This document shows, one piece after another, positions 1 to 42,400 of a stretch of DNA of 42,400 nucleotides (position 1 is its first letter; each line of letters opens with the position of its first letter). The stretch is taken from the IMG/VR virus record IMGVR_UViG_3300020442_000392, positions 1 through 42,400 of that record; one strand, written 5' to 3'. Both the position numbers and the translations under genes were made by a program. This DNA comes from a virus. The notes under the pieces are model-generated. The model did no database searches, had not been told where the DNA came from, and was given only the letters and a program-made list of their open reading frames with translations.

Positions 1-104
1 ATCCTACTGATACTTGTATTGATGTACGTGATAGTAAACTAGGGTGGGCTAAGGCATTTAGGGAACTCATTAGTCTCCTGTATGCAGGTCTCATTCCTAC
101 GTGG
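1..104. repeat. Left copy of contig-end overlap (circular closure)
   Basis: Bases 1-104 are identical to 42297-42400 except at base 77 (C here, T at 42373). The reading frame of the RNR gene continues across the join, so this is an assembly overlap that closes the genome, not a biological terminal repeat. The one difference is in the third position of a Leu codon (CTC/CTT). Confidence 0.95.
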
Positions 105-1487
105 GACTTAAGCAAAGTACGTAAAGCAGGAGCAGTACTAAAAACTTTTGGAGGGAGAGCAAGTGGACCTGATCCCCTTAACCAACTATTTCTTTTCACT
201 TGTAAACTATTTGAGAATGCGAAAGGACGAAGACTCAGACCCATCGAATGTCACGACATTGTTACAAAGACAGCAGAAGTCGTGGTGGTTGGTGGTGTTC
301 GTAGGTCTGCTCTTATTAGCCTCAGTGATCTTGGGGATGAGCAGATGCGAAATGCTAAATCAGGAAGATGGTGGGAAGAACACCCACATAGAGCACTCGC
401 AAACAACAGTGCCAATTATCACTCCAAACCTGACACGGGAACCTTCCTTAGAGAATGGGCTTCCCTATACGAGAGCAGAAGTGGAGAACGTGGAATCTAT
501 TCATCGTTTAATGCAAGAAAACAAGTCGAAAGATTTACCCATAGAAGTCTTCGAGATGACTTCGGGACGAATCCATGTTCTGAAATAATCCTAAGACCTA
601 GAGAGTTCTGTAACTTATCCGAGGTAGTCATACGTGCTTCAGATAAGAAGAAGGATATCTTAAGGAAAGTTAAATTAGCCACTATCTTAGGTACATGGCA
701 GAGCACCTTGACTAACTTTAAGTACCTACCTAAAACTTGGAAATCTAACTGTGAAGAGGAGAGGTTACTCGGTGTGTCCTTGACAGGAATCATGGATAAC
801 AAGATTACTGCTTTTCCTGGACCAGACTTCTTAGAAGAAATGAGGAGTGTAGCGAGAAAGACGAATGAAGAATGGGCTGAGAAACTTAAGATTTATCCGA
901 GTGCTGCGATCACTTGTATCAAACCTTCGGGCACAGTTTCACAACTTTGTGATTCTGCTAGTGGCATTCATACTCGTCATAGTGATTACTATATACGCAC
1001 TGTCAGAGGTGACAATAAAGACCCGATCACACAACTCATGAAAGACCAAGGTGTTCCTAATGAACCTGATGTGATGAAACCAGATCAGACTACAGTGTTC
1101 TCATTTCCTATCAAGTCTCCTGAATCTAGTGTCAAGAGAAACGATTGGAATGCCTTTGAACAGTTAGATCAGTGGTTGATCTATCAAGACCACTGGTGTG
1201 AACACAAACCTTCCGTAACGATCTCAGTCAAAGAAGACGAGTGGACTGCGGTAGGAGCATGGGTTCATGACAACTTCGATAGCATTAGTGGTATCTCTTT
1301 CTTACCTCACTCTGATCATGTGTACCAACAGGCACCATATCAAGAATGTACTAAAGAAGAGTATCAAGAGTTACTAGAGAAGATGCCTGAGATCGACTGG
1401 ACTAAGTTATCTGAATACGAAAAAGAGGACTACACTACGTCCTCGCAAGAACTCGCTTGCACGGCTAATTCGTGTGAAATCATATGA
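1..1487 (+). CDS. nrdJ: Class II (adenosylcobalamin-dependent) ribonucleotide reductase, C-terminal part
   Basis: This is the larger part of a monomeric B12-dependent ribonucleoside-triphosphate reductase, which makes deoxyribonucleotides for phage replication. The open frame enters at base 3 from the contig edge; the gene starts at 41885 and continues through the circular join, giving about 632 residues. Visible landmarks, numbered on the joined protein, are the thiyl-radical region NPCSEI with Cys330 and Glu332, the second active-site Cys341 in CNLSEV, the GGVRRSA segment, and a C-terminal redox pair Cys624/Cys629 in ACTANSCEII. The spacing C-x-E-x8-C matches the Lactobacillus leichmannii enzyme (C408, E410, C419). 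No separate small subunit or NrdG activase is present, as expected for class II. An internal ATG at 282 is not the start. Activity would need cobalamin from the host. Confidence 0.95.
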   Translation, partial: PTDTCIDVRDSKLGWAKAFRELISLLYAGLIPTWDLSKVRKAGAVLKTFGGRASGPDPLNQLFLFTCKLFENAKGRRLRPIECHDIVTKTAEVVVVGGVRRSALISLSDLGDEQMRNAKSGRWWEEHPHRALANNSANYHSKPDTGTFLREWASLYESRSGERGIYSSFNARKQVERFTHRSLRDDFGTNPCSEIILRPREFCNLSEVVIRASDKKKDILRKVKLATILGTWQSTLTNFKYLPKTWKSNCEEERLLGVSLTGIMDNKITAFPGPDFLEEMRSVARKTNEEWAEKLKIYPSAAITCIKPSGTVSQLCDSASGIHTRHSDYYIRTVRGDNKDPITQLMKDQGVPNEPDVMKPDQTTVFSFPIKSPESSVKRNDWNAFEQLDQWLIYQDHWCEHKPSVTISVKEDEWTAVGAWVHDNFDSISGISFLPHSDHVYQQAPYQECTKEEYQELLEKMPEIDWTKLSEYEKEDYTTSSQELACTANSCEII

Positions 1488-1507
1488 AATGGACATAATA
1501 GGTAGAA

Positions 1508-1693
1508 ATGGCTTTTACACTCGGAGAAACAATCTCAAAAGAACTAGTAGACAAGCTAAAACAAAAGTACCCTAATCAACTACCGAGCACTATAGTAGAG
1601 AAAGAACAGTTGGCTTATACCTTAGGTCAACAATCGGTAGTCAACTACATAGAGGATTTATATAACAACCATGTGTCTGCCAAAGATGCCTGA
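1508..1693 (+). CDS. Small hypothetical protein
   Basis: A 61-residue protein 20 bases after the RNR stop, preceded by an AGGTAG stretch that can serve as ribosome-binding site. It is soluble-looking, with a lysine-rich helix near residues 10-20 (ELVDKLKQKYPNQLP) and a second predicted helix near residues 40-55; no cysteines or membrane segment. Its 3' end overlaps the next gene by 23 bases, suggesting translational coupling. I do not recognise a family. Its place between RNR and the portal is where similar aquatic podophages carry small accessory virion genes. Confidence 0.7.
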   Translation: MAFTLGETISKELVDKLKQKYPNQLPSTIVEKEQLAYTLGQQSVVNYIEDLYNNHVSAKDA

Positions 1694-1889
1694 TCCTCCT
1701 AAGATGCCTGAGATACCTGAACTTGCTCCTCCTCCTAGTCCAATGTACAAAGACCCAGATCCTCCTGAGTTAGCATTGGCACCAGAGGCGAGAGAAAAGA
1801 CTCCTAAAGAGTCTATGAAAAAAAGAAGAAAAGGTTTCTCTCAGTTTAGAGTTAGGAACCCAGGATTAGTAATTAAAAACAAAAAATAA
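1671..1889 (+). CDS. Proline-rich small protein with basic FRVRNP tail
   Basis: A 72-residue protein that begins MCLPKMPDPP. Residues 4-40 are a proline-rich, probably unfolded stretch (repeated P-P-K-M-P-E type units), followed by a strongly basic segment (MKKRRKG) and a C-terminal QFRVRNP motif. Closely similar short motifs occur in the genes at 2257 (RFRVRP) and 23839 (KFRVKNP). The start at 1671 overlaps the upstream gene by 23 bases and has no clear Shine-Dalgarno; ATG 1686 is an alternative. Proline-rich small proteins of this type are common just upstream of the portal in marine T7-like phages. Function unknown; a minor virion or head-associated role is an inference. Confidence 0.65.
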   Translation: MCLPKMPDPPKMPEIPELAPPPSPMYKDPDPPELALAPEAREKTPKESMKKRRKGFSQFRVRNPGLVIKNKK

Positions 1890-1892
1890 AAT

Positions 1893-2255
1893 ATGTTTAG
1901 TGATGTATCCGTACACCCTATTGATTCACATGAGGTGTACAAAGAGGTTATGGAAGCAGCTAGTACGGATAAATCTGGACCTTACATGCCAACTCATTAC
2001 GTTGAGAAAGGTGGTGAGATCATAGGTGCTTTTTGTACACAGAGTCCAACAGTCTACTGGTGGATGCACAGTCAAAAGGCTTCAAGAAAAGACTCATTAT
2101 TAGCATTCCAATCATTAGATACTTTAATGAATACACTACAAGTATCAGAATATGTAATTCCATGTGAACTTGAGTCTCCATATTACAAACTTTTAAAACA
2201 AAAATTACCTGATATTGGAGGAGGAGATTGGAATATATTCAGGAGAAACTTATAA
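1893..2255 (+). CDS. Hypothetical protein, possible GNAT-like fold
   Basis: A 120-residue protein starting 3 bases after the previous stop. It has an alternating strand-helix look: a PTHYVEKGGEIIGAFC segment (residues 32-47) that resembles the central beta strands of acetyltransferase-like proteins, a WWMHS strand, a long helix around residues 65-85 and a terminal SPYYKLLKQ helix. I cannot see a clear acetyl-CoA loop, so catalysis is doubtful. Small acetyltransferase-like proteins occur among structural genes of T7-like phages, and the position before the portal fits a virion or assembly role. Confidence 0.6.
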   Translation: MFSDVSVHPIDSHEVYKEVMEAASTDKSGPYMPTHYVEKGGEIIGAFCTQSPTVYWWMHSQKASRKDSLLAFQSLDTLMNTLQVSEYVIPCELESPYYKLLKQKLPDIGGGDWNIFRRNL

Positions 2256-2256
2256 T

Positions 2257-2763
2257 ATGTGTGGAAGTTCAAGACCTGAAGAAGGTATAAGTCATGCTAT
2301 AAATGAAGTTACTAAACCTATAACTATGTCTTCAATCAATGCTAAAGACCTAAGTAGAAGTGATTTAGGTAAGGGTTTAAGCTACTCAAAAGATGTCTTA
2401 GATCATCATTTAAACCCTTCAGGAAAAGGTTTAGGGGGGCAAATAGGTGAAGGTATGCGTAGAATAAACGAAGGCTTAAGCCACAATCTAGAACAGTTTG
2501 GTAAAGGCTTACATACCTTAGTTCACGGAGAAGGTGATTCAGGAGATAGTGACACAGGTGGTGTAACTCGGAGAGATAGTTCAGCTTTTGCTCAGAGTAA
2601 AAAACCGAGGAAGAAGAAGAAAGGTTTACTAGCACTCCAAACTCCCTCTGCTAAAGCAGCTAGGTTTAGAGCAGGTAAACGTAGGTTTCGTGTGAGACCT
2701 ACTGGTAAAACTGGTGTAAGCACTGGAACAAAATCATCAGGTGTTTCAGTACCTAAAGGTTAA
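2257..2763 (+). CDS. Hypothetical basic protein with GKGL repeats
   Basis: I chose ATG 2257, giving 168 residues: it lies 1 base after the upstream stop, has AGGAGA 10 bases upstream, and gives the MCGSS start seen in small T7-like virion proteins. An in-frame ATG at 2215 would overlap the upstream gene by 41 bases. The middle of the protein carries repeated GKGL units (LGKGLSYS, SGKGLGGQ, FGKGLHTL). The last third is very basic (KKPRKKKKG) and ends in a Ser/Thr/Gly tail after an RFRVRP motif shared with the genes at 1671 and 23839. Function unknown; probably late and possibly packaged. Confidence 0.65.
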   Translation: MCGSSRPEEGISHAINEVTKPITMSSINAKDLSRSDLGKGLSYSKDVLDHHLNPSGKGLGGQIGEGMRRINEGLSHNLEQFGKGLHTLVHGEGDSGDSDTGGVTRRDSSAFAQSKKPRKKKKGLLALQTPSAKAARFRAGKRRFRVRPTGKTGVSTGTKSSGVSVPKG

Positions 2764-2768
2764 ACAAT

Positions 2769-4376
2769 ATGGTAGATAAAGTAGAAGTTAATGAGAACCA
2801 AGATATACCTTCAGGTTCTATAAAGAGCAGGTATAACTTAGGTTACGCAGAAAGAAACCCATTTTTAGAACGTGCTAGGGAAGCAGCAGAGATTACTATC
2901 CCATCACTTCTACCTCGTGAAGGACATAGTTCTGCTAACTTCTTTCGTCAACCATTCCAGAGTGTAGGTGCTAGAGGAGTCAACAACCTAGCATCTAAAC
3001 TACTCTTAGCACTTTTACCTCCTAACTCACCATTCTTTAGGTTAACAATAGATGACTTTGACCTAGAGAACCTAGTGGGACCAAACCAGAGAGGTGCAGT
3101 AGAAGAAGGGTTAGCACGTATTGAACGATCTGCTATGGGAGAGATCGAAGCTAAAGCAATACGAGTGCCTGTCTTTGAAGCACTTAAGCACCTTATCGTT
3201 ACTGGTAATGCTCTCGTGTATATGCCTAAAGATGGTGGTATGCGTGTGTTTCGTTTAGATCGCTACGTGGTCAAACGTGATGCAATGGGGAATGTCTTAG
3301 AGATTATTACAGTAGAATCCTTGAGTCCCTTAATGTTACCTGAGGAGGTACGATCCAAAATTACTACACCCAACGAAGACTACGGACAAAAGAACTACGA
3401 TCTATACACCTGTGTCAAGAAGACAGAATCAGGATGGGAAGTAAGACAAGAGGTAGAAGGTCAAGAAATAGAAAGTTCCTACGGCACATACGAGGAGGAC
3501 AAGAATCCATTTATACCCTTGAGGTTTACGAGGATTGATTCTGAGGACTATGGAAGAGGGTTTGTTGAGGAATACATAGGTGACCTAAAGAGTTTAGAAG
3601 CATTGACTAGATCCATTGTAGAGGGATCAGCGAGTGCTGCTAAGGTGCTCTTTATGGTGAGACCTAATGGTACCACAAAACTCAGATCATTAGCAGAGTC
3701 TCCTAATGGAGCTATTGTACAAGGTGCTGCTGAAGATGTATCAGTACTTCAAGTCAATAAATTCAATGACTTTCGTGTAGCACAAGATGTAGCGAGGCAA
3801 ATCCAAGAACGTCTATCATTTGCATTCTTACTCAACTCCGCAGTACAGAGACAAGCAGAGAGGGTAACCGCAGAAGAGATACGATTTGCAGCCCAAGAAC
3901 TAGAGATGGCATTAGGTGGTGTTTACTCCGTGTTATCTCAAGAGTTCCAGGTTCCCTTGGTTAACCTCTTACTCAATCGTTTAGAACAACAAAAAAAGAT
4001 GCCTAAGTTTCCTAAAGACTCTCTTAAACCACAGATTGTCACAGGCATCGAAGCGTTAGGTCGAGGACAAGACCTTAACAAACTAGCGACATTCTTACAG
4101 TACTTGCAACCCTTGGGACCACAGGTATTGGGACAGGAGTTAAATGTCACTGATTATCTTGATCGTCTTGGGGCATCTCTTGGCATTGATACTAATGGAC
4201 TTATCAAATCCCAAGAACAAAAACAACAAGAGATGATGCAAGCACAACAAGCACAACAAGCTCAAATGCAATCTCAGATGATGAGTAAAATGGCAGAAGG
4301 TGCCGTTAGAAATCCTGAGATTGTTAAACAAGTAAGCGAAAGTCTTCAACAGAATCAACAACAACAAGGACAATAA
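2769..4376 (+). CDS. Portal (head-tail connector) protein, T7 gp8-like
   Basis: A 535-residue homologue of T7 gp8, which forms the twelve-subunit ring at the capsid vertex through which DNA enters and leaves and on which the tail is built. The N-terminal stretch (NPFLERAREAAEITIPSLLP, residues 32-51) and the following FRQPFQSVGARGVNNLASKL segment are the usual gp8-family signature. The C-terminus is a low-complexity glutamine tail (from about residue 470), common in this family. Length is typical (T7 gp8 is 536). The stop overlaps the next start as TAATG, indicating coupled translation. Confidence 0.96.
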   Translation: MVDKVEVNENQDIPSGSIKSRYNLGYAERNPFLERAREAAEITIPSLLPREGHSSANFFRQPFQSVGARGVNNLASKLLLALLPPNSPFFRLTIDDFDLENLVGPNQRGAVEEGLARIERSAMGEIEAKAIRVPVFEALKHLIVTGNALVYMPKDGGMRVFRLDRYVVKRDAMGNVLEIITVESLSPLMLPEEVRSKITTPNEDYGQKNYDLYTCVKKTESGWEVRQEVEGQEIESSYGTYEEDKNPFIPLRFTRIDSEDYGRGFVEEYIGDLKSLEALTRSIVEGSASAAKVLFMVRPNGTTKLRSLAESPNGAIVQGAAEDVSVLQVNKFNDFRVAQDVARQIQERLSFAFLLNSAVQRQAERVTAEEIRFAAQELEMALGGVYSVLSQEFQVPLVNLLLNRLEQQKKMPKFPKDSLKPQIVTGIEALGRGQDLNKLATFLQYLQPLGPQVLGQELNVTDYLDRLGASLGIDTNGLIKSQEQKQQEMMQAQQAQQAQMQSQMMSKMAEGAVRNPEIVKQVSESLQQNQQQQGQ

Positions 4377-4771
4377 TGCCACAAGGTAAAGGTACGTATG
4401 GGAGTCAAAGAGGAAGACCACCCATGAAAAGACTAAGTGAAACAGATACTAAAGGATCTTTACTTAGTAAATTTAAAAACTTTATGTCTCTTAAGAATGT
4501 TAATAAACGTGTACAAGAGGCAGCAAAGACTCCATCTAGGGAACAAGTTAAACTTCAAGATTTTAAATCTGCATTTGCTAAAGCTAAAAAAGCAGGTAAG
4601 AAAACTTTTATGTTTCAAGGTAAGGAGTTTACTACCAAAACTAGAGATGAAGCAGTCAAAGCATTTCAAAGATTAATTGCTAAACATGGGTCATCTCCTG
4701 AACAGGTAGAAAAGTCAGCTAAGGAAATACGAATATCTCATGGTATTCCACATCCTAAGAAGAAAAAATAA
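4376..4771 (+). CDS. Small basic hypothetical protein between portal and scaffold
   Basis: A 131-residue basic protein whose start overlaps the portal stop (TAATG). It opens with MPQGKGTYGSQRGRPPMKR, a start characteristic of a small protein found at this same position in many marine T7-like phages. A helical, lysine-rich core follows; residues 75-80 (KTFMFQ) and the TTKTRDEAVKAFQRLIAKHG segment look like a compact folded domain, and the tail is HPKKKK. Function unknown; position suggests head assembly or DNA contact. Confidence 0.75.
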   Translation: MPQGKGTYGSQRGRPPMKRLSETDTKGSLLSKFKNFMSLKNVNKRVQEAAKTPSREQVKLQDFKSAFAKAKKAGKKTFMFQGKEFTTKTRDEAVKAFQRLIAKHGSSPEQVEKSAKEIRISHGIPHPKKKK

Positions 4772-4772
4772 A

Positions 4773-4850
4773 GTGAATTTACGTGAACGTACTCTCAAGT
4801 TATTAGAACTTGAAGAGGAAGAAGAACAAACCGAACAAGAGGAAGAGTAA
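4773..4850 (+). CDS. Very small acidic protein (GTG start)
   Basis: A 25-codon frame beginning GTG at 4773, 1 base after the upstream stop, reading MNLRERTLKLLELEEEEEQT and ending in glutamates. A purine-rich AAGAAGAAAA stretch lies just upstream and can act as ribosome-binding site. It fits exactly between two certain genes and ends 2 bases before the scaffold start. An amphipathic helix with an acidic tail is plausible. Because it is so short, it could also be non-coding; codon pattern and tight spacing are the only support. Confidence 0.4.
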   Translation: MNLRERTLKLLELEEEEEQTEQEEE

Positions 4851-4852
4851 GA

Positions 4853-5659
4853 ATGGTGGATGCAGTTCAAACTCACGATCCTGTAGAACACGATACTACT
4901 ATAGAAGATGCAGAGCATGTGCAGGAGATGCTCGAAAAAGTAGATGGTGTTCAATCGCCAACCGATGATAGACCAGAGTGGTTGCCTGAGAAGTTTGGTT
5001 CCCCTGAGGAACTAGCTCAGGCTTACCAAAATCTAGAACAAGAGTTTCACACTCGTAACCAAGATGAACCTCAAGAGTCTTATGAGGGATCTGAGGAAGC
5101 ACAAGAGTATCAAGAAGGAGATGAGGTTACTGCGAGTAACGTAGACTCGTTCTTAGAGAACTATGGCCTAGACTATCAGAAGTTTGAGCAGGAGTTTAAT
5201 GAAACTGGTGGACTCTCTGATGCAGCTTATCAAGCATTAGATGAAGCAGGGATACCATCAGAATTGGTAGATAACTATCTCGAAGGTCAACTAGCAATGG
5301 CTGAACAGATAGAATCAAGTGTGTATGACTCAGTTGGTGGTCAAGAAAACTATCAAGCGATGACAGAGTGGGCATCAGATAATTTAAATGAATACGAAGT
5401 AGATGCTTTTAATCACATGATAGAATCTGGAGACAACAACTTGGTCAACTTTGCCGTTCAAGGTTTAGCATCGAGGTTTATGCTAGAAAACCAAGACACT
5501 GAACCTAACCTAATTTCAGGTAGTGGAGGGCAATCCTTCGGTAGTCGTTATGAGTCCGTACAACAACTAACGTCTGCCATGAGTGACCCTCGGTATCAAT
5601 CAGACCCTGCATACCGAAGGGAAGTAACGGATCGTCTTCAACGATCTAATATAATGTAA
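4853..5659 (+). CDS. Capsid assembly scaffolding protein, T7 gp9-like
   Basis: A 268-residue acidic protein in the gp9 position between portal and capsid. The segment DDRPEWLPEKFGSPEELAQ (residues about 38-56) is the signature of T7-type scaffolds (PEWLPEKF...SPE.LA.AY..LE). The rest is glutamate/glutamine-rich and helical, and the C-terminus is short and basic-polar (REVTDRLQRSN), as expected for the part that contacts the coat protein. Scaffold directs procapsid assembly and is lost on maturation. Length is slightly below T7 gp9 (307). Confidence 0.93.
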   Translation: MVDAVQTHDPVEHDTTIEDAEHVQEMLEKVDGVQSPTDDRPEWLPEKFGSPEELAQAYQNLEQEFHTRNQDEPQESYEGSEEAQEYQEGDEVTASNVDSFLENYGLDYQKFEQEFNETGGLSDAAYQALDEAGIPSELVDNYLEGQLAMAEQIESSVYDSVGGQENYQAMTEWASDNLNEYEVDAFNHMIESGDNNLVNFAVQGLASRFMLENQDTEPNLISGSGGQSFGSRYESVQQLTSAMSDPRYQSDPAYRREVTDRLQRSNIM

Positions 5660-5789
5660 CATTAAGCAGAATTATCCGTACTCAAGATATTAGACTTTGC
5701 CCCTTGCGAGGGAGAACCTAGTACGAACTCTTGTTTACTAGGATGTATGCACATGTGTACATACTTAACCATAAACAAGAAAGGTAATA
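5660..5789 (+). promoter_or_regulatory. Structured leader of the capsid gene with alternative stems
   Basis: The 130 bases before the capsid start hold overlapping inverted repeats. CCTAGTA (5717-5723) pairs with TACTAGG (5736-5742), loop 12. TCTTGTTTA (5729-5737) pairs with TAAACAAGA (5772-5780), enclosing an inner near-palindrome around CACATGTG (5745-5764). The two stems share bases 5736-5737 and so exclude each other. The distal arm ends just before AAGG, the capsid ribosome-binding site. In T7 this position carries a late promoter and an RNase III site; a processing or translation-control role here is inferred. Confidence 0.5.
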
Positions 5790-7019
5790 ATGCCTGATTT
5801 TCAAGATGCCACTGCGGAATATACTTCTATTCGTAGTGGTTTAAAAAATATTGGAGGTGCTACTGCTCGTCAAGGTAGTGACTCCAGAGAACTATTTCTC
5901 AAATTGTACGCAGGAGAGGTTATGACTGCGTTCCAAACTAGGAACGTAATGATGCCTCTTCATAGGGTACGTACCATCTCTAAGGGTAAAGAAGCCCAGT
6001 TTATCATGACTGGTAAATATAGGGATGCTGCTTACCACACACCTGGAGCACGTATTGCCCCTGATGCAAACGCTAGTCACTCAGAGAGACTCGTCACTAT
6101 TGATGACCTCTTGATTAACGCTCAGTTCATTCCTCGTATCGATGAAGCAATTCAGCATTTCGATATTAGAAATGTCTACACTCAGGAAGCAGGATACGGG
6201 CTTTCAAAAGTAGCTGATCAGAACATTCTTCGTGTACTCACTAAGTCTGCTCTAGTTACTAATGTAGAACGTGCCTCAAAACTCATCAATAATTATAAAG
6301 ATTTTGATGAAGAGGACTTCTCTGCAAACATTACCATTGGTCCCGCAAGTGGTAATTCCGCTGCAAAATCAAGAGAACCTAAGTTTATCGCTAAGGCCGT
6401 TATGGATGCTAGGCGAGAACTTGAGAAGATTGGTGCACCTCTTGATGGATTAATGTGCCTACTTCCTACTGATGTTTACTACGACATCTTTGATAGTACC
6501 ACTGCTGGTTCAGCTACTGATCTCGCTATATTTAATAGAGATTTTGGAGGTTCAGGTTCTATCGGAAGTATGCAATTACCTACTATTGCAGGTATTCCTA
6601 TTGTTACCACCCCTCACTTTGGATCTTATAACTCCGCAGGTACTTGGAGTAATTCTATCTTTAATGTGAGTAATGGTAACTCCTTAGCCGACTCAGCACC
6701 TCTTGCTGCTGGTGTAGGTTCTGGAAGGGCTACTGCTTATAACCTCGGTTCTTCTTATACTGCAACTACCGCAGGTGGAAGTAACATTGGTGCCGATGGT
6801 GGACTTGACGGAACATCTACTGTTAACTTTGGAACTGAGACTAGTAAGATTCGTGGTTTCGTGTTCTCTAAAGATGCTGTAGCAACTGTTAAGCTCATGG
6901 ACTTGGCTGTTGAATCAGAGTACCAGATTGACCGACAAGGTACTCTAATCGTGTCCAAATATGCGATGGGACACGATGTACTCCGTCCTGCAATGGCAGT
7001 AGCTTTAAAGTCTGCATAA
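5790..7019 (+). CDS. Major capsid protein, T7 gp10-like
   Basis: A 409-residue coat protein with the HK97-type fold expected of T7 gp10. The opening region (SRELFLKLYAGEVMTAFQTR, about residues 30-49, then MPLHRVRTISKGKEAQF) and the RIDEAIQHFDIR segment are the recognisable family landmarks. Residues about 290-345 form a Gly/Ser/Ala/Thr-rich stretch that looks like a flexible surface loop before the conserved strand GFVFSKDAVATVKLMDLAVE. Length is close to T7 gp10A (345) plus that insertion. It has its own leader and a strong terminator immediately downstream, consistent with very high expression. Confidence 0.97.
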   Translation: MPDFQDATAEYTSIRSGLKNIGGATARQGSDSRELFLKLYAGEVMTAFQTRNVMMPLHRVRTISKGKEAQFIMTGKYRDAAYHTPGARIAPDANASHSERLVTIDDLLINAQFIPRIDEAIQHFDIRNVYTQEAGYGLSKVADQNILRVLTKSALVTNVERASKLINNYKDFDEEDFSANITIGPASGNSAAKSREPKFIAKAVMDARRELEKIGAPLDGLMCLLPTDVYYDIFDSTTAGSATDLAIFNRDFGGSGSIGSMQLPTIAGIPIVTTPHFGSYNSAGTWSNSIFNVSNGNSLADSAPLAAGVGSGRATAYNLGSSYTATTAGGSNIGADGGLDGTSTVNFGTETSKIRGFVFSKDAVATVKLMDLAVESEYQIDRQGTLIVSKYAMGHDVLRPAMAVALKSA

Positions 7020-7039
7020 ACAGGACTGCATCCATTCTT

Positions 7040-7077
7040 AAAGGGCATCAAGTGTTCGGGCTTGCTCTGCCCTTTTT
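7040..7077 (+). terminator. Rho-independent-type terminator after the capsid gene
   Basis: AAAGGGCA (7040-7047) pairs with TGCCCTTT (7068-7075), an inner CAAG/CTTG stem (7049-7052 with 7061-7064) closes a short loop, and the 3' arm runs into TTTTT. T7 has its main late terminator at the equivalent place after gene 10, so partial termination here would favour capsid over tail-gene expression. Confidence 0.85.
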
Positions 7078-7083
7078 ATTCCT

Positions 7084-7290
7084 ATGAATAACATACTAAA
7101 GCAAATGAAGATCCCTGATGAGCCTGACTTTGAAGGGAAGAAAAAGAAGCAACTCAAGGGTATGCCTAAGTGGATGCTTAACCCTGAGATAGAAGATTAC
7201 TTAACTCCTGAACAAAAAAAGAAATATAGGGAGGCTAAGAAGATGTATAAGAAAAGAAAGAAATCCCAGAAAAGTAAGAAGTACGCATAA
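7084..7290 (+). CDS. Small lysine-rich hypothetical protein
   Basis: A 68-residue protein, about one third lysine, located between the capsid terminator and tail tubular protein A. It reads as a charged helix (DYLTPEQKKKYREAKKMYKK, residues 38-57) with a basic tail. No Shine-Dalgarno is obvious, since the start lies only 6 bases after the terminator T-run. Its stop overlaps the next ATG by one base (TAATG). Genes of this size and composition occur at this place in related aquatic phages; a head-completion or DNA-contact role is an inference. Confidence 0.65.
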   Translation: MNNILKQMKIPDEPDFEGKKKKQLKGMPKWMLNPEIEDYLTPEQKKKYREAKKMYKKRKKSQKSKKYA

Positions 7291-7922
7291 TGGCTACACT
7301 ACAACCCACAACTAAACTAGAAGCAGTTAACGTAATGCTCACGAGTATTGGTGAAGCACCTGTTAACTCATTGATATCAGGATTAGAAGATGCTGAGTTA
7401 GCCGAAACTATCTTAGAGAATGTTAATAAAGAAACTCAGAGTAAGGGTTGGATATTTAATACAGATTTAAAAGTAACTTTACCTCTTAATAGTGATAATC
7501 AAATAGTATTACCTAATAACTATTTACGTGTGGACACTAGAACAACTTTACGTTCTAACACTAAAGATATAGTTGAGAGAGGACGTAAGTTATACGATAG
7601 AATAGCTAATAGTTATACATTTACAAGTGGTGTACAAGTAGATGCAGTAGTTCTCTTAGACTTTACTGATATACCTGAAGTAGCTAGACGTTACATTACA
7701 ATACGTTCTGCACGTATATTTCAAGATAGAGTCTTAAGTTCTCCTAATATACATGGATTTCAACTAGTTGATGAACAACAAGCATATATAGAACTACAAG
7801 ATTACCAAGCAGAGACTGCTGACTTTAATATCTTTGATAACTATGACACCTTTGCTCCAATAGATAGAAACATCTATAGTGAGCATTATATAACCAATAC
7901 ACTTACCGAAACATCATCATAA
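7290..7922 (+). CDS. Tail tubular protein A, T7 gp11-like
   Basis: A 210-residue homologue of T7 gp11, the ring that joins portal to the tail nozzle. The N-terminal motif KLEAVNVMLTSIGEAPVNSL and the central QSKGWIFNTDLKVTLPLNSD/IVLPNNYLRVD segments are the family signature. Length is close to T7 gp11 (196). One-base overlap with the upstream gene and two bases from the downstream one, so it is co-translated with the nozzle gene. Confidence 0.95.
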   Translation: MATLQPTTKLEAVNVMLTSIGEAPVNSLISGLEDAELAETILENVNKETQSKGWIFNTDLKVTLPLNSDNQIVLPNNYLRVDTRTTLRSNTKDIVERGRKLYDRIANSYTFTSGVQVDAVVLLDFTDIPEVARRYITIRSARIFQDRVLSSPNIHGFQLVDEQQAYIELQDYQAETADFNIFDNYDTFAPIDRNIYSEHYITNTLTETSS

Positions 7923-7923
7923 T

Positions 7924-10599
7924 ATGCCGTTAGTATCTGGAGCTATCCCTAACTTAATCAATGGTGTGTCACAACAACCACCATCGTTAAGACTACCTAC
8001 CCAAGGGGAAGTTCAAGAGAATGGTTTATCTTCGGTTGTACGTGGATTAGAGAAGAGACCTGGGACTCAGCATATAAGTGAAATTGATAATAACTTTAAC
8101 GATACTACTGCATTTATCCATACAATACAGAGGGATGAAGAAGAAGCATACGTAGCAGTATTATCAGATCAGAGTATTAAAGTATTTGATTTAGTAGGTA
8201 AGTATGCCCCTTATCATGCTACAAACACTACTACTGCTCAAGCAGGTAATGAGATACCAGTATTTAAAAATACTAATAAAGATGCTTTAACTAGTACTGA
8301 AACAGGGTACTTAATAGTACCTTCAGATTCTACTGCACAAGCAACCTTTGGTGCTACTACTGTTGCTGACTTTACGTTTCTTTTAAATAGAAGTAAAACC
8401 ATTACCAAAGGTTCTACTTATTCACACCAGAGACCATACGAAGCATACGTCTACATAAAGAATGGTGACTATAAGTCTAAGTACTCTATAACTGTATCAA
8501 TGGAAGTAAATAATGTTGTATATAAATTTACTTCTACTGCTGAAACACCTGATGGTGTAATTAAGAGTAATACTACAGGAACCACTGGTAATACTAATAC
8601 TACTCAACTTAACAATCAAGCAGCAGTTAGTACAAAACGTATAGCTAGTTCATTGGCTTATGGATCTTCTGGGTTATCTACAAGTGGTTCATCTCCTGAT
8701 GTTATTACTGATATTGATAGTGTTAATGCACTCGGAACTAATAATACTTCAGCAACTACATTAAGTGCTAATATTAATGACGCAACTCTATGGAAAAAAC
8801 CTGATGGAAGTGCTGCTACTGAAGCACTCATAGGTAATCAAGCGGATTCATTTGGTGTCAAATACAATGCTGATGATAACTTTATATACATATATTCTTC
8901 TGGAACAAATAAAATAAGTTTTGATGTAGAAGTATCCGATAGTCGTGGCGGTGAAGATATAGATGTATTTGTAGGTCATGAACAAGTATCCTCCTTTGGT
9001 AAACTACCTGCTACCTTACCTGAAGATGCAAAGAAAGGTTGGAGTGGTACTGCGTTTACTAATGATGGAACAGGATTTACTATTAAGGTAGGAGGTGATA
9101 ACCAAAAGGCACAAGATGATTACTATGTGTTTTGGAATGGTAAGACTTGGAAAGAGACACTACTACCGAGGTATGCTGGTGAAACTTCAGATGATTACAA
9201 AACTAGCTTTGATGCTAGTACGATGCCTCACCAACTAAAAAAACAGTTTGATGGTACTCAAGTATACTTTGTATTAGAACAGTCACCTTGGTTATCACGT
9301 ACTGTTGGTGACATAGATAGTAACCCATTTCCTTCTTTTACAGACTTTGAGATTAACGATATATTTTTTCATAGAAATCGTTTAGGTTTTTTGAGTGACG
9401 AGAATGTAATCTTTAGTGAGTCTGGTGGGTTCTACAATCTCTTTGTAACTACAACCTTAACTATCTTAGATAGTGAACCAATCGATGTTGCAGTATCAAA
9501 TAATCAGGTATCCATATTACGACATGCAATTCCTTTCAACGAAAGTCTTCTTATTTTCTCAGACTTACAGCAATTTAAGGTATCCGCAGGAGAACTACTA
9601 ACACCTACTACTGTTTCTATTGATGTAGCTACTAACTTTGAGACAGACACTACTGCTAAACCAGTACCAGCAGGTAGGTATGTTTACTTTCCTTTTACAC
9701 GAGGTAACTTCTCAGGTGTACGTGAGTATTTCTTAGATATTTCTACGGAGACCTCAGATGCACAAGAGGTAACCGCACATGTACCTGAGTACATCGAAGG
9801 TAACATCTTACAACTAGCTACTTCTTCTAATGAAGAGATATTATTAGCATTAGGAGATACAGATAGAAAGAGTATATACGTATACAAATACTTTTGGTCA
9901 GGTGCAGAGAAACTACAGTCATCGTGGTCTAAGTGGACTTTCGATGCTAATGTACTCTCTATGTCTATTTTAGGATCAGATGTATTTTTATTATTTAAAC
10001 GTGGTAGTAGTCTATTCTTAGAGAAACTTACGTTATCTACAGATCCTGCATCAGCAGTGATGGATGACAATCAAAGTATACATTTAGATCGGAGGGTAGA
10101 ACTTAAGACAGGAGGTACTACATCATTACCTTATACTGATAATACTGCACAATACATATTAGAGACAGGTAAGATTATTGCTTCGACTGATGTTGCTACA
10201 CAACTAGCAGCAGGTAAATCAGTATTCGCAGGTATACCCTTTACATTTAAGTATCGTGTAAGTGAACAGGTACATAAACAAAATGATATTACTGTTGAGA
10301 TTGCTAGGTTACAGATACGTAATATGTCGTTTAACTTTAGTGACTCAGGGTTCTTTGAAGTAATAGTATCTCCTTTACCTACTTCGAGTAGAAGTTCTCG
10401 AATTAACACATTTAGTGGTGTAACCATTGGTACTACACAATTAAACAAACAAACATTACAGAACGGAACTTTTAGAGTACCTATATTATCCAAGAGTGAT
10501 AACGTGACTATAGAGATACAAAACGCAAAACATTTACCATGTAGATTTCAATCAGCAGAGTACGAAGGGTTCTTAGTAGTACGTTCTCCGAGGAGTTAA
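7924..10599 (+). CDS. Tail tubular protein B (nozzle), T7 gp12-like
   Basis: An 891-residue homologue of T7 gp12, the tail nozzle that carries the fibres. The opening ISQQ-type motif (PNLINGVSQQPPSLRLPTQG, residues 9-28) and VVRGLEKRPGTQHI are diagnostic. The later DIFFHRNRLGFLSDENVIFS stretch (about residue 480) is the other strongly conserved block. It is somewhat longer than T7 gp12 (794), with a Ser/Thr/Asn-rich insertion around residues 200-290 that looks like an additional surface domain. Confidence 0.96.
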   Translation: MPLVSGAIPNLINGVSQQPPSLRLPTQGEVQENGLSSVVRGLEKRPGTQHISEIDNNFNDTTAFIHTIQRDEEEAYVAVLSDQSIKVFDLVGKYAPYHATNTTTAQAGNEIPVFKNTNKDALTSTETGYLIVPSDSTAQATFGATTVADFTFLLNRSKTITKGSTYSHQRPYEAYVYIKNGDYKSKYSITVSMEVNNVVYKFTSTAETPDGVIKSNTTGTTGNTNTTQLNNQAAVSTKRIASSLAYGSSGLSTSGSSPDVITDIDSVNALGTNNTSATTLSANINDATLWKKPDGSAATEALIGNQADSFGVKYNADDNFIYIYSSGTNKISFDVEVSDSRGGEDIDVFVGHEQVSSFGKLPATLPEDAKKGWSGTAFTNDGTGFTIKVGGDNQKAQDDYYVFWNGKTWKETLLPRYAGETSDDYKTSFDASTMPHQLKKQFDGTQVYFVLEQSPWLSRTVGDIDSNPFPSFTDFEINDIFFHRNRLGFLSDENVIFSESGGFYNLFVTTTLTILDSEPIDVAVSNNQVSILRHAIPFNESLLIFSDLQQFKVSAGELLTPTTVSIDVATNFETDTTAKPVPAGRYVYFPFTRGNFSGVREYFLDISTETSDAQEVTAHVPEYIEGNILQLATSSNEEILLALGDTDRKSIYVYKYFWSGAEKLQSSWSKWTFDANVLSMSILGSDVFLLFKRGSSLFLEKLTLSTDPASAVMDDNQSIHLDRRVELKTGGTTSLPYTDNTAQYILETGKIIASTDVATQLAAGKSVFAGIPFTFKYRVSEQVHKQNDITVEIARLQIRNMSFNFSDSGFFEVIVSPLPTSSRSSRINTFSGVTIGTTQLNKQTLQNGTFRVPILSKSDNVTIEIQNAKHLPCRFQSAEYEGFLVVRSPRS

Positions 10600-10600
10600 A

Positions 10601-11233
10601 ATGTGTGTAGAGTATATAGCAGCAGCCCAGTTAATAATTACTATGGCTTCTATCTCTAAACAGCAAGAAGCACAGAGAGCACAAATAGCTGATGCTAATA
10701 AAATTGCTCAAGAGAACGCACGTTTAGCTAATGAGTCTTATAAAAACTCAATGGCACAAATAGCTGAAAAGAATAGAGCACTTAAGGCTGCTGAAAATCA
10801 ACAACTAGAACAAGCAGGTAACTTAGCATTAGAACAAGAAGTAGAAGCACTTAAGGCAACTGGTACATCTATTACTGCGAGTGGTGAAGCAGGTGTTGAA
10901 GGTATATCACCAGGAATGCAAATAAGTGATTTAGAGAGACAATCGATAAATAATCTTAATGCAATCAATCGTAACTTAGATACTAGTTTAGGTAACATAG
11001 GTAGGCAACGAAAGAACTTAGCATTCAGTGCTGATAGTGCTTACTATAGTGCCTTAAATCAAGTTAACTCTATGCAAATGCAACGTCCATTTGATCCAAT
11101 GGCAGGAGCACTTCAGTACGCATCAGGTGCATTAGATGCAGGAACTACTTATTATAAATTAGGTGGTAGAGTTGGAGATGATCCAAATACTGCTAAAAAA
11201 GAATCATGGTATAACTTATATCAAAAGGTTTAA
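10601..11233 (+). CDS. Internal virion protein B, T7 gp14-like
   Basis: A 210-residue protein in the gp14 position. It starts with a short hydrophobic segment (CVEYIAAAQLIITMASISKQ) followed by a long alanine/glutamine-rich coiled coil (residues 20-95), and ends with ASGALDAGTTYYKLG, the usual composition of gp14-type core proteins. In T7, gp14 is ejected first and forms the channel across the outer membrane. Start chosen at the ATG 1 base after the nozzle stop; the stop overlaps the next gene by one base. Confidence 0.85.
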   Translation: MCVEYIAAAQLIITMASISKQQEAQRAQIADANKIAQENARLANESYKNSMAQIAEKNRALKAAENQQLEQAGNLALEQEVEALKATGTSITASGEAGVEGISPGMQISDLERQSINNLNAINRNLDTSLGNIGRQRKNLAFSADSAYYSALNQVNSMQMQRPFDPMAGALQYASGALDAGTTYYKLGGRVGDDPNTAKKESWYNLYQKV

Positions 11234-13434
11234 TGGCTCGTGATAGAAAAATTAGGTTGCGACCTATACAAGCCACAACTCAGGTAGATACTAACGTACC
11301 TACTGGTTTCCAAGTACAAAGACCGAATCCTGGCCTTGCGGGGCCATCTAGAGAAGCACAAATGGCTAAGGCATTGGAACAGTTAAATCCATCCTTAGTT
11401 AATTTTGCATCTCAAGTTTTTGGAGCGTACAAGGAAGAAGAATTAGAAGAAGGTGCTAAGAAATACTTATCACTTAGAAGTGGTGAAAGAGATGCCTTTA
11501 GTAAAGCTGTCCGTGATGGAGACATGGATGATGTCCAGAGTCCCTTTTGGATTTCGGGATATCAAAAGTTAGAGTTAAAAAACTTAGGTATGAACTATGG
11601 CTTAGGACTAACTAGGCAACTAAATGAAATACCTAAAGATTACACAGATGAACAGTTTAGTGAGGCATTAAGTAAATATGATGACGAGTTTACTAAATTA
11701 AATTCACTAGGTAAATATAATCAAAGTATTGTTAGTTCTGTATTTACACCTATGCAAAATGCTTTTAAAGCATCAGTGCAACAGAACTGGCAAGGTATGC
11801 GTGACCAGTTAATTAGGGAACGTAAGGATCAGAATTTTGAGTTAGTTATTAGTAACTTAGTAGAGATGAATCCCGATATCTCTATGGCTTCTATTGAAGA
11901 TCCTAATTGGCTTAATTCAACTATCACTAGTTTAAATGAACAGTATAACGTAGAAGATCCAGAGTTTATCTTTCCTCTTTCACATGAGTTTCAAAAAGCT
12001 AAAAAAGAAAAAGCTAAGAAAGAAGGGATTGATTTTAATGATGTACAACTCAAAGGATCTGAAGAAGCTAAGATTATAGGAGATTGGTACTCTAAGTTAA
12101 TCAATAGAATAGAATCAAAGAGACAACAAGTAGGTGATGTCGAAGGTAATCAATTAGATATATCTAAGTTTCCTGAGGAACTACAGTTTCTAACTCAAGC
12201 ATTAGAACTTAATCGGGAACTTATAGCATACTCTACAGAGTCTGGTGATTTTACTAAGGGTAACAAACTTATCATAAACGCTATAGCTGCTAAGGCATTA
12301 GAAGAAGGTGATACATCAATCTTAGGTAACATTCATTTACTTCATGGTCGTGATGGTCAACCATTAGCAAATACTACTTATGCTAGAGAACAGATAACAC
12401 AAACTACTAATACTATAAATTCTCGTGAGTTAACCAAACGTAACTTAGAGTTAAAGAATCAAAAACTAGAAGAAGAAAAACAAGTAAAAGAGTTAGTTCG
12501 TGGACTGCCAAGACTATACGAAATGGCAAAAGATGTTAGTAAACCTGGCATGGCAAAAGCTGCTAGAACAACACTTCAACAAACATTACAACGTATAGTA
12601 GAAATTGAAGGATCTGCTAGTACTGCAAATTCTTTTAGAGGGTTTATAGAAGAACAGGATAACCTTACTTCTTTAGGTTTAATTAATCAATTAGAAGAAG
12701 ATATATTAACTGGTGATTTAACTGAAGGTGAGTTTAAAGCTAGAATACAAGCAATAAGGGCAGGTAATCCTACTATTGATTTACCTATATCAGATTTAAC
12801 TAGTCAGTTTGAAAAAGGTCTTGCAAGAAAAGATCTTGATAAACCTAGAAGTCCTGTTAGACAAGCAAGAAATTTACTTTACAAAAGACTACTAGGTACT
12901 GGTGTATTTAGAGAAGGAGATGATCTTAACTTAACTATAAGTAAATTACTAGCAGGTGATACTTCATTCAATCCTGCTCGTGCTGAAGCTGCTTTACAAG
13001 CATTAAGTGAATTTGATGAGATGCTTTTAGATGCACAAGCTCAAAAAAAGAAACTTAATTTAACTGACTCTGAAGTAAATGCTTTTGTAATTAAACAAGC
13101 AAGAGAAATTGGTGATGCACTATATGATCCATCTTGGGATGTAGTAGAAAAAAGTGATGATGATTTAGTATCTGAAAACGCTTGGTTAGAAAAGTTACCT
13201 GAATTAGTTAGTAGTGAGGAACAATTTAAAGAGGCTTATAATACAACCTTTACCTATTATATAGTAAAAGGTAATGAATGGGATGATAATCAATACTTTT
13301 ATAAACCTCCGTTATACGATATGTTAGTCTCTTACTTTGAACTACAACCAATGGATGTAGCAGATTTTGAAAACGCATTGATCTCTATAAGAAAGACAGT
13401 AGAAGATTACTACGCTAAGAAAAAAAATAAGTAA
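11233..13434 (+). CDS. Internal virion protein C, T7 gp15-like
   Basis: A 733-residue, largely helical, charged protein between the gp14- and gp16-like genes. The N-terminal part (PGLAGPSREAQMAKALEQLNPSL, residues roughly 32-54, and the following KKYLSLRSGERDAFSKAV) resembles gp15-type core proteins; length is close to T7 gp15 (747). In T7 the protein forms part of the internal core and, after ejection, part of the periplasmic tube for DNA transfer. No catalytic motif was seen. One-base overlaps with both neighbours show tight translational coupling. Confidence 0.85.
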   Translation: MARDRKIRLRPIQATTQVDTNVPTGFQVQRPNPGLAGPSREAQMAKALEQLNPSLVNFASQVFGAYKEEELEEGAKKYLSLRSGERDAFSKAVRDGDMDDVQSPFWISGYQKLELKNLGMNYGLGLTRQLNEIPKDYTDEQFSEALSKYDDEFTKLNSLGKYNQSIVSSVFTPMQNAFKASVQQNWQGMRDQLIRERKDQNFELVISNLVEMNPDISMASIEDPNWLNSTITSLNEQYNVEDPEFIFPLSHEFQKAKKEKAKKEGIDFNDVQLKGSEEAKIIGDWYSKLINRIESKRQQVGDVEGNQLDISKFPEELQFLTQALELNRELIAYSTESGDFTKGNKLIINAIAAKALEEGDTSILGNIHLLHGRDGQPLANTTYAREQITQTTNTINSRELTKRNLELKNQKLEEEKQVKELVRGLPRLYEMAKDVSKPGMAKAARTTLQQTLQRIVEIEGSASTANSFRGFIEEQDNLTSLGLINQLEEDILTGDLTEGEFKARIQAIRAGNPTIDLPISDLTSQFEKGLARKDLDKPRSPVRQARNLLYKRLLGTGVFREGDDLNLTISKLLAGDTSFNPARAEAALQALSEFDEMLLDAQAQKKKLNLTDSEVNAFVIKQAREIGDALYDPSWDVVEKSDDDLVSENAWLEKLPELVSSEEQFKEAYNTTFTYYIVKGNEWDDNQYFYKPPLYDMLVSYFELQPMDVADFENALISIRKTVEDYYAKKKNK

Positions 13435-16400
13435 TGGCAGAATTAAGTATAGAAGAACAGTTAAAAGATCCTAATTCAGAACTATATAAAAAATATGCTA
13501 ATCAAAGCCCTGTCTTAGATTCTGTTACTGACTTTGGTAGTCAACTGTTATCAGATACTGATGATGTAGTGCGTAAAGGATTCGTAGGTTCTATTAATGA
13601 GATCTTCTCAGATACAGCTAACAACTTAAATTCACTATGGGATGCTGGAGGAGACTTTTTATTTGGCGAAGGTGATTATCGTTCTGAGTATTTAGATGAT
13701 GCTATTAAGTTCTATGAGGATACTTTTGTCCCTCCTCAACCACAAACAGTAGCTGGAAGAACCACAAAGGCTATTACAAAACCTATTGCTACATTCTTAG
13801 CAACTAGAAGAGTACTTCCTGTTCAATGGGGAGTAGGTAGAGATATAGCTGCTGAAGGAGGTGCTTCTTTACTTAGGGATAACTATGCAGAGTCTTTAGC
13901 ACACTTAGGGCAAGAGATGGGTCCAGAGTTTATGAAACCTATCTTTGACTACCTAGCAGTAAAAGAAGACGATCCCATCGTTGTAGCTATGATAAAGAGA
14001 AGCATCGAAGATGTTACTACTGCATCAATGGCTGAAGCATTCATAGGTGGTCTCAAGGCATACAAAGGTATTAAGTATAGCGACAATATCGAACAAGCTA
14101 CAAAAGCAGAAACTAAAGGTAAAAAAGATATTGACAAAGCTGTACAAAGTGCAAAACAAACAGATGAAGTAGTGCAGGACACTACCGAAGAAGCTGTACA
14201 GGAAGGAGCAGAGAAGAGTACTAAAGTAACCTTAGTGGATTCTCCTAAGGCATCTTTAGATATGACTGAGTTTGATGTTAAAGATTTGACTGAGAAGTTA
14301 GCTAATGGTCAAATTGACGATGTAGGACAAGAGTACTTTAATAGAAATAGATTAGGTTTTAAGAATAGAGATGATTTAGTTGGTATTGTTAATACATTTG
14401 AAAATGCTATTAGTGGTGCTGTAAATGCTAATGTAAAGATAAAAGAGAGGCATGAAGATCTAGCTAAAGAGTCTATGGATCTCTTGAATCTTTATGGTGT
14501 GCAAGGTCTTACTGCTCTAGTAAAGAAAAAGACTAGAGATGTAGATCAGATGTCATCTCTTATGGTAGCCACTAGGTATGCAGTACATTGGTTTGCAGAT
14601 GAGTATGACCAAGTAACAAAGATTGTTGCTAGAGGGTCTGATGATATGACCAATATGCAAGCCTTAGCTAGAATGCACGAACTAGAAGAGATGATGCCTA
14701 GTTTTGGAGAACTAGGTGTAGCAGGTAAAAGACTTCAAGCATCTGCTGCTCGTACTACTGCTTCTGGAAACATAATTACACGAAGACCTGATAATGAACT
14801 TAGGTTTCTTAATGATGCTCAGTTAGCTGAACAGCTTAATAAACTAGGTAGTAACCATATTAAGAAACTAACCGCTAAGGCTAAGAGAGTACAAGAAGCC
14901 TCAATGAGATCTGGTCAGTTTGGTGGACGAAATACTTTAACTAAAGAAGCTAGATATAAAATACTCAAGATAGCTAGAACAAACACTTTTAATACTAGAC
15001 TTCAACATTTCTTATCTGAGAGATTCCGAAGAAACATCTTGTTTAACGTACCCACCATTGGTCTTAATGCCACTATGGGTATCTTTGAAACATTTGCGAG
15101 ACCACTCTCGGAATACTTAGGTTCTATAGCCACACCTACTGCACTCTCTAAAGAACGTAGACAAGCACGAAAAGAAATTTTAAGGCACATGATTGGTCTT
15201 AAGTATTCTGTAGGTATTGCTAGAAGACAAGCTATCAAAGCCTTGAAAAATAATAAGGCAATTTTAGATCCTCACGTTACTGCTACCGAAGGTGTCTTAG
15301 ATCGAGGTAGTGCTGAGTACTTATTAGGATCAAACAAGTATACATCTAAATTATTAGAAGCACCTATGGGTGTAGGATGGTTTACCCGTACTGCTATTAA
15401 TATGTCTGGGTACTTAGGTACCTTATCCTATCGTGCCTTAAATGCTACTGATGAGTTCATTAAAGATTTAAATTACTATGCACGAGCCTATGCTATTGCA
15501 GGAGAAGAACTCTTAGATAAAGGTGCTAGTAAGAAAGAAGTACAACAAAAGTTGTATAGTTTGTTTTCAGATGATGGAGAAGCATTAGGTAAATCTTATG
15601 TACAGCAACAAAGTATAGATGATGTAATGATGACTTCTACTAGAGAACGATCTTTACAATACTCTAGAGAAGTTACGTATACTGATGATAATAACTTTAC
15701 TAACGCATTCCGTGAGGTATCTACTGGTTTTGGTTACATGCCAGGAATGCAAATAATATTCCCTTTTGTAAGAACTCCTACACAGATTATATCTAAAGGT
15801 ATTCGTATGACACCTCCAGGTGCTCTATACAATATCAAACAGTTAACGAGTGATAATATAGATGTAAGAACTAGAGCACTAGGAGAACTAGCAGCTACTA
15901 TGTCTATACTATCGTCTTTCTCTTTCGCTGCTTTAGAAGGAAAGATTACAGGTCCAGGACCATCAGATCCTCGACTCGCTAAACTATGGAGAGAAGAACA
16001 TCAACCTTACTCTATTAAAATAGATGGACAATGGTATGACTACGGAAGATACAGTCCTTGGTCTATCCCACTAAAAGCAGTAGCAGCATGGACTGATGCA
16101 ATTAAGTATGACGAATTAGGTACTGATGCAGAAGATTGGTTTCATGGTATGGCTATCTCTATGATGAGTATCCTTAGAGATGAAGGAACATTAAGAGGTT
16201 TAGAACACATTGCAGAAGTTATTGATGATCCTATATATAAACTGGAAACTTTTATTCCTGATGTAATGGCGAGTACTTTTAATCCTTTAGGAGGTAAAGC
16301 ACCTTCTCAACTCTTTTCTTTTCTCGGAGAAGAACCTGAAGGAGTACAATTAGCTAGAACTTTTGAAGAGAAGTTACTCAAGAACATGGGTGCCAAAACA

Positions 16401-16868
16401 TATACGGCATACAATTGGGTGACAGGACAACCACAGGAACCAACTGAATACTTATGGTTTCCCTACTCTAAACAAAAGAAACCAACAGAAAGTGATGTAG
16501 TAGCTGAGATAGTTAGGTTAGGTAATCCTGCATTATCTGAAGGTATACCTAGAACAATAGAAGGTGAAAAACTTACATCTAAACAAATTAGTCAGTATCA
16601 GAAGATATTAGGTACTACTAAAATTGCTAATATGACTATTGAGCAAGCATTAAGAAAGAAGATGAATACTAAAGAGTATAAGTCTACTGGTAGTGATATG
16701 TTTAAAGCTGCTCAACTTCAAGAAATAAAAAGTAAATTTAAAAAACAAGCAGAAATGGAATTTTTCAAACGTAACCCTATTCTTGGAACTAAGATACTAA
16801 GGATACGTGGAGGTAATCGTATTGAGAAACAATCGGGTATAAGTTTATTTCCTACACTTAGAAAGTGA
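13434..16868 (+). CDS. Internal virion protein D, T7 gp16-like, without a visible transglycosylase domain
   Basis: A 1144-residue protein in the gp16 position, the largest core protein ejected with the DNA. The central part (LSERFRRNILFNVPTIGLNA near residue 525 and the following ALSKERRQARKEILRHM) and the hydrophobic stretch TRTAINMSGYLGTLSYRAL fit a membrane-inserting gp16-type body. T7 gp16 begins with a lytic transglycosylase domain (Glu37). Here the N-terminus is an acidic, low-similarity region (MAELSIEEQLKDPNSELYKK) and I see no SLT-type ES motif, so wall penetration probably relies on something else. Residues about 215-270 are a charged Lys/Glu/Ala spacer. Confidence 0.88.
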   Translation: MAELSIEEQLKDPNSELYKKYANQSPVLDSVTDFGSQLLSDTDDVVRKGFVGSINEIFSDTANNLNSLWDAGGDFLFGEGDYRSEYLDDAIKFYEDTFVPPQPQTVAGRTTKAITKPIATFLATRRVLPVQWGVGRDIAAEGGASLLRDNYAESLAHLGQEMGPEFMKPIFDYLAVKEDDPIVVAMIKRSIEDVTTASMAEAFIGGLKAYKGIKYSDNIEQATKAETKGKKDIDKAVQSAKQTDEVVQDTTEEAVQEGAEKSTKVTLVDSPKASLDMTEFDVKDLTEKLANGQIDDVGQEYFNRNRLGFKNRDDLVGIVNTFENAISGAVNANVKIKERHEDLAKESMDLLNLYGVQGLTALVKKKTRDVDQMSSLMVATRYAVHWFADEYDQVTKIVARGSDDMTNMQALARMHELEEMMPSFGELGVAGKRLQASAARTTASGNIITRRPDNELRFLNDAQLAEQLNKLGSNHIKKLTAKAKRVQEASMRSGQFGGRNTLTKEARYKILKIARTNTFNTRLQHFLSERFRRNILFNVPTIGLNATMGIFETFARPLSEYLGSIATPTALSKERRQARKEILRHMIGLKYSVGIARRQAIKALKNNKAILDPHVTATEGVLDRGSAEYLLGSNKYTSKLLEAPMGVGWFTRTAINMSGYLGTLSYRALNATDEFIKDLNYYARAYAIAGEELLDKGASKKEVQQKLYSLFSDDGEALGKSYVQQQSIDDVMMTSTRERSLQYSREVTYTDDNNFTNAFREVSTGFGYMPGMQIIFPFVRTPTQIISKGIRMTPPGALYNIKQLTSDNIDVRTRALGELAATMSILSSFSFAALEGKITGPGPSDPRLAKLWREEHQPYSIKIDGQWYDYGRYSPWSIPLKAVAAWTDAIKYDELGTDAEDWFHGMAISMMSILRDEGTLRGLEHIAEVIDDPIYKLETFIPDVMASTFNPLGGKAPSQLFSFLGEEPEGVQLARTFEEKLLKNMGAKTYTAYNWVTGQPQEPTEYLWFPYSKQKKPTESDVVAEIVRLGNPALSEGIPRTIEGEKLTSKQISQYQKILGTTKIANMTIEQALRKKMNTKEYKSTGSDMFKAAQLQEIKSKFKKQAEMEFFKRNPILGTKILRIRGGNRIEKQSGISLFPTLRK

Positions 16869-16871
16869 TCA

Positions 16872-19800
16872 ATGCCTTTAACATATAATCAGACTCAATA
16901 TAGTACTTTAACAATTACAGGGACTTCTCCTAATCAAGAAGCTACTATATCTTATAGTACTTTAGATTTTAGACCAGAAATAGGTGATACTATTGAAGTC
17001 TATAATGACACTACCAAATTAACAGAGACTACTAATTATACTTTAGATACTAGTCTTAAAAACGTAGTACTAAAGGTAAACACCTTTACCCCTGGTACTA
17101 CTATATCAGTCTATAGGATAGCTAAGAAAGATACACGTTCTATTGACTTTCAGAATGCCTCTGTATTAACAGAAGCAGACTTGGATAATAGTGCTTTCCA
17201 AACATTTCATATTGCTCAAGAGGCATTAGATACTGCTGAATCTAGTATTACTGCTGATGCCGATGGAACTTTTAATGCTGGTAATAAACGTGTTAAAAAT
17301 GTAGCCACACCAACTGCTGATTCAGATGCAGCTACTAAATCCTATGCTGATGGTGGGGCTGCTGGGCAATCAATCTTAGCTAATGAAAGTAGCATAGCTA
17401 AAATTGGTGCTGGATATGATGGTACAGCTTCTACATCAGGAACCCATACAAACTTAGCACAGATAAACTCTGTAGCTAATAATTCAGTTAATATTAATGC
17501 AGTAGCAAATGATGCAAATGATATTGGTGCAGTAGCAGGTAAAGCAACTGAAATAGGACTTTTAGGTACATCAGCAATGGCTACGGCTACTACTGGTCAC
17601 ATACCAGTGTTAGCTAATGTAGTCGAACAAACTGTTAATTATACTGTTACTGTTCAAAATAATGGTGGAAATAAATTTCATATACAAGGTGGAGAGTACG
17701 GAAGTGCTACCTCAAATCCTGTTCTTACATTAATACGTGGATATACTTATGTATTTGATGTATCTAATAGTGCTGTTGGAACAAGTGTAGCAGGACATCC
17801 ACTTGTATTCATGAATGGTAGTACAACATTAGGAACATCTGATGGTGTAACAACTACTGGTACTGCTGGACAAGCTGGAGCAAAAGTAACAGTTGTAGTT
17901 AGTGATAGTGTTACCATTACTAAATATAGTTGTTCTGTTCATGGTGATGGTATGGGTAATACCATTAATCTTCGTCATGATGATTTTAAAGAAGTAGCTG
18001 ATAATGCTACTAATATTACAAGTGTTGCCAATAATGCTACTAACATAAATACAGTCGCAGGTAATAACACTAATATAAATACTGTAGCTGGTATATCTGC
18101 TAATATAACAACTGTTGCATCTAATGATTCAAATATAACATCAGTTGCTAGTAATGCTACTAATATAAATACTGTAGCCACTAATGCAACCAATGTTAAC
18201 AATGTTGGTAGTAATATTGCTAACGTAAACTCAGTGGCAACTAACATTTCCCAAGTCACCACATTTGCAGACACCTATCACACAGCAGGAACTACTGAAC
18301 CTAGTGGATCTAATGTAACCGAAGGTGACCTTTGGTTCGATACAGCAAACGATGTACTAAAGGTTTACGATGGTAGTTCATGGGCAAGTGCTTCAAGTTC
18401 TATTGCTACTGTAGCATCCCAGAATGAATTTACTGCATCTAATGGTCAAGGAACTGATAGTAAATACTTTGCTCTAAATCATGATGTAGGGTTGGAGCTA
18501 GTGTTTCTTAATGGTGTAAGGTTAAAGAGAGGTAGTGATTACTATTGTACTAACTCTAACACCTCAACTACACCTATATCTTCAGGTAACGCTGCTACTT
18601 TTGTAAGACTAGAGACAGTCCCAGGATCTAGTGACATTCTTTCTGTTATGGCCTTTGGTCAGATTGCTAATAACCTAGCAGTTAATACCGCAGGAGGAAC
18701 CTTTACAGGAGGTGTCACCTTTGAAGCAGGGACCACGCATAACACAGGGAACAACACGTTCACATTGCCCACAACTCGTGGGACAAATGGACAAGTATTA
18801 ACTAGAACTGGTTCTTCAGGAGCAACTACATGGTCAACAACAATAACTCAACCAGCTATTACTTCAGTTACAACACCAGCGTCTGACAATAGTATTAATG
18901 AGGATGATAATGTAACCATGACTATAAATGGTAGCAATTTTAGTAACTCAATGGCTGTTAGTTTAGTTGATGCCACTTCTGGGAATACAGTAACAGGTCA
19001 TGGGAACCTAGGAATAGCAAGTTTTGTTAGTTCTGCACAAATAACAGTTAATACAGTTGCAGCAACATCCAACATAAGTAATAGCAATGTTAAAGTTAAA
19101 GTAGATAAATCAGGATTAACCGCAACATCTCCATCAATTAGTGTTTCCCCAGATCCTACTTTCTCTGCTCCAAGTTCTAATGGGACAACATTAGCAACAA
19201 TATTTGATTCATTGGTTGGTAATCTTGAAGTAGTTGGGTCATCAGATATTGTTGCTTCAAGTGGTTCTGATGCAATCACTTATGCTTTAGATCAAACAAA
19301 CACTAATGCAAATAACACATGGCAATTTAATACATCCACAGGAGTAGTGACTTCACCAACCGCAGGAGTATATGACGTTGCTAGTGGGACTAGCTACCAA
19401 GAACCTTTTACTGTAACAGCAACCGCAGGAGGTGATAGTACAAGGACAGTAGACCGAACCTTTAACATTATTGTTAATAAAGCACCTACTGGTGGAGACA
19501 CAGGAGGAACTAATAATCCTGCAAATGCTTATAGCATATACGAAGATGGAGGAGTTTATTATCAAGTACATCGTTTCACCTCAGTTGGTACAACCAATTT
19601 TGTAGTTCCAGTCGCTATAACTGCTGATATTTTAGTTGTAGCAGGAGGCGGTGGAGGTGCTGGTGCTACTGGAAGAGGTGCTGGAGGAGCAGGAGGTTTA
19701 CGATGGTTTACTGGTCAATCATTGGTTGCTGGTAGTTACTCTTGCGAGGTGGGTGGTGGCGGTGCAAATGGAGGTAGTTCTGATATTACTGGTGTGAATG

Positions 19801-20450
19801 GAAGCGATAGCAGATTTTTACTGTCTGGCACAATAGATATTGTAGCAGATGGTGGAGGTGCTGGAGGTGGTGGGTATCATGGTAATGCAGGAGGTACTTC
19901 TAGTGATCATACTTCTAACAACAACCAAGGTAATGGAGGTCATGGTGGTTCTGGCGGTGGAGCAAACTATAATGCTAATTATGGGAATGGTAATGTCAGT
20001 GGTGCAAATCCAGCCGAAGGATATAGAGGTGGAACTGCTGTAATAGCTCAAGAATATGGTGGCGGTGGTGGAGGTGGTGCTGGTGGTGTAGGTGGTAATG
20101 GTAGTACTACTGAAGGTGGTGCTGGTGGTGTAGGCTTAAAAAACTTTACTAACCAATCTCAGGTTGCATTTACTGATTCAAAAACTACAGCATTCTTAGC
20201 GGCTGCTAATGCTGGCGTAGTAGTCGGAAGTGATCGCTACATTGCTGGAGGAGGCGGTGGAGGAATCTATGCAGGAGGATCAGCTAAAGCTGGTGGTCAT
20301 GGTGGTGGTGGTGATGGAGGTTATGGAGCAAGTACTTCTGGAACTAATGGCACTGCCAATACTGGAGGTGGAGGTGGAGGTGGCACACAAAACTATGCAG
20401 GTGGTGCAGGAGGCTCTGGAATTATCATCATCCGCTTCGCAATCTCGTAA
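16872..20450 (+). CDS. Tail fibre: T7 gp17-type base, repeat shaft with cupredoxin-like domain, glycine-rich tip
   Basis: A 1192-residue modular fibre. Residues 1-160 match the T7 gp17 N-terminal tail-attachment domain (ISVYRIAKKDTRSIDFQNAS; FNAGNKRVKNVATPTADSDAA). A shaft of ten-residue NATNINTVAxN-like repeats follows in two blocks (about 195-240 and 375-462). Between them lies a domain of about 120 residues with the pattern of blue-copper proteins: His309 in AGHPL and Cys354-x2-His357-x3-Met361 in YSCSVHGDGMGN. Residues 470-640 hold a second T7-fibre-like module, 670-880 Ig-like beta modules, and about 915-1192 a glycine-rich adhesin domain ending GGSGIIIIRFAIS. The tip likely binds the host receptor. 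Copper binding is inferred from residue spacing only. Confidence 0.92.
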   Translation: MPLTYNQTQYSTLTITGTSPNQEATISYSTLDFRPEIGDTIEVYNDTTKLTETTNYTLDTSLKNVVLKVNTFTPGTTISVYRIAKKDTRSIDFQNASVLTEADLDNSAFQTFHIAQEALDTAESSITADADGTFNAGNKRVKNVATPTADSDAATKSYADGGAAGQSILANESSIAKIGAGYDGTASTSGTHTNLAQINSVANNSVNINAVANDANDIGAVAGKATEIGLLGTSAMATATTGHIPVLANVVEQTVNYTVTVQNNGGNKFHIQGGEYGSATSNPVLTLIRGYTYVFDVSNSAVGTSVAGHPLVFMNGSTTLGTSDGVTTTGTAGQAGAKVTVVVSDSVTITKYSCSVHGDGMGNTINLRHDDFKEVADNATNITSVANNATNINTVAGNNTNINTVAGISANITTVASNDSNITSVASNATNINTVATNATNVNNVGSNIANVNSVATNISQVTTFADTYHTAGTTEPSGSNVTEGDLWFDTANDVLKVYDGSSWASASSSIATVASQNEFTASNGQGTDSKYFALNHDVGLELVFLNGVRLKRGSDYYCTNSNTSTTPISSGNAATFVRLETVPGSSDILSVMAFGQIANNLAVNTAGGTFTGGVTFEAGTTHNTGNNTFTLPTTRGTNGQVLTRTGSSGATTWSTTITQPAITSVTTPASDNSINEDDNVTMTINGSNFSNSMAVSLVDATSGNTVTGHGNLGIASFVSSAQITVNTVAATSNISNSNVKVKVDKSGLTATSPSISVSPDPTFSAPSSNGTTLATIFDSLVGNLEVVGSSDIVASSGSDAITYALDQTNTNANNTWQFNTSTGVVTSPTAGVYDVASGTSYQEPFTVTATAGGDSTRTVDRTFNIIVNKAPTGGDTGGTNNPANAYSIYEDGGVYYQVHRFTSVGTTNFVVPVAITADILVVAGGGGGAGATGRGAGGAGGLRWFTGQSLVAGSYSCEVGGGGANGGSSDITGVNGSDSRFLLSGTIDIVADGGGAGGGGYHGNAGGTSSDHTSNNNQGNGGHGGSGGGANYNANYGNGNVSGANPAEGYRGGTAVIAQEYGGGGGGGAGGVGGNGSTTEGGAGGVGLKNFTNQSQVAFTDSKTTAFLAAANAGVVVGSDRYIAGGGGGGIYAGGSAKAGGHGGGGDGGYGASTSGTNGTANTGGGGGGGTQNYAGGAGGSGIIIIRFAIS
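17994..18262 (+). repeat. Decapeptide-coding tandem repeats in fibre shaft
   Basis: About nine degenerate 30-base units coding for NATNITSVAN / NATNINTVAG / NNTNINTVAG and similar. The regular Val-Ala/Asn spacing indicates a trimeric beta or coiled shaft. A shorter, more degenerate block of the same type lies upstream (about 17454-17590), so the cupredoxin-like module sits inside the repeat array. Confidence 0.85.
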
Positions 20451-20487
20451 TACACACATGAAACACAAGAATACAAAGAGTTAAATA

Positions 20488-21903
20488 ATGGCTGAAACCA
20501 AAGCACGACATATAGCAAACTTAGTAGAAGACGATGGTGATGTTAAGTCTGCTCATCTTGATAATATAACAGTTACCCCAACCGCAGTTTCCGATCAAGC
20601 CAACACTTCTACTGGGTACTTGGATCTTCCTGCTGGGACTACCGCACAACGTCCTACGTTAAATAATGCTGGCGGTACACGTTACAACTCAGATACAGGA
20701 TCTCTGGAGTTTTACGATGGGACAAATTGGGTTGCCACCAACTTAATCCCAACCATCAACTCAATTACTGGAACGATCTACGCAGGAGTTTCAAGCACAC
20801 TAACCTTATCAGTAACCAACACAACTAGTACGATTGATGTTAAATACTATGAAGGTAATACGCTGTTAGCGACTGAAGCAGGTAGAACAGTAAGTAATAA
20901 CTCTGCGACTTCAACTGTTCCCTCTGCGGTTTTTAATCAGACTGCTGGGGATACAATTACCATTCAGGTGCTTAACACTGATGCAACGCCTTCTAATAAC
21001 ATAAATAAAACAGTCTTAGCATTACCTTCTGGTGGTACAATTACTCCTCCAACAAATTCATACAACTATTATGTTCACACTTTTACACAATCTGGAACCT
21101 TCACAAACACCATTAACAACCTTTCGGTTGACTATTTAGTTATTGGTGGAGGTGGAGGTGGAGGAAATAGACGTGCTGGTGGAGGTGGTGGAGGAGGATA
21201 CCGATGTAGCGTAACAAATGAATCTTCTGGAAGAGGTGCTTCTGCGGAACCTACTTTGACAATGGCTGGCACATCTTCAGGAACAGCCTTTGATATTGAA
21301 GTAGGTGGTGGCGGTGCAGGATCAACATCAGAACATCCACCAGGGACAGATGGTCAACCATCGTTCATACGGCTACAAGGTGCAGGATCAACTTATTTAG
21401 TTTATAGCAATGGTGGCGGTGGTGGAGCGTCTGCTAATTATCCGACTGAAGGGGCTGCAAACAATGGAGGTTGTGGTGGTGGTGCTGGATCTGCTTATGG
21501 AAACAGTTCTCGTTCTGGTGGTGATGGAACTACTGGACAAGGTTATGATGGTGGCGATGCAACTGGAACAACTAACACTGGCGCTGGCGGTGGTGGTGGC
21601 GCAGGAAATCATGGTTCTGCAGGAGGTACTAATGCAGGAAACGGAGGTCCTGGTGTTACGTCATCAATAAATGGTACTCCCACAGGTCGTGCTGGTGGTG
21701 GCGGTGGGGGATGTCATACTACAACAATAGGTACTGGAAGCGATGGTGGAGGCGATGGAGGTAAAACAGGTGGGCCAGCACCGACTGCTGGAGTAGATGG
21801 TAAAGGTGGAGGAGGCGGTGGTGGTGACGATGGATCTCCTCCTGGACGATACGGAGCAGATGGTGGCGATGGAATTGTAATCATGCGTTATCAACTACCA
21901 TAG
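20488..21903 (+). CDS. Second glycine-rich putative receptor-binding tail protein
   Basis: A 471-residue protein directly after the tail fibre. The N-terminus (MAETKARHIANLVEDDGDVK) and the segment GTTAQRPTLNNAGGTRYNSD / LEFYDGTNWVAT are standard modules of aquatic-phage tail appendages. Residues about 90-180 form an Ig-like beta domain. From residue 213 on it is a glycine-rich adhesin domain (DYLVIGGGGGGGNRRAGGGG ... GIVIMRYQLP) built like the fibre tip at 19618-20450, including the hydrophobic closing strand. Glycine-rich tips are known to form polyglycine-II helix bundles in T-even adhesin gp38; the same architecture is inferred here. Confidence 0.8.
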   Translation: MAETKARHIANLVEDDGDVKSAHLDNITVTPTAVSDQANTSTGYLDLPAGTTAQRPTLNNAGGTRYNSDTGSLEFYDGTNWVATNLIPTINSITGTIYAGVSSTLTLSVTNTTSTIDVKYYEGNTLLATEAGRTVSNNSATSTVPSAVFNQTAGDTITIQVLNTDATPSNNINKTVLALPSGGTITPPTNSYNYYVHTFTQSGTFTNTINNLSVDYLVIGGGGGGGNRRAGGGGGGGYRCSVTNESSGRGASAEPTLTMAGTSSGTAFDIEVGGGGAGSTSEHPPGTDGQPSFIRLQGAGSTYLVYSNGGGGGASANYPTEGAANNGGCGGGAGSAYGNSSRSGGDGTTGQGYDGGDATGTTNTGAGGGGGAGNHGSAGGTNAGNGGPGVTSSINGTPTGRAGGGGGGCHTTTIGTGSDGGGDGGKTGGPAPTAGVDGKGGGGGGGDDGSPPGRYGADGGDGIVIMRYQLP

Positions 21904-21916
21904 AAAGGATTAATAA

Positions 21917-22240
21917 ATGTCACATTACGCAAAAGTAGAAGACGGAATTGTAACAAGAGTGATTGTTGCAGAAGCAGAGTATTTTGATAACTACGTTGAT
22001 GATTCTCCTGGCAAATGGGTACAGACGTATAAAGATCGAAGTCAGAGAAAAAATTACGCAGGGAAAGGATACTCATACGATGCTACTAGAGATGCCTTTA
22101 TTCCTCCAAAGCCTTTCCCAAGCTGGATACTCAACGAAACCACTTGTCTCTGGGATGCCCCAGTAGCCTACCCTGACGATGGGAATCGGTATCAATGGAA
22201 CGAAGAAACAACCTCTTGGGATCAAATAACAGAATCCTAA
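21917..22240 (+). CDS. Small conserved tail-associated protein
   Basis: A 107-residue protein with AAAGGATT just upstream. It begins MSHYAKVEDGIVTRVIVAEA, a start I recognise from small proteins encoded beside tail fibres in many cyanophages and other marine phages. It contains aromatic-rich segments (PFPSWILNETTCLWDAPVAY and NRYQWNEETTSWDQI) resembling repeated W-x-W type carbohydrate-contact or beta-hairpin units. Biochemical function is not known to me; a fibre-tip or fibre-assembly role is inferred from position. Confidence 0.75.
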   Translation: MSHYAKVEDGIVTRVIVAEAEYFDNYVDDSPGKWVQTYKDRSQRKNYAGKGYSYDATRDAFIPPKPFPSWILNETTCLWDAPVAYPDDGNRYQWNEETTSWDQITES

Positions 22241-22287
22241 AATAAAATACACGTATCTTTTAGTTTATGAAAGTATCTTAAATTAAC

Positions 22288-22611
22288 ATGAGTGGACATC
22301 ATCCAAACCCAGCGGATCAATACTATAACTATCCAACACAAGCAACAGAAGTTATGCCAGAAGTAAGCACATTATATCAGATGGTTATGGACTTAGGCAT
22401 ACCAGCCTGTGTCATCATAGCTGCATTTTGGTTCATTAGATACCAAAGTGAACTAGCAAAAAAAGAACGAGAGGAGTTCTGGAAGAAAGACGAAGAGCAC
22501 GATAGTAGACTCTTGGACATGATCGAAAGATCTTCAGATGCTATTCTTCAGATTAAATTAGCACTTGAAGCTAATACACAAGCAATCAAAGAAATTACAA
22601 ATAGAAAATGA
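22288..22611 (+). CDS. Single-span membrane protein, holin-like candidate
   Basis: A 107-residue protein with a hydrophobic segment at about residues 32-47 (DLGIPACVIIAAFWFIRYQ) followed by a highly charged helical domain (KKEREEFWKKDEEHDSRLLD) and a terminal coiled-coil-like stretch. One N-terminal membrane span plus a cytoplasmic coiled coil is the layout of BhlA-type holin-like proteins. It lies three genes upstream of the endolysin. The alternative is a structural or signalling membrane protein. Its stop overlaps the next start as ATGA. Confidence 0.6.
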   Translation: MSGHHPNPADQYYNYPTQATEVMPEVSTLYQMVMDLGIPACVIIAAFWFIRYQSELAKKEREEFWKKDEEHDSRLLDMIERSSDAILQIKLALEANTQAIKEITNRK

Positions 22612-22877
22612 GTAACGTAAGAGGTAGAAACTTTGAAGACTTTAGAATAGAAAATAGACCTAACACTCTAAAAGCTAGTAAAAAATTTAATACTCTAAAA
22701 ATACCAAAAGGTATGAATAAAAAATCTCGTAGTTATGGTTACTATATAGATAAAGAAGGTAATATACATACTTCTAAAACTACAAAGTACTCAGGAAGTA
22801 AATATGACTATAAGAAGAAAACAACTAGAAAAAATAAAGAGAAACCAAAAACTACTAAGAAGTTAAGTTATAAGTAA
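22608..22877 (+). CDS. Small basic hypothetical protein
   Basis: An 89-residue, lysine- and tyrosine-rich protein in the lysis region, overlapping both neighbours (ATGA upstream, TAATGG downstream). The sequence has no membrane segment and ends in a basic tail (KKTTRKNKEKPKTTKKLSYK). A central YYIDKEGNIHTSK stretch looks like a small beta hairpin. I do not recognise a family; composition is like other basic small proteins in this genome. Confidence 0.6.
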   Translation: MSNVRGRNFEDFRIENRPNTLKASKKFNTLKIPKGMNKKSRSYGYYIDKEGNIHTSKTTKYSGSKYDYKKKTTRKNKEKPKTTKKLSYK

Positions 22878-23218
22878 TGGAAACAGTAACAGAAAAAACA
22901 ACTATAAAGAATGGTGGGAAACCTAAAGATGACCCACATATACAACTTATGAAACTTAGATTTTGGGCGAGATTTCTTATATCATTACTTGCCTTTGGTC
23001 TCTTTGGTTGGCTTGTGTTTACTATGGTAAACAAACCAGATGAACTAGCTCAATCGAGTAAAGACCTAATTAACTTAGCATTCGGTGCATTCTTACCGAT
23101 CATCGGAATGTTAGGCAAACACTGGTTTGAAGTCAGTCATGACGAACCAGCACATAACCCTGAACCTGATAAACCTAAAGAAGAAGAAGCAAAAGATGGT
23201 AGCATCGTTACTCCTTAA
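22877..23218 (+). CDS. Two-span membrane protein, best holin candidate
   Basis: A 113-residue protein with two hydrophobic segments: residues about 34-53 (ARFLISLLAFGLFGWLVFTM) and about 68-84 (INLAFGAFLPIIGMLGK). Both termini are charged and the C-terminus is acidic-basic mixed (KPKEEEAKDG). Two spans, a short loop and placement two genes before the M15A endolysin fit a class II-type holin that opens the inner membrane at lysis. The N-terminus is hydrophilic (METVTEKTTIKNGGK). An alternative is an unrelated membrane protein. Confidence 0.6.
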   Translation: METVTEKTTIKNGGKPKDDPHIQLMKLRFWARFLISLLAFGLFGWLVFTMVNKPDELAQSSKDLINLAFGAFLPIIGMLGKHWFEVSHDEPAHNPEPDKPKEEEAKDGSIVTP

Positions 23219-23384
23219 TGTAATCCAATCGTTAGTCGTAGACCAAGCACAATCACTAGCTAAAGAGCACGTAGCTAAAGTTATGGAAGATAACCTTAGT
23301 GAAGATCAACTTAAAATGGTTGATGCAGTAGTAGATCAAATGCCTGAAAACTCATTTAAGTCAGTGAAAGAATTCCTCGGATGA
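23196..23384 (+). CDS. Small helical hypothetical protein in lysis cluster
   Basis: I chose ATG 23196 (62 residues), which has AAGAAGAAG 7-15 bases upstream. An in-frame ATG at 23127 would run 92 bases inside the upstream membrane-protein gene and produce a lysine-rich artefact. The protein begins with a mildly hydrophobic helix (MVASLLLNVIQSLVV) and continues as an acidic helical region (NLSEDQLKMVDAVVDQMPEN). It overlaps the endolysin start by 4 bases. Function unknown; the operon position suggests a lysis accessory. Confidence 0.6.
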   Translation: MVASLLLNVIQSLVVDQAQSLAKEHVAKVMEDNLSEDQLKMVDAVVDQMPENSFKSVKEFLG

Positions 23385-23842
23385 AACTAAGTAAGAACTT
23401 CTCATTGAAGGAACTTACTAGGTCACAAACTGCAATACGACATGGTATTGATAACTCACCTACTTTAGATCAACTCGTGTGCCTCACGGCACTCACCACG
23501 GCAATCCTCCAGCCGATCCGTGAGGTACACGGGCGAGTCAATATTAACTCTGGCCTAAGAGTCTTAGAGTTAAACCGAAAGATCGGAAGTGGAGATACGT
23601 CACAACATGTGTTAGGACAAGCAGCAGACCTAGAGTGCCCCTCAATAGATAACCTACAACTAGCTAAATGGATTGAAAGTAATCTTAAGTTTGATCAACT
23701 CATTCTGGAATATTATGAGAGTGGAGATCCCACGAGTGGATGGATACATTGCAGTTACAACAATACAGGAGAAAATCGTAATCGAGTACTTACTGCAAGT
23801 AGGGTAGATGGTAAGACACAATATACTGAAGGTATAACATGA
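23381..23842 (+). CDS. Endolysin, M15A-type zinc D-Ala-D-Ala peptidase
   Basis: A 153-residue peptidase of the M15A family (Peptidase_M15_3 type), which cuts peptidoglycan peptide cross-links. Zinc ligands are visible: His76 and Asp83 in SQHVLGQAAD and His123 in WIHCS, with Arg59 in the NSGLRVLELN strand. The N-terminal NFSLKELTRSQTA is the usual opening of these enzymes. There is no signal peptide, so it needs a holin, and two candidates lie upstream. This replaces the T7 gp3.5 amidase, which is absent. Confidence 0.93.
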   Translation: MKLSKNFSLKELTRSQTAIRHGIDNSPTLDQLVCLTALTTAILQPIREVHGRVNINSGLRVLELNRKIGSGDTSQHVLGQAADLECPSIDNLQLAKWIESNLKFDQLILEYYESGDPTSGWIHCSYNNTGENRNRVLTASRVDGKTQYTEGIT

Positions 23843-24495
23843 AAAAATTTTATGGATTACCTTATAAAGACTACAGAAGCATGGTAAGGGGTGGTAATCT
23901 TTTAATAAAGGTAAATAAAGATACTGGTAATTTAGAACATATAAATAGAGCTACTGGTAAAACACTATTCGTAGATAAAAACTATGTTGCCCCAAAAGAT
24001 GATAATGTTCGTCCTCCTCCTAGTACAGAAGTAAAACCTCCTAAAACATTTGTAGCTAAACCACCTCCTAAAGTAGCCCCAACTAGAAATACTGGAGGAG
24101 GTCGTGGTGGAGGAAGAGTTCATAGCGAAATTATAGATGCTATGAGAGAAAAAAATCCTGGTTTTATTTGGAACTCAAGAACTTACCAATGGGAAAAAGA
24201 TCCTAACTATAAAGGGGATTCTAAAGGGTATCAAACTAATACTATGTATGGCTTAACAGACTTAGAAAAAAGTAATGCCATGGCAGGTAGAGATTTAGAC
24301 TATCAAGAGAAAAAAGGATTTTCATTGAGTAAACCTAGAAAAAGTCAATCTCTTGATACCAAAGGTAACCTCATGACTAATAGAGCTAGTCAAAGTAATC
24401 TAAAGATTAGAAAAGGACAAGGTAAACGAAAGTTTAGAGTAAAGAATCCTTTTGTTGGTGGTATGGGAGGATCGAGTAACATAGGACTATCTTAA
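23839..24495 (+). CDS. Basic proline/glycine-rich hypothetical protein
   Basis: A 218-residue basic protein that overlaps the endolysin stop (ATGA). Residues about 50-85 are proline-rich (RPPPSTEVKPPKTFVAKPPP). A folded part around NPGFIWNSRTYQWEKDPNYK contains several aromatics. The C-terminus carries SNLKIRKGQGKRKFRVKNPF, combining two short motifs found in other small proteins here: SNLKIKK (26211 gene) and FRV[RK] followed by P (1671 and 2257 genes). Function unknown; the shared tail suggests common localisation, perhaps to the virion. Confidence 0.65.
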   Translation: MKKFYGLPYKDYRSMVRGGNLLIKVNKDTGNLEHINRATGKTLFVDKNYVAPKDDNVRPPPSTEVKPPKTFVAKPPPKVAPTRNTGGGRGGGRVHSEIIDAMREKNPGFIWNSRTYQWEKDPNYKGDSKGYQTNTMYGLTDLEKSNAMAGRDLDYQEKKGFSLSKPRKSQSLDTKGNLMTNRASQSNLKIRKGQGKRKFRVKNPFVGGMGGSSNIGLS

Positions 24496-24498
24496 GAT

Positions 24499-24717
24499 AT
24501 GAGTAACCTAAACGACTTACATGAAGCCTTAGCTCAAGAGCTACTCCAGAGAATCAAGAGTGGTGAAGCTAAGGCACCAGACCTAGCAGTAGCAGCTAAG
24601 TTCCTTAAGGACAATGAGATTACGGCAGTACCAACCAATAACAATGCTTTGAGTCAACTCTTGGAATCAATGCCGTTTCCTACTGAAGAGGACTTGAAAG
24701 AATCTAAGATTGTATGA
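24499..24717 (+). CDS. Small terminase subunit, T7 gp18-like
   Basis: A 72-residue protein with the pattern of T7-like small terminases: a helical LHEALAQELLQRIKSGEAK, then APDLAVAAKFLKDNEITAV and a C-terminal LLESMPFPTEEDL. It is shorter than T7 gp18 (89). It recognises concatemer DNA and hands it to the large subunit. Unusually, six small basic or zinc-type genes and about 1.8 kb separate it from the large terminase at 26540, whereas in T7 the two lie almost together. Confidence 0.82.
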   Translation: MSNLNDLHEALAQELLQRIKSGEAKAPDLAVAAKFLKDNEITAVPTNNNALSQLLESMPFPTEEDLKESKIV

Positions 24718-24736
24718 TAAGATATATACATATTCA

Positions 24737-24765
24737 TACAAGCAACGTATTTAAAAGATTATAAT
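24737..24765 (+). promoter_or_regulatory. Possible sigma-70-like promoter before basic-protein cassette
   Basis: The 65-base gap after the small terminase contains a perfect TATAAT (24760-24765), 17 bases after a poor -35 (TACAAG). It is AT-rich, and the -10 ends 17 bases before the next ATG, which would leave a leader of only a few bases. The match could be chance; no terminator or operator accompanies it. Confidence 0.22.
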
Positions 24766-24782
24766 ACAACCTATACAAACCC

Positions 24783-25088
24783 ATGAGTGCAAAGTTAAAG
24801 ATCGCTTACAAGGGCGGTAAAAAGGTAATGGACGCTGTATCAGACTATCTTACTAAGGGAGCAAGTGCAGCATTGAGAGAAATGGACAAAAAACCTAAGA
24901 AGTTTTTAGTCAAGGTCAATGGTAAGACTGTAGCAGGATCTGATACTAGACAAGGAGCTACAGAACTCTCAAAGAGAATGAAGAAGGGTCTTATGCAAGA
25001 AGAACCTAAGAAGAAGTTTAAGATTCAAGTTATCTCTCACGAGGATGACTTAATGGAACAAGCAATGCGAATGGGAGTAGGAAACTGA
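24783..25088 (+). CDS. Basic hypothetical protein (terminase-interval cassette, 1)
   Basis: A 101-residue basic protein, first of the cassette between the terminase subunits. It contains a helix (KVMDAVSDYLTKGASAALRE), then a compact strand-turn-strand KKFLVKVNGKTVAGSDTRQG and a basic helix (TELSKRMKKGLMQ), a small alpha/beta layout that could be a folded nucleic-acid-binding domain. Function unknown. It is followed after 1 base by the next cassette gene. Confidence 0.7.
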   Translation: MSAKLKIAYKGGKKVMDAVSDYLTKGASAALREMDKKPKKFLVKVNGKTVAGSDTRQGATELSKRMKKGLMQEEPKKKFKIQVISHEDDLMEQAMRMGVGN

Positions 25089-25089
25089 T

Positions 25090-25386
25090 ATGCCTAACTA
25101 TAGTAGCTCAGTAGGACTCTCAAAAGCAGGGGGAGACTTTGCGGTAGGACGAAAGCAAGCAAAGCAGTTGAAGAAAAAGAGAAAGAAGAAGTCTAAGACT
25201 TTTAAGCAGAAGTTACTCAAGGCACTCAAGATTACCGCAAAGGGAGCAGGAGGTGCAGCAGCTATAGCGACTGAACTAGCACTTCCTACTCAAACAGGAA
25301 TGTCTGAGTTGCCTAAAGGATTCCATAAGATGTCTCCGAGACAGAAAGCACAGTACATCAACTCAATGAAGAAGAGGTCTAAGTGA
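25090..25386 (+). CDS. Very basic hypothetical protein (cassette, 2)
   Basis: A 98-residue protein with an extended Lys/Arg run (QAKQLKKKRKKKSKTFKQKL, about residues 23-42) followed by a Gly/Ala-rich hydrophobic stretch (AKGAGGAAAIATELALPTQT) and a C-terminal PRQKAQYINSMKKRSK helix. The composition is like DNA-condensing or virion core peptides. The Gly/Ala segment could insert in a membrane, but it is short and broken by a Glu. Function unknown; overlaps the next gene by 4 bases. Confidence 0.7.
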   Translation: MPNYSSSVGLSKAGGDFAVGRKQAKQLKKKRKKKSKTFKQKLLKALKITAKGAGGAAAIATELALPTQTGMSELPKGFHKMSPRQKAQYINSMKKRSK

Positions 25387-25655
25387 GTAAGAACGTATCC
25401 CTCAAGATAGGTAAGCATAGAAGCCGTAAAGGTGGCTTAACGCAAGCAGGGGTAGATAAGTACAATCGTGCCACTGGTTCTAATATCAAGATGGCAGTCA
25501 CTGAAAAGAATCCCAAAGGTAGACGAAAGGCTCGAAGGAAATCTTTCTGTAGTCGTATGTGCGGAATGAAACGAAGGTTGACCTCTGCGAAGACTGCGAG
25601 AGATCCAGATTCAAGAATTAACAAAGCACTACGTAAGTGGAACTGTAAATGCTAA
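25383..25655 (+). CDS. DUF6321-like basic protein (cassette, 3)
   Basis: A 90-residue basic protein whose C-terminal half (RRKSFCSRMCGMKRRLTSAK then TARDPDSRINKALRKWNC) I recognise as the DUF6321-type sequence found in cyanophages and large algal viruses. The N-terminal KGGLTQAGVDKYNRATGSNI is also typical. Four cysteines (CSRMC and CKC) might bind metal. GTG/ATGA-type overlap with its neighbour. The family has no established function; a basic nucleic-acid-binding role is inferred. Confidence 0.82.
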   Translation: MSKNVSLKIGKHRSRKGGLTQAGVDKYNRATGSNIKMAVTEKNPKGRRKARRKSFCSRMCGMKRRLTSAKTARDPDSRINKALRKWNCKC

Positions 25656-25828
25656 AGGAATCACAGAAGCAACGAGAACAACGAATATCTTATCAACAAT
25701 CAATTGGTATACGAGAAAAAGGAATGATGCACGATAGATTTGCTAATGAAGAGTACTGTGAAGACTGTGGAAATAACCCATGTACTTGTGAAGAAGATAA
25801 GCTAAGGGATATCCGAGGAGGAATGTGA
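25649..25828 (+). CDS. Small zinc-finger-like protein (cassette, 4)
   Basis: A 59-residue frame starting at ATG 25649, overlapping the previous gene by 7 bases and the next by 4. It has a charged helical N-terminus (KESQKQREQRISYQQSI), and a cysteine cluster C-x2-C-x4-C-x-C (ECEDCGNNPCTCE type, residues 37-47) that looks like a compact zinc knuckle. Its end encodes the GGAGG that serves as ribosome-binding site for the next gene. Not reported by a length cutoff of 60 residues, but tiling and composition support it. Confidence 0.65.
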   Translation: MLKESQKQREQRISYQQSIGIREKGMMHDRFANEEYCEDCGNNPCTCEEDKLRDIRGGM

Positions 25829-26214
25829 GTACTGCCACTAAGACAAACCCTGGACTCTGGGAACGTGCGAAGTCTCAAGCTAAGGCAAAACTCGGTGGGC
25901 ACTCTGCTCGTGCGATGCAACTAGCAGTCAAAATCTACAAGAGTAAAGGTGGTGGATACAAAGGGGGTAAGAAGAGTTCTAATAAACTGAGTAAGTGGTC
26001 TAAGCAGAAGTGGAGGACCAAATCAGGAAAGCCTAGTAAGGAAACAGGTGAACGCTATCTTCCCTCAAAGGTAATTAAGAACATGTCTTCTTCTGAGTAT
26101 GCAGCATCTACTAGGGCAAAGAGACAAGGTGGAGGTACAGGTAACGTAGTACCACAACCCAAGAGTGCACGAAAGAAACTCTCTAATTACTTAAAGATAC
26201 AAAAGAAGTCATGA
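25825..26214 (+). CDS. DUF5872-like basic protein (cassette, 5; GTG start)
   Basis: A 129-residue protein. The start is GTG 25825, preceded by a near-perfect GAGGAGG, and the frame overlaps the previous stop (GTGA). The core LSKWSKQKWRTKSGKPSKET, GERYLPSKVIKNMSSSEYAA and a following AKRQGG match the DUF5872-type sequence known from cyanophages and phycodnaviruses. The N-terminal part (PGLWERAKSQAKAKLGGHSA) resembles short basic domains that often precede it. The C-terminus LSNYLKIQKKS resembles the SNLKIKK tails of neighbouring genes. Function unknown. Confidence 0.82.
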   Translation: MSTATKTNPGLWERAKSQAKAKLGGHSARAMQLAVKIYKSKGGGYKGGKKSSNKLSKWSKQKWRTKSGKPSKETGERYLPSKVIKNMSSSEYAASTRAKRQGGGTGNVVPQPKSARKKLSNYLKIQKKS

Positions 26215-26543
26215 GGAAAAAAACTGTAGATCAAATAGCAAAAGAAAATAAAGATAAAGATTACCATCATGAACGTGTACTTTCTGGAGATCCTAATTCT
26301 AATAATTATAATGTAGCTATTAGTGGTAAAAAAGGTAATGAGAGATATAGTAAAAGTTTAGTTAAAAAAAATAAGAAGTTACGAAGAACTACTACTCGTA
26401 CTATAAAATCTAAAGATGGTAAACAAGTTAGTGTAAATAAAATTCAAGGTACTGACTTAGGAAAAGGTAAGTATTATATTAGTAGTGATCATAGTATTAA
26501 AAGAAAAAGAACAACAAGTAATCTTAAGATTAAGAAGAAATGA
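26211..26543 (+). CDS. Basic hypothetical protein (cassette, 6)
   Basis: A 110-residue basic protein linked by ATGA overlaps to both neighbours, the downstream one being the large terminase. It has a polar N-terminus (VDQIAKENKDKDYHHERVLS), a Lys/Arg/Thr stretch (KKNKKLRRTTTRTIKSKDGK) and ends TSNLKIKKK, a tail shared in weaker form with the genes at 23839 and 25825. Function unknown. Its codons are more AT-rich than those of the terminase gene, as in the other lysine-rich small genes. Confidence 0.68.
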   Translation: MRKKTVDQIAKENKDKDYHHERVLSGDPNSNNYNVAISGKKGNERYSKSLVKKNKKLRRTTTRTIKSKDGKQVSVNKIQGTDLGKGKYYISSDHSIKRKRTTSNLKIKKK

Positions 26544-28201
26544 ATGAGCTAAAGGACTTCCGCAATTTCTTATACATGTGCTGGAGGCACCTCAACCTTC
26601 CTAACCCTACTCCAGTGCAATACGATATTGCTGACTTCTTACAGAATGCTCCTAAGAGAGGAGTCATAGAAGCATTTAGAGGAGTCGGGAAGTCCTACAT
26701 CACGAGTGCCTTTGTTACTTGGAGGTTACTTCATGACCCTGAGACAAAGGTACTCGTAGTCTCTGCATCTAAGATTAGGGCAGATGATTTTAGTACATTC
26801 ACGCAGAGGTTAATTCATGAGATGCCTATTCTTCAGCATTTGATTCCTAAGGATAACCAGAGGCAATCTAAGATCTCTTTTGATGTAGGTCCAGCTAAGG
26901 CTAGTCATAGTCCCTCTGTAAAAAGCGTAGGTATCACTGGTCAACTCGCAGGATCGAGAGCAGACCTCATTGTAGCTGATGATGTAGAGGTTCCGAATAA
27001 CTCTATGACCCAGATGATGAGAGATAAACTCTCAGAGTCCGTTAAGGAGTTTGATGCTATCCTCAAGCCTGATGGAATGATCATCTACTTAGGGACTCCA
27101 CAAACGGAGATGTCTTTGTACGAACAACTTCCCAATCGAGGATATCAAGCACGTATATGGCCTGGAAGATACCCATCAGAGAAACTAGTTCATAAGTACG
27201 AAGATAGACTAGCTCCATTCATCTTAGAGAAGTTGGAGAAAGATCCTTCAATAGTACAACAACCTACTGATCCTCTTAGATTCGATGATGAGGACTTATT
27301 GGAACGTGAGTTATCCTATGGACGCTCAGGATTCAATATGCAGTATATGCTAGACACCTCCTTGAGTGATGCTGATAGGTATCCATTGAAACTATCGGAT
27401 TTAGTGGTGATGTCCCTCGATAGAGATAAAGCACCAGAGAAGCCGATCTGGTCCAATGACTCATCAGATAAACTCAATGATGTACCAAATGTGGGACTTC
27501 CTGGTGATGCTTTCTACAAACCACAAAAGATACTAGGAGATTGGATTTCTTATACTGGATCAGTCTTGAGTATAGACCCTTCAGGAAGAGGTAAAGACGA
27601 AACAGGATATGCAGTAGTGAAAATGCTCAATGGTTACCTCTATGTCCTAGAATGCGGAGGTATCCAAGGTGGGTACCGAAAGGAGAACCTTGAGTTCCTT
27701 AGCGTAGTCGCTAAGAGAAACAAGGTAAACGTAGTGTTGATTGAGAGTAACTTTGGTGACGGAATGTTCCTAGAGTTACTAAAACCAGTCTTACGTAAGA
27801 TCTATAGTGTTACACTAGAAGAAGTAAGAAGTAATATACAAAAGGAGAAACGCATAGTAGACACCTTGGAACCAGTATGTAACCAACATAGACTTATAGT
27901 AAACAAAAGTATTATAGATCATGACTACAAGTCTGTCAAGGACTATGCAGCAGAAAAACAAGCCAAGTACATGTTGTTCCACCAGTTCACTAGAATCACT
28001 AAGGATCGTGGTGCATTAGCACATGATGACCGCTTGGATGCCTTGGGTATGGCTGTTGCGTACTGGGTCGAGCAAATGGCTGCTGATGCAGACCAACAGA
28101 TCAGGGATCGCAAGAGTGACCTCATGGATCAAGAGCTAGAGAAGTTCATGGCACATGTAGTTGGTAAGGGATACCAAGAGAAACATTTAACCTGGATGTA
28201 A
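26540..28201 (+). CDS. Terminase large subunit, T7 gp19-like
   Basis: A 553-residue packaging motor and nuclease. The ATPase domain shows Walker A EAFRGVGKSY (Lys51) and Walker B LIVADDVE (Asp147-Asp148, catalytic Glu following). The coupling motif region LGTPQTEMSLYEQL follows. The RNase H-like nuclease domain has its first acidic residue in SIDPSGRGKDE (Asp346) and the late HDDRLDALGMAVAYW block. Overall similarity and length match T7 gp19 (586). The T7-type enzyme implies packaging from concatemers with direct terminal repeats, whose location is not visible in this circularised contig. Confidence 0.96.
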   Translation: MNELKDFRNFLYMCWRHLNLPNPTPVQYDIADFLQNAPKRGVIEAFRGVGKSYITSAFVTWRLLHDPETKVLVVSASKIRADDFSTFTQRLIHEMPILQHLIPKDNQRQSKISFDVGPAKASHSPSVKSVGITGQLAGSRADLIVADDVEVPNNSMTQMMRDKLSESVKEFDAILKPDGMIIYLGTPQTEMSLYEQLPNRGYQARIWPGRYPSEKLVHKYEDRLAPFILEKLEKDPSIVQQPTDPLRFDDEDLLERELSYGRSGFNMQYMLDTSLSDADRYPLKLSDLVVMSLDRDKAPEKPIWSNDSSDKLNDVPNVGLPGDAFYKPQKILGDWISYTGSVLSIDPSGRGKDETGYAVVKMLNGYLYVLECGGIQGGYRKENLEFLSVVAKRNKVNVVLIESNFGDGMFLELLKPVLRKIYSVTLEEVRSNIQKEKRIVDTLEPVCNQHRLIVNKSIIDHDYKSVKDYAAEKQAKYMLFHQFTRITKDRGALAHDDRLDALGMAVAYWVEQMAADADQQIRDRKSDLMDQELEKFMAHVVGKGYQEKHLTWM

Positions 28202-28203
28202 AA

Positions 28204-28407
28204 TTGGCAAAAAAATCTGAAGGGGTGGACGTATATAGCGGAGACCGAGTTCCCCCTTTGTTTCCTTATGGTTTACAAATCGATCAATTAAATCAAGGGA
28301 CTAGGGGTAAACCACTGTTTTCCTTATGTTTTCCTAGAAATCCATCAAGTCTTTGGTCTTGTATCATTTGTAAGACATCAGATAAACATTTGTATAACAT
28401 AAGATAA
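28204..28407 (+). CDS. Doubtful 67-codon frame with TTG start
   Basis: A frame starting TTG two bases after the large terminase stop, reading AKKSEGVDVYSGDRVPPLFP and then a low-quality tail. No Shine-Dalgarno is present, and the last third runs into the terminator hairpin at 28371. The first 20 codons look protein-like, so it may be a decayed or atypical small gene like T7 gene 19.5; equally it may be non-coding. The same stretch holds an 8-base inverted repeat TGGTTTAC (28269-28276) / GTAAACCA (28307-28314). Confidence 0.2.
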   Translation: MAKKSEGVDVYSGDRVPPLFPYGLQIDQLNQGTRGKPLFSLCFPRNPSSLWSCIICKTSDKHLYNIR

Positions 28408-28440
28408 TCATTTGTTTGATGTCTTATGTTCTTTTTGTTT
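28371..28440 (+). terminator. Strong terminator at end of late region with two competing stems
   Basis: Two mutually exclusive hairpins precede a T-rich run. Stem A pairs 28371-28386 (TAAGACATCAGATAAA) with 28411-28426, 16 pairs with two G-U. Stem B pairs AACATAAGA (28396-28404) with TCTTATGTT (28422-28430), nine perfect pairs, directly followed by CTTTTTGTTT. Stem B has the form of a Rho-independent terminator. Position between late and early transcription units fits stopping late transcripts. The switchable design could allow conditional readthrough. Confidence 0.75.
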
Positions 28441-28462
28441 GCTCTCATCTATGGTTTTTCGT

Positions 28463-28479
28463 TTGGCACACAAATTGCA
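28463..28479 (+). promoter_or_regulatory. -24/-12-like (sigma-54-type) promoter element 1
   Basis: TTGGCACACAAATTGCA has GG (28465-28466) and GC (28477-28478) exactly 12 bases apart, fitting the sigma-54 consensus TGGCAC-N5-TTGCA very closely. A start would fall near 28490, upstream of the dyad repeat cluster. Confidence 0.5.
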
Positions 28480-28519
28480 ATAAAATAAATTATTGTACCT
28501 GTTCATTAAAATATAAATA

Positions 28520-28632
28520 GGAAAAATTTGCCTACTAATTTTTACCTATGGGCAACTTTTGCCTACTTTCGATCAATCGGCAATTTTTGCCTACCTCGGC
28601 AATTTCTGCCTATCAACTAGGCAATTCTTTCC
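28520..28632 (+). repeat. Cluster of GGCAA-N3-TTGCC dyad repeats
   Basis: Six copies of a 13-base dyad, most followed by TA: 28520 (GGAAAAATTTGCC), 28534 (degenerate, ends TTTTTACC), 28551 (GGCAACTTTTGCC), 28579 (GGCAATTTTTGCC), 28598 (GGCAATTTCTGCC), 28620 (GGCAATTCTTTCC). Two are perfect inverted repeats. Start-to-start spacing is 14-28 bases. Candidate roles are a protein-binding array (enhancer, operator or origin) or a counterpart of the short repeats that flank the T7 terminal repeat. Confidence 0.85.
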
Positions 28633-28696
28633 TCACTTTGATTTGATATATATTCTTTCATATCCATAACTCATTGAAATCATTGATCTTTTTCCT

Positions 28697-28713
28697 TTGG
28701 CATGGCTTCTGCA
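28697..28713 (+). promoter_or_regulatory. -24/-12-like promoter element 2
   Basis: TTGGCATGGCTTCTGCA, GG at 28699-28700 and GC at 28711-28712, the same 12-base spacing. It is followed eight bases after TGCAT by GGTAGG, which would place a start on G near 28724. It is nearly identical to element 3. Confidence 0.5.
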
Positions 28714-28752
28714 TCCTTGTTTGGTAGGTTCGCAGAATTTCAGGTTTCAAGT

Positions 28753-28769
28753 TTGGCATGGGTTCTGCA
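28753..28769 (+). promoter_or_regulatory. -24/-12-like promoter element 3
   Basis: TTGGCATGGGTTCTGCA differs from element 2 by one base and lies 56 bases downstream. GG at 28755-28756 and GC at 28767-28768. A start near 28780 would leave a 42-base leader with AAAAAAGGAG before the gene at 28822. Confidence 0.5.
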
Positions 28770-28821
28770 AGTTGTTCTTTTAAGTTTAGATCTTTGAAAT
28801 TCAAATCAAAAAAGGAGTATT

Positions 28822-29124
28822 ATGGAATCCATTATTATCAATGGTAAACGTATGGTTTCTGCTCATGGCGATCATGGCCAAGTCTTAGCCAAGACTGGTC
28901 CGATCAAGACATCAGGGGCATTTGTAAAATGTAAGTCTGATGCTATCATGAGTCGTAATACTAGGGCATTAGTCAATGGTGCTAATGCTAGACGAAACAT
29001 GACCCTTGTTTATGGTAATGGCAAGATCTTGAGTCGTAAAGAAGCAAGATCAAAGAATGATCGTCTACGGGGTGTAAATGTTTCGATAGGTACGGGTATT
29101 GATCCTAATCTAGGCTCATATTAA
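28822..29124 (+). CDS. First early protein, unknown function
   Basis: A 100-residue protein with a strong Shine-Dalgarno (AAAAAAGGAGT). It begins MESIIINGKRMVSAHGDHGQ and is moderately basic in its second half (NARRNMTLVYGNGKILSRKE, then SKNDRLRG). It occupies the place of T7 gene 0.3, the first gene to enter the cell, where phages often put host-takeover or anti-defence proteins. It does not resemble Ocr, which is very acidic. I do not recognise it. Confidence 0.75.
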   Translation: MESIIINGKRMVSAHGDHGQVLAKTGPIKTSGAFVKCKSDAIMSRNTRALVNGANARRNMTLVYGNGKILSRKEARSKNDRLRGVNVSIGTGIDPNLGSY

Positions 29125-29138
29125 TTTATAGTCTTACA

Positions 29139-29169
29139 CTACATGGCATGATATCTGCATGTCATGTAG
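29139..29169 (+). repeat. 12-base inverted repeat centred on promoter element 4
   Basis: CTACATGGCATG (29139-29150) pairs with CATGTCATGTAG (29158-29169), eleven Watson-Crick pairs and one G-T, spacer 7. The dyad contains the whole GGCA-N7-TGCA element, so it could be an operator site or form a hairpin in readthrough RNA. Confidence 0.75.
29143..29159 (+). promoter_or_regulatory. -24/-12-like promoter element 4
   Basis: ATGGCATGATATCTGCA has GG at 29145-29146 and GC at 29157-29158. The predicted start (29170) falls on G at the foot of a long hairpin, so the transcript would begin with a stem-loop. It sits inside the inverted repeat 29139-29169. Confidence 0.5.
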
Positions 29170-29211
29170 GGTAGACTCTGGTACATTCTAAAGAGTGTAT
29201 CAGATTCTATC
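29170..29211 (+). other. Long RNA hairpin, candidate RNase III site or 5'-protective stem
   Basis: GGTAGACTCTGGTACATTC on the 5' side pairs with the segment ending at 29211 (GAGTGTATCAGATTCTATC): about 19 pairs with one mismatch and a few G-U, and a tight AA-type loop near 29190. No T-run follows, so it is not a simple terminator. T7 early mRNA is cut by RNase III at such stems between early genes. Confidence 0.65.
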
Positions 29212-29254
29212 TTGATTTGATCTTTTACATTCTAATCTGAAAAAAGGAGTGACT

Positions 29255-29536
29255 ATGTGTCCTAAACGTAGACAAAACCTTCACTTGTACTGTGATAGTG
29301 CAAAGCATACCGATGATCAACAGAGTATCATCCATGATTATATGGTATTCCAGGGTGTGCTTAGGTACCTCGAAAAATGGGAGTGCTGGATGGATGAAAG
29401 TAAAGGTACATGGGGGTCAATTAGATTGAGTCCTGAAACCTATAATTTCAAGGGTGCAACTACTTGGAGTAGTGATCCAGATCCAGTTTCATCCTACTAT
29501 AGTTCGATGATAGATGAGACTGGAGTTTTAATATAG
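29255..29536 (+). CDS. Early protein, unknown function
   Basis: A 93-residue protein. ATG 29255 is preferred over the in-frame GTG 29249 because AAAAAGGAG lies at the right distance (the GTG is inside it). The protein (MCPKRRQNLHLYCDSAKHTD onward) has four cysteines and is rich in aromatics (EKWECWMDESKGTWGSIRL), ending in a serine-rich stretch. It may be a compact regulatory or host-interaction protein; there is no recognised family. Confidence 0.72.
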   Translation: MCPKRRQNLHLYCDSAKHTDDQQSIIHDYMVFQGVLRYLEKWECWMDESKGTWGSIRLSPETYNFKGATTWSSDPDPVSSYYSSMIDETGVLI

Positions 29537-29544
29537 TGTCTACC

Positions 29545-29561
29545 TCGGCACACTTTCTGCA
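29545..29561 (+). promoter_or_regulatory. -24/-12-like promoter element 5
   Basis: TCGGCACACTTTCTGCA has GG at 29547-29548 and GC at 29559-29560. A GGG (29571-29573) lies at the expected start position, as also at element 4. Its 5' half doubles as the arm of a hairpin (29548-29558 with 29572-29582). Confidence 0.48.
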
Positions 29562-29608
29562 TAGTGTATTGGGAGAGTGTGCTAGGGTGTACACGTATGT
29601 GTGTACAC
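29548..29608 (+). other. Two adjacent hairpins before the third early gene
   Basis: GCACACTTTCT (29548-29558) pairs with GGAGAGTGTGC (29572-29582). Downstream, the 8-base palindrome GTGTACAC occurs twice (29587-29594 and 29601-29608) separated by GTATGT, so the copies can pair with each other or act as tandem protein sites. No T-run follows. Confidence 0.6.
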
Positions 29609-29651
29609 TATGTTCAGATTAGTTCTATGATAATTAAATATGGAGAGTGTT

Positions 29652-30179
29652 ATGACTCGCAAAAAATTACTCTGCTTGGGTCAGGGTAGAGATGGTAAGG
29701 TATTCATCAATGCTACACTCAAGGGTCTAGATGTAGACGATTGGGAACTAAGCCTATCTGGTGTGATCGGACCTAAGCATGATGGTGATTGTATCGGTCC
29801 ATATGGTCAGATACAGGCTCACTTAGTAGAGTCTATTGAAGAGTATTTTGAACCATGGGATGAGTTGAGAGTGGGTGCCTTGATAGAGATCTGGAAGGAG
29901 TACCATTTGAATGGTATGATAGCAGGGTCTCCAAGACAGGAAGCGTACTTGAAAAAGAAAGTACCTACCCTACATTTGGCAGATAATACCTATGAGAATA
30001 GGGCTATGCTATTGAAGAATGCAGGGCTTAATCCTGATGAGGAATTTAAAAATCCTTATAGTGATGAGCCGTATGTCTATGGTAGTGCATGGTTACATAC
30101 CAAGCTACCATTACATGTAGTCGGGTGGTTCTCTGATTTACCAGAGAGCACACATGAACTACCTAGAAAGTGGAGATGA
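29652..30179 (+). CDS. Conserved early phage protein, unknown function
   Basis: A 175-residue acidic protein. ATG 29652 has GGAGAG 6 bases upstream; the in-frame ATG at 29640 lies before that site. The segments GALIEIWKEYHLNGMIAGSP and YVYGSAWLHTKLP followed by VVGWFSDLP resemble a family of phage hypothetical proteins with a W-x-x-Y/W-H-L-N-x-M-x-A-G motif and a Y-x-Y-G-S-A-W-L ending. In other members a Cys pair precedes the latter motif; here it is replaced by NPYSDEPY. No enzymatic motif is known to me. Confidence 0.78.
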   Translation: MTRKKLLCLGQGRDGKVFINATLKGLDVDDWELSLSGVIGPKHDGDCIGPYGQIQAHLVESIEEYFEPWDELRVGALIEIWKEYHLNGMIAGSPRQEAYLKKKVPTLHLADNTYENRAMLLKNAGLNPDEEFKNPYSDEPYVYGSAWLHTKLPLHVVGWFSDLPESTHELPRKWR

Positions 30180-30182
30180 GGT

Positions 30183-30341
30183 ATGTATTTGATTCCTAAG
30201 TGGTGGGAGCAAGATGCCAAGTGTGCTGATTGTGGGACCACCAAGAGTGTGAAGTATTGGGATGTAATTAAGTATCCTAGTGTATCCAAAGTAGAACCAA
30301 GGTATTGTAACATGTGCATGTTGATACGTGCATCTAAATAA
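30183..30341 (+). CDS. Small zinc-ribbon-like early protein
   Basis: A 52-residue frame, ATG 30183, with GGAG 7 bases upstream inside the end of the previous gene. It has two CxxC pairs, Cys14/Cys17 (KCADCG) and Cys42/Cys45 (YCNMCM), spaced like a treble-clef or ribbon zinc finger, and a WW near the N-terminus. It ends 11 bases before the next gene. Likely a nucleic-acid- or protein-binding early protein; the function is not known. Confidence 0.7.
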   Translation: MYLIPKWWEQDAKCADCGTTKSVKYWDVIKYPSVSKVEPRYCNMCMLIRASK

Positions 30342-30352
30342 AAGGAGAGTGT

Positions 30353-30505
30353 ATGCAAGTACATGATGAGTTTGAGAACATGTCAATGTTCGAGCAGGAC
30401 CAGTACATCAATGAGTATGTACTAAAACAATTAGGTGTGGACTCTATCGACATAGATAGTACCGCATTTGAAAACCCACAAGTAAAGGAGAGTGAATGCA
30501 AGTAG
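30353..30505 (+). CDS. Small acidic early protein
   Basis: A 50-residue acidic frame with AAAAGGAGAG before ATG 30353. It reads as two helices (FENMSMFEQDQYINEYVLKQ) and an acidic tail. The leader and first codons (AAAGGAGAGTG-N-ATGCAAGTA) recur at the next gene, 30485-30504, suggesting a local duplication. It overlaps the following start by 10 bases. Function unknown. Confidence 0.6.
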   Translation: MQVHDEFENMSMFEQDQYINEYVLKQLGVDSIDIDSTAFENPQVKESECK

Positions 30506-30714
30506 TATGTAAAGATGGGTTCACTATGTCAGTGGTGAGAAATGACATGGCGTATGCCGATGAGAACCATTCGGAGATAGGGTTCCCTAGTGAAGAGGAA
30601 CCTTGGATCATGCCTTATGCAGAAGATCCAGAGAGACCTACTCGCACAGTGTATGGGTGGGTGCCTAATGATTTAATAAATAAAGTAATAGATAAACATG
30701 GGGGTGAGCTATGA
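30496..30714 (+). CDS. Small acidic early protein
   Basis: A 72-residue protein, AAAGGAGAG upstream. It starts MQVVCKDGFTMSVVRNDMAY and continues with SEIGFPSEEEPWIMPYAEDP and a C-terminal YGWVPNDLINKVIDKHGG helix. The segment order (a beta hairpin, then an acidic aromatic loop and a helix) is like small phage proteins seen in early regions; no family assigned. ATG overlap with the next gene. Confidence 0.65.
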   Translation: MQVVCKDGFTMSVVRNDMAYADENHSEIGFPSEEEPWIMPYAEDPERPTRTVYGWVPNDLINKVIDKHGGEL

Positions 30715-30854
30715 TGGATGTGGACGAATTATTCGACCACCTAAATGAGGTAGGTCTCAAGCCAGTATACATAGATGAAGATACTGGATGGTTACTAGAG
30801 CAAATAGATGATGCACAATTAAGAGAAGGAATAGATGAAGGGGATCAAGAATAG
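30711..30854 (+). CDS. Small acidic early protein
   Basis: A 47-residue frame starting ATGATG at 30711, overlapping the upstream stop by 4 bases with GGGGGTGAG before it. Composition is strongly acidic (VDELFDHLNEVGLKPVYIDE; GIDEGDQE). It looks like a single small helix-strand unit; acidic early proteins may mimic DNA, but nothing specific supports that. Function unknown. Confidence 0.5.
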   Translation: MMDVDELFDHLNEVGLKPVYIDEDTGWLLEQIDDAQLREGIDEGDQE

Positions 30855-30861
30855 AGGGAGT

Positions 30862-31008
30862 ATGGTACATGGTTTGCATAAAGATAAACCTAAGTACCGA
30901 GAGTACCATGATGAGATAGATTATGATCGTGATGAGTACTTGGAACAGAGAGACCATGATGAATGGGATGATTTCATAAGGAGATATGGACATGAAGTAT
31001 GCAGATAG
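30862..31008 (+). CDS. Small charged early protein
   Basis: A 48-residue frame, ATG 30862 with GAGGGAG 1-7 bases before it. It is very rich in Asp, Glu, His, Tyr and Arg (KYREYHDEIDYDRDEYLEQR). Its last 17 bases overlap the next gene. Short and compositionally biased, but the tight tiling with its neighbours supports translation. Confidence 0.5.
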   Translation: MVHGLHKDKPKYREYHDEIDYDRDEYLEQRDHDEWDDFIRRYGHEVCR

Positions 31009-31210
31009 ATTCCTCAAGTATGATGAGGAGTATACACCTCACCACTACACTTTCCATGGTGAGTGTTTGATGGGTAACCATCATGAAGTAAAGGTTCCTG
31101 CCGAGGAACTATTCGAGTATAGAGATGGTAAGTACATCCAAGATGCACTCGTATCGGTGAGTGCCTTGGATAGGGAGTTCCTCTTGACAGGAGGATGCTG
31201 TATTGAATAA
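30992..31210 (+). CDS. Conserved small phage protein (REFLLTG family)
   Basis: A 72-residue protein. ATG 30992 lies 8 bases after AAGGAG; the in-frame ATG 30986 is too close. It shows FHGECLMGNHHEVKVPAEEL, a KYIQDAL block and LDREFLLTG, the pattern of a small protein widespread in podo-, sipho- and myophages (C-x-TG ... V.VP ... GxxIQDA ... DREFL.TG). The conserved role is unknown. Usually found with early or replication genes, as here. Confidence 0.75.
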   Translation: MKYADRFLKYDEEYTPHHYTFHGECLMGNHHEVKVPAEELFEYRDGKYIQDALVSVSALDREFLLTGGCCIE

Positions 31211-31232
31211 CATTTAATGGAGTAGATAGCCT

Positions 31233-31832
31233 ATGTATAAAGACCATAATCCACCATGCCGAGAGTTCATGCAGGATTCACCCTATGGCATGTACTTAGG
31301 TGGTGTGTTCGTACAGACTACGATTCAAGAGAGATCGGAGAGACTTGAAGGAATTATGGAATCCGTTAGGAGTGTAGGTGCTCAGAAAACCAAGAAGGCA
31401 TACTGGGGTAACAAGGTGAAAGCCGTAGACCACATGTATGACAACATGGATGAGATACATGAGAACCTCATGAAGTTTATTCGGAGTAAGAAGGATGTAC
31501 ATTACAAGTGTATGGACTACATTACTCAGATACCTAACTTCGGCCTCGCTAAATCAGGATTCTATACACAGTTATTGACTGGTGGTGTGGGATGTTTGGA
31601 CTCCCACAACTGTAAGATCTACGGAGTAGATAAGAAAGACTTGTCTATCTCTGGAGTATCGGATGCACTTCGACAGAAACGTATCCGAATGTATCTCGAT
31701 CTCTGTAAAGTGATCGGGGGATCTAGGTACTTATGGAACCAGTGGTGCAACTATGTTGCATCCCTGTATCCTAAGATCTGGAGAGATGGGGATCATGTAA
31801 GTGAGTTACATGTTCGATGTCTTCACTATTAA
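31233..31832 (+). CDS. Helix-hairpin-helix protein, remote DNA glycosylase-like
   Basis: A 199-residue protein with TGGAGTAG 9 bases upstream. Residues 100-126 (IPNFGLAKSGFYTQLL and then VGCLDSHN) have the layout of a helix-hairpin-helix followed by the conserved aspartate of HhH-GPD base-excision glycosylases (LPGxGxxTA ... xDTHV), with Asp123 in the catalytic position. This motif is common in conserved phage proteins of unknown role. The other glycosylase parts are not clear, and the Lys of bifunctional enzymes may be Lys107. DNA binding is likely; catalysis is a guess. Confidence 0.7.
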   Translation: MYKDHNPPCREFMQDSPYGMYLGGVFVQTTIQERSERLEGIMESVRSVGAQKTKKAYWGNKVKAVDHMYDNMDEIHENLMKFIRSKKDVHYKCMDYITQIPNFGLAKSGFYTQLLTGGVGCLDSHNCKIYGVDKKDLSISGVSDALRQKRIRMYLDLCKVIGGSRYLWNQWCNYVASLYPKIWRDGDHVSELHVRCLHY

Positions 31833-31856
31833 TAACAACATAGAAAGGAGTAGCTT

Positions 31857-32159
31857 ATGCACACGCATCAATACATCGGTAAGATCATCTGCAAGAATGG
31901 TAATAAAGCCACAGCAGATAGGATCATTGACTACATTCCTGGTCAGTGGATGACTAGGGCAGACCATGAAGGAAACCCTAGAGATTGTAGGTACGTAGGA
32001 TACGATTGGGGCCGAGAGCAACACAAATGGTGTGACTTAACAGGCATTGAACCAATGGTAGCCAACAAGATATTCTCCGAGGATCGGATGAAGTTTAAGA
32101 CTATCGAGAACTACTTCGATGGTATGGGCATGGGAATTCATGGGGAGTATCGAACATGA
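31857..32159 (+). CDS. Early hypothetical protein
   Basis: A 100-residue protein with AAAGGAG 8 bases before its ATG. It begins MHTHQYIGKIICKNGNKATA and has an acidic-basic mix with Trp and Tyr residues (CRYVGYDWGREQHKWCDLTG), a helix (EPMVANKIFSEDRMKFKTIE) and a glycine/methionine-rich end (DGMGMGIHGEYRT). Three cysteines. No family recognised. Overlaps the next gene by ATGA. Confidence 0.7.
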   Translation: MHTHQYIGKIICKNGNKATADRIIDYIPGQWMTRADHEGNPRDCRYVGYDWGREQHKWCDLTGIEPMVANKIFSEDRMKFKTIENYFDGMGMGIHGEYRT

Positions 32160-32362
32160 TTACAGAGAGCAAGAGGGTAGAGTATTACTCAGAGAGTAAA
32201 GAACAATGGGTGCAAGTGGAGCAACTGCATCACGACCACCTGATCAACTTAATCATCAAGCTGGTGAGCAAAGACTATGATGGTAGATTCAGGGTCATTA
32301 CCCGTAGCCAAGAAGTCATCGAAACCCAAGACGAGTATATCATCTCTTCACACGTTCAATGA
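32156..32362 (+). CDS. Early hypothetical protein
   Basis: A 68-residue protein translationally coupled to the previous gene (ATGA). It is mostly a long helix with alternating charge (EQWVQVEQLHHDHLINLIIK) followed by a short strand region and an acidic end. The ribosome-binding site would be GGGGAG within the upstream gene. No recognised family. Confidence 0.62.
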   Translation: MITESKRVEYYSESKEQWVQVEQLHHDHLINLIIKLVSKDYDGRFRVITRSQEVIETQDEYIISSHVQ

Positions 32363-32381
32363 ACGAGAGGTGGTACGCTTG

Positions 32382-32507
32382 ATGTTGACTCATATACGTG
32401 ATAGCTTGAATGGGTGTCTCAATACCCTTGATCAATGGGATCAGGGGTTACACCTGAGAGATCCAGAGGGTGCTAACAAACAAGATAAGGAAAGGAAAGC
32501 AGGGTGA
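32382..32507 (+). CDS. Small early protein, start uncertain
   Basis: From ATG 32382 the frame gives 41 residues (MLTHIRDSLNGCLNTLDQWD and a charged tail). GAGAGG lies 11 bases upstream. The same frame is open from ATG 32277 (76 residues), but that would overlap the previous gene by 86 bases and its first part looks like an artefact (VAKKSSKPKTSISSL). A GTG at 32370 is a third option. The stop overlaps the next start as TGATG. Confidence 0.42.
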   Translation: MLTHIRDSLNGCLNTLDQWDQGLHLRDPEGANKQDKERKAG

Positions 32508-32665
32508 TGTACTTCGTAGGAGTAGCTCAACTGATCTTACTATTGATATCAGTATTGATAGTGGTGAGGTTTAGTCTACTCCTGAAACCGAGGGATCACA
32601 TACGATGTCCAACTGATCGTATAGATCCTAGTAAAACACATGGTAATCAGGAACCAAATGGATGA
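32507..32665 (+). CDS. Small single-span membrane protein
   Basis: A 52-residue frame, ATG 32507, starting on the upstream stop (TGATG). Residues 3-20 form a strongly hydrophobic span (FVGVAQLILLLISVLIVV) followed by Arg21 and a basic tail (KPRDHIRCPTDRIDPSKTHG), predicting N-out/C-in insertion in the inner membrane. Small early membrane proteins can mediate superinfection exclusion or inhibit host functions; no direct evidence here. Overlaps the next gene by 8 bases. Confidence 0.6.
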   Translation: MYFVGVAQLILLLISVLIVVRFSLLLKPRDHIRCPTDRIDPSKTHGNQEPNG

Positions 32666-32870
32666 AGTAGATAGAGAAAAGGTGGTACAGATATTCATGC
32701 ACAACTTAGTCAAGTTTGTGTCCAATGTGGGTGAGATAGTAGACAATACTGATATGAGCCACATGGAACAAGTCATGCTCATAGGGCATGAGCTAAGTGA
32801 TCTGAGACAGGCATCTCAGGGTCTGCATGACACAGTGTTAGTAGAGTCAGGGCAAGTACAGTTAAACTAA
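32658..32870 (+). CDS. Early hypothetical helical protein
   Basis: A 70-residue protein. ATG 32658 has CAGGAA 5 bases upstream; the in-frame ATG 32640 has none. The sequence is helical and acidic (MDEVDREKVVQIFMHNLVKF; MEQVMLIGHELSDLRQASQG). It is the last gene before the RNA polymerase, 22 bases upstream. No recognised family. Confidence 0.62.
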   Translation: MDEVDREKVVQIFMHNLVKFVSNVGEIVDNTDMSHMEQVMLIGHELSDLRQASQGLHDTVLVESGQVQLN

Positions 32871-32892
32871 TAACATCTAGCACATACAGTGT

Positions 32893-35343
32893 ATGAACAA
32901 AACTCTATTGGAGCAGGAGTATGAACTCGAAGAGAGTATGCGTAAGTCAGGGATTGAGAAGTTTAATAAGGAGGTAGAGAAAGCTAAGGCTAGGGGTCAG
33001 GAGGGTAATACCCTGCACGGCATCATGCTGATGAAACATTCAGTGGATAGGGTAAGCAAGGGTATACAAGATTTCATAAGGAAAGCAGGGACTGGTACCG
33101 CAGAGCAGGGCTACAGGATAGCACCATTCATAGCAATGCTAGATCCAGATCTGTGTGCTTTCTTAACATTAAAGAATGTAGTTAATGCTGTGAGTAACCC
33201 TCAACAGTTTGTAGCTATAAGTAGAAACTTAGGGTTAGTGATCGAAGACGAGATTAAACTTCAAGTGTGGCAGGATGCAGACAATAGAATGTTTAAGATT
33301 CTTCAGGAGAAGATGACTAAGCATACTGCATCAAGACACTATCGTAGGTATGGTTTGATCAAAAGGTGTAAGAAGTACATAGATGTGGAAGAGATGGCTG
33401 CTTTCACTAACAAGGAGAGAGTGTTGGTCGGGTCTAAACTAATAGACATAATGATTAATGCTACTGGCTTAGTTGAGGTACACACCATGTCACATGGTAG
33501 GAAAAAGAAGTCAGTTATAATCACTCCTACAAAGGATACAGTAGATTGGATAGAGAAGGTCAATGAGTTTGGGCAAGTGTTGTCACCTCATTATCTACCT
33601 ATGGTTACTCTACCGAGGAGATGGGAAAACATTCATGATGGTGGTTACTTAACCTTTAGATTACCTATGATTAAGAGTACTAATAAATCATATTTAAAGG
33701 GGATGAAGCACCATGATATGCCATTGGAATACGAGTGTATCAACTCTCTTCAAGAGACAGGGTGGACAGTAAACACGAGAGTCCTAGAGGTTATGACACA
33801 CTTCTGGGATAGTAGACTCCAAGTGGATGGTATACCTAATCGAGATCCTTTGGATATACCACCATGTCCTGCACCACCTGGGATGCAGAAAGACGAGATG
33901 GACCCACAAATGAAACGTGAGTTCATGAACTGGAAGAGTACGGCATCTACAATATACAACGAGAATGCTCGTAGGTTATCCAAGGTTCTCCAGTTCGTGA
34001 GGACTATGGGTATGGCTAGGCAGATGAGTGACTACGATAAGTTTCACTTCGTCTACCAATCTGACTTCAGAGGTAGGAAGTACACAGTGTCCTCATTCCT
34101 CACACCTCAGGGTCCAGAGTATGCCAAGGGTTTACTCTTGTTCTCCAAAGGTATGCCCATCGAAACAGATGAACAGGCAGATTGGTTAGCGATACATGGG
34201 GCCAATTGTTTCGGTGTGGATAAGGTATCATTTGAGGATCGTATCAAGTGGGTAGATGACCATGCAGATCAGATCATAGCGAGTGCAGAAGATCCCTTAT
34301 CGTTCCTATGGTGGAACGAAGCAGAAGATCCTTGGTTATTCCTAGCGTTCTGCTTTGAGTGGAATGAGTTCTTAGAGCAAGGGTTTGGGTACATGTCTAG
34401 GATACCAGTGCAGTTAGACGGATCTAACAATGGACTCCAGAACTTCTCAGCTATGCTCAGAGATCCCATCGGTGGTAAGGCTACCAATCTCCTACCATCG
34501 GATACACCTCAGGACATCTATCAAGATGTAGCTGACTTGGTATTGGAGAAGGTCAAGGTCTTAGCTGAGTCTGGTGATACCATGGCTATACAGTGGAGAG
34601 ACTCAGGGTTTATCAATCGTAAACTCTGTAAGAGACCAGTGATGGTAGTACCCTATGGTGGTACGAGACACTCGTGCCGTGGGTATGTGTTACAGTACCT
34701 CAAGGATGAGTTTACCAAGGGTGAAGTAAATCCTTGGGCACAAGAGGACTTCGATATGTTTCTCCCATCATTCTGGTTATCTCAGATACTATGGGATGCC
34801 ATTGGCGAGATCGTGATTGGTGCTCGTGAGTGTATGAAGTGGATACAGGATTGTTCTTCAATCGTAGCGAAGGAAGATAAACCTTTGGTCTGGAAGACAC
34901 CTACTAATTTCGTAGTACATCAGGAGTACTTTGATTATAAAGAACGTAGGATACATACATACATAGATGGTACATTGGTCAAGCCATTGCTCAGAGAGCA
35001 CAATTCTAAAATGGACACCTTCCGTAATAGGAATGGTAGTGCTCCTAATTTTGTACACTCTCTCGATGCTTCGCACTTGACATTCAGTGTGCATGAATGT
35101 AATAAGTATGGGGTCACGGATTACTCTATGATCCATGACTCCTATGGTGTACATGCTCACCATGTACCGAGAATGTCTCGGTCATTGAGGGAAGCCTTTA
35201 GTGACATGTACAAAAAAAATAATGTTATCAATAGTTTCAAAGAAGATGCAGAGGAATCTGTTGGTAAGGATATGCCTGATCCACCTGAGATGGGTAGCTT
35301 GGATATAGATGCAGTGATAGATGCTACCTATTTCTTTGCTTGA
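32893..35343 (+). CDS. Single-subunit DNA-directed RNA polymerase, T7 gp1-like
   Basis: An 816-residue T7-type RNA polymerase that transcribes middle and late genes. Catalytic Asp509 is in QLDGSNNGLQNFSAMLRD, Lys580 and Tyr588 in KRPVMVVPYGG (the T7 K631/Y639 pair with the same spacing of 8), and Asp749 in MIHDSYGVHA. Other landmarks are QSDFRGRKYTVSSF and PNFVHSLDASHL. The T7 enzyme has 883 residues; most of the difference is in the N-terminal and promoter-reading part, so its promoter probably differs from T7's. No good Shine-Dalgarno precedes ATG 32893, but the N-terminal LLEQEYELEESMRKSGIEKF fits the family, which supports this start. Confidence 0.97.
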   Translation: MNKTLLEQEYELEESMRKSGIEKFNKEVEKAKARGQEGNTLHGIMLMKHSVDRVSKGIQDFIRKAGTGTAEQGYRIAPFIAMLDPDLCAFLTLKNVVNAVSNPQQFVAISRNLGLVIEDEIKLQVWQDADNRMFKILQEKMTKHTASRHYRRYGLIKRCKKYIDVEEMAAFTNKERVLVGSKLIDIMINATGLVEVHTMSHGRKKKSVIITPTKDTVDWIEKVNEFGQVLSPHYLPMVTLPRRWENIHDGGYLTFRLPMIKSTNKSYLKGMKHHDMPLEYECINSLQETGWTVNTRVLEVMTHFWDSRLQVDGIPNRDPLDIPPCPAPPGMQKDEMDPQMKREFMNWKSTASTIYNENARRLSKVLQFVRTMGMARQMSDYDKFHFVYQSDFRGRKYTVSSFLTPQGPEYAKGLLLFSKGMPIETDEQADWLAIHGANCFGVDKVSFEDRIKWVDDHADQIIASAEDPLSFLWWNEAEDPWLFLAFCFEWNEFLEQGFGYMSRIPVQLDGSNNGLQNFSAMLRDPIGGKATNLLPSDTPQDIYQDVADLVLEKVKVLAESGDTMAIQWRDSGFINRKLCKRPVMVVPYGGTRHSCRGYVLQYLKDEFTKGEVNPWAQEDFDMFLPSFWLSQILWDAIGEIVIGARECMKWIQDCSSIVAKEDKPLVWKTPTNFVVHQEYFDYKERRIHTYIDGTLVKPLLREHNSKMDTFRNRNGSAPNFVHSLDASHLTFSVHECNKYGVTDYSMIHDSYGVHAHHVPRMSRSLREAFSDMYKKNNVINSFKEDAEESVGKDMPDPPEMGSLDIDAVIDATYFFA

Positions 35344-35407
35344 GTTGATAGAAAAGTGGACGAGATGGACATAATCGACCAACAGACCTGAAAGCACAAC
35401 ATTAGTT

Positions 35408-35572
35408 ATGAATCAGGACTTCAAGAAGTTACTGAGATTCCTTCGTCAAGGACTCCCAGTACCAGTGGACATCCATGCGAGACTCTTAGAGGATGGTATC
35501 GATGTCCAATATTTTATTAACCTATACCAATATGGTGAAGATGACACAAGTGACTCCTCAAGGACCATGTGA
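35408..35572 (+). CDS. Small conserved protein between RNAP and SSB
   Basis: A 54-residue frame starting ATG 35408. MNQDFKKLLRFLRQGLPVPV followed by a DIHARLLEDGID segment resembles small proteins encoded near the RNA polymerase of many T7-like phages (short helix, then GLPVPxD and an x-L-x-x-GxDV turn). It overlaps the SSB start by 41 bases in another frame, implying coupled translation. Function unknown. The upstream gap 35344-35407 has no hairpin; it includes ATGGACATAAT, also found after the RNR gene. Confidence 0.68.
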   Translation: MNQDFKKLLRFLRQGLPVPVDIHARLLEDGIDVQYFINLYQYGEDDTSDSSRTM

Positions 35573-36107
35573 ATGGCCCCACCTGTTCAGACCAGACACC
35601 AAGTTTGGTACTCCAGGCAACTACAACATCACACTCTTGCTTCCTAAGAAGGATGCAGAACCTTTGATGCAGGAGATCGATGCTGTGGCTGATAGAGATG
35701 CCATGGTGAACGATAAGAAGCAGAGAGGTAATCTTCCTTATAAAGTAGAGGGAGATACAGTACGCATCAGATTCAAGCAGAACGCTGAGATCAAGATGAA
35801 GAATGGTGAGGTACGAAAGCCTACCATCAATGTTGTTGATGCTACGTTACAACCGATAGACTCTTCTGTTTCTATTGGTAACGGAAGTATCGTGAAAATT
35901 TCTTACGCTACACGAGGATGGGGCAAGGCACCTAGTGCAGGATGCAGCTTGGACCTAATCGCAGTGCAAGTGTTAGAACTCAAGGAGTATCAGAACACAG
36001 GATTTGAGGCAGTCGAAGGTGGTTTCACTGTAGATAGTGTCAAACCTGCTGATGAAGAAATCGCAGAGAAGGAAGTCACCAAAGAGGAAGAAGAAGGAGA
36101 CTTCTAA
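35532..36107 (+). CDS. Single-stranded DNA-binding protein, T7 gp2.5-like
   Basis: A 191-residue OB-fold SSB. The start is ambiguous: ATG 35532 (MVKMTQVTPQG) or ATG 35541 (MTQVTPQG); the longer in-frame ATG 35493 lies well inside the upstream gene and is unlikely. PHLFRPDTKFGTPGNYNITL and GDTVRIRFKQNAEIKMKNGE are the usual gp2.5-like blocks. The C-terminus is an acidic tail ending EEEEGDF, with the terminal phenylalanine that in T7 docks to the polymerase and helicase. The same bases code for the basic N-terminus of the next gene in another frame. Confidence 0.92.
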   Translation: MVKMTQVTPQGPCEWPHLFRPDTKFGTPGNYNITLLLPKKDAEPLMQEIDAVADRDAMVNDKKQRGNLPYKVEGDTVRIRFKQNAEIKMKNGEVRKPTINVVDATLQPIDSSVSIGNGSIVKISYATRGWGKAPSAGCSLDLIAVQVLELKEYQNTGFEAVEGGFTVDSVKPADEEIAEKEVTKEEEEGDF

Positions 36108-36495
36108 ATACCGAAGTAAGTTTGAGGAAACCATTGCGGATGCCTTAGGTGTCCGTGGGGTTCCCTTTGAATACGAGACTGAACAAGTCTCTTACATCGT
36201 TGAGCGTACCTATAAACCAGACTTCATCTTAGAGAATGGAATCCTGGTGGAAGCCAAAGGGTACTTTAGATCTGCTGATCAACGGAAACATCGAGCAATC
36301 AAAAACCAACATCCTGATCTTGATATCAGGTTCGTTTTCCTAAGGCTCGATAGCCGTGTTCAAGGAAGCCAGATGACTTGTCAACAGTGGTGTGACAAGT
36401 ATGGCTTCTTGTATGCAGAAAAAGAAATCCCTAAGGAGTGGTTACGTAAACGAAAACCCAAAACAAAAACAAATGGAAGAGAAAACAGTATTTGA
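36052..36495 (+). CDS. Endodeoxyribonuclease I / Holliday junction resolvase, T7 gp3-like
   Basis: A 147-residue homologue of T7 gp3 which resolves branched DNA and degrades host DNA. The catalytic core is visible: Glu in YRSKFEETIADAL, Asp in TYKPDFIL and ExK in ILVEAKGYF, followed by HPDLDIRFVFLRLDS and CDKYGFLYAEKEIPKEWL, all aligned with T7 gp3. I chose ATG 36052; GTG 36037 is possible. The first 18 residues (MKKSQRRKSPKRKKKETS) are basic and are encoded by the acidic-tail bases of SSB. Confidence 0.93.
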   Translation: MKKSQRRKSPKRKKKETSKYRSKFEETIADALGVRGVPFEYETEQVSYIVERTYKPDFILENGILVEAKGYFRSADQRKHRAIKNQHPDLDIRFVFLRLDSRVQGSQMTCQQWCDKYGFLYAEKEIPKEWLRKRKPKTKTNGRENSI

Positions 36496-36718
36496 ATTTA
36501 GTGCCACATCTAACACACCTTTCTCACAGGTCAGTGTAGCATGTGAAGCAGACTATATCCCTGAGATCCTTCAAGGTTTCGCAGACTTCTTGAGGGGAGC
36601 AGGGTTTACATACGTTACTGAAATTGCTGCCATCTACGAAGATGGAGATGGTATTACATCTGAAGGTCAACCTTTCGATGGACTAAGTGCTTATGGAGAA
36701 GACGAATCAGACGAGTGA
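36473..36718 (+). CDS. Small acidic hypothetical protein
   Basis: An 81-residue acidic protein from ATG 36473, overlapping the endonuclease end by 23 bases and the primase start by 26. The longer in-frame start at 36392 gives an unlikely basic extension. It has a beta-type N-terminal part (KTVFEFSATSNTPFSQVSVA), a helix (YIPEILQGFADFLRGAGFTY) and an acidic end (EDGDGITSEG; YGEDESDE). I do not recognise it; small proteins occur at this position in related phages. Confidence 0.65.
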   Translation: MEEKTVFEFSATSNTPFSQVSVACEADYIPEILQGFADFLRGAGFTYVTEIAAIYEDGDGITSEGQPFDGLSAYGEDESDE

Positions 36719-38294
36719 GTTTGTTTCACACGAACCATGTCCTCAATGTGGATCGAAAGATAACCTAGCGAGATACACAGATGGACATGGATGGTGCTTT
36801 GGTTGTGGCTATTACGAAGGAGTTCCTAACTTAACAGAGGTGCGAGGTATGGAATTTGTAAAAGGTGAATGTATCCCATTGAACAAACGGAATATCAATC
36901 AAGATACTGTTGATCATTGGGGTTACCAAGTAGGTGACTACAAAGGTAAGAAAGTACAGATAGCAAACTATAGGAACGATCAGGGCACAATCGTAGCTCA
37001 GAAGATTCGTTTTCCTAACAAGGACTTTTTATTCATTGGAGACTCTAAGTCCTCAGGTCTCTATGGTAAACATCTCTGGAGAGATGGGGGTAAGATGGTT
37101 GTGATTACTGAAGGGGAGTTGGATGCACTTTCGGTATCACAAGTACAAGGAAACAAATGGCCCGTGGTCTCAGTACCTACAGGATCAGCAGGAGCACGTA
37201 AAGCGATAGCTCAAGACCTCGAATGGTTGGAGCAGTTCGATAGCGTGATCTTCATGTTCGACCAAGACGAAGCAGGACGTAAAGCCTTGGACGAATGTGT
37301 TCCCTTGTTCACCCCTGGCAAAGCAAAGATTGCCAAGTTACCACTCAAGGATGCCAATGCTTGCCTAGTTGAAGGAAGACATTCGGAAATCATTGATGCC
37401 ATTTGGGGTGCCAAGGTCTTTCGACCTGATGGTATCGTGGATGGTAGAGACCTCTGGGACTTAATCTCCAATGAAGATACGAGGGAGTCTAGCGACTACC
37501 CTTACACTGGTCTCAATGATGTGACCAAAGGTGTACGTAGAGGTGAGATTGTTACCATCACCGCAGGTTCAGGCATAGGTAAGTCTTTGATCTGTCGTGA
37601 GGTTGCTTATCACTTGTTACTCCAAGACAAGAAGGTTGGTTATATTGCCTTGGAAGAGTCCAACAAACGTAGTGCTCTAGGTTTCGTTGGGTTGTACTTG
37701 AACAAACCAGTTCATCTCAATGAAAAAGTGAGTGAGGAAGAACTCAAGAGTGGCTTCGATGCAACCTTGGGTACAGGTAACCTCTACTTCTATGATCATT
37801 GGGGTTCAATGGAGATCGAGAATCTCTTGGGTAAGATCAAGTACATGGTGAGAGCAATGGGTTGTGAGTACATAGTTCTCGATCATATATCAATTGTCAT
37901 CTCAGGTATCGAAGGTGGTGATGAACGTAGGATGATCGATGTTGCTATGACTAAACTCAGATCCCTATGCGAAGAGGTTCAATGTGGTTTGATCCTAGTG
38001 TCTCACTTGAGGAGACCATCTGGTGATCGTGGACACGAAGAAGGTGTCAAGACTAGTCTCTCTCAGTTACGTGGTTCTCATGCCATTGCACAACTGAGTG
38101 ATATTGTTATCGGTTGTGAGAGAGATCAGCAAGGAGAGAATCCTGACATGACTACAGTACGTGTCTTGAAGAACCGATGGACAGGTGAAACTGGTATTGC
38201 TACTCACCTCTACTACTCTAAAGAAACAGGTCGATTAACCGAGACCCAACTAACAGAAGTGAAACAAGATGAAGAAGATAATCCTGATTTTTAG
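36693..38294 (+). CDS. Primase-helicase, T7 gp4-like
   Basis: A 533-residue bifunctional primase-helicase. The N-terminal zinc finger has Cys16/Cys19 (PCPQCGS) and Cys35/Cys38 (WCFGCGY). The TOPRIM primase core shows VVITEGELDAL and VIFMFDQDEAGRKA. The RecA-type helicase has Walker A AGSGIGKSL (Lys297), VGYIALEES, and Walker B EYIVLDHISIV, with LSQLRGSHAIAQLSD and a C-terminal acidic tail (KQDEEDNPDF) ending in Phe, as in T7 gp4. ATG 36693 is preferred to GTG 36687. It overlaps the next gene by 26 bases. Confidence 0.96.
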   Translation: MEKTNQTSEFVSHEPCPQCGSKDNLARYTDGHGWCFGCGYYEGVPNLTEVRGMEFVKGECIPLNKRNINQDTVDHWGYQVGDYKGKKVQIANYRNDQGTIVAQKIRFPNKDFLFIGDSKSSGLYGKHLWRDGGKMVVITEGELDALSVSQVQGNKWPVVSVPTGSAGARKAIAQDLEWLEQFDSVIFMFDQDEAGRKALDECVPLFTPGKAKIAKLPLKDANACLVEGRHSEIIDAIWGAKVFRPDGIVDGRDLWDLISNEDTRESSDYPYTGLNDVTKGVRRGEIVTITAGSGIGKSLICREVAYHLLLQDKKVGYIALEESNKRSALGFVGLYLNKPVHLNEKVSEEELKSGFDATLGTGNLYFYDHWGSMEIENLLGKIKYMVRAMGCEYIVLDHISIVISGIEGGDERRMIDVAMTKLRSLCEEVQCGLILVSHLRRPSGDRGHEEGVKTSLSQLRGSHAIAQLSDIVIGCERDQQGENPDMTTVRVLKNRWTGETGIATHLYYSKETGRLTETQLTEVKQDEEDNPDF

Positions 38295-38601
38295 TCTGGG
38301 GTTTTCAGTATTGTCCTGTTATCAACCTGCATTTGGTAACCCATTCAAAGGTGACTACACCACGGAACAGATAAGAGCACTATGGTCTATCTGCTTCACA
38401 TCCTTGAAGCAAAAAGATCCGAGAGCCTTTCCTCCGAAGCAATGGGAAGTGTGTGATTGCTACACCGATAGTATTAGGACTGAAGAAACACATGAGAGAT
38501 TCAAGAACCTCTCTGATGATGAACAGTATAACCTATCGTTCAGGATCACTGCTAAGTGCATGACGGATACTGGATATGCTAAAATGCCGAAGCCAATATG
38601 A
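38269..38601 (+). CDS. Secreted or lipoprotein-like cysteine-containing protein
   Basis: A 110-residue protein with a clear signal peptide (MKKIILIFSLGFSVLSCYQP). Cleavage could be lipoprotein type at Cys17 (VLSC) or after AFG at residue 23. The mature part has four cysteines (SICFTSLKQ, WEVCDCYTDS, TAKC) and resembles a family of exported proteins seen in marine podophages (W-x-x-C-F ... CDCYxDxxR). A periplasmic or membrane-anchored role such as superinfection exclusion is plausible, but unproven. It is unusual to find it inside the replication operon, after primase-helicase. Confidence 0.72.
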   Translation: MKKIILIFSLGFSVLSCYQPAFGNPFKGDYTTEQIRALWSICFTSLKQKDPRAFPPKQWEVCDCYTDSIRTEETHERFKNLSDDEQYNLSFRITAKCMTDTGYAKMPKPI

Positions 38602-38824
38602 CATAACATACATAACTTTATTCATTGTTATTATATGTGTGATCCTATCATTACTCATGAACATCTACATCTTCCGTAAGATGAAGGAGTTGCAGTATGA
38701 GATGTGGACTACACAATCCTTAGTGAGGACTACCACACTAGACTTAAAGTTGGATCATAAACATTGTTACTCCCAAGAGAGGACGAATGAAACAACCGAG
38801 CAAGCAGATATACTTCGACCTTGA
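38576..38824 (+). CDS. Small membrane protein with one span
   Basis: An 82-residue protein with one strongly hydrophobic span at residues about 12-29 (YITLFIVIICVILSLLMNIY) followed by a charged helical tail (RKMKELQYEMWTTQSLVRTT). ATG 38576 overlaps the previous gene by 26 bases; the site upstream is only weakly purine-rich, so the start is not secure. It overlaps the DNA polymerase start by 38 bases. With its secreted neighbour it forms an envelope pair; function unknown. Confidence 0.6.
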   Translation: MLKCRSQYDITYITLFIVIICVILSLLMNIYIFRKMKELQYEMWTTQSLVRTTTLDLKLDHKHCYSQERTNETTEQADILRP

Positions 38825-40529
38825 GACTGATGGTCTCTTAGATGAAGTAACCAAGATTCACTGTCTCATCTACAAATGTGATGGTGAACATCATGTGATA
38901 TACGAGAAGGATATACCTGAGGCACTCTTGTTCCTCAAGGATCATCATCTCATTGGACACAACATCTTAGGGTTTGACTTCCGTGTCTTAGATAAACTCT
39001 ATGGATTTGTTCCAGTCTCGTATACCGATACCTTGATCCTATCGAGACTCACCTTTCCTGACCTACGTGCTCAAGACTTTGATAAACGTGGGATGGATTC
39101 AAAGATGTACGGATCACATGCTCTCAAGGCATGGGGTCATCGTCTATCTTATCTCAAGGGTGACTATGGTGAACACGAAGGAGCATGGGATGAGCTAACT
39201 CCTGAGATGATCGAGTACTGCAAACGTGATGTGGACTTGACTCAGAAGTTACATGAACATCTTCTCAAGTACGAGAAGCATACCTCATCTGACTCTATCG
39301 AGTTAGAGCATCAAGTCTCCAAGATCTGTTACGAACAGGAGACCTTTGGTTTTCCTTTCGATGTTCCTAAAGCACTAGAGTTGTACAAGTTACTGTACAG
39401 TAGGAAGAACGAACTCCATGAGGAACTACTCAAGGCATTTGGTTCTTGGGTTGTGGATGAAGGAGAACGAAAGAAAGGACTCTACCATAAGATCAAGATC
39501 GTAGAGTTCAATCCTCAGTCTCGTCATCACATCTCCAAGAGACTCAAGGATATACATGGTTGGAAACCTACGGAGTTTACTCCGAGTGGTGAACCCAAGG
39601 TAGACGAGAAGATCTTGGATGGACTCAAGTACCCAGAAGCAAAACTAATGAGTGAGTACTTGATGATCTCCAAGAGGATAGGACAACTCTCAGAAGGTAA
39701 TGAAGCATGGTTGAAACTAGAGAAGAACGGAAGACTCCATGGGTCAGTTAACTGTATGGGGTCAGTCACAAGTCGTTGCTCTCATACGCATCCGAACCTC
39801 GCTCAAGTTCCGAGCACTAAAGCACCCTTTGGGAAGCACTGTCGAGAACTTTTTACGACAGATCCAGGATTTTCCCTTCTGGGTGTTGATGTCTCTGGTC
39901 TTGAACTGCGGTGCTTGGCTCACTATATGGCTCGTTATGACGATGGTGCATACGGCAAGATCCTACTTGAGGGTGATATTCATACTGCCAATCAAGAAGC
40001 TGCTGGACTTGCTACAAGAGACCAAGCGAAGACTTACATATACGGCTTCTTGTATGGTGCAGGAGACCAGAAGATCGGTCAGATCATTGGTAAAGGGGCA
40101 TCGCACGGAAAAGCCTTGAAGGAGAAGTTCCTCAGGAAGATCCCTGCGTTACGTAAGTTACGTGAACAGGTCCAGAATAAAGCAAATGATCATGGATTTG
40201 TACGTGGCTTAGATGGTAGACGAGTACCTGTTAGATCCGCACACGCATCACTCAATACATTATTACAGAGTGCAGGTGCAATAATCTGTAAGCGGTGGGT
40301 TGTCATGCTACACGATATGTTGGAAGCAGAAGGATACTCGTATGGTCAGGACTATGCACAGGTAGCCTTTGTGCATGATGAAGTACAACTCATGGTAAAG
40401 GATGAACATGTCGATAGTATCGGACGAATCGCAGTGGAAGCAATTAAGTTTTCTGGAGAGTATTACGGATTCAGAATCCCTCTCACAGGAGAGTACAGAG
40501 TTGGAAGAAATTGGGCAGACACCCACTAA
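38787..40529 (+). CDS. DNA polymerase, family A, T7 gp5-like, without thioredoxin-binding loop
   Basis: A 580-residue replicative polymerase with proofreading. Exonuclease motifs: Asp11/Glu13 in YFDLETDGL, IGHNILGFDF and YCKRDVDLT. Polymerase motif A is GVDVSGLELRCLAHY (Asp368), motif B RDQAKTYIYGFLYGAGD (Lys415, Tyr419 at the E. coli Phe762 position, as in T7 Y526), motif C VHDEVQL (His530-Asp531-Glu532). Between FGSW and EFNPQSR there are only about 20 residues; T7 gp5 carries the roughly 70-residue thioredoxin-binding loop there. This explains most of the length difference from T7 (704) and implies a thioredoxin-independent mode. Confidence 0.96.
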   Translation: MKQPSKQIYFDLETDGLLDEVTKIHCLIYKCDGEHHVIYEKDIPEALLFLKDHHLIGHNILGFDFRVLDKLYGFVPVSYTDTLILSRLTFPDLRAQDFDKRGMDSKMYGSHALKAWGHRLSYLKGDYGEHEGAWDELTPEMIEYCKRDVDLTQKLHEHLLKYEKHTSSDSIELEHQVSKICYEQETFGFPFDVPKALELYKLLYSRKNELHEELLKAFGSWVVDEGERKKGLYHKIKIVEFNPQSRHHISKRLKDIHGWKPTEFTPSGEPKVDEKILDGLKYPEAKLMSEYLMISKRIGQLSEGNEAWLKLEKNGRLHGSVNCMGSVTSRCSHTHPNLAQVPSTKAPFGKHCRELFTTDPGFSLLGVDVSGLELRCLAHYMARYDDGAYGKILLEGDIHTANQEAAGLATRDQAKTYIYGFLYGAGDQKIGQIIGKGASHGKALKEKFLRKIPALRKLREQVQNKANDHGFVRGLDGRRVPVRSAHASLNTLLQSAGAIICKRWVVMLHDMLEAEGYSYGQDYAQVAFVHDEVQLMVKDEHVDSIGRIAVEAIKFSGEYYGFRIPLTGEYRVGRNWADTH

Positions 40530-40935
40530 CATTCATAAATCAAAACTATTCTTAGGACAAGCAGGAGAACATCTAGTTTGCTACTTGTTTGGTATGTGGC
40601 AATACAAGATACTTCAACCTGTTCATGCCCATAGTGTTTATGATTTAGTTGTTGAAAGAGATGGTGTGTTTAAAAAACTACAGGTAAAGACCAAACCTAT
40701 TGGAGAATCAAAGCAACTTAATTTTGTTAAGAACATCAACTATAGTTGTGGTAAAAAGCAATTCGTTGAGTATAACGAAGAAGACTTTGATTATCTATGT
40801 GCCTGTAAGTTTCCTTATGTGTATGTAATCCCATTCAACAAGATAAAATCAAAAACAAGTGTGACTTTTTCACACTATCCTGAATACAAATACGACCTCA
40901 ACGATCCTAAAACCTACGAGTACAGACCTATATGA
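40501..40935 (+). CDS. PD-(D/E)xK nuclease-like protein, probable TTG start
   Basis: A 144-residue protein if translated from TTG 40501, which has AGGAGAG 7 bases upstream. The nearest ATG (40402) would overlap polymerase by 128 bases and has no site. Residues Glu23 (GQAGEHLV), Asp48 (SVYDLVVE) and Gln61-x-Lys63 (LQVKTK) follow the PD-(D/E)xK nuclease pattern with Gln in place of Glu, as in archaeal-resolvase and restriction-type families. It resembles group I intron-type or repair-type endonuclease domains of phages. The start overlaps polymerase by 29 bases. Nuclease activity is an inference. Confidence 0.68.
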   Translation: MEEIGQTPTNIHKSKLFLGQAGEHLVCYLFGMWQYKILQPVHAHSVYDLVVERDGVFKKLQVKTKPIGESKQLNFVKNINYSCGKKQFVEYNEEDFDYLCACKFPYVYVIPFNKIKSKTSVTFSHYPEYKYDLNDPKTYEYRPI

Positions 40936-41687
40936 CAACTAGACTCCTCATAGATGCAGACATCGCAATCTACAAAGCGACTACTGCTAACGAAGTACCG
41001 ATCAATTGGGAAGGTGATCTCTGGACTCTCCATTGTGACTTAGCGAAGGTCAAATGTGACATCGATGACTTCGTTGAGAACATCAAGGAGCAAACTAAAG
41101 CTGATGAGGTAACCATGTGTATCTCACATCAGAACAACTTTAGGAAGTTACTCAACCCTGAATACAAAGCGAACCGAAAGGCTACTCGCAAACCTATGTG
41201 TTTCGTTCCTGCTAAGGAGTACGTGATGAAGAACTATCACTACGAGATACAACCTTGGCTCGAAGCAGATGATGTCATAGGTATCCTCGCAACCTACGAC
41301 AATGGAGAAGAACGCATTGTTGTGAGTGAGGATAAAGATCTCTTGACCATTCCTGGTATGCACTGGGATATCAAGAATCAAACCTTATGGGAGCAAGATA
41401 AAGACACTGCTGACTATCTCTTCTATAAACAAGCCTTAACTGGTGACTCGGTAGATAACTACCAAGGTTGTCCAGGTATCGGCCCGAAGAAAGCAGAGAA
41501 GATCTTGGATGAGTGTGAAAACTTTGGGTTTGAACCAAAGCATGTCTGGAAAGCGATTGTTACGGCTTATGAAAACGCAGGATTGAATGAAGACGATGCG
41601 TTACTTCAAGCACGTATGGCGAGAATCTTAAGACATGGCGAATACGTTATGAGTGAACCTATCTATTGGAGTCCTGAGAATGAATGA
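40932..41687 (+). CDS. 5'-3' exonuclease, T7 gp6 / flap-nuclease family
   Basis: A 251-residue structure-specific exonuclease that removes RNA primers and helps degrade host DNA and recombine. Metal-binding aspartates are visible in RLLIDADIAIY, EADDVIGILA and VVSEDKDLLTI; the helix-three-turn-helix DNA-binding motif is in GDSVDNYQGCPGIGPKKAEK. NFRKLLNPEYKANRKATRKP is the conserved arch region. ATGA overlap with the preceding gene. T7 gp6 is 300 residues; this is a compact member. Confidence 0.94.
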   Translation: MTTRLLIDADIAIYKATTANEVPINWEGDLWTLHCDLAKVKCDIDDFVENIKEQTKADEVTMCISHQNNFRKLLNPEYKANRKATRKPMCFVPAKEYVMKNYHYEIQPWLEADDVIGILATYDNGEERIVVSEDKDLLTIPGMHWDIKNQTLWEQDKDTADYLFYKQALTGDSVDNYQGCPGIGPKKAEKILDECENFGFEPKHVWKAIVTAYENAGLNEDDALLQARMARILRHGEYVMSEPIYWSPENE

Positions 41688-41892
41688 TAATGAATTTGAA
41701 AATCCTAAACACTACACCGATGGGTTTGGTATTCAACCCTTGGATTATATAATCGAAAACGAAATGGATTTCCTAGAAGGGAACATAATTAAATACGTAT
41801 CTAGATACCCACATAAAGGTGGGCTTAATGATTTGTACAAAGCACAGGTTTATCTTAATCGCTTAATCGTAAGGGAGCAAGCCAATGAGTAG
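41680..41892 (+). CDS. DUF3310 protein (T7 gp1.7-related domain)
   Basis: A 70-residue DUF3310 protein: NPKHYTDGFGIQPLDYIIEN, DFLEGNIIKYVSRYPHKGGL and a C-terminal DLYKAQVYLNRLI. The domain is part of T7 gp1.7, reported to be a nucleotide (dTMP/dGMP) kinase; the stand-alone short form is common in phages and its activity is less certain. ATG 41680 is used; the in-frame ATG 41653 lies inside the exonuclease gene. It overlaps the exonuclease end by 8 bases and RNR start by 8 bases, fitting a nucleotide-metabolism operon. Confidence 0.85.
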   Translation: MNDNEFENPKHYTDGFGIQPLDYIIENEMDFLEGNIIKYVSRYPHKGGLNDLYKAQVYLNRLIVREQANE

Positions 41893-42400
41893 TCTACCTA
41901 CACAATATCAAGAGTACATTCACTTATCACGTTACTCTAGGTGGGACTATGAAAAAGGTAGAAGAGAAACCTGGGGTGAAACTGTAGCACGATACTTTGA
42001 TTTCTTTATTCAACATCTCAAGTCTAGTAATGGATATACATTACAAGGTGATGAAGTAAAGGAACTAGAAGATGCAGTATTCGCACTAGAGATAATGCCT
42101 AGTATGCGTTGCTTGATGACTGCTGGTCCTGCTTTAGAGAAAGAGAACATCGCAGGATATAACTGTAGTTATTTACCCATCGATTCACCGAGGGCATTTG
42201 ATGAACTCCTCTATGTCCTCATGAATGGTACTGGAGTAGGCTTCTCGGTAGAAGAGAAGTACACCTCTCAGTTACCTTTTGTTCCTAGTGAACTACATCC
42301 TACTGATACTTGTATTGATGTACGTGATAGTAAACTAGGGTGGGCTAAGGCATTTAGGGAACTCATTAGTCTTCTGTATGCAGGTCTCATTCCTACGTGG
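41885..42400 (+). CDS. nrdJ: Class II ribonucleotide reductase, N-terminal part (continues at base 1)
   Basis: The start of the RNR gene, ATG 41885, with GGGAGCAAGCCA upstream, running off the contig edge into bases 1-1487 after allowing for the 104-base overlap. The segment NCSYLPIDSP carries Cys94, the partner of Cys341 in the substrate-reducing disulfide (C119/C419 in L. leichmannii). NGTGVGFSVE is the conserved glycine-rich stretch. Adjacent genes (exonuclease, DUF3310) fit a nucleotide supply operon. Confidence 0.94.
   Translation, partial: MSSLPTQYQEYIHLSRYSRWDYEKGRRETWGETVARYFDFFIQHLKSSNGYTLQGDEVKELEDAVFALEIMPSMRCLMTAGPALEKENIAGYNCSYLPIDSPRAFDELLYVLMNGTGVGFSVEEKYTSQLPFVPSELHPTDTCIDVRDSKLGWAKAFRELISLLYAGLIPTW
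42297..42400. repeat. Right copy of contig-end overlap (circular closure)
   Basis: Repeats bases 1-104 with one mismatch (T at 42373, C at base 77). It shows that the assembly is circular; counted once, the genome is about 42,296 bases. Confidence 0.95.

Follow-up and report, generated by a model that had tools for sequence, protein, structure and literature searches.

Candidate host sigma-54 promoters at the left genome end of an uncultured T7-like phage

Does a T7-like phage begin its infection from promoters of the host sigma-54 polymerase? In T7-like phages, the standard example, early transcription by the housekeeping polymerase is unconditional, with the A1–A3 promoters of T7 being host sigma-70 early promoters at the left genome end, and sigma-54 promoters need an ATP-driven activator to fire. 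The question is raised by five −24/−12-type elements ahead of the first early genes of the 42.4 kb uncultured virus record IMGVR_UViG_3300020442_000392 (hereafter the window, the whole stretch of 42,400 nucleotides that we analyzed), which the original prediction had read as sigma-54 promoters.

The window has T7-like gene order and the hallmarks of the Autographiviridae, namely a single-subunit RNA polymerase, T7-type replication and packaging genes, and their arrangement. The final gene before the genome end encodes the terminase large subunit, or DNA maturase B (26540–28201, + strand). Downstream of it come a 620 bp gap, the small early genes, the RNA polymerase gene, and replication and virion genes. 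Early gene 1 (28822–29124, +) encodes 100 amino acids without a family match and is 81–97% identical to its relatives, while early genes 2 and 3 occupy 29249–29536 and 29640–30179 (both +). The T7-type polymerase (32893–35343, +) has its closest isolate counterpart in Pseudomonas phage LUZ100 (37.5% identity) and is 78–98% identical to those of the uncultured relatives L001–L009. The termini of the window share an overlap of ~100 bp with one mismatch seen, which suggests that the assembly is probably circularly permuted and that the true genome end falls within the 620 bp gap. No sigma-54 or activator gene was found in the phage or its relatives, and a search of genome contigs with the phage RNA polymerase returned no relative. 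A likely intrinsic terminator (AAAGGGCA..TGCCCTTTTT, 7020–7083) follows the gene at 5790–7019. Among its early genes, L008 also carries a tRNA-Tyr gene (4716–4802), shortly 3′ of a hairpin element and missing from the window, for which alpha- and gammaproteobacterial genomes gave weak matches (best 82% over 61 nt).

The left genome end was located by comparison with LUZ100, whose mapped terminal repeat starts 13 bp 5′ of a C-run with GGTATAGCG directly ahead. The window counterpart reads GTATATAGCGGAGACC then GAGTTCCCCC, and because it matches the sequence pattern at the mapped end of LUZ100, we placed the left end, as the start of the direct terminal repeat with the C-run TTCCCCC, near 28239 (28239–28256, +; approximate, ±15 bp). 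Measured from this inferred end, the first three −24/−12 sites lie ~226, 460 and 516 bp inside the genome and gene 1 at ~583 bp; the early host promoters of T7 occupy the same place, just inside the left end. In L026, L033, L103, L129, L130 and L139, the first site is just ~30–45 bp from the left end inferred from the C-run. Directly 3′ of the terminase gene there is a strongly conserved AAAAATCTGAGGGGGTA-type string (28210–28235, and likewise in the left stretches of relatives), which is probably a genome-end or packaging signal of these T7-like phages.

Searching both strands of the 42.4 kb for GGCAY-N5-YTGCA gave exactly five matches, all on the + strand (28465, 28699, 28755, 29145 and 29547; the sites are numbered from two bases earlier, 28463, 28697, 28753, 29143 and 29545), whereas dinucleotide shuffles of the window averaged 0.25 matches and never exceeded 2. 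The distance from GG to GC was 12 in all five, so the claim of five exactly spaced elements was borne out. Their proposed restriction to the non-coding gaps before the first three early genes held as well, as all five fell outside open reading frames (gaps 28202–28821, 29125–29248 and 29537–29639) and did not recur in later intergenic regions of the window. When coding and non-coding matches were counted, as had been suggested, the five strict matches were non-coding and a sixth, relaxed match at 30864 was coding, overlapping the start of a small open reading frame (M-V/A-H-G-L-H-K-D). A GG or GGG had been described at the expected transcription start in at least three cases, and we found G or GG ~12 bases 3′ of the −12 C in three of the five (28724, 29170 and 29572). 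Scoring was based on a position-specific matrix built from 29 ChIP-supported Salmonella sigma-54 sites (training scores 15.9–23.0; PMC3844500). The five sites took ranks 1–5 genome-wide, with scores of 20.3 (29144), 20.0 (28464), 17.9 (28754), 16.5 (28698) and 14.2 (29546), and the next-best site in the genome scored 11.1. They agree with the extended consensus TGGCAYR-N4-TTGCW, four within the training range and the one at 29546 below it. The top score across 20 shuffled windows was 17.3, such that individual scores are less telling than the occurrence of the five top sites within 1.1 kb.

Within the 620 bp gap, site 1 (TTGGCACACAAATTGCAAT, 28463–28481, +; score 20.0, predicted start ~28490) is conserved in L001, L006, L013 and L016 and absent from L008 and L017. 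Site 2 (TTGGCATGGCTTCTGCATC, 28697–28715, +; score 16.5, predicted start ~28724, at a GG) has equivalents in L001, L002, L006, L008, L012, L016 and L017, several with an altered spacer; in the alignment, GGCAY and TGCA are kept while the spacer reads GGCTT in the window, GGCAC in L002, GCAGA in L017 and CCCAA in L008. Site 3 (TTGGCATGGGTTCTGCAAG, 28753–28771, +; score 17.9) has its predicted start at ~28780, 42 nt 5′ of the gene 1 ATG, and is separated from site 2 by 56 bp, as in L002, L006 and L012. Sites 1–3 thereby combine a non-coding position, orientation toward a gene and conservation around a free spacer, a combination that the site at 29545 lacks.

Five imperfect dyads, TAGGCAA-N3-TTGCCTA (28518–28634), form a clade-specific array ~60–240 bp upstream of sites 2 and 3. 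Copies of TGCCTA number five in the left stretch of the window and up to seven in its clade vs. ~0.3 expected, with zero copies in two members of the clade and one diverged dyad left in L017. Enrichment of TGCCTA was observed only in the two clades without sigma-70 promoters, the L114 clade (L114–L118) having 2–3 copies vs. 0.7 expected. Activator sites are commonly found ~70–150 bp upstream of sigma-54 promoters (PMC3844500), and the array is, judged from sequence, the best candidate for the binding (enhancer) site of an activator; alternatively, it may represent an array of left-end repeats. FlbD-type flagellar activator sites were also considered for the dyads, but the search gave no usable consensus for them. 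Between the dyads and site 2, the alignment of relatives shows a conserved A+T-rich stretch (TTTGATT..TATATAT..TTTCA..TTGAAATCATTGAT; 28635–28696, +), and the leader of gene 1 contains a boxA-like element (GATCTTTGAAA, 28789–28799, +; GATCTTTGACAATC in L006 and GTTCTTTGACAATC in L008).

We assessed whether the element extends to other T7-like phages using searches based on the RNA polymerase, gene 1 and the terminase, which yielded 281 sequences, the window included; 157 non-redundant stretches, each covering at most 1500 bp past the terminase stop, were compared. TGGCAY-N5-TTGCW occurred 56 times in 33 of the 157 stretches, and any other spacer from 0 to 12 gave at most 3 occurrences. With the slightly wider TGGCAY-N5-YTGCW, the density reached 46 per 100 kb within the leftmost 900 bp vs. 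1.1 elsewhere, with 49 occurrences on the + and 13 on the − strand. When spaced 4-mers were enumerated in 112 non-coding gaps without reference to the motif, the top two groups were the end signal AAAATCTGAGGGGGTA and this −24/−12 element, and positions left free by the search followed the sigma-54 preferences of the Salmonella table (T at −26 in 58/60, R at −20 in 54/60, A or T at −11 in 60/60). On the terminase tree, the site was present in 34 of 141 rows, clustered in the clades of the window, L114, L028 and L033 along with scattered others, and well-supported branches require at least 11 changes of site presence.

No TTGACA/TATAAT promoter (at least 11 of 12 positions) was detected in the left-end stretches of the window and L114 clades, which may also be compatible with a divergent host promoter. 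The clades of L028, L033, L038 and L127 mostly have one or more sigma-70 promoters before the early genes, often matching 12 of 12, so the sites in the L028 and L033 clades are not the sole early promoters. Sites were absent from the left gap in all 56 distant T7-like loci that a terminase search identified in bacterial and archaeal genome assemblies, from the left-gap position in the isolates LUZ100, Lo5R7ANS, CRP-125, ProddE, RHEph01, ICP3, HTVC019P and others, and from Cobavirinae isolates near the array-bearing L466. The host genera of LUZ100, RHEph01, Lo5R7ANS and ProddE carry rpoN. In L114 (6459–6514) and the equivalent positions of L115–L118, two sites stand face to face ~40 bp apart (+ then −), in 5/5 members.

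The two sites between the early genes behaved differently. The fourth (29143–29161) lies in the first of two RNA hairpins at 29139–29204 (+; z −6.4), an element with two 12-bp stems (29138–29205) that is equally strong in its L008 and L002 equivalents and in which four pairs are kept by compensatory change; the −24/−12 site is missing at this position in L008, L002, L012 and L017. The fifth (29545–29563) lies in the first of two hairpins at 29545–29609 (+; z −4.2), where its −24 half forms one side of a conserved hairpin; L008 and both L002 copies have lost the −12 GC. Because the hairpins persist in relatives lacking the −12 block, a role in processed or structured early RNA is more probable for 29143 and 29545 than promoter function, although the site at 29143 has the highest matrix score, such that a double role as hairpin and promoter may apply there. 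The sigma-54 reading is thus well supported at 28463, 28697 and 28753 and doubtful at 29143 and 29545, and the expected conservation in relatives was found for the left-end sites, with both blocks kept around a free spacer, but not for the other two, which lose the −12 block.

Between early genes, one or two hairpins that share the string AGTGTGCTAG..TGTAC recur as a module, with compensatory changes (29139–29204 and 29546–29609; 781–849, 933–990 and 1258–1315 in L002; 4325–4392 in L008), and is a possible RNase III or antitermination element. BoxA-like sequences, G[AT]TCTTTGACAATC and variants, occur directly 5′ of early-gene ribosome-binding sites and 3′ of hairpins (28789, 29217 and 29621; 1331 and 1757 in L006; 3978 and 4395 in L008), possibly as an rrn-like antitermination signal. 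The hairpins and the boxA-like GATCTTTGACAATC between early genes resemble early-operon leaders of the RNase III or boxA type, but differ in that the phage hairpins have no significant Rfam match, a search of the early region against Rfam having returned nothing significant.

To determine the distribution of such sites beyond this family, IMG/VR was scanned twice for two TGGCAY-N5-TTGCA sites 25–86 bp apart, each scan giving at least 120 stretches, and at least 188 new loci (L352–L539) were obtained; given the base composition and the collection size, we infer that chance alone would produce ~1 such pair. In the 188 new loci among the matches listed, the N5 form occurred 679 times and other spacers 0–21 times, of which only the excess of ~300 over ~376 is independent, since each locus was chosen for having two N5 sites. 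A reversed-pattern control gave 1 match vs. more than 100 for the motif in 15 whole records. T7-like terminases were present in only 2 of the 188 loci among the matches listed, and, in the loci examined, a terminase gene lay near the array in L353, L354, L388, L445 and L466. The presence of tandem sites in at least 188 other viral stretches suggests that such sites may occur widely.

Many viral contigs unrelated to T7-like phages carry tandem, often very regular arrays of the sigma-54 type with a period of 26–28 or 47–57 bp (e.g. 18–256 in L354, 5481–5579 in L388, 3440–3622 in L358, 3912–4051 in L445 and 3802–4070 in L447). Some arrays form back-to-back or face-to-face pairs, and several adjoin a terminase gene and a C/G-rich run. 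The large contigs L422 (141 kb), L413 (223 kb), L383 (148 kb) and L377 (94 kb) have 13–19 scattered sites, as if many operons used them, and many of those in L413 are palindromic face-to-face pairs with a 2-bp gap. A DNA search for isolates related to the other array-bearing contigs returned nothing useful.

Sites that bind sigma-54 polymerase could nevertheless act as decoys, titrating sigma-54 or holding a stable closed complex at the entering genome end. Dense arrays with a 26–28 or 47 bp period, together with sites on either strand, in L033, L139 and numerous further viral contigs would fit such a role, and sigma-54 polymerase remains in the closed complex without an activator, according to PMC2680985 and PMC9770992. 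We nonetheless consider decoys unlikely: the left-end sites of the window clade are all directed at early genes, the last predicted start being 42 nt before the gene 1 ATG, and across 150 non-redundant array loci among the matches listed, 229 of 305 sites face a same-strand open reading frame vs. 60% of random non-coding positions, with 52 loci favoring the ORF-facing direction vs. 8. Somewhat less probable still is that the sites are targets of another protein acting at the genome end, as terminase, packaging or replication repeats, and resemble sigma-54 promoters fortuitously. This idea is kept alive by the position of the sites near the genome end and the terminase gene, by the proximity of arrays to terminase genes in the five loci listed above, and by the repeat arrays that left ends of T7-like phages generally bear. 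However, the motif keeps sigma-54 degeneracy (R at −20, T-rich from −18 to −14) in phages with unrelated terminases, its distance to the end varies, copies are scattered across contigs of 94–223 kb, and the 56 T7-like assembly loci and the isolates tested have homologous terminases yet no left-gap sites.

The phage encodes a T7-type RNA polymerase, and the original prediction had itself raised the alternative that the sites are promoters for this enzyme. We regard it as very improbable because the motif is restricted to the left end and is common to clades whose polymerases are only 42–48% identical to that of the window. Promoters of this kind are spread genome-wide, as phi1–phi8 are in LUZ100, and would have copies before middle and late genes, whereas all five sites fall within 28465–29561 and no genome-wide promoter motif for the phage polymerase was found in the later gaps. 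Two conserved blocks around a free spacer are also unlike a compact T7-type promoter, and the motif occurs in viral contigs with no such polymerase found nearby. That the five matches reflect only hairpin arms or chance holds in part for 29143 and 29545, whose hairpins show compensatory changes or loss of the −12 block, but as a general account it is barely credible. Two of the three left-end sites were folded and were not strongly structured (z +1.1 and −1.7), and spacing statistics over many phages exclude chance; the explanation was rejected for the left-end sites on the N5-only spacing and the motif-blind recovery of the element.

We therefore favor, with a probability of roughly 0.7 and on the evidence of sequence comparisons, the reading of the sites at 28463, 28697 and 28753 as promoters of the host sigma-54 (RpoN) RNA polymerase that drive early transcription with a host activator. 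The sites, their spacing, conservation and position, and the lack of a consensus sigma-70 promoter support this reading, from which we infer sigma-54 binding, productive transcription and the role of the dyads. After phage entry, host sigma-54 polymerase would bind the left-end sites and form a closed complex, which a host AAA+ enhancer-binding protein, either already active or activated by the infection, would open. Transcription would then proceed from ~28490, 28724 and 28780 through gene 1 and the early operon as far as the gene for the phage RNA polymerase, with the dyad array at 28518–28634 receiving the activator. Since the phage has no gene for either sigma-54 or an activator, the host must supply both. 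An attractive candidate for the trigger is the phage-shock activator PspF, which controls sigma-54-dependent psp genes that in E. coli are strongly induced by PhiX174 and weakly by T4 and lambda (PMC12795941). Sites on the − strand in some clades, including the face-to-face pairs of L114, count against simple early promoters, as do the T7-like isolates LUZ100, RHEph01, Lo5R7ANS and ProddE, which have no such sites.

The arrangement is similar to that of the host sigma-70 early promoters of T7-like phages (P1–P2 in LUZ100, and the promoter annotated in ICP3), which are likewise in tandem, some hundreds of bp in from the left end, ahead of the first early gene and upstream of the phage RNA polymerase gene, but differs in that the window elements are of the −24/−12 type and the clade has no TTGACA/TATAAT. 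With the RpoN promoters of Salmonella pspA, glnA and prpB (PMC3844500), the window sites share TGGCAYR-N4-TTGCW, a GG-to-GC distance of 12 bp, the score range in four of five cases and candidate dyads upstream, whereas they differ in forming tandem arrays on a phage that encodes neither sigma-54 nor an activator. No sigma-54 promoters for phage early genes were found in the open-access papers searched, in which RpoN is tied to phages via receptors and metabolism (PMC8744999, PMC11877940), not as an early-gene sigma factor. A Pectobacterium phage early protein called a sigma-54 factor (PMC7693777) was set aside, being a weak HHpred match (E 0.67) and a protein rather than promoters.

Since sigma-54 promoters depend on an activator, such an arrangement would link the onset of infection to host signaling, and it would be a natural test case for how physiology gates lytic infection in the sea. 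It is a tentative proposition, somewhat short of an even chance, that a large and mostly uncultured set of phages, T7-like and others, puts the start of infection under the control of host sigma-54 and AAA+ activators that sense nitrogen, envelope or phage-shock signals. If true, early expression would be conditional on host physiology or triggered by damage from DNA entry itself. With so simple a spacing signature, it should be feasible to survey all phage genomes and to predict which hosts must have rpoN.
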